From the NCBI GenBank assembly GCA_024036415.1, contig JAMWET010003105.1, positions 62,001 through 126,000 of the forward strand: DNA of 64,000 bases, in the 5' to 3' direction. The translations under genes and the position numbers were made by a program. This DNA comes from Prochilodus magdalenae (Eukaryota; Chordata; Actinopteri; Characiformes; Prochilodontidae). Shown here one piece after another: positions 1-64,000 of this stretch (position 1 is its first letter; each line of letters starts with the position of its first letter). The notes under the pieces are model-generated. The model worked only from the letters and a program-made list of their open reading frames with translations, was not told where the DNA came from and searched no databases.

Positions 1-799
1 AGCGTGAGGGGAGGAGAAAGAGCGTCTCAAAGGAGAATCATCAGGTGTCCAATTTCAGCCTTTCACTGCGGTTTGAATCGGTTCCCCCACAAGTCTCTGA
101 AATACAGCCACTGGTTTCACTGACAGTGCAGAACATCACCCAGACTTCAGAATAACTGAACTCTTTCCCTGAAAAACATTACTAGTACATTTAATGGCTG
201 CTGCATGTGGGCAGAGACGGCGAGTCAGCACAAGTCTGTGAAGTTAGTAAGGAATTCAGAGGCTCAGTCATCTGGAGAGGTGGAGCAGACAAAAGAGGCT
301 GTTAGTGTCCTGAAGATGACTAAAAATGAATAGACTGTTCCACTACACATAAGTTAGTCTAGAACAAGAAATGTCTAGTCCTGCCCATCTGAAACTGGAC
401 AGATAGAAAGACAAATAATTTAAAAAATCTCTATACAGAAAAGCCCAACATAGTTTTTCTCTGCCAATGTGAATTCATTGTGAATGTGAAACAACCTTCA
501 GCTCTTTAATGGGGCAATACTTTCACTAATAAGAGATTAAATATCCAATAAGAGGGGCAACTTATAACTAACCAAGCTTATTCTTACTACACTATGATTT
601 TATTAGTGTTAACAAATTAAAAAATAAAGCAAAAGGATGAACTCAGGAAGGACTGAGAAGACGGAGATAGAAAAAAAAAACCTAGCGGACTATACAGAAA
701 ATAAATGACCTTTTTAAAAAAGATCTTTGCACGGTTTTAAATACACCGTTGTTTTTGACTACCACTGTGATTCATGAACAGTTTGAAACTTCATGTTCC
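1..799. other. Upstream flank of rnasek, no gene seen
   Basis: AT-rich sequence without a supported coding exon, RNA gene or recognised repeat. A gene continuing from outside the window cannot be excluded, but no splice-bounded conserved exon was seen. Confidence 0.5.
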
Positions 800-1001
800 A
801 GCGAACGCAGCGCCGCCGTGTACTTCCGCTTCCGCTAAGTCAGCTGATCAGAGCGGGTGACTGTTGGTGTTCTGGTCTGTCTGAGTGTGGAAAAAGTAGC
901 CTTTAAACTTATAGATGACGATCACTTAAAGTTTATTTTTTGCCACACAGAACTAAGAGTCGCTTCGGTAAATCCGAACACATAAAGGCTTTTCGTGAGA
1001 A
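800..1001 (+). promoter_or_regulatory. rnasek: Probable rnasek promoter and 5' UTR
   Basis: This is the only CpG-rich patch in the first 5 kb. It contains a tandem ETS-type motif (acttccgcttccgc, about 822-835) roughly 170 bases before the rnasek start codon, and no TATA box. This layout is usual for a housekeeping gene with dispersed initiation. The transcription start is not visible; the role is inferred from position and motif. Confidence 0.5.
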
Positions 1002-2475
1002 ATGGCTGGTGTTTTGTGCTGTGGTCCGAAACTCGCAGCGTGTGGGCTGGTTCTGAGTATTTGGGCCGTTATTATGCTGGTAAGAACTTTTTTAAATTCA
1101 CTCCGCCCTGTCTGATACTTTAATCAGTGTTACGACAAACCTGTAGTTTAAATAGCTTAAAACAAGCTTTAGAGCAGGCAAAGTATTCATCTACGAGTTT
1201 CACATCAAACTAGGAACCACGTGACCTCGTAATCATGTGTTTGGGAAAAGTTTGTAGTATTCAAATACAAGCTGTATTATATACAACTGTTTGAAAACAA
1301 GAGCTAACAAAGCTAAACAATTAACTTTTTTTTTTGTTATTGAGCCTAGAGTAAGTATAGAAAGGCGTTTTAGTTTTTGATCTACTTTAAAGTTATTAAA
1401 ACTTGTTACATGAACGCTTGTTAATTGTTTAAATGTAGCTCTTACGTAATTACTAATTTCCCACTACATACCCTTTGTGTTATTGTGGATATCGTATAAT
1501 TTTTTTTTTCCATTCAAGAGACAGCATGATTATTCCTGTTTCATTGGATTTAGTGCAGTACAGAATGTAAACTTTACAAATTTAGGCCCCATGATACAAT
1601 ATTAGCACAGTACTTCATAATAAGTCACAATATGATACCTCTGACATGTTTTACTACACGGAATATTGTGATATCATTATTTAATTATAATATATTGTGA
1701 TTTATTACTTTTTCATCTACATATTGTGGCCCTACAAAAACGTGATGCCTTCTTTACTTAAAGCAGTTGTTTTTATTGTTCAGGTAACAAGTTGAATTTG
1801 TATTTGTAGTGCACATAATAAAACATCAGGACTTGTCATCTATAGGTCCGTATGATATTGCCACACAAAATATTTAAATAATTGGATCAGATATGCAAAA
1901 TAAGTGTAATCCCATATGATAAGAATAGCCAAAACTATCATGCTAAAAGGTGCACATGAATTTATTTTTTTTATGTTTGAACGGTGCTGATGAAGACACA
2001 AAAAGAAATAGCAACATTGCAGAACAGTATGTATTTTTTCCTTCAGTGGAGCAGAATTTTGTTTGAGAGTGATGTGATTTTGATGGCTCAGTTTGGCAAA
2101 GTGCATCCAGACAAATGTATTATTAACAGTTTAGCTAACTACCTCATGTTAAAACCAAATCAAATCACTTTTATTGTCGCATCACATCTTCACAGGTGTG
2201 AAGGTGAGTGAATAACTTAGGTGCATAGTCCCTTACAGTACTTCAATACAAACATATAAATAGACAATAAATATATACAATACTAAGCACTAAAATCTCT
2301 GTTTACACTTATTTACAGTTATGAATAAAAGTTATGAATAAAAACTATGATATATGCAGATATATATATATATATATACACATACCATATAGCACTATGG
2401 TAAGGCTGAGGTAGATGAGATACAGGGTATATACAGGGAATAGAATATTGATGTGTGTGTGTATGTGTGTGTATG

Positions 2476-2539
<64 letters not shown>

Positions 2540-3313
2540 TCCCTCCCATTACAATGTAATGGACTTGTATGTACTTGTAGAAATGGATGGAATTTTTGAT
2601 ATGAATATAGTATAAAACTGAAATCATACATGATGAATTGCAGGTCAAATTTTATTTGTACTAGTTCCCATATCATTTTACTAATTGAAGGGTTAAGAAA
2701 CTGGTGGTGTTTCTTATTGTTTAGGAGGAACGTCTTAATAAAACACCCTGGCTGCTCTTCTTTTAGGCAATGATGGGAATTTTTTTCACCACTCATTCAG
2801 CCATGCTATTTGAGGATGTGCCTATTCCAGAGGACATACTCAACAACAAGTGAGTTCCCCTACTGCATTCTTCCCCTTTTACATTGGAAAGAAGGTGTAA
2901 TACTGGCCGTCATGTTTAGCAAACTTAGAAACTTTAAGCAACTTCAGCTGCCTCTTCAAGCTGCTTGTGGTCATTGGTTGGTTATTGGTTGAAGGTTTGT
3001 GGTGGTGAAACATCCAATATAGAGTAATTAATGCTAGAACAATGCAGTCATGCAGCACTAGAACAGTTTGTTGTATTAGCTAATAGACCATTAATTATTT
3101 ATTGTTGGTGCTACAGACAAAATGTTTTTCCATTAGTTTGTAAATTAACTTTGTCTTTTTTTTTGCAGGACAACCCAACTGCAGGATATTTACGAGATTT
3201 ACAACAAAATTGGCCACAACTGCTTCATCGCTGCAGTAATCTACGTGGTGGTTGGAATCGTGTCTTTCTATAACGTCCGAATGAATAAACGCAACGAGTA
3301 TCTTGTGCGTTAG
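1002..3313 (+). CDS. rnasek: Ribonuclease kappa (RNASEK), 3 exons
   Basis: Coding exons are 1002-1079, 2767-2849 and 3169-3313, all with GT-AG introns, giving 101 residues as usual for the family. The protein opens [15 protein letters not shown] and ends NKRNEYLVR, both hallmarks of vertebrate RNASEK. Two membrane segments are visible, about residues 11-33 and 72-88, with a short loop between them ([10 protein letters not shown]). The family is a small two-pass membrane protein, described as an endoribonuclease in insects and in vertebrates as a V-ATPase-associated factor of the endosomal system. The ATG is fixed by the conserved N-terminus and the first CpG-rich exon. Exon 2 starts in phase 0 and exon 3 in phase 2. 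The gene is convergent with alox12. Confidence 0.96.
2360..2538. repeat. Compound GT/GTAT/TA microsatellite
   Basis: A short TA run (about 2360-2379) is followed by TGTG/TATG units and a pure TA run (about 2479-2538) inside rnasek intron 2. Predicted peptides of alternating Tyr-Ile come from this repeat and are not genes. Confidence 0.95.
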
Positions 3314-3885
3314 CACCATCTAATGGATTGAGCCCAGTACTAGACTTGATGAAAGTGACCTTACTGCATTTTCTATGTTGGTGGATTTCATCATGGATAT
3401 GTATTCTCAAGTTATATTTGCTGGAGGAAATGACTAATTTAAGGTGTAATCAAATCCAAAGGATCATGTTTTCCCTGTGCCTGTTTCTGTCTGCAAAATT
3501 CATCTCAGGTTTGGGTCCTTTAAAGCTGCACTGTGTTATTTTATTATTATGATTGTTTTATTGATGATAAAATTGACAGAAGTAGCTTGGCTAAGTCACC
3601 CAGTAAATAATCATTTAAAGGTCTGAGGCGCTGGGTCAGATTTAGCAGGAGTTTTTGAGTCATAGGACCTTACATATCAATGTCATGTGCACAGACTGAA
3701 AAAGAAGTTCCAAGTTTCAAGTGTAGGCCTCATACATACTGATGTCTGGTTGAATGCTCTTTTTAACATACATACAGCCAACAGCTTCATCTGACACAAA
3801 CAGGAATCCAAAATACAGCCGACATTACAAATTGCACATTTCCAGCGGGATCTCCAATTCTCCAAAACATATATAGAGCAGCCTT

Positions 3886-3891
3886 AATAAA
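3886..3891 (+). terminator. rnasek: Candidate rnasek poly(A) signal AATAAA
   Basis: A canonical AATAAA lies about 570 bases after the rnasek stop, and the interval between holds no other recognisable element. Other weaker hexamers occur nearby, so the true cleavage site is unproven. Confidence 0.35.
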
Positions 3892-4585
3892 ACACGAGAG
3901 CCTTGAATGATGTTGACCTGCATGATTGCAGTATTCAGAGTGTGTAGCTGTGTACCTTCTGCCATCTGTTGTTTACTTGACTTTGGACCAACTGCCTTAA
4001 ATATCCTAATGAAAAAGACTTAAACAAGTGCCACTGTGATTGTTTGGTTGGTGAAAGTATTGGTGTGTCTGTGAAATGATGATGAAAAAAGTACATAATG
4101 TGCCAGATTATTATTTTATTGAGAATTAAATACAAACATGTATACATGAACATCTTCCTTGTGGTTTTAATTGTACAAAAAATGTTCACAGCAGATTATT
4201 GGTACTGCTGCTGGTACTTTTGGCATCGCTGCATTTTTAAAATTTACTGGTTCGGACTGAGCATGTATCTGTTTGTGTAATGTCCATAATATAAGATATT
4301 TATTTAAGAGAACTTAAGGATTTTACACTTCTATGTTATTGAATGGTAATATTAAAGGGTGAGTGCAAGAAGACGTGTAAAAAATGACAACATGAAAGAA
4401 ACAGGAACTTTAAAGGCAGTTTTCTCGTCTGTACAATCAATAGATATTTCTATGTACACTTGTAGCGAACATTTGGGACGCTAGCCCTAGGCACAGTCAT
4501 ATTACATCCTTTGTTGACACATCATCTACAGAGAGCACATGTCTGTAGCTTGTATTATACAGTTACTGTTTATTTGCAAAATTTA

Positions 4586-4586
4586 A

Positions 4587-4653
<67 letters not shown>
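4586..4653. repeat. TG then TA microsatellite
   Basis: TG repeats (about 4586-4599) run into a pure TA run to about 4653. It lies between the convergent 3' ends of rnasek and alox12. Confidence 0.95.
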
Positions 4654-4656
<3 letters not shown>

Positions 4657-4735
4657 TTTTAATAGTTCTTCAAATTCATAAAACAAACAGAAATTGTGTT
4701 CTATGATTATCACACAAATGACATATTTACATTTC

Positions 4736-4741
4736 TTTATT
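4736..4741 (-). terminator. alox12: Candidate alox12 poly(A) signal
   Basis: TTTATT on the + strand (AATAAA on -) lies about 290 bases after the alox12 stop codon. A second copy lies near 4569. Either would give a short 3' UTR that ends before the rnasek 3' end. Confidence 0.35.
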
Positions 4742-5032
4742 GCAGAGGATGTGTTCATTTACCTTCACAGCAAACCAACAAAATGTAATTTGCCCGGGGG
4801 TGTTTAGACTATTTGCATGCGACTACATGTTTTTGTCTTATTTTCCTTCTTTCTTCTGTTTACACACTATTTAAAAGCTGCAGATTTACACTGTGTGAGC
4901 TTCATGGTGAAATAGAAATAGGACTTGGATAGGTCGAGGATATGCTGTGTCTGTCCTAGGAAAATTAGAAGAAATTTTGCACATCACATACTTCCCAAGC
5001 AAGGGAAAATGAACTCCTGAAGACAGTTTGCT

Positions 5033-7658
5033 CTATATAGTTATGCTGTTCTCTATTCGGCTGGGACACAGGTACAGATACTGGAGCTCCAGGCCCTCAT
5101 TCTGCTTCATAATCTCATCCTCAATGTCCTTCAGCTCCTTCCTGAAACTTTCAATCACCTGTAAAGCTGCCGACTCGGTGAAGTACTGCTCCGCGTACTG
5201 CCCCATGGGGATCTGAGTATGTGCATCAGAGAAGGAGGGAGAAGGATGATAGAAAAAAAGTCAAATAAAAGCAAACAGAGCAATATAATCAGAATACACA
5301 TGTTAATAAATAACTTTACACGTAACTGAAGAAATAGTGCGTGCAGCCTTAATGACATGGATTTGATGGCAACCTTTTTTTTTTTTTTTCTAAAAGTCAG
5401 AGACCTATCAGCCCTGCATCATAATAAAATCATAAGAAAGTGAGAAACTTAGGGCCCACACACAGACTCTTGGAGCATAAAAGACTAAACAGTCAACCAT
5501 TGTACAGAAGTATTGACTCACTGCATCTGGCTGAACCCTTCCCAAATGCCACGTGATCGCCATCTGCACACAAGACTGGCTAATATCCGGCAGTGTATCC
5601 ATGACAAGCTCCATAGTGACTGCGTCCTTGTCCTTGGGTGGAGGCTGGCGCATTGTGCAAGGGGTGTTGGGGACCCATGCGCACCAGTCGAACTGTAAGA
5701 AAAAATGACTTGAACAATCTGAATTAAATAAAACACTGCATGACAGCAACACACGCAATCACTGAGAGGAAGGTGGTACAGTCTTCCGATGTCCCGTTCC
5801 CATCACCACCATGTCTTAAGAATGTAGCATTAAGCATTAACATCTGAATATCTTTGTTGACATGGTCACCATTCAATTCTCTCCCTTTAATGTACAGTGT
5901 CATCATTTTAGCATTCCGGACAGTGTAAGTGGTTAAGCTCTTGTTTGCCCAAACCAAGGGATACCACTTACCTGTCCATTGTTGGTTGCTGCATGTTGGG
6001 CTGTGCTGGCAAAGATGACCACACTCAGTAGAGTGATCAGCTCCTCTTTTATCTTTAGCTCATTAGCCATCCCTGTAAAACATCACAAGAACACTTTCAG
6101 TACTCTGTGCAGGTGACGACAGATAGAGATGTGCTTGACTGACACCAGTGGTGTCCAGGACACTTTGTGTTTAAGGAGCTCACCAAACTCGGGCACGTCT
6201 ACCAAGCCTTCGTCAACGATATCCTTAATCCAGGCCTGCAGTTCCACGTCCTGCACCACCTCACTGTCACTGCTGTAGTACAGAGACACCATGCTGGAGA
6301 CAAAACTGTAAAGGACAGAGAGTGTGAGATTAGTTTCTAGGTGTGGCAATGGAGCTATTAATCTTTTAACAGCTGCTCTGCAAATATTTTTACAGTGTTC
6401 ACATTATACTGCTGAACATGTTTACCGCACAGCAGTACAGTACAGCAACAAACATACAGTTTCTGCATTGAGTATTAATAAATTGTGGTCTGATCATCAC
6501 AATAACAGACGTATGAAGGGGTAAAATTCCCTCACACAAATAGCTTGAAATAGATATGATGTGCTGTCTGATGCTGAAAGATAGTTTTATGATTTTGTCC
6601 TATAATGTAAAGTTTAAAATACATTCATGTTGGGAGGTGCATGCAGACTGTTCTATTAGATCATCAGCATTACCTCTATGGTATAAATATATTGGCTATT
6701 GTTGTGTTGTTGCAACCCCTGGTTCCTATCACCACCACTGTAAAGACAGCTGGGCTGTCAAGTTTCTCTACACCAAAGCATTTCACATCAAACCACTCTG
6801 AATGACTCTCAATGACTGAATCATGTAGAGACTGGCATAGAAATGAACAGGCTCTCACAAAGCAAGCTCAAAATACAATGTAATTTGAGTTACTGAAAAT
6901 AAAAGTTGTTTCAATGAACGCTTAATGATTTAAAACTACAGGGAGCAGTAACGCAGACTGTACTCTCACTTGTGAATGGCGTCCCAGAGCATCATAGCAT
7001 GGTCTCTGTAGAAATAGCTTTTGAGTTTAGTGACACCTCGGTCCAAAAAGTCGAATTTGGGCTGGAGGGAGCGGTAGGTCAGGAGTTTATAGTCTCTCTG
7101 AGCCAGCACCAGCAGTCCATCTCCACCTGTGGACACCACCTGCAGAGAAAGAACACCTGTATTGACGTGAACAACTCAAAGCAAAACTAAGCCATTCAAA
7201 GAAAACAACGTAGTACAGTCGAGTTACATCATTTTGAACCTACTACAGGTGACTACAAGAATGTTAACAATTTTTCTCTTAGAAAACCAACAGAACATGT
7301 AAATAAACAAAATGGGGTTTGCATTTTGTATGAACACCAGATGGCGCTGCACTTTTAAGTTTAGGGCGTTTTGCACATAAGCAGATAACTCTAGCTTGTA
7401 CCTTCCCTAAGGTAAATATTTAAGCCTCTGCAAAACATGTACTGATGTAAATGCATTTTCTAAATGCATCTTAAATGTTTCCAGAGCACTTCAGTGCTGC
7501 ATTTCTTCAGCAGCTGTTCATGGAAAAAGGGGCTGACCCTCTTGAAGATGCCATTAGGAGAGATGAGCTGTGTGCGCCCACGACAGTTGATCTCCAGGGT
7601 GTACTTCAGGTGAGGAGTGAGCAGCTGCAGCAGACATAGAGATATAGAGTAATAGTGA

Positions 7659-7700
<42 letters not shown>

Positions 7701-10700
7701 ATTAATACATGCTTAGTACATCACTGTAAAGATACATAATCAAGAAACTGAAAAAACTGTGTTAATGTACCAGATTCTATTTCTGTGGAAATGATGTATC
7801 TAATAGTAAATGAAGCTGCTAAATTCATTTAACTACTTTTTAATGCAAATAACAAAATAATAAAATTTAAATCACGCAGCTGACTTTTGTAACAGTAAAA
7901 TGGATCATATACTTCTTTTATTAACTGCCATGCCTAACCTCATGCTAACCTTATATATAGGGTGGACAGCAGGTAGATGCCGCAGCGTGGCCACACAGAT
8001 CACTTCCACTATGAGGTGAGTGCGCAGCAGGTGGGACAGCAGCTGGAACACCTGGAATTCTGCATGACGGACCCACATTTTAGCCAACAGCCAGGCTAGG
8101 TGTGGGTCACTGGGGAGGAAGATGGGTGTATCTCTGTCAGGATTCTGCTCAAGCTGGGAAAAAATGACATTAAAAAGAATTTGATTAGAAAAGTCATTTT
8201 ATAGTCTTAATTGTATAGTTTTATAAATTTTAATTTATACCGCACACTGCACATTATACATACATACATTATATATATACATATATACATATATATATAT
8301 ATACACATATAATTAAATTTAGAATTATATAACTGATATCCTACATTTGTATCATCCACTATAGGTTTAGATATGATATACAAAAATGTAATAAATAATA
8401 CATTAATACATTAATTATTTTTTAAAATAGTAATACATTTATTCATTAAAGGGCATTTTTCAGACATCTGTTTATCTCAAAAATAACCCTTAACAACTGT
8501 TGTAACCCTTAACAAAAGGTTGGATAAGCATTACAAATGATACCTAAATGAGAAATTAGACAGACCTTTCTGAGATGTTTGAGATTTTAGAGATGTTTGC
8601 AACTAATTTACCATGCTAACATTTGTTCTGTTACACAGCAGGAACAACAACAAAACAATACACACCTGATCTATCCTAGTACTGTGACCTTTCACACAGC
8701 TACAGTCACTTGAAATCAACAGCACATTCTACATTGAGGCATTTTCTCAAAAACTCATTCTCATTAGAATGAATAGGGTCGGCAGTGTATCCATCTGGCA
8801 GTAGGGTCCATCTGGACCCTTCTATGTAGGCCCACAGAGACCTCTACTGGGGGTCCAAAACAGGGCATGGAATATATTAATTATTATCTACGTGTTTTCA
8901 TTTTGTAAGTCAAAAAAGCTTGTTTCCATTTTACCTGTATAGCTATAGGAATTAGGCCTTTCTCAGGATGTTCATAGAGTAAGCACAGGGGAGCTGCTAT
9001 GTGCTGCTGCATGTTTCTGATCACATTTGCAGGGACACCATCCATTATACCATGGTCTACCAGAAACACATTTCCAGCCTGTAGAGAGACAGAGAGACAA
9101 TCTAATGACCGTTAGTGGACCAGTACAGTTCTATATGCTTTTACAAACTGTACTGGCTGCTCAGAACTGACTCATTTTCTGAGGATTAACCAAACCTGAC
9201 CTTGAGCTCTTTTTCCAGCGTGGTGTTGGGGCTGAGAAAGGCCTGCACCATGTCACCCGAGACAGGGAAGTTAGAGGGCAGTGTCCTGCACCTCTGGATA
9301 ATCCTTGGGTTTGTGCCATTCAGGAACTGATAGCCGAAAAACCAGTCCTCCTTCCAATGCTTCATAGTGTATTCTAATCACAAGCATAGATCTAAATTAG
9401 TATTGAAGGGTTATAACATGAAACAAGCATGCTTTGTGCTAGATGTCAGTCTAACATGAGATTTCAGCATGGAACAATTTAGCTTTTACCCAGAGTGACT
9501 TAAAGATTAGTTATTATTGTGTTACTACAGATGTAAAATAATCAGCTCTGTATATCAGTCAGCATGGCTGATATACCGAGCTAAATAAAATCAAGCCAAA
9601 TGGGGAACACCAGTGCCCTCCTGACAGGGACTTGTTTCCCCACTAAGGTCAGAACCTCATGCCACACCAATAAGAGTCATTGAGCAAAACTTTGAATGCT
9701 CCATTTGGCTACAGTAACATGGTTTATTTGTTATTTTCTTAGGATGCAAGAGTCTGTTGAACGCCATAATTATTAAGAAGATAGAGGAAATGTAGTGGAC
9801 CATTGTAGCAATGGCTAAGCTGAATAAACTCATTTTGGTGATTACTGAAATCATCTTATAAACAAATACTTCACCAGCAATGGGGCTTCTCAGTTTCCAG
9901 AATATTCGCTTGAAGTCATCCAGATCATTCCAGGACTTCCCAAACCTGATAGCCAGTTTCTTCAGAGAGAGCTCCAAAAGCCTGAGGAAGAGCATAACAT
10001 ATAGACTATAAGGTGGACATGCGCGTCTTTTATGTAGCGCTATATTGAGTCTTAGTATGTGTTACGCACGCGTAATGAAGTGATCCCTCGAAGTCACTGC
10101 GCTTCTCATTGGCAAAGCGATCGTCTTGGGGTAGGTCTGCCTCTGTTTTGGCATCGATGCATTTAGGAATGCCTGGAGCCCATGCTAGCCATCTAACATA
10201 AGAAACACAACTCATATAGACCAGGAATAGACAAGTGGAAGTGATGGTGAGGCCCAATCTCCAATAAAGGAGGTTTCAGCAACAGATCTGCTCTCTCAAA
10301 CAGAAAAGCCCCAGTTGAGGATTTACATACTCTGATTCTTAAATTATTCAAGTATATCACACAGAAGTCAGTTGAGTACATTCTTATTAACTGTGCTGCT
10401 TATTTGTCTATATTACTCAAAATTAAATATTGGATTTAAATAAAAGTGCTGTTGGTTTTATGCATCTGGGGTTAGTAACTTTTAGACTTTAGGATCTGCC
10501 TCTTTTATAAATTTGTTATGGTACTGAGAATGCTCAGTAATAAGTTGCATGGTAACCATCACATGCAGTCAGCTAGGGTGACTAGACAGTTAACCGTAGT
10601 GTATAAGAGAGACGCACATCCAAGAAAAGGTCGGACAAGCTGGAATACACACAAAGTCAGTCAGTCAAACTAATAAATAAATAAATATATGCAAATAGAG

Positions 10701-13700
10701 AATGTGTCAGGAGCCAATGGGAAAGATGTCGAGCTTTACTCAGTGGAATTGCACAGAACTCAATATGGCCCCTCGCTTAATTTCACCGAAAAAAAACACA
10801 ACTTAATTTCACAATTCAATTTCACTGATCTGTTAGGTAATACTGGTGAAAGGAACAGATTAAAACAAAACAAGAGGGATTTCATCGTACTGAGTGCTGG
10901 CTAATCACTGTGCATTGTTAGATTTCTTGTCTGTTACAAGTTTGAAATGTCTATGTTTGATATAGATCTGATGGCATGTGTAATGTGTATAATGAGAGAC
11001 AAAATTCGAGAAAGGGAGAGAGAGAGAAGAAAACGCGAGACAGGTATGAGCAAAATGTTGCCATTTATAGTTGCTATATGAAAATAATAAGCAAACACAA
11101 GCCCTATCCCAATTTGCGTTACTATGGTCCTCATTTGCATGTGGCTGTGAGGCCAGAGGTGTCTATTTTTCTACATGCCTTCAAGGCACAGTCAAACAAA
11201 CACAGATAAAACTTGTCTAAACTTTAAAGATCACATACACTCTATGACTGACTGCCATTGAAACAGCTATGCCATACATACGCAGAGTTTTCCAGAACAG
11301 TTCATCCTAAGGCTCAGTCACAACTTATTCTCTCAGCCCTCAGCCCCTGTCTGAGGTGCTGTTATCTTTGTAAGTCTGAGGGTTGTTGAGTTTTTTGAGT
11401 CTAAACATGCATGTTTTTGTTTTGCTGCTGCCCTGGGAGACTGGCAAATCAAAGCGGATGATGCCAGCATTTGATACCCCCTTTTCACCACATTCGTCTT
11501 TACCCTATATATAGTCTTTGCCATAGCCTAGCGTAAGCAAAGGAGTGCTAGGTTAAGTGATTTTAAGTTGTAGCTGCTAAGCAAACACAGGTCTGTTGCT
11601 CTCCCACTGCAGCTAACTGTAGTCAGGTTTTGATTAAAGTGTAAGAGTAAGGACCATGACCAATTATTATAATTAAGTTTCCTCTGAGAATCCCCTTCAT
11701 TACAATGGCATCAGACGTTTGGTGTTCACTGAACTATACGCTGTATCCAAAATCATATCACACCAGGACCACCCTTAAACAGTTTTGTGCCCCACACCAA
11801 AAAAGAAAATAGACATAAGATAATAAGCACACTAAGGTCTACAACAAAACACACAAAGGTCTACACTTTATTAACGTCACAAGTCCAAACTCAAGGAAGG
11901 ACTATAGAGTTAAGGGTGCCTTCTTGGGACAGGCCTACTGTGTGGTCATTCAGACTCTCAACACTATAGAGTACAGACCTGTATGTTTTCTGTCTCGTCT
12001 GTAGCTCTGCTGTTCTGTGGGCAAGCTCCTGAGTCAGCGTCTCATTACTCAACTTCTTAGCTGCATGAGAAAAAGAAAGAAAGGTGCTACTCTTCAGTGG
12101 GGAGTTCCCTCATAGGGACTTATCTTAATTCTAAATCTGGTTGCCTCTTTGTTTTTCACTTCACCAAAAGTACAACCAAAAAGCTAGAGCATGTAAGAAT
12201 CATAGGAATGTGAGTGTTAAGAGACTAAAATGCTAATCAAATATGCTTTTATTTATTCGAGCAGGAATTTACTTTCATTCTGAGGAAGTAGAGAGAGATA
12301 TCACATTACGAAATCAATGGAAACTTGTGAATGGCTTTGCATTTTCTACAGCAAGGTTATAGGCAATAAGGCATTAGCAATTCCAACTGCTCCAAATTGA
12401 TTTGAGGATTTGTGAAATCGAACAGCCCTCAATTGTCGGTATAAATAGGCCACTGTTATAAAAGACTGGAGTTGAAAAGTGTTTTATACCGTCCTGTATT
12501 GATAAAAGAAGGGCATTTGTCTATGACTCAAACCATTCACAATTCTAAATGCACAATGCTCCATAGGCCCCTATTCATTGTGAACTTTCTGTGGTCGCTT
12601 TCTAGAGGTTGATTGAACCTGTGGCGACCACTGTGTTCGACTTCTCCCTGTTAACAATTTCCCTGACAAAAACATGTCTGTAAAGAAAACGGTTAGCACT
12701 GACCTGTGCCTTCCCGCACCTCCACCTTCATATCCCCCACCAGCCAGCAATAGCAGGGGAAGGTCAGGGTGTTGCCCCCTCCTGTGGGGGTCACCAACAC
12801 ATAGCGACAGAACCAGTTATCCTCCACCCAGTACTTCTGCTTCTCCAAGCGGACCAGAAGCACGCGGCCCAGAGGAGTTGAGCTCCGCACTGTGTAGTCA
12901 TCAACCTGGAGATAAAAGAGAAGATATGTGGTTTACAGTTAACGCAGCGTTTAAGGCTTTAGCTGCCTTTCTTTGTAAACGTATAACATTTTCTTATTGG
13001 CTTCAAAAAGATAATAAGGTTATGGGCCATGACCTGACAAATATTTACACCTGGTTTCAGTGTTCATAAATGTACTACTGGGGTCTACTAGAACAGATTT
13101 ACACGTCTTAATTATCCTAATACACAACATGCTTTCATACTGTAAATGATCTGTTAGAGCTCCTGTGACATTAAGCACCTCGTCCTGATGAGCCCATTGT
13201 GCTCTGATTATCAGCTACCCACTCTGTTCTGACTGATCATTCAGCAGAGCGGCATCCTCACACTGCTTTGGCTGTTCTAACAATGACCTTTGTTCTGAGT
13301 CCGATCCAGAAAGTCCAGTAGAACAAGTTGGTAGACCTGATCCATCTTTGCAAGCTAGACTGAAGCAACTGTGGTAAGCTTTTACTTTTCATATGCACAA
13401 AAAGCCACATAACACACTAAAGGAAAGAGAGAAACCAGAAAAGCATAATGGGTCCCCTTTAAACTCCAGGGCATTGGTTCTCAAACCGGTCCACAGGGAT
13501 AACCAGATGGTTCACATTTTTGCTCCAGCCCATTTGTGTGCCCACACTCCAGTGCCTCGTTTGTATTTATCACTTTGTGAGTGTATATGTAATTCCCCCA
13601 CCTCTCTGCACATTCCGTGTTTTTAACTGTAGAGGTATGTGGGCCAACATTTAAATCACTCCTAACTACATAGCTAGCAATTTTTTTTATAGTAGCTTTC

Positions 13701-14429
13701 CAATAATCCATAAAAGTTAATGCATTATAAGATACAATAGCTTTTTTGGACAGCTTTTTCCTATAGTGATTCATTATTAATAACAGAGGATCCAGCACTC
13801 AAGAAATACAACATAGAATGGCACTCGGCACAACAAGGATGTAGGACCTTGTAAAGATCTTCACATGCTGTGATTAGTCTCTACAAAAGAAGATCAGGAT
13901 TCTCCAGTTCTCTGTGGATATGAAAGCTGGACAACAAATGAGACAGTAACAATACTGTTGGCTTTGAACTGCCAAAGACTTTGGAGACTTCCAAGAGTTT
14001 ACATCAACACATCAAGTCTCACTTAAAGTCCAACCGCATAATAGGTTTCCTACCAATTCACTAAAAAAGCCCTTTATGCTCCTATGAGGAGTTGGTTAAA
14101 GAGTACAGCTAAAGAGGAAGAGGTCGACCAGCAACAAGAGGGACCAAAATGATCAAAACATGAACCAGATATTTAGAAGCCTGAAGACCCAAACTGATGA
14201 TAATTCTGGAGAAACACTCCCCACATGGCCGACAGGAACCGGAAAGACTTGAAACCTCCTACTTGTAATAAGGAATCTGACTGAATACGTTAAGCAAGGT
14301 TCATAGAGTTCAAATCCATTTTGAATTCACTGTTTGGGTGATTTCCAAAAACCAGCAAATTCACCTGTATCTGCCAATTCAACCTATAGCAGTTTAGCCT
14401 CAGCAAGTCATTTGTTTAACTGTGTACTA

Positions 14430-14484
<55 letters not shown>

Positions 14485-14694
14485 TATGAAGGAGGTTATA
14501 ATACACATCACATGCACATTTAGTACAGCAAGTCAAACACTCTCACTCACTGCGCCTCTGCAGAGGTCCAGGCCTGGGTTGTCCAGAAGTGTCCTCTCAC
14601 TCTCTCCTTTCTCGCCCACCAGAGTCACATACACATAGTTATTAGTACCCGAGTACTCTGAGGTCCCGGTCGCCACTGTCACTGTGTACTCCAT
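5033..14694 (-). CDS. alox12: Arachidonate 12/15-type lipoxygenase, 14 exons
   Basis: Exons in gene order: 14551-14694, 12704-12905, 11979-12060, 10070-10192, 9875-9981, 9201-9373, 8935-9078, 7950-8153, 7538-7624, 6970-7139, 6184-6305, 5972-6072, 5522-5692, 5033-5212. Together they encode 669 residues with every phase closing. An N-terminal PLAT domain (about 1-115) precedes the iron-binding lipoxygenase domain. Metal ligands are visible as His366 and His371 (SHLLRTHL), His546 and Asn550 ([10 protein letters not shown]) and the C-terminal Ile669 (IENSITI). The enzyme adds O2 to arachidonate and related fatty acids to make hydroperoxides. Phe358 and the small pair Val423-Val424 at the pocket positions suggest 12-lipoxygenation (inference). 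Gly409 occupies the stereocontrol position, where S-lipoxygenases usually have Ala. It is called alox12 because it adjoins rnasek; alox15-like would also be defensible. Confidence 0.93.
7655..7700. repeat. GA microsatellite
   Basis: A near-pure GA run just upstream, in gene order, of alox12 exon 9. It supplies a pyrimidine-rich tract on the - strand close to that acceptor. Confidence 0.9.
9590..9695 (+). repeat. Partial SINE-like fragment
   Basis: The motif caccaataagagtcattgag here closely resembles caccaataggagtctttggg in the fuller SINE at 17164-17400. The fragment lies in alox12 intron 5 and has lost the tRNA-like head and the tail. Confidence 0.5.
13470..13530. repeat. Possible MITE end fragment
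   Basis: The stretch ggttctcaaaccggtccaca resembles the terminal part of the 'ggttctcaaccctggtcct' class of fish palindromic elements seen more fully at 34.45 kb. The partner arm is not evident, so this is a weak call. It lies in alox12 intron 1. Confidence 0.3.
14431..14488. repeat. TA microsatellite
   Basis: A pure TA run about 60 bases downstream, in gene order, of alox12 exon 1. Confidence 0.95.
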
Positions 14695-16076
14695 CTGCAC
14701 ACACAATTCACATGAAGGGAATAATTGATTGTTTTTCTACCTAATCTTTATGCGCTGCATGCGTAGCATACGGTTACGCAGACGGACCACAGGCATTCAT
14801 TTCACTGTATAGGAAAAACACTGATTCAACTAGTGTGTGTTATAAAAGCCTATGGGAAGATGCTTCACCAGTGTATAGAAAGTACAGAAATACTGCAGAT
14901 GTGGATTATTAGGAAATTAATCTTGAGTAAATCTAATTTTCAAACGGTTGCCTGCAGGACTGGCACACCCTAGGATTCCTTTAGTGTGATTTGTTTGTTT
15001 TGTGTGATCTGATAAGAAGGTCCATACAGAATTCCTTGCCTATTGCGTGCCTACACTTGCTGCCTATTTGGGGGAAATATCTGTAGCATACATGCCCAAA
15101 GGCATACGCCAGAGGGCAAACAGCTTAAACTCATATGTTGTGCAATTATCCAATACCCCAGTAAACAGCTACAGTTACTGCTACTGTTCATATACTGAAA
15201 TCATTTCACAGGTACGTAACGCTACTCCCTAAAGTGAATCACTTAGGATAGGAAGATAGAGTTCATATGAACACTGTGGCTTATAGATGGCTAATGTTTC
15301 TCCCCTGTGCCCTTGGCGTAGTCTGAAAAGAAATCATCTCGTAGTTGACCTGAGTGGAATAAAAGAACAGCCACACCTGTTTGAAATGGCAACCTTGTCT
15401 TGTTACTGTAATAATATATGACACACTACTAATACATGTAGCATATGCACTATTATATAAAGGACTAATGGGGGTGATCACTCTATGTATCATAGCTGTT
15501 GTGCAAAAACCCTTTTATCTCCAGCCTTTTAACTTTTTGGCAAAATGTTTCACAATTACTTGTAGAAATGTATTGTAACACTAACTTGCTTTCTAAGTGA
15601 ATATTTTTTTTTCTTTTCCTTTAATGCTGGCACTGCAAGGTACTTGTTACATCTGTAATTATAATAACACAATCCCCATTAAAATGTGTAAGGTATCTAC
15701 TATAAAATGAGCTAAAGGCCTAAGAACTTCCATGTTGTTCTGTTACATGACTGGCTTATTTTCCTGTGGTCAGTTCTATGGAACCAGCATCAATGCAAAT
15801 ATCTGTTTGATGTCAGATGCTATTAGAATATCCAAATCTAGCTTTGCAGCTTTCTGTGGCTTTAATCAAACCAAACAGCACTGTTCTAATAGAAGAGCAC
15901 CATCAGCCTTGTAAAGCTTAGCTTTGAACTTCCAAAATGTTGTTAAAATGAACCAAAGCTTGTGTGATAATGCAAAATCAATTAGTGTAATAAATCTAAT
16001 AGTGCAGAGTCATAATTATTTACCTGTAGAGATTAAAGCGCTTTTAGTGGAATCTTCTTATTAGTATTTTGTCCCT

Positions 16077-16100
16077 TGTTGTTGTTGTTGTTGTTGTTGT
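16077..16100. repeat. GTT trinucleotide repeat
   Basis: About eight GTT units. A CT run follows at about 16243-16262. Both are upstream of alox12 and carry no coding signal. Confidence 0.9.
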
Positions 16101-17163
16101 GTAGACTCAACTCTTCTGAAGGTCTTTCTCAGTTCAGTCCTCTCCACTCTGCTGGTCATTGCACTGCTCTGTAGTCCAGCAGTGGCTTTCTGTAATCCAA
16201 GATTGACTTACTCTCTTTGCTCTCACTTTGCCTCCTCCCCCTTTCTCTCTCTCTCTCTCTCACTCTCACACGCACACACTATGTAAATTACTCTTGCCCT
16301 CCTTTTTTATTTATTTGACTTTCCAGTTGGAGGAAATGTATAGTCATAGCCGACTAAATGACTACATGCCCAACATTCACAGGTAGATCTTTAACAAATC
16401 TATGCAAATTGGTTTGCTTTGCACAACCACGCATCCTTCATTATCTTCCTTAATGCAGCACAGATATGAGAAAGATACTGTGTTCATTTTCTTCATATCT
16501 CTACTTGTTATCATTTCAGTGCAGAAGTAGCGCCTGCATGGTTAGCACACGAATTACTTCACATATGACAAATCGTCCCACTTCTCAAAATAGCGTCCAG
16601 CTACTTTCTTGGAAGTGAAGCTACTAAATGGCTCTTAGTTTGGACATACAGTTCTGGAAATCTTCTAATTGTCATAGGATATGTGTAATAAATAGTGCGT
16701 ACCTCCTTCACTTACACAGAGCTCAGTTTACCACCTGCCCTGACTGCTGTGTGTTCTTTAGGCTTTGTGCTATAATGATACACACTGGTATTATTTTTCC
16801 AATGCATTATAATATGCACGGTATCATGACTCGTACTGCTAGCAACTTTTAATCAGGGTCAAAATGAGCTATAATAAATACTATGAAAACATTCGGTAAA
16901 AGGTTGGTAGTGTTAGTGGTTATTTTGCTGGTGAGAAAGTAGAATGTTGAGTTATTTGCTTTGTTAGGTAACTACTACGGTCAAAGCAAAGAAAATGGTT
17001 ATAGTCCAAAGCCTAAGTGATCCATGATCCATATATTCACACAGGAATCACATTTCCAGTGTCTGTATTTCCTGTCATTAGAACTATGTAACTATATAGC
17101 TATAGGTCTATATTCTTACATGTTTATATTTTTACTTATGCAGTTTTTGTATGTTAATTAAGG

Positions 17164-17400
17164 GTTATATGGTTGGTGTAGCTCAGCAGATAACACTGCC
17201 ACCCACTAGGGAACCACCACCACATGTGGGAAATTGGAGTTTAAATCTCGGTCTGGGTGACTATACTGTGCTACACCAATAGGAGTCTTTGGGCAAGTGC
17301 ACTGCACTGGCCCACCTGTAATTTGAATACCCTTGTAAGTCTCTCTGGATAAGAGCGTCAGCTAAATGCCTTAAATGTAAATGGACCAAAACTTCTTATT
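17164..17400 (+). repeat. tRNA-derived SINE
   Basis: The head (ggttggtgtagctcagcaga) looks like a tRNA A-box. A degenerate B-box-like stretch (gagtttaaatctcggtc) follows about 50 bases on. The 3' part ends with ctctggataagagcgtcagc and taaatgccttaaatgtaaatg, the tail shared by many teleost SINEs. This is a retrotransposed element and not a working tRNA: the anticodon arm is not intact and the B-box is damaged. Confidence 0.8.
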
Positions 17401-19611
17401 CTGTGCCATTACTCCAAAGAGCACTTTTGAGTGCATCTATTTTTAAAAAATTAGGAAAGATTAAATGTTCAGTATGGTACACATCCCGTGGTACGTGCTC
17501 CTTTTCATACATGCCTTTTCTCACGTTTTCTCTCCTCAAGACAGTGCTGATGTTCTGGTCTTCTTTCCTATATCAGTTCTGCTAAATATCACATGACTCT
17601 GCACTCTGCCATTCTGTTACTGTGGGTTTCTGTGGTGAGTAAACACCCTAGCACAGGAAGAGCATGCAGTTGCGTTTGCATAAACCTAAGATAAAGCCAG
17701 TGCTATGACTAAACACCAGATGAAGACAGCTGTTGGCTTGTCTGCTGTCTTCAGTTATTCAGTTCTGGAACCACAGCATATTTCAGTCTTTCTGCTCTGG
17801 CACCCAAAAATACCCAGACACTCTGTCTAATTACTCAAATTAATTAAACTGCATCCGATGCAGACACAGGGATTCGGTTGCACATGCACACTTTATATAA
17901 TCTTCACCTAAAAGCAGGGCCAATAGAATAGTATAGAGCAGGTGGACAGGTGTAGTCACCATGCCCGATGCCAGGTGTTGGTTAAAGTGGTATAAAGCCC
18001 CACAGCAGTGAGTTATAAAGCAGTGTGAACTGCACCCTTTAGAGTGACAGAGCTTCATCCAATATCTTCATCCAATATCTCTGGGATGAGTTGAGTTGAA
18101 GATCCAGAACTAACCATTCAACATCGGTGCCTAAACAGAATTGATAGCATTTAGCCACAGGAGCATATATAGTATCAAACCTCACAGTAGGCCCGTTATC
18201 CCATCTGGAGTCTATGCAGATATATTATATCACACAATGCAATTATAATCAGCAGAGAGAATTATGGCTTTTAAGGACTGATTAATGGATACAGGAAAAT
18301 GCAGGGCTACTTTAACACCAGGACTGAACACTGCATCGCATTCCTGTTACAACGTGAGGTCTTCGGGGGTAAAATGTGCAGTAGGTTGCAGAAGCAGTAA
18401 CTGCATTATAGAGAAGTCTTACATGTCTTGCTATTTTCCACAACTATGCACTCACCTCTCAACTCAGAGTGCAAACAATACTTTTCCTGAATCACAATGC
18501 AGTGTAACAGCCATGAAGCAAACCACGCCATTCCCATTGCCCATCCTGGAAAAGCAAAGCTGTTTTATGGCAGCACAATGAAGATCAAACCCATTTCACA
18601 TCACAATGCAACTAAAGTGTCTCTGTGCTCTCTGCATTGACTAAAGAGGGTATGAATAGCCATTTCAGGTACAATAGGCAGAAACACAGCCTTCTAAAGT
18701 TTTTACAATAGCTGTAATATGAGAGAGGCCCGCCCAATCTGTCTTTCTGCTGAGGTACAGCAATGTGGTCCAGTAGGGGCCAAAGCAACTAGCAACATTT
18801 GCTATATATAGTGTTGACCTCTGGGAACTGTATTAGTGAACTGTATTTAGAGGAACAGAGTAGTTGATCGGGATATGGCTTTGTTTTCCCTGTTAATGGG
18901 ATGTGAACGCAGAGCTATTGTCCTTTTCATGCCTCACAGCTTCAGCTTCTTTCTGCAGTACAGCTTTATTCAGAATTCCACTCAGTAAGGACCGGAAAGC
19001 TTCCACACAGACTCTGTCTGCGTCTCAGTGCAGAAGTTTATTCTAATTCAACTGTACTGAAAACAGTACAGCGGTCCCTGCTCTCTGTTACTTCCCAGTC
19101 AGCACAGACACATTTTCAGCTCATGTGTCTTTGTGTCAACAGAATCAAATGCTTCACTGGTTAATTCACCAGCTCAAAGAAGTGAACGGGAGGCTCTGGA
19201 TATAAAGGTCCCTTAATGGCTCTCAACCTGTTGGTCTGGGAGGAACCTCTGAGGGAGCAAATACTGTTTATTTTCTTTTTGGCTTTTTAACTCATCTGTC
19301 AAAAATGAAAAAATGACATACACCAAACAAATGTTTTTTAAACACATGTAAACATCTGGACATCAGATTTTGAACAAAACTGAGAGATGGAGGCAACATG
19401 ACCAAGCACAGACAACTGTCTTAGTTAGGACGTCTCCCAATTAATAACTGTTTAAAATTATAATCAGGTGCACCGACATCAGCTGCTAATGACTGGAACA
19501 TTGTTAGAGAGAATTCTGGAGGAGCTGGTCTTTTTAAAATACAGATATTAGATTTGCTCCTGTTGAAGAGAGTGGTACTATGTGCGGGAGAGTGGGGCGG
19601 GGGGAATTGTC

Positions 19612-19765
19612 ATTACTGCTACCCTCAGCACACCTGACGCAACAATCTAATTTTTAAGCCCTTAATGAGGGCTTATGTTGGGGCAGGTGTGGTGATGATA
19701 GACAGCATTTCAGACTGTGCAGGGCTGGAGGTCTCTAGGACTGGAGTTAAGAACCTCTACACTAA
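19612..19765. mobile_element. Palindromic MITE remnant
   Basis: The left arm (ctcagcacacctgacgcaac) is followed by a central turn and a right arm (gctggaggtctctaggactggagttaagaacc) typical of fish hairpin MITEs whose ends read 'ggtcctggaggaccaggtttg'. It has no coding capacity. The arms have diverged, so it is old. Confidence 0.5.
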
Positions 19766-21439
19766 GGTGTTACATTCTAGTGAGTGTAGGAGGAGTTTGC
19801 TGAAGTGCTCTGCATATGAATGGACTGGAATTCCTACTTGCCACATGCACCAACCGACTAACTCTTGTCACAGTTATGTACGTTTCCCCTAAAAATCCTG
19901 AAGCTTGCGTACAAAGTGAAAATACCCACACACCAAGACTCCAAGCATGTCTTAACCTACCAATAAGTGGAAGCCCTCAAACTCCTCAAAATGTGTCAAA
20001 GACAGGTCTGGTAAACAGCTTGGAGTCCTTCACTGCCTTCAAACGCAGATGAAAGACTCATCTCTTGAAAAGAGAACAACTATAGTATGTCTTGTAATGG
20101 CACTTGCAAGATGTCTTAAATTTGTGTACTGCATACTCAGCACCAATTCCTGCCTCTGGCAGCGTTTTAGCTCAGGGATATCTTTACACTCTTTAATGAA
20201 GCTACAATATATCATATATAGAGCTATGAGATTTTAATTTTTGAAAATTCCATCCCTTTTATCTTGAATATTTAAAAACATCTTTAAGAATAACAAAAAT
20301 AGCAAGTTATGTTTCTCTTTCACATTCCTTTTACATTGCTTTTAATATTACCAATATTGTTGTTATTATCTGTCAGATCATTTTTTTCAGGCTGAGTATG
20401 AATACATGTATTAGTACTCCAGTACCCCTGCAGTACTTATAAAGGTGTAGTTGTTTGTGTAAATAGGGACAAGGGACCAAAACAATAAAATCATTATAAT
20501 CTAGTTCATTTAAAATGACATGCATTAACTAGCTATGTAAATTAAGTAAGCTGTAGGGGAGAAAAACTGGTTTTGCTCAACGTCAGAAAAGCATTCTCAG
20601 TCTATGCCACATGAAACTTGTATATACAGCTCAGCTTGTATACCCGCTGCGCACAGAGTACCAAACAAACCCACAGAGACCAAGATTTGCTGTGTTTTTA
20701 GCATCTCTCTAAGTGAGCCTGTATCGCCTCATTTACTCAATACTTATGTTCTATTATGTTTTTTTTCCTCCTCCATTTCGCTAGCCTTGTCTTTACACCT
20801 GTACTGAGGCAGTGGTTGTAGAATGCATTTCTGGTGAAAGGAATCTGGCAAGTGCTTTTCCATACAAGCAAATGTGTGTGGTATTGGCCTGGTACCTGAT
20901 ACTGGTATTATACTGATGCATCAGCAGTAGATTGGCACTTCAATGCGACTTCCCACTTTAGCACGATCATATGATATTTGTAAAGTTTCTTTTTAAGTGC
21001 TACTGTTGTGAAATAAAGGTGTTTAGAATGAACAGCTCAAGCTGAAAGAGCAGGGCTGCTGAAACTCCCTCACATAAATCCAACAGAAGGACTGCTTCGG
21101 TAGCTTCATGAAATGGGGTTTCATTGTCAAGTAGGTGCATACAAGCCTGTGGTTACTATATGCAATGCAAAGAGTCAACTGGAATGGTGGCTAACCAAAC
21201 CAGTGTTATAGTTATAAATAATCTATACAATGATAATAATCACATCAATTACTATGCGTTACATTAGGAGAAATGGGTAAATGATCAATAAGAAAGTGAT
21301 AGTCATTCTAAATAGTTGCAAAGCAACCAATCCCATGCACACACATGCACCACATTAACTGCATTACTGTGCTACAGAAATGTTATACAAATAATAACAC
21401 AAAATAAAAACAATCACATATACAAACGGTGAATAAAAT

Positions 21440-22665
21440 CTAATTCAATAATATGAATAAATGATGTGTAATAATGAGAAATGACACAGGGAAAAAGCAC
21501 TGAACACATGAGGAAAGAGATGAAAGTCATGACACAAGCTAAAATCTATCAGTACTTAAAAAGCAGACCTGCCACTAAGTGCAAAGTCATATCAGCTGGT
21601 ACAACACAAGAAGCATCTCACAATGGGTAAAACCAGCGGGCTCTCTCCAGACCACTGCAACCTTATTGTTGCAAAACATATAGATGGCATTGGTTACAGA
21701 AGTAAACTACTGAAGTTTCCAGTGAGCACTGTTGGGGCCATAAACCGGTAGTGGAAAGAACACTATTTCACCTTAACCCGATCATTTCAGACAGCGGAGT
21801 GAAAAGAATGATCAGATGAGTTGTCCAAGAGCCATGGACCACCGGTGGGGAGCTATAGAAAGATCTGGAATCAGCAGGTACAATTGTTTCAAAGAAAGCA
21901 ATCAGTAATGCAGTCAACCACGTCCTGCATGCACGCTCACCACACAAGACTGGATGGATGCTATAATACACACCATGTTTGCAGGTCACAATGCACCGCT
22001 TTCACCCTGAAAGCACCATACCAACAGTGAAGTTTGGAGGTGGGAACATCATGGTGTGGGGCTGTTTTTCTGCATACGGCACTGGCACACTTCATATAAC
22101 CGAAGGAAGGATGAATGCACAGATGCACCAATGAAGATGAAACGAGGGTGGACATTTCAGGAAGACAATGATCCCAAACACACAGTCAAGGAACTCTCAA
22201 TTGGTCTCAGAAAAAAAGTAAAGCTACTAGAATGGCCCAGCCAAACACCTGACCTGAATCCAACTGAAAATCTAGGGAAAGAACTAAAGCTCAGAATTCC
22301 TAGAAGGAGCCCACGGAACATTCAGGATTTGAAGAGTATTTGGGTGGAAGAATACAGCAAAATCACACCTGAACAATGCATGTGACTAGTTTCTTCATAC
22401 AGGTGTCTTAAAGCTGTCATCACCAACAAAGGCTTTTGTACGTTTTATTAAATTTAAAATTATTAAAGTGTGTTGAATACTTTTTCCCTGTCTCATGTCT
22501 TATCATTACACATAGCTTAAATTATGGACCTCTATGGTTTGATTTCCTTGCATGCATGGATTGGATGGCATCTGGTTAGAATTATGTCAATAGCGCCTTT
22601 AGAAATCTAATTACTTAGAAAACTGGTCACGTGTTCAATACGTATTTCACCTGCTCTATATGATA
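21440..22665 (+). mobile_element. Defective Tc1/mariner transposon with transposase relic
   Basis: From about 21620 to 22380 the + strand reads as a Tc1-type transposase in broken frames. It starts near MGKTSGLSPDHCNLIVAKH, and the later part includes [25 protein letters not shown] and [14 protein letters not shown]. The last two carry the second and third acidic positions of the DDE catalytic triad. Two internal deletions are evident. One, near 21948, removes the segment with the first catalytic Asp; the other, near 22115, removes residues before the second. The 3' end (cacgtgttcaatacgtattt near 22629-22648) matches the usual terminal repeat; the 5' terminal repeat is eroded. The element cannot encode active transposase. 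Confidence 0.88.
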
Positions 22666-22779
22666 TGATGGAGCAAATTCACTATCTTAATTCCATTTGA
22701 GAAGGAATTTTGAAAAAAGAACAGCACACAAAGCAAACACCAAGTTACAAAAAAATCAGAGTTATGGAAGTGGACAAAC

Positions 22780-23110
22780 CTAAGGTTTGGTGGCTGGCAG
22801 GAGAACACTACCTACATGAATGCATACTACCAACAGATTGGTTGAGGAGGGATTATGGTCTGGGGCTGTTCTTCACGTTTTTGGCTCTGCCCCTGTAAAA
22901 GTTAAGGTTAATGCTTATAACTTTGTGGCAGCAGTTTGGATAAGACCCTTTTTTATTCCAGCATGACTTTGCCCCTGTGATTAAAGTGAGCGCCATAAAA
23001 ACATGGTGTGATGACTTCAATGGCCTGATCAGAGCCCAGAGCTTAACCCAACTGAACACCTTTGGGATGAATTGGAATGCTGATTGTGAACCAGGCCTTC
23101 TTGTCCAACA
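22780..23110 (+). mobile_element. Second Tc1-like fragment, a different family
   Basis: The + strand reads WPDQSPELNPTEHLWDELEC and then a stop, the DDE region around the last catalytic acidic residue of a Tc1-type transposase. Upstream, LRRDYGLGLFF-like and FQHDFAP-like stretches belong to the same protein in other frames. It follows the preceding element within about 120 bases but differs from it in sequence. It is the family whose terminus appears at 63845-64000. It is dead: there are several frame breaks and no terminal repeats were recognised. Confidence 0.75.
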
Positions 23111-23650
23111 TCAACGGCCGACTTGAATTTATTTGCTTTTTAAAATGTTAAAAAGGAGCCAAAACAGTTACACGAGTCTTTCACATGAGGAAGCTGCCTG
23201 AGTTACTTTCATGGGATTGGAAGTTTCCCTGTGGCCTTACTAAATAAACCATGTCTGGGCGTACAGCATTACAGCTCTGGGCAGATGGCTAACGGACAGT
23301 TACATTTACTTTCAGAAATAAATTCAACTGAAGGAATAGTGGCATGGTGCAGTCCAGAGCAGTACGAAGCTTGTTTGGACTGAACTTCAGGTTAAGAGCG
23401 ATACTGTCTAGAATCGCAAGCATCGCACATCGAACTGGCAAAATAATGCAGTGCAAAGAATTGCCACCTTTAAGCTACTAACAACAAGCTGAACAAACTT
23501 TTAATATGTTCCCGTGGAAGTGTGCAGCTTCATAAAAGTGGTAAATATGTCGGTTACTTAAAGTTTTCCCACTTTCTAATACTTTATCAAACAGAACCGA
23601 ACTCGTTTTGCTTAGGTAGCCTTTATCGTCTGGGTATTTAATAAAGTGTT

Positions 23651-23670
23651 TTATTTTATTTATTTATTTT
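23651..23670 (-). terminator. pelp1: Candidate pelp1 poly(A) signal cluster
   Basis: Overlapping TTTATT copies on + (AATAAA on -) lie about 740 bases after the pelp1 stop. The spacing suits a 3' UTR. No other clear hexamer was noted between. Confidence 0.35.
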
Positions 23671-24401
23671 TTAAAATCATCTCTGGAAGAAAATCTACAC
23701 TAAATAACAGACATATTTACTCACTTCTAACTACTGGCATTGTGTAGCTACTTCTGCTTTCAATAAGTATCCTACAGTACCAATATTTCTTATTTTTAAT
23801 TGTCTTTTGCAACCAATTAACAAAACAAAAAAGCACATATGTAACAAACAAACGATGGTACAAAAACGAAATATGAAAAAGCCCAAGAACATTAACCATA
23901 TCATCCTGACGTAGTCGTTTAGTGTACGTCAGAGGCCAGGAACGCAATTTAAACAGAAGGTTATGCAAGCAAGCTGAAGGCATGCAGGCCACAAACAGAA
24001 ACGTTTAGAACTCTGCAAATGAAATCTTCCCTCCCACAGGTCTAAATTCCTGGTAGTGTAAGGAGCTTATGTGAGAAGTAAACATTGTAACAGGGCTTGA
24101 GAATGATCAACCACATGAATCATAAACAGTTTCAACTGGTAAGTTAGATGAACGCTTTATGACAGCATAAACGAGTAACCCTTAAATGACATCACAAGCA
24201 AAACTATAACTGCATCACAGATACAAACCGTTTATGGAACTTTTAAATAATTACAGATGATAATGTAAGAGGTTCAAGTACAGTTCTAACCAATTATAGC
24301 TGTATGCAAATATTGACACATGATCCACAGGAATCTGACACCTTCAGGGAAACATTCTGCGTCCATACAAACAACAAATGGGTCCTGGATGTGATTTTGC
24401 T

Positions 24402-27400
24402 CTAGGAATGTGACTGCGAGGCACCGTGATCTTCGTCATCTGGAGGACAGTCCACAAAGTCAGCCAGCATGGAAGCCATTGCCTCATCATCCAGCTGGAG
24501 GGGCGAATGTAGAAAATGAGGGAGAGAAATATAAAAAGAGAAAGACAGGACAGGGATGAGAGAAAAAGAGAGAGAGAGAGAGACCAAACAAATTATCAGC
24601 AAGATGATCAGCATTGCATCCTCCAGACTGCTGCTCTGTAGCTGCAGCTAGTGTTTACACGCTGTGAATGGTGTATAAACATTGAAGCCCACTAAATTTA
24701 CGGACTGTTATGCTGACTCCTCCTGCAGTCCTCACAGGGAACCACTGCACGTTAATTTGTTTTTAAAGCAATCCTAGATGGCTCCCCTCACAATGATCTC
24801 CAAATGTAGCTTATTAACCATGACATGCTTGCTGTTCACAGCTTGCTGTTTAGTTTGGTAATGGAGGTTTGAGGTAGTATGTAGTCAGGTATACTACACA
24901 ACTGGTATCATACATGGTGATTCACACATGTCATGTGAAACCATGTTGAGATATTAAGTCAGTGGTCACCAAGCCCGGTCCTGGAGATCTACTTTCCTGT
25001 GGAATCTAGTTTAAACCATAATCAAGCACACCTGGAAATTGTTGCCTAAAAAAGTTCTAGTTTGGTTGAATCAACTACAGGTTTAACTCTGTAAGAGAAC
25101 AGATCTCTAGGAAGTGGGTTGATGACTATTGCATTACGAAATAACCTGGTTTCTACCAGGAATCAGGAATAAGGCATAACATTGTGAGATTTCGACATGC
25201 TTTTGCAAAATGACAACTGCTCTTTATGTGCTGCCTGCATTAGCAAAAAGAAGCTGCAGCACTAACAGGTGGCTATAGGGGCAAACATCTCATCTGGGTT
25301 TAGCTGGCAGTAAAAGTGGGTGGCACTCTGATTTAAAACTAGCCTGTCTAAATTAGCTTTATAGACAGGAACTACCAAACACGCATACTGCTCTTCTACT
25401 GGCTGCACCAAGACCTGGTGGAAAGTTTAAAACCTCACATGGTCCAATCCATCTGCATACATGATACCTTATCCACTTCCTCATCCATTCCTGGCACTGT
25501 ATTTGCCGCACGCATGTCAGGCAATGTTCTGCTTTGCCGGCAGTAGTGAGTGGCAGTAATAGTAATAGCATTCAAAAGAGGCAGGCTTATGTGTGTGTGT
25601 GTTAAGCAAATAATCAGACCTCCAATATTAAACACGAAGTGTACCTTTTTCTTCTCACTGCCCTGTTCAGACCCCTCCCCTTCTTCACGATCTTCTATCT
25701 TCCGCTTTGTTCCTCGAGCTTCGTCCTCTTCTTCCTGTTGCCCTCCATCTTTTTCTTTCTCTGCAGTCTCCTCGGCTTGCTGTGGTTCTGATGTAGAAGA
25801 TGTACCTTGATTGGGCGTCTCCTCCATTATTGCCTCTGCACTTTGCTCACTGACTCCAGCTTCTGCAGCCACTTCCTGACTCTGCTTAGGTACACTGGAG
25901 TCCTCTGGGACTGCCGGAACCGGCTCTTGACTGGTTCCTTCATCTTCCCATGGCCTTGCTTCCTCTTCAGGTGCTTCTGCTGCTGCTGTTGCTGCTGCTC
26001 CTGCTGCTGTTGAGTTGTCGTCCTGGTCCTCTTCTGCTTCTTCACCAATCACACGAGACTCTATTTGTGACACACTAGTCTCAGTTTCATTCCTTTCCAC
26101 CGCTCCAATGTTCTCAATCTCTTCCACAGCCACTTTATCCTTCATACCCTCCTCTTCAAAGACGCTTCGAACGCCCTCCATTTCTTCTATCCCTGCCTCC
26201 ACCTGTCCTTCCCTCTCCATATGGAATGCATCCATCTCCCTTTCCTCTCGATCTTCAATCATCACCTCACTCTCCTCTCCTCCTACAACAGCTCGTTGGT
26301 TCTCCCCTTCCAAAGGCTGGACTTCATCTTCTTCCTCGTCATCATCCTCTTCTATCTCCTCTCCCTCTTCCTCTTCAAAGTCCTCATACTCTTCCCCTGG
26401 ATAGAACTCCTCCTCCTCAGGGAAGTCACTTCCTTCTTCTTCCTCATCATCATCTTCTAAACCTTCCTCCTCCTCCTCCTCTTCTCCCAGCTCATCTTCG
26501 TCCTCCATCTCTTCATCCTCTTCTTCTTCGTCATCCGAGCTGTTAATGTTGATGACATTCTGATCTTCCTCAGGGGCAGAAGGCTGCTGCTGCTGTAACT
26601 GGCGAGTTGTCTGGGCCAGCTGGCTCTGGAGTTGCATGTGTAATGAGAGACCTAGCTGAGCTGGCTGCCCACCTGATGAAGGCTGCATTAGCATCTGCTG
26701 GAGCTGGGGACCGGCAGACAGCGAGTTGCCCAAGCCACCAGGGGATGTTGCTAGTGACACAGCAGTGGAGTTCAGGGGAGGCACCAAGGAGACCAACTGG
26801 TCAGCCTGGCCTGGCCCAGGGAAGGAGTTGATGTTGTTAGCATCAGTTGGCAGGATCTGATGGGAAATGGAAGCGGGAAGCTCATTAGGAAGTGAAGATT
26901 CAACTGAACCCACTTCAGCAGAAGTGGCCATGGCGCCCCCCGGTGGTGCAGGGAGGGTCTGTGCATTACTGACCCCTTCCTGCATCTCCAGCATCATTCC
27001 TTGAGGCATGATGACCACACTATCATCAGAATCACTCTCTAGAGAGATCTCTACATCTTCAGGCTCCTCTTTGTCATAACGGACAAATACCTGCCGTTGG
27101 CCTTCAGGGGGCCCCAAACCTGCCAGTTCAGTTGGCTGGGCCGGAGAGAGCAACATGTCGCTTTGAGCTCCGGTGGCACCCGGTGGTGTAGGGAGCACTG
27201 GAGGAGCCAGAGGGAGATGATTCTCCAAGGAGCCGAGTAAGGCAGCTGGACCCAAGCCCAGAGGATGTCTGGCAGGGAAGGAAGGCCCTGACGTAGGACC
27301 TCCCAGCAGGGTGGGGAGTGACAGTGAGGGGTTCTGAGCAGAGCCAAGAACAGGTGCAGTTGGGGTAGGCTTAACAGTGAGAGGGGGTAGAGGGAGGCTG

Positions 27401-30400
27401 ATGGAGGTTGTACGTGGGTGTAGCATAGTATTGCATATGGTCAGGGCTTCAGCACAGAACGATGAAACCTAAAGAGAAAAGGAGATAATTTAGAGAAGAG
27501 GAACACAATGACAATGCAAATGGTGATCTCGAAAATCACCTCACAAGTACCAGGTATAGCTCTGAAACAAGTAACTCCGAGGGCTAAAGCTGACACGAAT
27601 GAAAGAGGGAACTAGCATTTATTCTTACTGGAAGGGAGGACCAGGTGAGCCAAGATGAAGAATAAGGCATGTGTTGAATTTCCTACTGAGTGCAACCCAA
27701 TTTGGCTACAACGGCAGCAAAAGTACCCAGATATACAACTGACTAAAGCTTGGTGATGGACACAAAAAAAAAAAAAAAAAAGACAGTGTCTTGAAATCTT
27801 TTTGTAACATTTACAACAGCCATCTGCAAACGTTATAGACAGGGTCGCACCTATACAAATGCTGTGCTGTATCAATGCCAACACTGGTACTTGTTCTTAG
27901 TAGGCATTGCTTAGGACAAAACTGCTAACGGTTTTGCCACAAGTCTGTTAAAACATCACCTCCCTCTGTGTGGCCAGTTACAGTCTGAGTTAGTCTAGGA
28001 ATCAACGCTAATGCCATTCATTCAGGTTCTGTATTTTTATTTTTATTGTACCCAATATACCATATTTAAGTGGAACTGTGCAAATACCAGGATTCGTTTG
28101 GTTAAAGGGAGTCAGTATCTGTGTCATTCAGTATTTAAGGAGAAGAAAAAAGTGGTACTAGTGGAAGTTACTGACTGATTTGCCACTCAAACAAAATTTG
28201 TGCAACCTTTGTGCAGTCCTTCCTCCAAAAGGCTACCGTTAAGTAATAAAGCTCTTTTCTGAATATAAGAATTTGGAACGCAACCTTAGGCAGAACGTTC
28301 TCAGGCTACATTCAGCTTTAGACCAGGACTTAAGGCCTGATTAAAGTTCTACAGTATTTTCCACTGATTTAGGACACTGTTCATCTCCACTCACTCACCA
28401 TGATGTTGCGGTCTCTGCGGCCCTGACTGAAAACAGACACGGCGCAGGAGAGTGGAGGAGGCCAGCGTGGCGAGGGCACCACAACCAGCGCCAGCAAGAG
28501 ACGGTACAGCTCACGGCGAGGAGGTGCACTACCATACTGACCACTAACACTGCCAATATCTGACCCACACTGAGCCTGCTGCTGCAACCGCACACACAAG
28601 GGCACCACCAGATCCTGCAACCTCTGAGAGAGCAAGAGAGAGAGAGCGAGAGAGAGGGAGAGCAAGAGAATGATTTAATATTCAAACTGTGCTGACACAT
28701 GATGCATGTATGTATGGAAAAATATTGTTGCAGGATGACCACCACAGAAACATTAACTAACCTTGTGTAGATCCTCTTTCAGGAGTGTTCCACTAGTCAA
28801 AATAATCTGTCTAAGGGCTGAAATAAACAATATCCATTAATGCTTTCAAATTAAGATAACCAAATAAAAGATTTCCAGTCCATCAACGTCCTCACCTCGC
28901 AGGGCAGCAAAGCATGTGTCCTGATTGGCTAATGCATCGCCCTTTCTTTGCAGTGACCCTCCTCCTTGGTCTCCAATTCCCAAGCCCTTTGTCCGTCGTG
29001 GCCCCGGTTTCGCAGCTGCACCCACAAGATCGGACATGGTTGTCTGTCCTGTACGAAGCTATGGGGAAAAAAAAAACAACAAGGAACTCAGATAAGTAAG
29101 GGACTCAGATAAAATTAACGACACAGTAAACCTCATATATAAATGTGACTGATGCACTCTTTACAGTGTCAGCGTTTTATGATGCATAGGCGTTATCATT
29201 TTGGCTATACAATGTATATGCTGTATTTTTTGTGTGCTTACTGACAGCTGCTTTACATGCAATTTTACTAAGATATTTATATGGAGTATATTACAATACA
29301 GTAGTCAGGGGACATACTTTTACTGCCTCGCTTCCTGGTGTGATATCACCCATGAGATGAGCAAAGAGCATCTCTGTGTGGGAAGTGCTTCCTTGCAGGA
29401 CTGAGGCAGAGGCTCCCCCGACACGTACCCACATTTCTAGTGTGTGGTAGACAGCCACGCGCACAGCACTGTAGGTAGAACAAGAAAAACCTATTAACCT
29501 CATACAATTTGCAGTGAAATAATAAGACTGCAAATATTTGTTATGCAGAAAGGATAAACAAGCAGACCTGAAATACTTCCATGACGCCTTCTTTTGTTTT
29601 TACCTGTATGCTCTTTGTTGGCCTAGGCTGGCCTCGGGCAGGGGCGTCCATGCAGACAGTGACTGGGAGAAAAGCCTGGTGAGCACGCTGCAATATTGTA
29701 CCAGTCCACCACCAACACTGAAACAGAGATCACCGCTCAATAAATAGCAAACCTTTTTAAATTCACTCAAGTGCATGAACTAGTACTTTATGTTATCACA
29801 TCTGACCAGTTCATAAAAAGGTAGCCATGTCTGTAGTCACCAACAGAAGAAAAGTTTGTTTTTAGCACCAAATATAATCAGTTTTCAACTGAATTTTTTT
29901 TTTTTTATGTTAAACTTGAAAGCAGTTGTCTTGTGTTTTTATGTTTACCTACTTGTCAATAAAACATGTTGACTTTCCCCCTGAACACCACCTAACGATA
30001 TTACTTAAATCCATTCATCAATAAATCATTTAAAACAATTAATGGACAACTGGTAGTGGTGCATACTACTTCAATCCAATCATTTGAGAACAGACTTGTT
30101 TAATAATTGATGACCGTTCACCCACACTTTGATTAGAGCAGAGAGAACCTCCAGGGAGTCACTGTGTATTGAGGGTAACACCAACAGCTTCAGACAACCT
30201 TCACCTGTGACATTCTGGAGAAATGCACACATGGATGAGCACTGTTGTATCATTAAAGTCATAAAAAAACTGATGGGAAAAAACAGGAACCACAACACTT
30301 ACAATGCTTTTACTGCTAACAGCCAGGGCGCGACACACCAGGTTGAGTACATGCTGAATAGGAAGACGCACTGGGGTTGCTGGATCAACACTACATGTAG

Positions 30401-33400
30401 GGAATAAAAAACAAGACGTGTGTCAGTATTAACTTTCAAACACAAAGATCAAACCATTTAACATGCAGTTCAGTTTACTGATCAGGCTGGCACCACTGGG
30501 TCTCAACTTCAGGCCTCAGGGACACAATTTAACTCTAACTCTAAACCTAAAGAGCTAATGTCTCAGCTACCTGAGCTGAAAGAGCCTGGGGAATTTTACA
30601 ACAGACATATAGGAGAAGAAAATGATGCACAGACAGACATAGCTACCTGAGTGTATACTTAAGAGCCAGACACACAGCTCTGTAGCGCTGGCGAAGCTGA
30701 AGAATCAACAGTGGATCAATGTCATCCAGAGGAGGAAAGGGAAGCTCTACACCTGGTCCATCATACTGTACGGTCTCTTCTAAAGAGGCACAGGAAAAAA
30801 AAAAGAAGAAGAATTAATTGAAGAAACATGGGGCACAGCATGTGAACTGGAAACTGGTTCTACTTAGAAACATGCAGAACGGCAAATGGATGCGAGGGTA
30901 TTGTTATATCCAGTCATAGCTGTTTTCCTTATAAGAACTGATGAAAAAAAAATGAAGAAAATACAAAAAAAAATACAAAGCATGGCTTTATTTAATTTAA
31001 ATTGAGAATTTCAATTTCTCCAATTTATGTATAATGAAATCTATAAAATGCTACGTTTTCGTGTTTAATGTGCCATTTTAGGCTAACCTTAGTGGGAAAG
31101 ACTTGTTCACAGTGGTAGTGATGAGAATCAGAGGCTTTTATAGACGCTTTAACTTTATACTCAGGTTTAATCCTAATCTCAAGTAGACTTTTTTCCTCCT
31201 TAAATAAACAAATCTTATATGAATTGTGGAATCTTCAACCACTTCCTCAAGCTTTGTCATAAACAAACTTTGTTGATGGCAAGGTACATGGGAAGGGCAC
31301 TTTAAAGCAATATGGTGTCAAAAGAGAAGTCTTAAAACTTTTTTGGATTCACCACTACTTTACTTTTGTCAGAATTCAGTGCAAAAATTCAACCTGTACT
31401 ATTTAAATTTAGATAATAAATACATTTTGTTTCTCTACAATGAACCCTCTCACATTAAACCATTAAACTTAATTATGTACAACTGCATTATCAGTTCTCA
31501 GAGCTAATATTATTATATGCATAAAAAGACCCAAGTATCAGGTTCTGGTATTGGGCTGCTTCAAAACACCACCAGAACTCTGGTTTCTCCTACCTGTTTC
31601 TGTGCCCTGGTACAACTGTCCAAGGATACTGTTGGCTGTTGCCAGAAGACAATGCACCTGGTTGGTCCATCCCTCAGCCCGACGCCCACCTCCCCCTCGC
31701 TCAAGCACACCTCCTAAGCAAGGTAGCCGCCCATAGCACTCGCAAGCCACCTACAAACAAAGAGACGGTGAAACACTTACTCATTCTGTGAAGTAAAGCA
31801 AAACCAAAACAAAATCAACAACAGATTTTATCTCAGTGAACAACATCCTGGACTAACGTAACTACTATAACAAGACCCCCACTTACTTCTTGAACCTTAG
31901 GGCTGTCAGAGTCCATCTTAGAGAGGAAATAAACCCCTAGCTTTTCCTGCAGAAGCACACAGACAGTAAATACAAAGAGAGCACACAGGCACAGGACTGA
32001 TATTAATGCTTTAAAAACTGGGAGCATCACAGAACTCACCTTGAGTGATCCACATGCCCGTGGGTAAAATGTCATACATGCCATCATCCCCTCCATGGCA
32101 GCTAGGTGGCACTAGGATAAAGATACAGCAGTAAGAAATCTGCTTAATCAATACAAACGCTTGTATCCAATCTGGTTAAATAAATTCAATTAAATATTGG
32201 CCAACTTTGACAGCTACTGTTTGGTTCAATCTATCTATTGTTTATAACAGCAAGAACAACTAGTAGCACTGAATACAAAACAAACACCGAGCCTTCACTG
32301 CAGCATCATTATTTTTACCTGGGGCATTTATGTTAAATTAAAATAATTATACATTTTCATACTATTAATTATACATAATAATCATCATCATCATCATTAT
32401 AGCATTCTCACCTCAGACTTTAGGGCCAACAGGGAAGTGAGGATGCCCAGGATGGAGTTAAGGCCCACCTCTCTGGCCAGCTCAGGCAGCTGTGAAGAGT
32501 ACTGCAGCAGGTCATGCAACACACTGACCGCTAGCTGTACGGATGGCAGAGGAGCCTGCGACTGTGCGTTTGTAGAAAGAGGCAGAGGGCCAGGGATAAA
32601 TGGAGCTTTGATAAAGATCACCAAAATGTTTGTAATTATTTAGTAGAATCGTGTAGTTTTTTTTTTTTTTTTTGCCTTATTGCCACATAATTACTAATCT
32701 TCATGAACACTGTAACTGACTACACTAAATCTGGAGCCACAACAATTACAAAAGCAACAAACAGCATTCTTCATTCAAGCCATTACACAGAAACCTTTTC
32801 TCCACTTTAACTTTAAAGCCTGCACATAAAAAGCAGTACAGTGACTGAACCACTTATTCAACTTTTTAATCTTTCCTTTACTCTGTTCTGTAGCTTTATG
32901 TGCACGTAAACCGTTTGTACAGTCGAGTTCTACAGAAGAAAGTACAGGCAGGAGAAAGAAACTCTTTTCCCAGCTGCCAAATATGTCTGTAACATGCAAT
33001 ATAATATTGTGTTAAGGTAGCGTCATAGTGCAACACTGCCATTATTGCCATAGAAACAATGCCACTGTAAGAACAGTCACTGCGGTATTTTAAAAAATGG
33101 CTCAGGGAGGATAATGTGCACTCAAATTCATAATCACAATGCTTTCTAATATTCAAATGATATCACAATATAAAAAAAGCAAAAAAGATACAAGATATAT
33201 GATAACAATAAAAACATAAGTGATATCACAATAAGTGATTTTACTAGTACCGTTATTGGTGCTACTGTTTCCATTAATATTATTTTTATTACTTTATTAT
33301 AATTGTTATTTTTACACACAAGTCATTCCTTCAGACTGGAAACCATACGTTTGCTTTTAACTTTTCTCTCCTCCCCCACTGTCAGTTGTAGTTGGGGTCT

Positions 33401-35178
33401 GAAATAGTATAATATATATAATATAATGTATCTAATAAACATAGCTCACCAGGTTAAGTATACTTATATTTAGTTTACTCTGCGCCCTGGATGGCTTTTA
33501 GTTGATTTGTTCTCAATTCTCAAGCTGAACATTTTCCTGGTTCATTGGGCTTAACATGATTGACCAATCACAAGCCAGACTGCTATGCATGTGTGATGGC
33601 AGCTCATGTGAGCAAGTTACTTTTTTGCAGCTGTGTCTGCACAGACGATGCACAAGCGTCAAGTATAAACGCAGGAACGACTGTAACAGGCACTCAGCAG
33701 TGCAGTTCTGTCTAAATCTTTTTCATGTTCATTTAGTCTCAGGAGTGGAGCTGTTTGTGGCTCACTGCGTTTGATCTATATCATAAGAAATCCATCAAGA
33801 GAAAACTTCATATTAGTATACTGCCCCCACCCACCCCCACTCCTCACCTGAATGACCTGCTGTAAAGAGCGCAACCATGACAGACAGTGTTGCTGGAACA
33901 CCTCACTTGAACTGTCCTTGACCAGCATGGACAGCAAACACAGACCCTCAAACCTAAAACACACAACAATTGTCCGGAATACATTCAGCTACTTTTTATA
34001 TACTCTTCTTTCTTTTAGTAAAGATGTCATTTTGGAAATCACTATATGAATGACATCAATGCTCAGCACCCAGACAAAAGCACCCAACTTGCACTTTGTT
34101 TTTAGGGAACCAAGTGAAATAAGGGCTGTGTCAGATACTCTGGAAGACCGCGTTCACAGCCATGCTAATGCCTACCTGGTTTTGCTGGAACCGAGCCTCG
34201 AGTTGCTGATTCCCACCAGGCCACCCACTGCTCCAGAGCTCTACATACAGAAAGAAAAAGTATTATTGGCATACACAAGACGTTGTGGCGTTTCAAACTG
34301 ACTAGACTTACTACACAGAAACAAATACGCAAGTCAGGGAAAATCGAATCGGCAGAGGCTTGTTCGTTAAGGGCCAAGCCTAACCCAGGACCAACCTGCA
34401 ACGTCAACAGAGTTGCAGGCTATGGGGCTGGGAAACTGACCCTATATGCCCTAAGGCAGTGTTTTCCACCCTGGTCCTGGAGGCAGCCTGCCCTGCACAT
34501 TGTAGTGCTTCCTCTGCTGCCAACACATCTGGTTCAGATTATCAGATCATTGACAAATCCTTTCAGAGCTGCAGGGGGTGTGTTAAAGCAGGGAATCCAC
34601 CAAGATGTGCAAAAGAGGGGGCATCTAATTCCAACATCAAGCTTAACACCCTCCCAGAAAAGCATCACAGACAGGACAGAACTTCCTGTTGACTTTAGAA
34701 GTGTATCCAGACCTATGGACTCGTTTCCCGAACACAGATTAAGCCTAATCTCGCCTCAGTGCCCTACTAGATCATAGAAATACTTTTTAGTCTAGGTTTA
34801 GGCTGGGTCTGGGAAGCTGGCCATCCGGTATCACCACTAGCCCACCTGCTATATGAGTCAGCACGATAATAACTGAACTGCTAGAAACTGTATAGGTTCA
34901 TCCCATATTTTGCTGCATACATAAAGTGTAATGTTAACTGAACCGGCTTCTCCACCTGCGTAAACACAAAGACGCAGCACTGCTAACGTTAGCATGTTAG
35001 CTGAACCGTAGAGCAGCACTGCTGCTGGCCGGCGTACCTGCACTCCCACCACTCCATGCTCTCGGTAGTTGGTCAGAAGTACGGGCAGGTATTCGGGCCT
35101 CTCCTCTTTGAGGACGGACACCAGACCCTCGGTAAGCCGCGTATTGTTGGTGCCATGCAGCCAAGCAGCCGTAGCCAT
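24402..35178 (-). CDS. pelp1: PELP1, proline-, glutamate- and leucine-rich protein 1
   Basis: Exons in gene order: 35038-35178, 34176-34240, 33848-33953, 32412-32561, 32040-32111, 31887-31946, 31594-31750, 30647-30779, 30303-30390, 30126-30214, 29604-29717, 29318-29468, 28896-29043, 28762-28817, 28399-28623, 25645-27468, 24402-24494. They encode 1223 residues with all phases closing. The first ~585 residues form the helical Rix1-like part ([37 protein letters not shown]). The 1.8-kb exon 16 carries a Pro/Ser-rich stretch, SIM-like [16 protein letters not shown] and [13 protein letters not shown], and a Glu/Asp run at about residues 890-970. The end, [14 protein letters not shown], is diagnostic. 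LXXLL motifs include LPVLL, LHDLL, LTSLL and LYRLL. In mammals PELP1 is a nuclear-receptor coregulator and a scaffold of the 5FMC/Rix1 complex in 60S ribosome maturation. Start choice rests on position, family resemblance and a YY1-type context (AAGATGGCTAC). Confidence 0.95.
24962..25135. mobile_element. Palindromic MITE in pelp1 intron 16
   Basis: The left end, gtggtcaccaagcccggtcc then tggagatct, is mirrored by the right end agatctctaggaagtgggtt then gatgac. The arms lie about 100 bases apart and could fold into a hairpin. This is a common non-autonomous teleost element. It does not touch splice sites. Confidence 0.7.
34453..34640. mobile_element. Palindromic MITE in pelp1 intron 1
   Basis: The left arm (cagtgttttccaccctggtcc, then gcagcctgccctgcacatt) and the partial right arm (gtgttaaagcagggaatcca, ccaagatgtgc) belong to the 'ggtcctgg...ctgccctgcacattttagtg' class of fish elements. 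The right terminus is truncated. A 164-codon open frame across this interval (34283-34777) is a by-product of the repeat. Confidence 0.65.
34714..34830. mobile_element. Second palindromic MITE in pelp1 intron 1
   Basis: The left arm tttcccgaacacagattaagc with cctaatc is mirrored by tagtctaggtttaggctggg then tctgggaagctgg. It belongs to a different short hairpin family from the adjacent MITE and was inserted beside it. Confidence 0.65.
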
Positions 35179-35290
35179 CTTGCCGCTTGTGAGCTACGTC
35201 AGTGTCACTCGACACGACCTCTTCGCGCGTGTGACGTAATTACTTCGCGCCACCCGTCGCGGAGCTGAGAAGCAGAGGAGGTTGCAGTTA
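35179..35290 (-). promoter_or_regulatory. pelp1: pelp1 promoter region with CRE-like sites
   Basis: This CpG-rich segment lies directly upstream of the pelp1 ATG. Two CRE/ATF-type cores are visible: TACGTCA at 35195-35201 and TGACGTAA at 35232-35239. A YY1-type motif (CAAGATGGCTAC on -) overlaps the start codon. There is no TATA box. The motifs suggest a housekeeping promoter; function is inferred. Confidence 0.5.
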
Positions 35291-35589
35291 AATGTTCGGA
35301 AAAGAATCTGACCTGCCCTTTGGTGGTTTGTTTAGAGGCACAGCTGGACTCGTAGACAACTGGTTTAGCCATGGAAAAATGTTTTACTAATAGGACTTTC
35401 ATTATTGTTTAAATACCTAAAACATAAAATGTTTTGTCAGATATTGAGGACATGTATAGAACATTAATATAGTATTAAAATGAGACAAATAATTTAAAAA
35501 ACATTTTTCACCGACGTACCAAAAATCATGAGACAGCGGTATGTAAACTAATTATGAAGTGGCGTTATCTTAGAAGATGGCTTGGGAAC

Positions 35590-35990
35590 GCCCACATCTG
35601 TATAAATTGTGAGATGTTGGCTTGTGAGTGAGATTGAACACTGGCCAGAGCAAGGCCACGGGAATAATCGGACTTTGAAGAGGCATGATAGTGGAATGCC
35701 ACCACCAGCCTGGACAGGCTGTCCATGGCTTCATGGGGTCTGCATCATACACAAACCCTACGCTACATCAGCCCAAAACAATTGGTACCATGACTCATTG
35801 TACCACACCACATGTTGCCAGTCCTTTAGGCTCCAGTTAGCAACCTCGCGAGCTCAGGTGAGGCGCCGTGTCCAGTGCTGTGGTGTTAACAGAGGCACTC
35901 TGTTGGGGGTTCTGCTTCCATATGCCATGGAAGTTAAAGATATGAGTGTGGGGGCTCCTGGCTTGAATACTGCTGTCCCATGAATACTGC
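35590..35990 (-). mobile_element. Tc1-like transposase relic (third family)
   Basis: On the - strand the text reads in broken frames PLLTPQHWTRRLT, then NWSLKDWQHVVW, then TVQAGGG-like sequence. These are the linker, the first DDE block (W-S/Y-D/N-E-S) and the glycine block of a Tc1-type transposase. The expected catalytic Asp in 'WSDES' has decayed to Asn (WYNES). Neither the HTH domain nor terminal repeats were recognised, so only the middle of the protein survives. It lies just upstream of the pelp1 promoter. Confidence 0.7.
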
Positions 35991-35999
35991 TTTCCCGGT

Positions 36000-38900
36000 A
36001 TGTCTGTGTATGTTTTTTTTGTTTGTTTGTTTGTTTTTTACTTTTATTTTTTGTAAAAAAAAATAAACAAAACATCTGATGTATTATGTGCTAAACAAAA
36101 TACAATTCTTATTTTTTTCTTACTTTCATTCATATGAATTAAAAAAAATATTCATTCAGTTTATTTATTTAACTTAAAAAGATTGATCATAGATTTATAA
36201 ACATTTCCTCTAACCATATTAGCCATATCACACATGAATATTAAAGGCACTCTAAAGTCTTGAGTCCTCATGCTCTGCACGTTTCTGTGTTTACAGGGCT
36301 AATCTGGCCCATAAGGAGCTTGATAATTAGTTAATAAGATTAATCAGGTGAGAGAGATTACAAAAATGGTTATTTAGATCTGCCATCCTGGACAGTTTAG
36401 ATCCAACATAACCTTTCTCTGTTATTCAGACGCCAGAAGGCCTTCATTACCTGAATCATGTCAGATTCCCCACGTGTTTTTAAACAGCAGGATTGTTCAC
36501 ACCTTTGTTCGTAGATTCTGTTCTTACTTAAGATCAAATTCCCTGTAAGAAAACATTGGTGAATGTCAGAATCTTGCTGAAAACTGTGGAAGGGGGTTCT
36601 ATACAGCAAAAACAGATTCACTGTTATGATGTCATGAATGTTTGCATATCTCCGCCTATCCAGCCTACTGCAGTTCAGCTCTACACATTCATGCTGTAGG
36701 CATAGAGAGTGTTTCAGCCTAGACTGCTTTCTGAACTAGTGCAGTATCCATTTGCTGATACCAGTCTCAAAGACACAGTAACAAACCAAGCCTGTTTAAA
36801 AGAGGAAATAAAGACTGGTGGGAAAATCATGTCAGATTGAGTTCTCACTGTTTTCAGTACAGGTGGAATTCACAGAAATGTGATAAGTGGAGAAAAATGT
36901 AGGCTAGGACCTTTTGAAGGATATGGGTAGGCTACCTCTTTATGAGGAAAACCACCCTCTTACCAAGGGTCTGAAGTGAAGTTAGTGATGAAATTAACCT
37001 ACTTCTGCTGAAGCTCTCTACAGAGAATTGGAATGAGGAAGCACTGAAGGGAATGGCCTACTTTTTCTTTTTTTTTCCCTTCTTTTTTAATCACCAAGGT
37101 GCACTGATCCTTTTAGATTTCAGTCATTTTCTGTTCTTCGTTTATCTCACACAGACACAAAATAAAGAATAAAGACACCAAACTGGGTTTTTTGTTGTTG
37201 TTTTTTTTTTACATTTTCTAAAACGCAGTACAAAATAAAGAAGCAACATATATTTTCCAATGTTTTCATGTATTTTTAAAAAAATGTTTGCATTTTTTTC
37301 GGTGAATTTTCATTCCATTTTATTGACTAAAATAACATATTGCTTATACAGTATCTTGGAATCCATAATATCAATATATTTCATCTGACTTCATTGTGAA
37401 TTAAATTACCAGGTAGCATGTATGTTTATCTTCTTAATATCAATTTTAGTAGTAGTGAGAAGTAGAAGTAGCTTAAAATCATCCTTAAGATACAAAAAAG
37501 TCTGAACATGGTACAATATAATCTATAAACCGACATTTGCGTGCGTAGACAGACCCTACTGAATCTGAGGGAAGATATACAATATAATATTTCTTTTATA
37601 CACTTGACTGGTTCACAGACGTATGAGGCTCCATTCAGATTACACATTAAGATGGTCTGAGAGAGTGCTTCATCACAATAATACAACATTCTCAAAGCCT
37701 ACAGTCGCCTTTGCATGCTTGGCTTTCTAGTCAAGCACTCGCAACAGGACAAAGATAAGATGATTTTAGACCATCTGATGAAAATAATCTCCCTGCCATT
37801 TCATTACAAACAAATGAAGAAAAAACAAAAACAAAAACAAGCGTTCTAAACATGACAACAGACAGTCAGATTTACACATATGCAGACACCCTTACCTAAA
37901 TTCAGCTGATCATTTATTTGACTAAATGGCATAGTGTGACATAATGCAATGTGACCTTGTTCTAGTCTAGAGCTAATGTGAAGGTTCTTGGGATCTGAAA
38001 AAGGGACTTCAGAGCTCTGATTAGAAAAACTTGCCAACAATTCACTCGTCCTTAGTCCTTCCCTTCTCTTTACTCAATATAGTCTACCAGCTTCCAATCT
38101 GAAAAACATGAGTCCTTCAAAGCTGTTCCTTTTATTAATCACATCTTTTACGTGTCATGTAGGTTCTTCACAGAAACTAAAGGGTGTCAAACATTTGTGA
38201 AATGATTCCAATAACAGGTTAAATTTGTGTGCAACTATGTACATGAACATTTGGAAAACATTACTAAAAGCTGTGCTGACGGCTGCACTAGTAACTGAAT
38301 GGAATATATCAGCAGAACTGGTCTGATGGCAAACACAAACACTACTTCACATGGTCCATGGGCTTGATTGCTGACCTTAATGCACGTACACCATCAGATT
38401 TTTGAGAAACAGGTGTTGTATAATATTTAAAAATAAAGGTAATAATATACAGCGTATCAGAATACAGCATAGAATTTCTGGTTAGTTCATTCTCGACTTT
38501 CATTAACAACGCTTGATAAAAATAAAACATAGAAATAAACAAAGATAATAGCAATATTTGTTATTTTTTCTTTGTGTGATTACAATAATAGAATGACTAT
38601 AAGTGGTAAATTCTGAAGTAGTAGTTCCTCATGAGTGCCCTTAACCCATCCCGCCCCTGACCACTCATTCTGACTGTGAGTAAAACAATCAGTACATACA
38701 ATAGTACAGCCAGCTATGGCAAAGCAGCACGGCACTAGACACTAGCCTAAAGTTTTGTGGAGTTAACCTGATTCATTTTCAGTGGTCATTTCAAAATATA
38801 TCTATTTTTAAGGAACAAAAAGTGTGTAATGTGAGCGATATTTCAACAAGTTCTATTTTAAGGACATTAACAGACATGTGAAAAGCAAACAAATCAGTAA

Positions 38901-40422
38901 CCAACTAAATAATCACTGCTAGAATGAGGACAGAACCATTCATATCGCATTAAAACATGAAAAACAGATCAGTCTGCAGTACAGCGCTTTATATTGACAC
39001 AAGGGGGCAGAGTAGAGTCAATATTGTGTGTCAATAAGAAGCGTACTGACATGAGCTGACAGCAGACTCCCAACATAAATAAAAGTGCTTATAACCCAGA
39101 CGCAAATCAGTAGGGTAAATATTCCTTGGACAGGTTTGCTGAACTGTATAGTTTAAACCTGCTGTTTTCTACTGTGCAGAGATTAACTAGGGAGATTGGC
39201 ACTAATAAATATGGAAAAATGGAAAGCAGCTTAAACTGGAAAGCCTGATCCGGGGAGTGAGCCAATTTCTTAGAAATAAGACAAACAACACATGAAAACG
39301 ACTTTTAGTTAAAATAACTATTTTCTCCTGGCATACCGACTTCCTACATCATTTTTCAGTGAACTCAACTATGCGCGTTGTTAGTTTTTGGCAAATGGAA
39401 TTTAAATGAAGAACGATTCACTGCAGCGGATCCAAATTGTAAGTTAGATGTGCAGCATGTACAGTAGCAACAGGCATCTGCAGACAGACCCATCGGTGCC
39501 CATCTCCGGTCACTCAAATCACTCAATCCAAACATAGGACACACATTTAACACACATCTCAATTGAATGGCGCAACTACATGTTAATAATACATCAGGTG
39601 TTCTGTGGTCCGATGCACTTCGCTTACTATTACAATTCACCAGTGCCATACTTTACTTAACCCGACTGTTGAGTGCTCTATTTATCTATCTGTTAAGGGC
39701 AATGAATAATCATACCCGTCCATATCATCTTGCGATATGTATGCAAGTGTAGGTAACTATCAAATAAAACTATGGAGCCTATAATTCTTCTGGTGGTCTA
39801 TAAGCTCTACACTGGATTTGACAAAAGAATACAATTAATCTTCAGCTCAAGTTCCCTATACATATCTGTGGTACACGTCATTATTCTACACTGATGTTAC
39901 ATGTTACATATGTTAACATTATTACAAAGCTATTAATGCCCACTTACTTTACAGTGGGAAACAAATGAGGAAACAGGAGGAAAAAAGAAAAGGAGAAAAA
40001 CAAACAAACAAAAAAAAAATCACCCCTGAATTAATGGAACCTCAGTCCAAGTATCATTTCCTAGACTAGGCCAGACGGCTTTCATTCACTTTTTGCCTTT
40101 TTCTCTTCCTTTCTCACTCATTTCCGTTTTCTCTCTGGTCTAACACACATGCACTAGAACAAAGTAGCTCACAAAAAAATAAAAAAGTTCATAGACAACA
40201 GCATCACAGATGCAAAGGAGATAGGGAAGCAGGGAAAGGGCAAAAGAAATCCAAATAAAGGGAGGAGGGATAGAGAAGGGTGAGAAAACTCAGTGAGTGT
40301 CCCACTCTGTCAGATTGGCCCAGTGGGACAGCGGTGTAGTAGTACTGACATGCGGAGCCCCTCCAGTCCAACTCCAGCCCCACACTCCTGTGATCGGCTG
40401 TGGGTGGGGGGGAGTAGAAGGG
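36000..40422. other. Region between pelp1 and arrb2, probably including the arrb2 3' UTR
   Basis: AT-rich sequence with no conserved coding exon. arrb2 is transcribed toward lower coordinates, so the part nearest 40423 should be its 3' UTR. Candidate poly(A) hexamers (TTTATT on +) are numerous, for example near 38131, 37317 and 36161, so the end cannot be placed. Nothing else is recognised from 36.1 to 40.4 kb. Confidence 0.5.
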
Positions 40423-43400
40423 TTAGCAGAAGTGGTCATCCTCGTCCTTATCGTCCTTCATCCCCTTCAGCCTCAACCGCGCAAAGTCCTCAAACACAAA
40501 GTCATCGTCCTGAGAAAAATTACTGAGGGAGAGGGAAATAGAGAGAGACAGAGATAGAGAGAGTGAGAAAGAGATCAAGGTCAATAACACTGAGGACAAT
40601 TTTAGCCATTGCCCCACACAGCAACAAGAACACGAATGCACAAAGATAACAAACTCACTTTGTCTCAAACTCTATCAGGTTGGTGTCCACAGGGGCGTCT
40701 GTCTCTGGCACAACTGCGGAGGAAAGGCAATAAACAACTGTAGTCTCTCTCATTAAGTAGCCATTAAAGTGAAGTGATTTCTCGATACTTCCCAAAATAC
40801 CATTTAAAATCGATTTTCCCTAAATAACTGTCTGGACTTTGTCCTAGACTAAAGGAATAAGCTACCATTTGACCACAGTTAAGGATTGCAGGGCACGACA
40901 CAAAGTGCACTAAAAACCTTGTAACACCAAGCCTTGAGTAGCTTATTGTTTTTATAAAACAAAAGGAAAACAGTAAAATAATAAAGCACACTCACGTTCA
41001 ATAAATTATTAGTAACAAACAGTACTGCTAATCAACACAGCACACTGTGGCTTTAATAAGGGGTGTAATCTGTGATCCTTCTCCTCATGTTGTAGTACTC
41101 AAGACCATAAATTAGCCATCTTATCTCAGCCTCAACATTTATTGGCATCGGTCTTGCCTCTGTCTTTTGGTTAGGAGGACTCAGAAATTGTTCTTGAGAT
41201 CAGCCGAGTGGGATACCTCTATCTAAGGTAACCAGAAACTGTACTTTTATTTGCCTCATTATAGAACATCAACAGCACCTAAACAGAATACCACAGTTTG
41301 TTCTGTACACATTTACATGTCGCCTAATTGATTATTTCCAAGCTGGCTTACATATGTTATTATCACTGCTGTTTATATTTTGATAATTTTAGGTGGTGAC
41401 TTTTAGAGATGACAACAGAGGATAACCGCACCATTTGTGGCTTGGACGTTTTCAGGCTATATATTAATTAATGTTATATTTTACATGCGTAAATATTTAT
41501 ATCCATAAAATATAACAGTATATCATATAATCAGTGTATTATATAATGTATATTATGGCTGCAGAATGAACAACAAATATTTTTTTTCTTCTAGTAAGTT
41601 TTATATTTTGAGCAAATTCTAATTTGGTCTCTGCTTTGTCTCAGTCTTGCCCCTCTTGGTCTTAGTCTTGGCCTTGGCTTCCAGGTCCTGAGCCTGAGTC
41701 AGAATTGTCTCTAATGGCCATGTATACAACATCTTTGCTTTCCTATAATGAGATAAGGGCCTCTACTTAAGCAGCATATGTACCTGACTGTGGTCTTGAG
41801 CTGGGCTGTTCAGAGGGCTTGGGGTGCATCAGGACAAAAGGTAGCTCCACAGATACATCCCTGATTTATAACACATTAAAAAGAAATAAGATGGGTAAAT
41901 ATGGAAATTAGCTTCGATTATATCTGGTTAAACATACATGTTAGATGTGTGATTGTGGCTCTTGTGCTCACCCTCCACGAGATACCACCAGCTTAACTTT
42001 GACTCTATAAGACACCAGGATCCCCAGAACCTCTTTATTGGACACATCCTTCACACTATAAAATAACAAAAACACAACAAATATAAACAAAAAAAATTGC
42101 TGTATAAACATCCTTATTGTGTCTGGCAATTTACCATTCAAACTGTAGACTTTAATTTCTCACTCTCATAACTAAATAACTTATTAAGCCCTTTATAAGC
42201 TGTATTAGTTGTACCAGAGGAGGTCCGGTAATGTAATTTGTAAGGGATTTGACTGGCTAAATTGCCATGGATAAAGTATTTCTGTAATTTCCCAAAATTA
42301 TTTCAGATAGCCTAGACTGAAACGTCACAGCCTGGACATTCACATCAGTGTTACCAATGAAATTAAATGGGCCCAAATAAACAAGTAACAAAAACTCCAA
42401 TTAATCCGTTAATGCTAGGTACACTAGCATTCTGCTAGTTAACTGGACTTAATAGATCAGTGAAATGGGCCCATAATGCCCTTTCAGAGATACTTCTACG
42501 ATATTTATGTTCCTGTTATAATTATAGCAGTCTTGTTTTGAACTTGACACAACTCCATTTTAGTTTTAGAAGGTATCGATATCTATTACCAAGTGTTGTT
42601 TTTCCATTATTGTGGGGTTGCTTTAAACTACCATTGCCAGATTCATCCAGGTTTTCTTAGGACTTGTTGTAGATTTGTGATAAGTGAAAAAGTAACTGAA
42701 TGACAGCCTTGCTTTAAAGGGATAAGTCCCAAAGAAAAGTAGAAATTTGAGTCTGCAGAGCAGTGCTGGGATGTTGTGTGGGGTGGTATGTGCTCACATG
42801 GTGCTGGAGGCCAGGTTAGTATCCTCATGCTTGAGTTTGCCATCCAAGGCCAGACCCCTCTTCTCTCTGTTGTTGTTCAGTGTAGGGGTGAGTGTGTACA
42901 CCTTACAGAACGTGGAACTGGGTGACACTTGATCACTGAAGAAGACAAGCAAGGGAGAGGTTAGAAAGAGGTCATACTTCCATACTGCTAATATATCTGG
43001 TTACTGATCTAAGGTATGTAAGCAAATGGTTGCAGTCTCTTACTCCAGACAGTAAAGAAAGAGAAGTTTGCTTGAAAATGAAATACCGTGTGCATATACA
43101 TAAATATCAGGGGGTGTGTGAGAATTTACAAATAGAGAGAGTTTTATGGAGACACAAAAGACCTGTTTTCTGGCCTGGTTTAAAAGAACCACAACAGACA
43201 GCAAATGAGGGGAAAGGCGAACAGAAAAAGAAAGCAGAGGACGAGAAATGAGAAAGAGGATCTTCCTCTAAGGCTAGCATTTAATGGAGAATGTACAGCA
43301 GGGGAAGTAATGCAAACACAACACTGTAGGCGAGCTGAGAAAAAAAAAATCAAGGCCTTATTTTTCGTAGGGACACACAAAAGTTTAGACAGCAACTGTA

Positions 43401-46400
43401 TTGGGTGAGGGGGGACCCATATCAGCTGCAGCCTGTGACAAATACCGAAGGCACTACAACAAATCATTTATTTCTGAACACTGAGATCAATAGTAAGCGG
43501 GGAGAAATTTAGCTGTCAGCCCAGCAGCTTGAATGCTTGAAAAGCTGGCAGACTTAAAATAATTAAAATGCAGCACAAAATCCAAGAAAACAACTATAAT
43601 AAATAATTTCACTGCATCAGTTATTCATTTTTGATGAATTACAGAACATTTTGTCAGCTCCCCACACTGGAGGTGAGGAAAAAAGTCCAAGAAGCATAAT
43701 GACTTGGGAGGGATGGTCAAAGGAGCCAGTAGGGCTGTTCAGGGTCAAAAAAGGGGGCCCTGGGCTTGGCTGTACTCACCGGGAGGCCAGCCGACCCACA
43801 GATTTGCTGTAGGTATCGCTGGAGTGCAGAACCACGTATGTCACCTGCAGCACTAGGAGAGAACAGCCCTTCATGTTGTCACTACAGACATAGCCAATCA
43901 GTAGGAGGGGAAGTGGCTAACCAGGGGCAACCGGCTGGCAGGCATGGCATGTACTGTGATGTCACAATGAACTGAAAAGGGCAGTAGGCTTAGTTATACT
44001 GACTAAGCGATTGGGGTAGTTGCTGTGGAAGAAAGCAACAGCTACAGACTTTGCTTTGCTGCTTTGGTTACAGCAAAAACAAAGCATGAAGTGAATTACA
44101 GCAAATGCTGAGAATGGTCTGGGAAGCTCTGAGGTCTAGAACAAACCCATGTGATGTACTCCATGAGCCTTTACCTATAGCACTACATGATAATCTCTAA
44201 CAATGCAGGTAAACAATATGGTGTGGTGTATAAGAATGCCACATCCATCCAACTTTATTACCACAGAACAACAGGGAGACCGGTGTGGCTGAGAAAACAG
44301 ACGAGGCAGCCAGAAAACAAGGTAGAACTGAGATTTCTCATTCATTCAGAATGAGAGGGCCGTAAAAGTCTAGAAAGTCTGAGCAAAATGAAGAAAAGAG
44401 AGAAGAAGAGAATGGAGCAAAGGGGAAGGAGGGATGGAGAGAGTTGAAGGGGTACTCACTCGGCCTCTACCTGAGCCACAGGGCATTTGTACTGCGCAGT
44501 ACTGAACAGACAGATATCAGCATACTGTCGCACTGTGGGGAGAGAGCAGGGACACACAGCAGGGTTAGCCAGGCAGGAGAACAGCACAGTTACACACGTG
44601 CACATGCATGTCACACTTACATTCACACAAACAAACAAGCGTACAAGCATTGATGCAAATATGCACAAACACACACATACATATTTACATTTATACCAAA
44701 CCTTCCCTTATGTACTTCCTAGTCAAAGCAGACACTTAGTATGTGTTAAAAAATATTACAGTAAATTACCCAGAAGCCTCTAGAACTAATTATAATAACA
44801 CAGTCTCTTCACTTTCAGTTTTTGAAAGAAATCTGCAGGGATATTTTTTCTACACCTCCTCAGTCTTAGAAACTGTTGTGACCTCTGCTTCTCATGCTTC
44901 TAGTCATCACTGAGATCTGAACTGCAACGTAGTCAGTGCAGGGTTTTGAGACAATCAGCAGCCTCTCAGTTTGCAAATATTTTTTGCAAATCTTCTTTTC
45001 TAAGTAACAGCTTCAGATTTATGATGTTGAGTTCTCAGTGTGAATAGAAGGACAGCAACATGTAGGTTATTTGTTAAGAGCCCCTTTCACCTCTCTCGCT
45101 CAAGCTCTATATCTGATATGCAAGTTTTGCTGATTACCAGGAACAATAAATGATGATAAATTTAGACTGAAATGGGGAATATTTATTGAGCTACACATAC
45201 AGAAGCAGTCTCTCAGTATGGCTTCATGCCATCATGTTTGCTAATGTAACATGCCAGATGTCTTGGCATGGAGTTGTGGTGGTTCTTAATGCTGTCCTGT
45301 AATAATCCATCCCATGCACCTTAAACATTCTCACACAGATGCTGCGGTAGGGGTGGAGGTGGAAGGACACCAGGCTTTCTGGATGTCTGACACTTAACAA
45401 CTGTGCATCTTGCCACTGACCATGGTGCCTTCACACACAGATTTGTTGGTTGTCTACACCAATGATGACCCACTGCCATTCTGAGTCACTCCATGACTGG
45501 ATCTTGACTGGATGATGTCTGGAACTTGAATAATTTCATGTCTCATGATGGAATTTTCTTTCCTGTTAGTTGATTCCCCTTTAAATTATCTTTTTATATC
45601 TTTGACTTCTTTTTTTCTAATTATATGAATAACTTCATAACAACCTGAAAGCCCATTGTGATTGGAAATTGAATGAATTGAAATGAATGCTGGTCAGCAC
45701 AGTGCTGTAGACTCACATCAATCCACAAAAAGGACAGGAAAAGAAAGGAAAGCAAAGTGCATGAACAAACAATATAGTCCATTTAATGTGTGCATGGCAT
45801 GGCTATCTTACACCCGCATAGTACAAATTATCAATATCTTTCTGCTAAATTAAACCTAAATGCGTGGAGATGTTCGGTAACCTAGAATTAAGCAAACAAC
45901 GTTATCTTAAATAGTGAAGTGATACCATCAACAGCTAAAACAAACACCTATTTAAGCACTCTGTTATCTCAGTACCAGGCACAATAATATACTGATACAC
46001 AGATGTCTCTCTGGAAACACCATCATTACTAACTTAAAATCTGCACTTAACAGATGTACATCAAAACTACTGTAGTTAAATAAACACTCCAGCCGCTATG
46101 GATGAGGAAAATCAACAAGGCAAAAAGGATGAGTGAGTTGAAATGGACAGAGTAAGCATCAGGACTGTGAAACAGGACAACAAACAAAACAGCTTAAAGA
46201 AATCACACATGAATTTGACCAAATCCATCAACACATCATCAACCATTCAGCTGCAGTTTAGGCTGCCCATTACCTGAGATTTTGACTCGTTTGACAGTTT
46301 TGGTGGAGTTGTTGGTGACATGAACATTGACACTGATGGGTTCTCCATGGTAATAGAGCTGGAAGAACAAACAGATCTTAAGAAAGCTCATATTCTCTTA

Positions 46401-49400
46401 CTATCTACACACACAAATGAAGGTTTACTCAACAAGTAAAATGGACTGATAAGGGAAAAATTTTAAACACCTCTTTGTCGAGTGAGGCCTCCAAGTGTAG
46501 GGAGCGGTCAGACATGAGAAAGCTGCGTGTTGTCTCCACCATGGGCTGTGGTCCTGGCTTCTCTGGCGCATACTGAACCTTGCGGATTACCAGTCTCACT
46601 GAGTTTCTATACAAATAAACAAGAACAAAAAGGCTTAACAGTCTTCTCAACAATACACACAGAAATATAAACAGGCAGCCGTACACGCCGGCTCTCAGTA
46701 CACGCCACAAATAAACTCTTATTTAAACTGACACAGACACACATCCCTAAGCACCTCCATGTATACTGAAGCACAAAGACTGCTACAAACTATATTCAGA
46801 GGGAGGACAAACATAAAGCCAAGCCTCTGCACCTTTTGTGAATCTTCTCCTCCACAGATTTGGCACAGAAAGCTCTGATCTCGAAGTCTACACCACAAGC
46901 CTGAGGGACCAAAGTTGGCGATATGTTAGAAGTTACAGAACTGTAAGGTGAAAAAGTGTATGCGCGTGTGGTTGTTTTTACCTTGCCCGTGTCCTCTGGT
47001 CCTGGCTGTAAAGTGACTGAACAGGGGAGATTCTGTGGAATCTAAACGAAGCAAGAAATTGTTTATGCATAACTCAATTACAAACGAGCGCATGTTTACA
47101 ATATTATGTTACATATTATGTTATGATACAAAAAGGCACATACTTTATAACGTAGGGCAATCATAAAGCATTTCTATATGATGATTTCTATACGACTCCT
47201 TTAAAGTTAGAGGTGACTTAAAGGTGACTTAATATTGGGTTATAGTTGCACCCTCGTTTCCAAATAAAAACTGGAATGGCTAATGAATGGGACATTTTAA
47301 AACTTTAATATTATTTACATATTACACATGTTTACATATAAAGTATATTATAGCTATAACATAGTAAGTATAATATTGCTGCATGTTGAAACACTGGATG
47401 CTCGTAGTCTTCAGTGGCTTATTGGTAATAAACGGAAAAAAAAGCATAGTATTAATAACAGCAGCAATGAACAATTATATAGGAAATGTAGTTCATTAAC
47501 CATAAGCTATGGTTGCTAAACAGTCAAATGTTATTCCACAAACAGCACAATGGTTTTTAATGCTTACTACAGAGTTTTAATTTGATGTGTACTGTCATGT
47601 GAGTGCATGGTGTACATTTTACAGTGGCTTCAACTGTGGCTCAGCATATCATGACCAGAAGTATCTGTCTTATAAGCAGTTATACACAATGAGCATTCTG
47701 AATGAATGACTAGCCATATAATGGAATTGTAATTACAGTGAAGTTGAAGGGATGTGCATGCTGCCCAAGCTTTTTCAGCAGTCGCTCTTGGAGGCGGCTA
47801 AGTGGTTTGCGCTCCTCGGGCAGTGGAGGGAAAGCCTGGAAGGTGGAGATGTACAGGTCCTTTCTAAAGGACAGGCCAAGCACATCCAGGTCCTCACGGC
47901 CATAACGGAAGGCACATGTCAGGGTCACAAAAACTGGAGAGAAAGAAGGAGAGAATAAAAAAAGTTTAAACATGACCATTGCAAAGATGGTCAGAAAAAT
48001 TCTTTGAGGTTTTAATATACTTCCTTAACGTAAAAACTAAGCATTTACAGACAGTCTCTCATTATAGAAAATTGGTCAGTCTGTTCACCCACCTTTTCTG
48101 TCTTTAAGGTATTCTGGGTCAATCAAAAGCACTCCATCTAAAGCCAGACAATATTCATAATTAGCACCACAGTAAAGACAGTCATGCACAGCAGCAGAAT
48201 TATACTCTTCATTTAGCTAATGCTCCTGTTTTATAGGCTCTCAAAACTGATGATGCAGTGCATGAGACAATTACACTGTGAAAGTGATAGCTCAGTATTT
48301 TGGAGGGCGTATTTTTCTTCCTAATATGGTACAATGCTAAGACTATCCTGTACACTTTAAGAGTTTGATGAACACTGTAGAGGAGACACAGTATTACCGA
48401 CAGGCTAAACAGGTTTATACTAGTCTAACACCTATAAAGGGTGCTGTTGTGGTTCCAGTAATAAATGAATTATTGTAATCATCTTGCAGCCCTATTATAT
48501 ATGGATTTTAACTAAAAGCATCCAGATGCTATTTAGTGATTTTCACTAACACAGACCTCCAGCTTCTAGTTTTAGTAATACACTATCAGTTTCCAGTAGT
48601 TCTGTGCTAAAAGACAAGTTGATGTCGACTAATTTAAGTAAATGAAAGGTGTCAATAGTGTTGTCATTCACCTAGAAATGTACAGCCAATCAAACAAACC
48701 TTTTCTGTATTTTTTGCTTCCAGAAGGCAGTAAGGTCACACACAAAATATACAGTATAGATTGATTTGGGCCTGAAAATTTTTTTTTTTAAATAATAAAG
48801 AAAATATAATGAGTATTTACCCACCTTGCAATTCAAATGGGATAAATATAGCTTACATTATTTTGTCTATAATATAGTTCTAGTTTGTTTTATTTTTACA
48901 AAAGCCATCAGAATCTTTAGTGACATGAAAGCACAAGGTTTGAGAAAAGGATTGACGTGGCAGATTTGGATGTGACTAAAATAACCAGTAATAATTACAT
49001 TACAACACCTTTCGATGTAAAGCTAATCTCACTGGATATTACTCTTCACACACGCCTACACAGAAAAGCCTTTTAGTGAAGGAGGTAACAATTACAGTAA
49101 GCACTTACAATTAGAATACTTCAGACTAACTCTTCATTACCCACACACGCACACCTTAATCTCTGTCATTAGTGGAACTTCTGTGTCTCCCTAACTCAAA
49201 TAAATAAGTTCCTCCTGTGTGTTGCTGTCAAGGAAACAGAGAGCACCAGGGACAGGAAGAGGTTTGGGAGAAAATAAACAACATCAACAGAGGACAATGA
49301 ACACTTGCCATACTATCTTGATGATGATAAAAGCACTTCAAGGGACAAATCTGCAAACCTGCACAAAACCTGTGACTCACAAGAGTCAACAAGAAGATTC

Positions 49401-50626
49401 ACTGTGGCTCCCACACACTCTGCTGTAACCTTAACGTCACGGTCAGGTCAACCTTTTTGTTAACAAGAGTCAGGAGTGTTTGATGTTTTGTCCTAATTTG
49501 CATTTACCAGAACATAGTTCTTAGTTGAGGCTTGGTCTCTGTGAAGCGGTAAAGGAGTTGATCAATGATTGGTGCAAGAAAAACAGACATCAAGCTAACG
49601 GATGCTGCTGTGGTTAAGACTTCAGCTAATAGGGGTTGCTATGATAAATACTCAGGAGACAGCTGAGAGACCACAGTTTTCCTCTGCATGTCAATTGTTC
49701 TCACTACAGCTGACTACACTGCTCAAAATTTTCAGAAACAGCAAAAATCCTTTATGTATATATATATATATATGTACTCATGGGAAACTCACCAACTGGG
49801 TCCACATGATCTAGATGATCCACAAAGTCCCTCTTCCCCAGATATACCGTGAGCTAGGACAAAAAACAAACAAAAAAAATTACATTTTGATGACACAAGC
49901 CTGACCAGCTAATGAACCAGCAGTCTGAAAGTAATTCAGAGTGCATAATTCTCCTCTTGAGAATTGTTCGCCACATAAGCACACACATACAGACTTCACC
50001 AAACAGCTTGAATCATGCCAAACTGACCCCAAGCCGCTCCACACCCTTCCTGTAGACGACCCTGCCAGACCGAATGATATCACAAAAAACATCCTCCACA
50101 CATATACAACTCTCCATCAGAGGGTGGAGAGAAAGAGAGAGCAGACAGACACACGCAAAAGCAAAGGCACAGACAGAATACAAAACAGAACATGTATCAA
50201 CCAACAACCAAGATTAAAAGGTAAATGAAACCAGTGGTAGACTGGTTACACAGGAAGAAAGGAGGCAAAACAGAATTCACCAAATGCACAAAACAGAAGC
50301 AGAGAAGGAAAAAAAACAGAATGATTTAGCAACAGCGCAGGTGACACGGCAAGATATAAATATGTAGATGACAGAAAGAACAAGACAGGAGAGGAGGCAA
50401 GAGAAAGGAGTGACCCTGAGGAAATGACGGAGGAAAGAAACAGAGGGAGGGAGGGAAATGGGAGGGGACCAAGAGAAAGAGAGAGACAGAAAGACAGAGC
50501 ACAATAGGAAAGGAGATGGTCCACTGAGAGAAAGGAAGAGCCTCTCATGCATGAGCAAACACAAACACAAGAGACACACGTTACAGGAATGTTACCTTGC
50601 AGTTGGGGCTGGACTTTTTGAAGACT
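40423..50626 (-). CDS. arrb2: Beta-arrestin 2, exons 2-15 (5' end missing)
   Basis: Exons in gene order: 50596-50626, 49793-49853, 48093-48137, 47737-47933, 46982-47041, 46833-46900, 46471-46606, 46274-46358, 44460-44532, 42798-42935, 41972-42055, 41784-41860, 40659-40713, 40423-40522. They give 402 residues plus the first few residues from an unseen exon 1, matching the usual ~410. Landmarks are [10 protein letters not shown], the finger loop [47 protein letters not shown], the clathrin box LIEFE and the AP2 motif [14 protein letters not shown] in the tail points to ARRB2 rather than ARRB1, as does the neighbour pelp1. Arrestins bind phosphorylated, active GPCRs, block G-protein coupling and link receptors to clathrin. 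The exon 15 acceptor at 40522 adds NFSQ before DDDFVFEDF. An alternative exon at 43780-43852 is listed separately. Confidence 0.95.
43780..43852 (-). CDS. arrb2: Alternative arrb2 exon '10b', visual-arrestin-like
   Basis: This 73-nt exon lies between arrb2 exon 10 (44460-44532, also 73 nt) and exon 11 (42798-42935). The acceptor is ttctctcctag and the donor CG|gtgagtac. It starts and ends in the same phases as exon 10, so it can replace it exactly. It encodes [17 protein letters not shown] and then SVGRLASR, in place of [16 protein letters not shown] and then [10 protein letters not shown]-x-Q-V-x-x-V-V-L-x-S-S-D is the pattern of visual (rod/cone) arrestins at this strand. Including both exons gives a TGA at the exon 11 junction; skipping both shifts exon 11 into a TGA after 19 codons. 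Expression is not proven by sequence. An untranscribed fossil of an exon duplication is the main alternative, but the open frame and splice sites argue against it. Confidence 0.82.
45160..45575. repeat. Unclassified degenerate repeat-like stretch
   Basis: This part of arrb2 intron 9 differs in texture from its flanks: it is less AT-rich and has transposase-like word use on the - strand. No frame stays open and no terminal repeats were found. The call is weak. Confidence 0.2.
50105..50560. repeat. Purine-rich low-complexity tract
   Basis: A GA-rich segment inside arrb2 intron 2. Long open frames on both strands here are a composition effect (few TA-containing codons) and not genes. Confidence 0.7.
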
Positions 50627-52764
50627 CTGCATGGAAGAAGACAAACATATCATCATACTTCTATAGTAGAATTAATGTGACACAGCAAATGTAATGCGGC
50701 TATATTTAACACAATGTAATACAGGGAAAGGCAACATGACAAATTCTCGTCATTACTGTGATAAATTACATGTTAATATTGATTTTCAGAATCAGAATCA
50801 CTTTATTTCCCCAAGTATGTTCCACAGGAACTGAACATACATACATATATGACATGTAACCTATACAAATAACCATCATATACAGTATAAGGGGTGCACT
50901 AATGTACTGGATGGGATATCGGAATGAAAAAAAAGTATAATCTGATATTATTATCATTTTCATAAACTACCGTGTAAACGCTTAACTGATGCTGGCGATT
51001 CAAAACCGCTGCTAAAAGCTCTATGTGTGAAAATGTTTATACAAAAAAATAACAGTACTGCATAACAGTTTCACAGTATCATGTTAGTATCAATGGACAC
51101 ATAAGGCTGAGGTTCCCAGTATCAGAACAGTGGTATCAAGCCCCCCCATACAGTATACAGCATATTGTGGATATTGTCTATACCTAAACACAGAAGAGTC
51201 TTTATAAATGAGTCCCGTTTATTAGAGTATGTAGTGCAACCATGTATATAAAATGCTGAAAGAAATCTTTGTACTGTACAATTTTACTGGATTGTACTGT
51301 AGCAGAATTGAAAGACGGCATCACAGATGCAATGGGTCTGTGTGTAAAATAACATACATATACATGCTGCATATCATAAAAAACCTCTTCCAATATCATT
51401 ATATTAAATGTTTACCATATTGCCCACACTCAACCTGGTAAGTAAAGTACACTGGTAAACTGAAGGAGGGCAGGGGTGAGTTTCAGAGAACACCTAAAAA
51501 GAGTTCAGCACTGATGACATAAACCTTTTACAGAACTTCTCTGTGCTGAGATTGAACCTTGCTCTCCCACATGGAGGGAAAAGTAACATTTGGCTAAATG
51601 ACCAGTAAACATTCACATGCACAGTTCAAAGCCCTTTTATCCTGAACTACAAGCCTTTAAAAGGTATCAAACATTAGGATTGTTCCCAAACCCATAATGG
51701 GGTAGGACAGTAATTTCTCCTGCTATTTCATTTCTTCTCATTTTGCACAGCAGTGAAAGGTGCTTTAGTAACGTTGTCTTTTACCTTTATGCAAATAGGG
51801 GGAAAAAGTTTGTACTTGTGTCACATCTAGTCAGAGGGACCCTGTTCGGTAACAATGCAATTCAATTCAGGACAGTAGGACATGTGCAAAGTGTAGAGCA
51901 GTATCAGTAGCTGTGGTTATAAACAGAATACATATATAAAGTGTACAGTGCAGGTAGTAGAGCAGCTTAATATTCAGGTGACAGCTAAATTGCTTATTAC
52001 AGATGTTCAGTAGGTAAATAAATATAGATAATAAATACACAGCGGAGATGTTTAAGTATACAGGTTAAAGTTGTGTGTGTGTGTGTATGCGCACAACACA
52101 GAATGTACTGTGGTCACTCTCTACCAGTCAGAAAACTCCATCACTCTTTCACTACACTTCAGCTTTTTTATCCCTGCATCTGCACCACTTCTCTCCATCT
52201 CCATTCCTACTTCGCTTTAAACTGAAAACTAACTAAATCATCTCTTTCGGTTCCTTTCGTGACCGGAGTGACCTGACAGAAAACTGATCCACTAAAAGTG
52301 TAGTGATACATTCAGGACCCATTCTAATTGATTTACAATACAGTTCAATTAACAACACTCACAATACTGGATTCATCATTCGCTAACCTCACAATACTTC
52401 AAACCAAAGTCAAGTGAAAAAATTATTATAACCATGTTGCAGCATTATAACAACTTTACAGCTGGGAGGCAGGGAAAAGGCTGGGGTGAGCTGCTGACTG
52501 GAACCCCTGGTATTCAAACTAACAAGCAGTTGTCATAATCACTAGAATGTCTATCCTCCACCATGCCTTCTCACATCCCCACAAAGCACATTATAACATT
52601 AACAACTTTACACTGCAAGACACCAATGTTACCATGCATTGTTAACTACACACACACTACAAGGGCAGAGTTTATGGTGTGTGCGGTTGCTAACTTAATG
52701 CTACCTACTCCCACACAGGATATCAGCTTATTTCCAACATAACCACAAAAACACTCAGCGCAGA

Positions 52765-52867
52765 CACACACACACATACACACACACACACACACACATA
52801 CAAACACACACACACACACACACACATACACACACACATACATACACACATACACACACACACACAC

Positions 52868-52964
<97 letters not shown>

Positions 52965-52971
52965 TAGTCTT
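52765..52971. repeat. Long CA/TACA microsatellite
   Basis: About 200 bases of CA repeats with scattered TA interruptions. Alternating Cys-Val open frames on the - strand are artefacts of it. Confidence 0.97.
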
Positions 52972-54518
52972 GAAATGACAGAACTAGTCGGGTGTGGTGT
53001 CCTTACTCTTTACATCTGTCAAAATGACAAAGTGAAACACACACACATACTTGCTGTGTTGATTTCCTGATTCTCTTGAGCTCACTGCCGATGGAACAAA
53101 CACGTAAAACTCTTTATCCTGAAGCACACTAACACTAGGGCTGCACCATAAGATGGGAGTTGCTATTTTGTGAGATCTAAGATCACTGAGATCACAATTC
53201 TTACAAACTACATATTTATGTATATGTAATTTGCACATAGTAATTCTGACAGCAGGTAGAACAGCAGCTCAGAGATCAATGTAAACAGCTACTACAAGCT
53301 TTAAAACCAATCTATACATATACTGTCTTATGAGTTGTAAACAAACAAACCAACCAATAGTGGAGTGGAGGTGATACTTGCACTGCTGTAGTGTGCAGAA
53401 TCTACATTGTTCTTGAAACCAACTGCACAAAATAACAAATACCAATTTAAACTTGACTTTCTATACAACCATATACAAACAAACAATAAAATAAAAAGCA
53501 AGACTAGATTTGGAGATACTGGAACTCCTTATGCTCTGCCCACAAATGCAGTGTTGCCTAACTAACATGGAGTAATGCATTACCAATGGTTAACCAACAT
53601 TATGTAAACATGTAATAACTGTAATAATACATTACTTCATGTTAACTAATGCATTAAGACACATTAGTTAGTCAACACTAATGTAAAGTATTACCCTGCA
53701 TTCCAGCTAATGCAGTAACTGTTACCAGGTTGGACAAGCTATGTAGAACAAAAAGAGTCAGCACTACCATTTTCCAGCACAAAACAGGAGAAGTGATATA
53801 AATTTAAGCAATAGAGGAATTAATTGGTGCTGCTTTCCAGCGCAGTAGACACTCTGGACGGGATGCAGGGATGAAGTTTGATGCTGAACTTTCTTCTAAA
53901 CTAGTAAAAAAAAGATCAATCAATCAATTCTTTCAAAACAACTAAGCTTTAAATTAAATGATGTTCAACTGGGATGCTCAAGCTACCCAAACACACAGCT
54001 ACCCCACAGAAAGAAACATTCATCACACCACACAGTGTGAATATGATATTTCAGCTTAGATTTGTTACAGGACTGAATCAGATTCTGTTTCCTTCCGATA
54101 AGCTTTTTTATCAGAAGCTGACACTTCCTGTAAGCATCGATACCGATACAGCATTTCTGTCAGTTTCACCTGTTAAATGTAACAGTGCTCATATGTCCCA
54201 TAAACATGTTGTTCATTACCCTTTATATTCAGCTTTCCAATGTCTCTACTGACTACACCTGCGCAAAAACCATTAGCTTTCAAAAGCCCAACAGATTCCT
54301 AACTCTTGTCATTTAGCTCTCTCTCTATCTACCCCTCTCCTTTTTTTCTGTCTCAACTTATCATCCTCTCCCACTCTCCTCTATTATCTCATCCCCTTCT
54401 TGTTGACTCTTAAGGCCGTTTTTATCTTCCTCTGGTCACTTCTATTCTTCATTCATCAGATCCCTCTCTTATTGCCTTCTACACAGTAATTAATTTGGGT
54501 TCTATGTCGCTCTCCCTG

Positions 54519-54521
<3 letters not shown>

Positions 54522-54582
<61 letters not shown>

Positions 54583-54652
54583 TCTCTCCCTCTCTCTCCC
54601 TCTCACTCTCTCGCTCTCTTTCTCTCTCTTTCTCTCTCTCTCAGTGTCTCTC
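54522..54652. repeat. CT (polypyrimidine) microsatellite
   Basis: About 130 bases of CT with CCCT and TTCT interruptions. The long mirror-symmetric polypyrimidine run could form H-DNA. Confidence 0.95.
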
Positions 54653-57600
54653 TCCCAGCTGATAAAACTTTAAAGCACCATTAAAGTCTGTGGCTCTGCC
54701 AGAACCCTCTAATGAATACATCTTATTAATACTGCATTAGGTACAACAGGCCCGAGGTAGCAGCCAGGGCCGGCACACACGGATACACACACACATCCAC
54801 ATGCATGCTCCTACACACTTGAGTCCCATAAATAAAAGCAGAGAGAAAGCACAAATCTGGCCCTGAAACAAGGGTTCAACAATTTGGGGAACATACTGTA
54901 TCCACGTTTTTTAGACTGACTATGTGGTTATTCTGCATAAATTAAAGCTCAGGCCAAGAAAGTCAGAATATCTTTTTCTAGCTTTAGGCTTGAACAGTGA
55001 AAGGTACGCATCAAACTACAGATGTGCTGTTGTGTACACAGGGCTTGCTTGTTATTGGCTCAACTCATTTACAGGCTATTCACAAAAGTAATTGGTTAAA
55101 TCTGCCCAACAACAACTTGCTAAGACAATGTTATTAATATTGTAGGCTGTAATTTTATATTGAAGCTCCTGCCATTTTAAAAACTGTATGAGTGTATCAA
55201 CTGATACTGTCATTAATGCTGAATGTGATTATGTGTGTAATTGGAGGTAATGACAAAACTGTGCTATCGCAATACAAAACGTAGACATTGTGGAGGTGTG
55301 GCAATGCATTGTGGGAAATAAACATTATTTTTGTTATCGATTATATTATCTAATGTAACTATGCTGGTAAAATTTCAACATTTGTGAACGATGAGCACCC
55401 TCACTGCAGAACTCTCAGCTCCAGTGTCATTAGAAGCTACGTCAGAAAAACTTCTGATCAATTCAAATGGGATAAGAAATCTTGATGGAGAATTTATGGA
55501 GATGGACATGGCTACTCGATTTACGCACTGCTCCAAAAAAACCCTCACCAACCAAACCTGACCACCAACCAAAACTATTCAGCCAACAGCGTCCTGTGAT
55601 AAAGTAGAGAATGATGACCATCTTTTTACCCTCGTATATTAATAACAACATTTTAATTTAAAATTAGCAGCTCATATGTTCATGAAAGATATGTAGGCTA
55701 CAGGCTACTGAAGCTGAGAAGCCCTATGCCTCATATTCTGGATGTGAGTGTGAGGCATTGTGCCATGCATGACAAAGGTAAAGGCCCCCTTGAGCGCCTG
55801 CATACTTGAGATAAAATGTGAAAAACCTATTTTCTCCTTTTTGATTTGCATGGTATTAATATAACTTGAGGTTATTTTTGTGGCTTGTTTTACAAAAGGT
55901 AAACGGATCCAGGATCTTTACTGGCATGGGCCTCTGCATGCACTGTCTGTAAAAATGACTGACATGGCGCATTTGGACTGGACTAAATTCAGTGAGGAAC
56001 TCTGATAATAATCACACTCCTCCACCTTCCCATGTAAAACTAATACTGTCCAAATACCATAGGACAAATCAGGGGAATACCGAAACGTGGACCCATTCTC
56101 ATGAATCGAGTCATTGGATGAGCATATTGTCAAACCCCTTGTCAGAATGATTGATGTATACAGCACATGTTGGTGATTTGTTCTGATTGATCTGCTCATC
56201 TAATTCATAAACTCGTAAACTTCCTAAATTATAGTTCTTGCCATTTCAGAATTGCAGTCTACAGCATTACATTATAGTCTCAACACTAAAATGACAAATT
56301 TTCAGCCCTATGTGGACGACATATTCTTTGATATTTAATTAACTTGGAAGTTAACCTGGTCGAATCAGAGATTCCCAATACCATCATCAATCAGCTTAAG
56401 TCTGTTACAAGCTTTTCTTCTACAATCAGTCACCCATTCATTACAGATACGGGAGATTAGACTAATACATGCAGAGTATTCATTTAATCTACCAATTATT
56501 AGTGTCTCACTCACGCCTCACAAAAATTTAGGGACCATAATGCAGAAGGTGTGTGTGTGAGTGTGTGTGTGTGCCTGAGACGCTATCACTCTGTTTATCC
56601 TCTTATCTGTGATAAGCTGTACACTCACCTAAACATACTTTCTATTTGGTTACCATGGCAGCCAGATGAGCTTTCTTGCGTTACTATGACAACAGCACAC
56701 GGCTAAAAAAAAGAAAAAAAAAAAGAAAAGAAAACTACCAGGATAATAAACAGCGTTCCCGCACAGAGCTGGGAGAAGGAACAGATCAGAACGTGACTTC
56801 AGCAGCTGGGGCCCTGGCCTCGGAGCATTCTTTACAGACCCCTAGCACTCCCACAACCTGATACACTCCATACTGCAAAGCACTCTTACTCAACACTGTG
56901 TGTGTGTGTATGTGTGTGTGCGCATACTCAGCTAAGGCTTTGATGTGAGACCAGGCTGATGTAAGTGGACAGCAGCAGATGAGGGTGCAGTCAGTGATTT
57001 GAGTCAGGGATGTTTTAATGGAGATGAAAAACTATAATCGTGGATCAAAGAGACAGCGGCCTCTCTTGCTTATCCGATCACCTGTACAGCTAACAAAACG
57101 TTTACATAATGACACTGCACTGGGGCAGGCACCTTTAAAAGCACTCTTACTGCTCTTCCTGATTTCTGGTGGATGCTAATGATATTCCGTATAGGAATAT
57201 TGCCCTAATGTATCACACTGTAAATAAATACAGTGATCTAAAATATCTAAGCAACTTGGCTGCCTTAAAACCTTGAGCTCGTTGACCGTCTACAGTCAAA
57301 ACAGATGTGTTACATAAAACACTGTGTCCACACTAAAGCAGACACATCTGTGACTCATCCTTCTGGAGTTAACTGAACAACAATTAGTGAAGTTCTATAA
57401 ACTCACGATTGGAGCTTAATACAGTATCATCATTAAGGCGGCCAGGTTAACTTTTAAAGCATCAAATCACTGCTTACTGAAGCAGATAATACTGAAGCAT
57501 ACATTAACAAACTAGCAAGCTCCTTATTAATTAACTCTATGCTATGCTAAAAGAATAACAAGCCTAACAGCTTTTGACTGGACAGTTTTGTTCCGCTTTG

Positions 57601-57881
57601 TTTCTCTTCAATTCACTACAAATAAAACCTTACATAGTACTGACACAGTTACAAGGCAGAACCCTCTTTTCCTAAAATTGAATCTTACTGTTTATGTAAT
57701 TTCTTGAATGTCCTTTTAAATCAATCTGAGACAAGTTTCAGTTACTGGCCTATACTACTGCAACTAAACATGTAAGACCAGTATAGAGGTATACAGGTAT
57801 AGACCATATATCACCCAGGATTGACTGGTTTGATCTGGAATGAATAAAACACATTCAGCCTTTAATATAAAAATCTAAGCC

Positions 57882-58020
57882 TGTGTGTGTGTGTGTTGGG
57901 TCTAGGTGTGTGTGGGGTGTGTGTGTGTATTAGTGTTTGTGTTTGTGTGTGTGGGGTGTGTGTGTGTGTGTGTATTAGTGTCTGGGTGTGTGGTGTGTGT
58001 GTGCGTGTGTATGTGTATGT
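57882..58020. repeat. GT-rich imperfect microsatellite
   Basis: TG repeats are broken by GGGG, ATTAG and TTTG units, with a duplicated larger unit (tgtgtattagtgt appears twice). It abuts the Tc1-like relic that follows. Confidence 0.9.
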
Positions 58021-58084
58021 CTGTTCTGGCTGCATCTATCCTTTGCCTTTACTGCAGCTTCCATTGTTTTCTGAAAACTTTTCC

Positions 58085-58400
58085 AGGTATTTTTTCCACA
58101 TGTCCAAAGTTCAGTTTCAGAAGTAAACCCAAACACATTCATTGATGATGAGGTCAGGACTCTGGGGTGGTCAGTCCATTCTTCTGAGAACAGCAGCATC
58201 TTCTTTTACGCGTCATCTTTATTAAATTTTCGTCTTCATTCTCTATTGTCTTTTTCTGTGAGGGCTTCTTGACAGCTGCACATCCTTTTAAACTTGTTGA
58301 GTTTAGATGTTTTCTCACAGTGGCAGGAAGGACAGAAATACCTGAGGACAGTTTATCTGACGGTGGCAGGTTTGGTGGTCTGCCACGTCTGATTCTCATT
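58085..58400 (-). mobile_element. Tc1-like relic, N-terminal domain
   Basis: On - the frame reads RRGRPPNLPPSD, then VRKHLNSTSLKG and AAVKKPSQKK. This matches the second helix-turn-helix and linker of Tc1-type transposases (GRP linker; 'V-R-x-L-x-x-x-x-L-K-G'). A further frame (58.09-58.15 kb) may continue toward the catalytic core, but no DDE motif survives. It is a fossil in the putative arrb2 intron 1. Confidence 0.5.
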
Positions 58401-61400
58401 TTCTTCGTTTTGTTTAATCATTTCCTGTTCAATTATCTTATATCTCAAAAACCTCTCAGGAATAAGGTAAATGACATTTTGACTAGGAATTAATTAAACG
58501 AAGGGTGATCTACAAATTTGCATCCATGCACCGTAAGCATGGACGTGCCCATGGAACAGTGGGCCGTTTATTTTAACATTTTTCTGAGACTGATTATCAG
58601 TCATACCATTTTTTTTTTGATCAGGCTCAGACTGAGTGTTTCTCATTAGAGTAACTGGGTCAGATGCTTCGTTTTGTGATCTGTGAAGTGTCTGGTACCG
58701 ATTTACAAACACACGGTGGTAACATACACATCCATATACAGAACTGTGCATCTCTGCCAAGCAGGAATGCAAATATTAGTGAGAGCAAACACACACGCAT
58801 AACACTTCCTCACTTGCACTCGCACACACTGCTGAACTTAAGGTGCCTCTGCTGTGGCAACTTAATCAGAAGATGTGAGATAATATGCAGTAAGCTGCCA
58901 AAGATTCTTCATTCACCACCACTGACTCAGTCTCACACACATGCCAAGCCTTATATAAATTATGAGGGTGTGAAATCAAAAAGCATTAAAATGTTGGCTG
59001 CAGTTGGCTCTGAGGAGTAAATTTATGGAATTGTTTTCCATTAAAAAAATCTGGAATAAAAATGGCCAATGCCAGAGCATTCAAATACTACAGTCAAGAC
59101 TAATGTGCACAGTCGGGATCACAATGACATTGGAATTTTACTGGTATCTGCAAATATTAGCTTAGGAAAATCACCAGCATCAGGCAGATGTTTAGATCTG
59201 CCTGATGTTTCAAACCAGTATTTGATTATGCATTTACTGATTTCTAACCCTCTGCAAATAACTTACATTTTTCTGTAACACTTGTCCAGGAGGATCTAAC
59301 CTCGATAGCCATGTTCACATGCAGTCTGATAATCTGTTAATAACACAACTACTAGCTTCATCGGAATATCATCCATTCATGTATACACCTCAGTCGGTTC
59401 ACAGTACCCTGACTTAGGCCATTCTGGATACAATTTGAATGAATGAGGTGAGTAATCCTGACATTAATCTGTTAAACAGAAGATTAATAGCCATCTAAAC
59501 ACCGGTAACTGTTTACCTTACCAAACATAGTTCAAGCACATTCGGGGCATGTGCATTTGCGTCATAGCGGAAGTTTAAAATGTCCAACATGGTGGGAGCC
59601 AGAAACTGGTATGCAGAGCGGATGAAGTTTATGCTTTAGGAGCCACAGTTGTAAAAGCAATGAGACCCGCATCCAGTTTATGTGTTTCAGAATGATGTCT
59701 TCCACTCTGCCTTTCTTTAGTAAGTGCATGTGAGCTACATTATCCGGAATGTGCTTTAAAGCAATGAAAAACACAAGCACACCAAGTGGAACCATACTGC
59801 GGCCTCACTCCGACTGGAATCATGTGATGCTAATCAGGTTAAGACCTGTACTAAGTCTTACTGTACACATGCACATCATTTTGGTTCAGACTGCTTGCAG
59901 TGGGCATGCAAATGGAGATTTTTATCAGATTTATGACAGTGTGCATATAAACGCCTCAGTCTATAATATATAATAGGAATGAATTTATTTCATCAGATTG
60001 GCTGTGTTTATTTTTGTAAGTTTTGACAGATAGCTACACAGAAAATAAAGGATCACAGCTCCCATATAAGCAAGGATACAGGGACGCAACTAGTTAAGAT
60101 TTCAGCAAGTAATACTGACTAACTGTATGTTTTATTCCTTTCTTTTCCCTACCTGACTAATCAACCACCACGCATAACAATGATGGCAGCACTTTAATGA
60201 CATCATCTAGGATGTCCCTATAAAACAATGAAGGCTAACGACTTCAAAGATGCACCCATATTTGTACACACACACAGCCTGAGGACACACCTGCATTATA
60301 TAAACAGCAAGGCCAGTGTGTGCACATCAGAAAATCAAGGCGTCACTTTACCAATTTAACCTGTGTAGGGGCTATAACAACATACATTTATCAAAACTGA
60401 CAAATGTATTTCATTTATTTTACTCACTTATAATCTGTACAATGGGACTGGTAAGTCCAGTAATGGGTAAGTATTGGGTTTGTAATTGTAATTTGGATAT
60501 TAGATAAATGCTGATAAATACTGTAACAACCCACCACTGTCCCGTGCGGCTGATGTGCGGAGGTTCATGATAGACGCATACCCTACTGGTTACTGCTGTT
60601 AAAAGTAAAAGCTGTGAGTTGGTGGTTTTTGAGTTGTTCTGGGTTTGGGAGGGGGCTTAGTGTGAAAAGTGGTTGCCATCAGCTGTGTGGCTGTGACTGG
60701 AGGTGACCTGCCTGCTCTGCGATTGTGTTTCTGCTGTAATAAAGAGCACTTCTTGCAGTAGAATCGAGTTTGCAGTAAATGTATTTATTTAATTGCACAG
60801 TTGAAATCTGGAAATATGTTCCATAGAAGTGAATGTCATGCTTTGGTTTACATTGGCCGTGTTAAAGGGGAGGCAAACTGCCAAAGCCCTCAGCTGTTTG
60901 CGAACAATTCAAATGAAACTATGACAGAACCAAGGCAGTGTGCCAAATGTGCAATTTGAAACTGGCCTAACACTGTGTTACGAGAAGTTTATAGAAATCA
61001 CATGAACGCTGGTAGCTGTTAGTAGCAGGCTATTGACTGACAGTGTAAAAATCAAACCCATTGTAGCTAGCTAATATAGCTTAGATCATGTCTATTGTCC
61101 AACTGTTATGATGAGGCTGCAACAATATCAACAATAATGGTACACTGCAATTCTGTTTCACAGCACCATGGATTCTCAGAAACCACACCAAAACCTTTGA
61201 TACACACAGACACACAAAATAACTTTTAATAACATACAACAACAGTATGGATTAGTAGAATTCTTACATTTCAGCCAAGAGCTGACAACATGGAAAAATT
61301 CCCTTCCCAAGTCATGCTCAGCAACCCTGCTCCACCCACTCCTCAAATATTCACTGATGACTGTTGCCTAATCTCCAGAGTCCAAAAATGACATTCAGGA

Positions 61401-62460
61401 CAGCCCTATTTACATAAGCACTTTCCTCAAAACCCTTATCATCAAATGCAGCGATTAACTGGTGCTGTGAGCATCCTGACCAAACATGTTGCTCAGTAAA
61501 TCACTGGCATATGACATATTGTACAGCACTTAAATCCACCCAGCATGTCATGGTGAAGGTGAATATCCCAATGGACATTAGTGGTCCTTCGGTTGTGCAC
61601 AAATAGTTGAATACAGTAATGAATACACATTCAGAACTATCTGCCAAACTCGTTTTCTGACACAAGCTAGATGTGATTTTTTATGGGCACAGCAAACTTA
61701 AAGTTTCCTCTGTAACCAACAGTCAAGAAGGGCTTATTCAAACTGCATTAAAGCACCACACTGAGCCAGAAAAGTTCTCACGTGTGGCATCAGCCAAAAT
61801 GATGGAAAGCTACATTAGTAAGTTTGTAACTACTGAATCGTATATTGGTATGGGACTAATTTGTACCAACTCATGACAATAGAAGCATGTGGGACCCACT
61901 TTATTCATCACTATGTGACCATTTTCATAATTCAGCGGTTCCTAAATGAGCTTATTAAAATAATAAAGTTAACTATAGAATACAATTTAACTAGTTTCAT
62001 AAAGATAATCACAAGTAAGATCTGATCTAAAAGACAACACATTCAACCAACAAAATAATCTGCTCTACTGTACACTACAGTAGGGCTGCAATTATCTACA
62101 CTTTTCAATATATATAGTATTGTACATAAATTCTATTCACTACTCTGAATATTTAAATATTTAACATTTATATTTGAAGTTCAAACAACAGTAACTGTAA
62201 TCATAGAAAAAACAAGAAGTAAAAAACAAAGTTCACCTTGTCCATGCATCAAGACAGGTAGTTACAGCAATGCTAAGAGATTCTTGACTGACAAATGGAC
62301 TGTGTGTGTATGTACATGCATTTCAGTTCTGTTCTAGTCATATCTTTGTATCAGCTGTAGCCAAGACTTCAGCCAATAAATTCTGACCATGGTTTCAGCA
62401 GATTATGTACTGCGTCAATAGGGTGGATTCTGAGCTTCCTGAACAACTGTAGCCAACCCA

Positions 62461-62646
<186 letters not shown>

Positions 62647-62935
62647 TCTAAGCACACTCGATTAGTTCACATTAAGTATTAAGGAGATTTGGAATGCTGC
62701 TGGATTTTCATACAGAACATGAGCAAACAACCTAATTCTACATCAATGCTGAAATGACTGACCCCCCTTTTAGTGGCTCACTAAAAGCACTCACAAAGCC
62801 ACAGTCATAACCACATGTTCTCACGGGTAAAACTGCTCTCTTCCTACCGCATCTGATCAGAGAAAAATGCCCGAAACTTCACTACAGCCATGCAACAATC
62901 ATAAACTCTGCTACAGCGATGCATGCACTTGCATA

Positions 62936-63030
62936 CACACAGACATGCACAAACACACACACAAACACATGCACACCGACACACAGACACACGCACAAAC
63001 ACACACACACATACGCACACAGACACACAT
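62936..63030. repeat. Interrupted CA-rich repeat
   Basis: CACA units are mixed with ACGCAC, ATGCAC and CAGACA. It is a decayed microsatellite. Confidence 0.85.
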
Positions 63031-63784
63031 GCAGACAAGTCTTAAGTGTTTAGGGGAAGCTGAATGCTCTGTCTGTTAATAACTGCTGACTGAGGAACAT
63101 CTACTTCAGCTTTCAAGGCTGAGAACAGTTTATGCAGCAGAATTTACGTGTATGTACATGCGTGTTGACGTGTGTGCAAGTGATGGCGAAATAGTCTGTA
63201 TGCATATGTCAATCTGTCACCATCTGTGTTGGTGCACAAATGTGTGCATGCGAAGGCTCCTCAACAAACGCTTGGTCTTAAAAAAATCTCTCGTTTAAAG
63301 AGATTCGAAGTGAAAACTTTCACACTACATTTTAGAATTTGTGTGATTCATGTGACTTACTTGTGTTCACTGTTTTAGGAAACAAAAGGTCAAGTGGTTT
63401 TCAAGCAATTTCTATTAAACTGGCCGTTCCAAAAATGTAATGTTTGCCAAAGTATTCTAACCCAAAGAAATCATTAACATTTACCACTGGTTAAAGTGTT
63501 TAAATACTTTCTAAGGCCACTGTAAGTACACTATGTAATACGGGTGTAAGAAAATTTTGATGTTCTTAAATATCACAATATTATGTTTAGTGGTGTTGAT
63601 AACACAGTACAGATTTTTTAGCTTACATGCAAAGATTAGTGACAGACACTGGTTCATTTTATGTTATGTTAAATGTTTTAATTAGATTTAACAGATCAAA
63701 ATATATCACTCTGCTTACAATTTCCACAATATATCACAATAGAGAGAATCATATTGCCCAGATTTTGCCAATACACAGTCCTAG

Positions 63785-63844
63785 TATGTATGTATGTATG
63801 TATGTATGTATGTATGTATGTATGTATGTATGTATGTATGTACA
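63785..63844. repeat. TATG tetranucleotide repeat, about 15 units
   Basis: A pure TATG array directly abutting the terminus of the Tc1-like element that follows. Confidence 0.97.
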
Positions 63845-64000
63845 TTATGTGGCCAAATGTATGTGGACACCTCATTGTCACACCTGTATGAGCTTGCTAA
63901 ACATCCCATCCCATCCCCATTAACATGATGTTGGCCTCCTAACAGCCAACAGTTAGGGCCACGTCCATCCACACCAAGCTTGTGAAACTATGTGCCTCGC
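63845..64000 (+). mobile_element. 5' terminus of a Tc1-like element, cut by the window end
   Basis: The sequence begins with acattatgtggccaaatgta and then tgtggacacc, the hallmark terminal repeat of an abundant fish Tc1-type family. It continues with catcccatcccatccccatt and gttggcctcc typical of its 5' leader. No transposase coding lies inside the window. It is the same family as the catalytic fragment at 22.78-23.11 kb, which lacks this end. Confidence 0.75.

Follow-up and report, generated by a model that had tools for sequence, protein, structure and literature searches.

The window, a 64,000-nucleotide stretch of a Prochilodus magdalenae contig, was found to contain on its reverse strand a beta-arrestin-2 gene (arrb2) with two versions of exon 10, here called 10a and 10b (Table 1). 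A 99-residue peptide joining exons 9, 10b and 11 matches beta-arrestin-2 among PDB chains with an E value of 5e-42, compared with about 5e-39 for beta-arrestin-1 and 7e-33 for S-arrestin. By these matches the gene is closest to ARRB2 and not to ARRB1 or the visual arrestins, even with 10b in the query. In the related carp 10b isoform (P0003), both the Arrestin_N and Arrestin_C domains of Pfam score above the cut-off.

Other features were also observed in the window, namely two lipoxygenase exons, a long open frame with an acidic stretch and a fragment with a DDE_3 match. The neighbours of human ARRB2 are presumably a lipoxygenase and PELP1, and we take the acidic frame to be PELP1-like and the DDE_3 fragment to belong to a Tc1/mariner-like transposase. 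Within arrb2 itself, an alternative first coding exon would swap one 11-residue segment of the protein for another of 11 residues. A relative of this exon opens three of the 122 arrestin proteins retrieved in this study (Danio P0005, Brienomyrus P0043 and Pimephales P0047), and the zebrafish model P0005 also has 10b. The second arrb2 gene of this genome seems to have no room for such an exon because its exons 2 and 3 are only about 100 nt apart.

Table 1. Positions of arrb2 exons and of neighbouring features in the window
Feature	Position	Strand	Remarks
Lipoxygenase exon	8198-7905	(-)	Pfam PF00305, E 2e-12
Lipoxygenase exon	6403-6083	(-)	Pfam PF00305, E 2e-6
Fragment with DDE_3 match	22011-22385	(+)	Match below the curated cut-off
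Open frame, 677 residues	27468-25435	(-)	Long acidic stretch; no Pfam match
arrb2 coding region, exons 2-15 as modelled	40423..50626	(-)	Exon 1 with the usual start not located
arrb2 alternative first coding exon, 30 residues	50028..50117	(-)	Between exons 2 and 3; donor GTCAGT
arrb2 exon 9, 85 nt	46274..46358	(-)	Shared upstream neighbour of 10a and 10b; 28 residues
arrb2 exon 10a, 73 nt, standard beta-arrestin type	44460..44532	(-)	25 residues; acceptor ...CTCTCTCCCCACAG, donor GTGAGTAC
Intron separating 10a from 10b, 607 nt	43853..44459	(-)	
arrb2 exon 10b, 73 nt, visual-arrestin-like	43780..43852	(-)	25 residues; acceptor TTCTCTCCTAG, donor GTGAGTAC
arrb2 exon 11, 138 nt	42798..42935	(-)	Shared downstream neighbour; begins TGATCAAG

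The last base of exon 9 is a G, the start of a split codon that is continued by either 10a or 10b. The two exons have the same length, the same phases and an identical donor, and splice-site inspection of the window shows that the acceptor end of 10b reads ...CTGTTCTCTCCTAG. The coordinates, lengths, phases and splice sites given for both exons in the original prediction were all reproduced, as was its count of six agreeing residues out of 25 between the two peptides.

A total of 524 segments of 73 nucleotides flanked by AG and GT were found on both strands of the window, 138 of them open in the phase of exon 10, and the segments were scored by BLOSUM62 against five visual and three non-visual exon-10 peptides. 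Exon 10b has the best mean score against the five visual peptides (40.8), followed by 10a (28.8), and 10a has the best non-visual score of the open segments (120.3). The remaining 136 open segments reach at most 0.0 for the visual and 1.7 for the non-visual peptides, and resemblance to an arrestin exon 10 was observed in only two of the 138, 10a and 10b.

In the whole assembly (1.18 Gb in 7790 contigs), we found at least a second arrb2, one arrb1 and three visual arrestin genes, labelled by exon likeness from the best candidates scored. One exon 10 was found in the locus fetched for each of these five genes, and exon 10 is an interchangeable unit because the exons of the visual genes, arrb1 and the second arrb2 are likewise 73 nt long and in the same phase. 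No second exon-10 candidate was found among the open AG-73-GT or AG-73-GC segments on the gene strand of the five loci (introns 9-11, sometimes less than the whole gene). In the second arrb2, the introns on either side of 10a show no trace of 10b, with scores at the level of shuffled sequence, and the only match of the 25-residue 10b peptide in the assembly is the window (E up to 0.001).

Protein searches with the 10b region, in a database of clusters at 90% identity, listed 122 arrestin proteins, one search contributing 120 of 201 matches. The 10b motif was found in twelve of them, all from teleosts and representing nine genera: Pygocentrus with three proteins, Cyprinus with two, and Sinocyclocheilus, Danio, Denticeps, Albula, Coregonus, Esox and Coilia. 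The 10a motif occurs in 112 of the 122, and of these only two, both teleost models, have the 10b motif as well. Two Pygocentrus proteins do not differ from the window anywhere in the 43-residue region searched, the Danio exon agrees with the window exon at 20 of 25 residues, and pairwise identities among seven 10b sequences range from 16/25 to 20/23 (64-87%). A taxonomy look-up places Albula in Elopomorpha, Denticeps in Otomorpha and Esox in Euteleosteomorpha, so that with a single origin the exon would have been present in the common ancestor of these three groups. Outside the teleosts no 10b motif was found among the 122 proteins listed, where gar, bichir, coelacanth, ray, shark, turtle and mammals have 10a only, which is a weak negative given the clustering of the database and the share of matches listed. 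These protein-level comparisons support the coding exon that had been proposed and show that 10b is a conserved exon of teleost arrb2. A chance artefact was rejected on the scan of splice-flanked segments together with the presence of 10b in other fishes.

Seven of the twelve 10b proteins lack 10a and follow the order exon 9, 10b, exon 11 (P0001-P0006 and P0010), with 10b two residues short in P0006. The other five look faulty around 10b: P0008 and P0009 each combine 10a with 10b in a single chain, P0011 has 10b fused to read-through sequence, and in P0007 and P0012 it is linked to exon 8 via other sequence. As the annotated models are mixed, annotation alone does not prove exclusive use. Such models, along with the two introns of the second arrb2 in which no trace of 10b was found, are what might be expected if 10b were out of use or on its way to being lost, and were included by gene predictors for its likeness to an arrestin exon. 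However, we give this explanation hardly any credence, as an unused exon is not expected to have kept its frame, splice sites and identity since the common ancestor of those fishes, whereas 10b has an open frame and both splice sites here and is 64-87% identical among the seven sequences. The exon is not new to annotation, since a predicted zebrafish RefSeq model ('arrestin, beta 2b isoform X2', XP_009301315.1) already carries it. This model and the carp record A0A8C0YPP0 are predicted isoforms with the same exon, 10b, instead of 10a, and they answer half of the question, raised with the original prediction, of whether such arrestins had been recorded in fishes.

When exons 2-15 are spliced in silico, either 10a alone or 10b alone gives an open frame of 402 residues to the stop. 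With both exons included, the frame runs at once into a TGA, the first codon of exon 11, owing to the bases with which that exon begins (TGATCAAG), and with neither included a TGA is met at the 19th full codon of exon 11. Both early stops lie where they had been foreseen. As 73 cannot be divided by three, a transcript stays in frame only if it includes one of the two exons and not the other, and by frame logic one-or-the-other use is the sole productive outcome, as had been argued. Transcripts in which further exon junctions follow a premature stop are decayed, and because further junctions follow here, the products with both exons or with neither would be decayed by the usual rule. The two exons are homologous, adjacent and equal in length and phase, and the frame is kept by single inclusion only, as is the case for mutually exclusive pairs. 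From this arrangement we infer mutually exclusive splicing of 10a and 10b, with nonsense-mediated decay of the other products.

The same TGA codons could instead reflect a role of 10b mainly as a poison exon, its joint inclusion with 10a, or the skipping of both, lowering arrb2 through nonsense-mediated decay. A poison exon, however, has no need of an open frame or of a visual-type peptide, and both are preserved in the 10b of Elopomorpha, Otomorpha and Euteleosteomorpha; such a role seems to us very improbable.

Eight sites in exon 10 were taken as diagnostic, being those where bovine SAG (PDB 1cf1) and salamander cone arrestin (PDB 1suj) agree, ARRB1 and ARRB2 agree, and the two pairs differ, with the visual residues read from the PDB chains. 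Each of the eight 10b sequences tested has the visual residue at six of these sites, the non-visual residue at none and another residue at two. The probability of six visual and no non-visual residues by chance is about 7e-6 under a BLOSUM-based model, or 0.003 with the per-site odds tripled. When the three visual exons of this genome are included, only ARRB2 sites 242, 248 and 252 of the eight are still uniform, and by eye 10b agrees with all of them. The window 10b is identical to bovine SAG at 13 of 25 residues and to salamander cone arrestin at 12, with a range of 11-13 for the eight sequences. In the diagnostic-site comparison, as in the seven-sequence set used for pairwise identity, net charge and receptor positions, the Albula row takes its second residue from Albula 10a.

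The pattern V.QVT.VVL.S.D.Y.K.V is shared between 10b and the visual arrestins. On the other hand, 10b departs from the visual type in its last six residues (GRLASR in the window), in its net charge, which is +2 in the window and ranges from -1 to +2 over seven sequences whereas bovine SAG and salamander cone arrestin both have -3, and in its fourth position, where it has V and the three visual arrestins found in this genome have T. The rod/cone pattern claimed for 10b is upheld by the diagnostic sites and by the exon tree described below, and it fails at the last six residues, the net charge and the fourth position. As judged from these comparisons, 10b is a visual-type segment of incomplete likeness.

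The exon tree was built by maximum likelihood from 18 exon-10 peptides over 25 sites and is unrooted. The Coilia row was entered without its first residue and one extra residue before DQV, the Albula row was cut at its 10a-10b fusion, and the 10b sequences of carp and Sinocyclocheilus were left out, being nearly identical to that of Danio. An origin of 10b within the 10a of ARRB2 is rejected in this tree (AU p 0.0035). On this tree 10b may belong with SAG, with ARR3 or beside both, and because the tree is unrooted and has three groups it shows only that 10b lies outside ARRB2 10a and not which group it joins.

At the DNA level, the exon closest to 10b is the SAG-like exon of this genome, with 43 of 73 bases identical and 33 of 49 at first and second codon positions. 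This exon shares 43/73 and 37/73 bases with the two ARR3-like exons of the genome. That 10b was copied recently from one of the visual exons here was rejected, since it is about as far from the SAG-like exon as that exon is from the ARR3-like ones. Between 10b and its own 10a, 33 of 73 bases agree, compared with a mean of 18.5 in 20,000 shuffles of 10b (P 0.0001). This excess, plus the shared donor GTGAGTAC, would suit an origin of 10b by tandem duplication of 10a, as is usual for mutually exclusive exons, after which 10b came to look visual by convergence; it would then be a real alternative exon that alters stability or IP6 binding and not receptor choice. The tree test speaks against such a history, although with only 25 codons it is not decisive, as do the six visual and no non-visual diagnostic residues and the greater nearness of 10b to the SAG-like exon than to its own 10a, and we regard convergence as unlikely. 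We put forward, tentatively and with some reserve, that teleosts kept a visual-type exon 10 in beta-arrestin-2, or captured one from a visual arrestin gene, and that splicing gives the one arrestin either a general receptor-reading element or a visual-type one. Of these two routes, capture from a visual arrestin gene might have happened long ago.

Exon 10 corresponds to residues 236-260 of ARRB2, 235-259 of ARRB1 and 241-265 of bovine SAG in the numbering of the PDB chains. It presumably contains the so-called C-loop, which we take to face intracellular loop 2 of the receptor, and the arrestin-3 mutants Y239T, Q256Y, D260K and Q262P reportedly go back to work by Gimenez in 2012. Five of the 17 receptor-binding positions in the legend of Fig. 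7 of PMC5501109 fall in exon 10 (244, 246, 254, 261 and 265, taken as bovine SAG numbers), as do five of the 12 in its Fig. 5 legend (ARRB1 242, 245, 247, 248 and 249). SAG 254 is the same position as ARRB1 248, so that these lists place nine different receptor positions in the exon. The clustering of the legend positions in exon 10 (hypergeometric 0.002) is only suggestive because the positions are the authors' selection and some single numbers might be ARR3 numbers. The same source places two inositol-hexakisphosphate (IP6) positions in exon 10 (ARRB1 236 and 250) and describes A253D as a key visual change (PMC5501109).

At seven of the nine receptor positions, the window 10b differs from 10a (Y239V, D241Y, C243V, A248D, Q249T, Q256R and D260R in ARRB2 numbering), leaving S246 and Y250 unchanged, and both IP6 positions are altered (ARRB1 R236 to L and K250 to S). 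Across seven 10b sequences, SAG positions 244, 246, 254, 261 and 265 are occupied respectively by V, D (Y in the window), T, R or H, and R or S (one gap), and ARRB1 positions 242, 245, 247, 248 and 249 by V, S or R, D, T and Y. IP6 position 236 is L, A or Q (the A being that of Albula, whose residue here derives from its 10a), position 250 is S, N or K, and the A253D site is D in all seven. At ARRB2 position 241, Y occurs in the window alone, the six other 10b sequences having D as in 10a. The presence of IP6 positions 236 and 250 inside the exon (PMC5501109) would also accord with the convergence account, in which IP6 binding and not receptor choice is altered.

In the mechanism that we propose, one of the two homologous in-frame versions of exon 10 in arrb2 (arrb2b in zebrafish) would be chosen by splicing. 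Inclusion of 10a would give the ordinary beta-arrestin-2, and inclusion of 10b a beta-arrestin-2 with a visual-type C-domain segment at residues 236-260, the remainder, including the C-terminal tail, being non-visual. The choice of exon would thereby change several receptor contacts together with part of the IP6 site. With seven of nine receptor positions and both IP6 positions replaced, the 10b isoform would most likely prefer a different subset of receptors and bind IP6 more weakly. That splicing swaps a receptor-reading element of arrb2 is, on the sequence evidence, probable. An AlphaFold model of the carp 10b isoform P0003 (mean pLDDT 46, from a 28-row alignment) was too poor to judge the fit of the segment.

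The IIIb and IIIc exons of FGFR2 are mutually exclusive homologous exons of vertebrates, the choice of which alters a binding element. The arrb2 pair would be similar in that one of two homologous exons is used and a binding element changed, and it differs in that 10b is less like its neighbour exon than like a paralogous gene family. All other exons are those of beta-arrestin-2 (ARRB2; PDB 8til and 3p2d), in which only residues 236-260 would be replaced. The visual arrestins SAG and ARR3 resemble 10b in the pattern of the exon 10 peptide, and the visual genes of this genome resemble it in exon length and phase, whereas the rest of the window protein is ARRB2 and the end and charge of 10b are not theirs. 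Arrestin exons have been annotated across deuterostomes with exon- and paralog-specific models (PMC5501109), and the main text of that paper contains neither 'mutually exclusive' nor 'exon 10'; no mention of a second exon 10 was found in the sections consulted. A limited literature search, by title or the start of the abstract, found no description of such an exon, and 10b may perhaps lack an earlier description in papers.

Non-visual arrestins recognise several hundred receptors (PMC5501109). The basis of arrestin receptor preference is an open question, and a natural, conserved swap of exons in a receptor-binding element would provide for its testing a pair of isoforms that are identical elsewhere. 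Zebrafish, which has 10b by annotation, would be convenient for isoform-specific knock-outs. Exon 10b also bears on how the visual arrestins gained their receptor-binding element. In the boldest form of the reading in which the exon was kept, the ancestral vertebrate arrestin may have had both exons, teleost arrb2b being a living relic of it; if this is true, the split between visual and non-visual arrestins after genome duplication would in part have been a sorting of two alternative exons.
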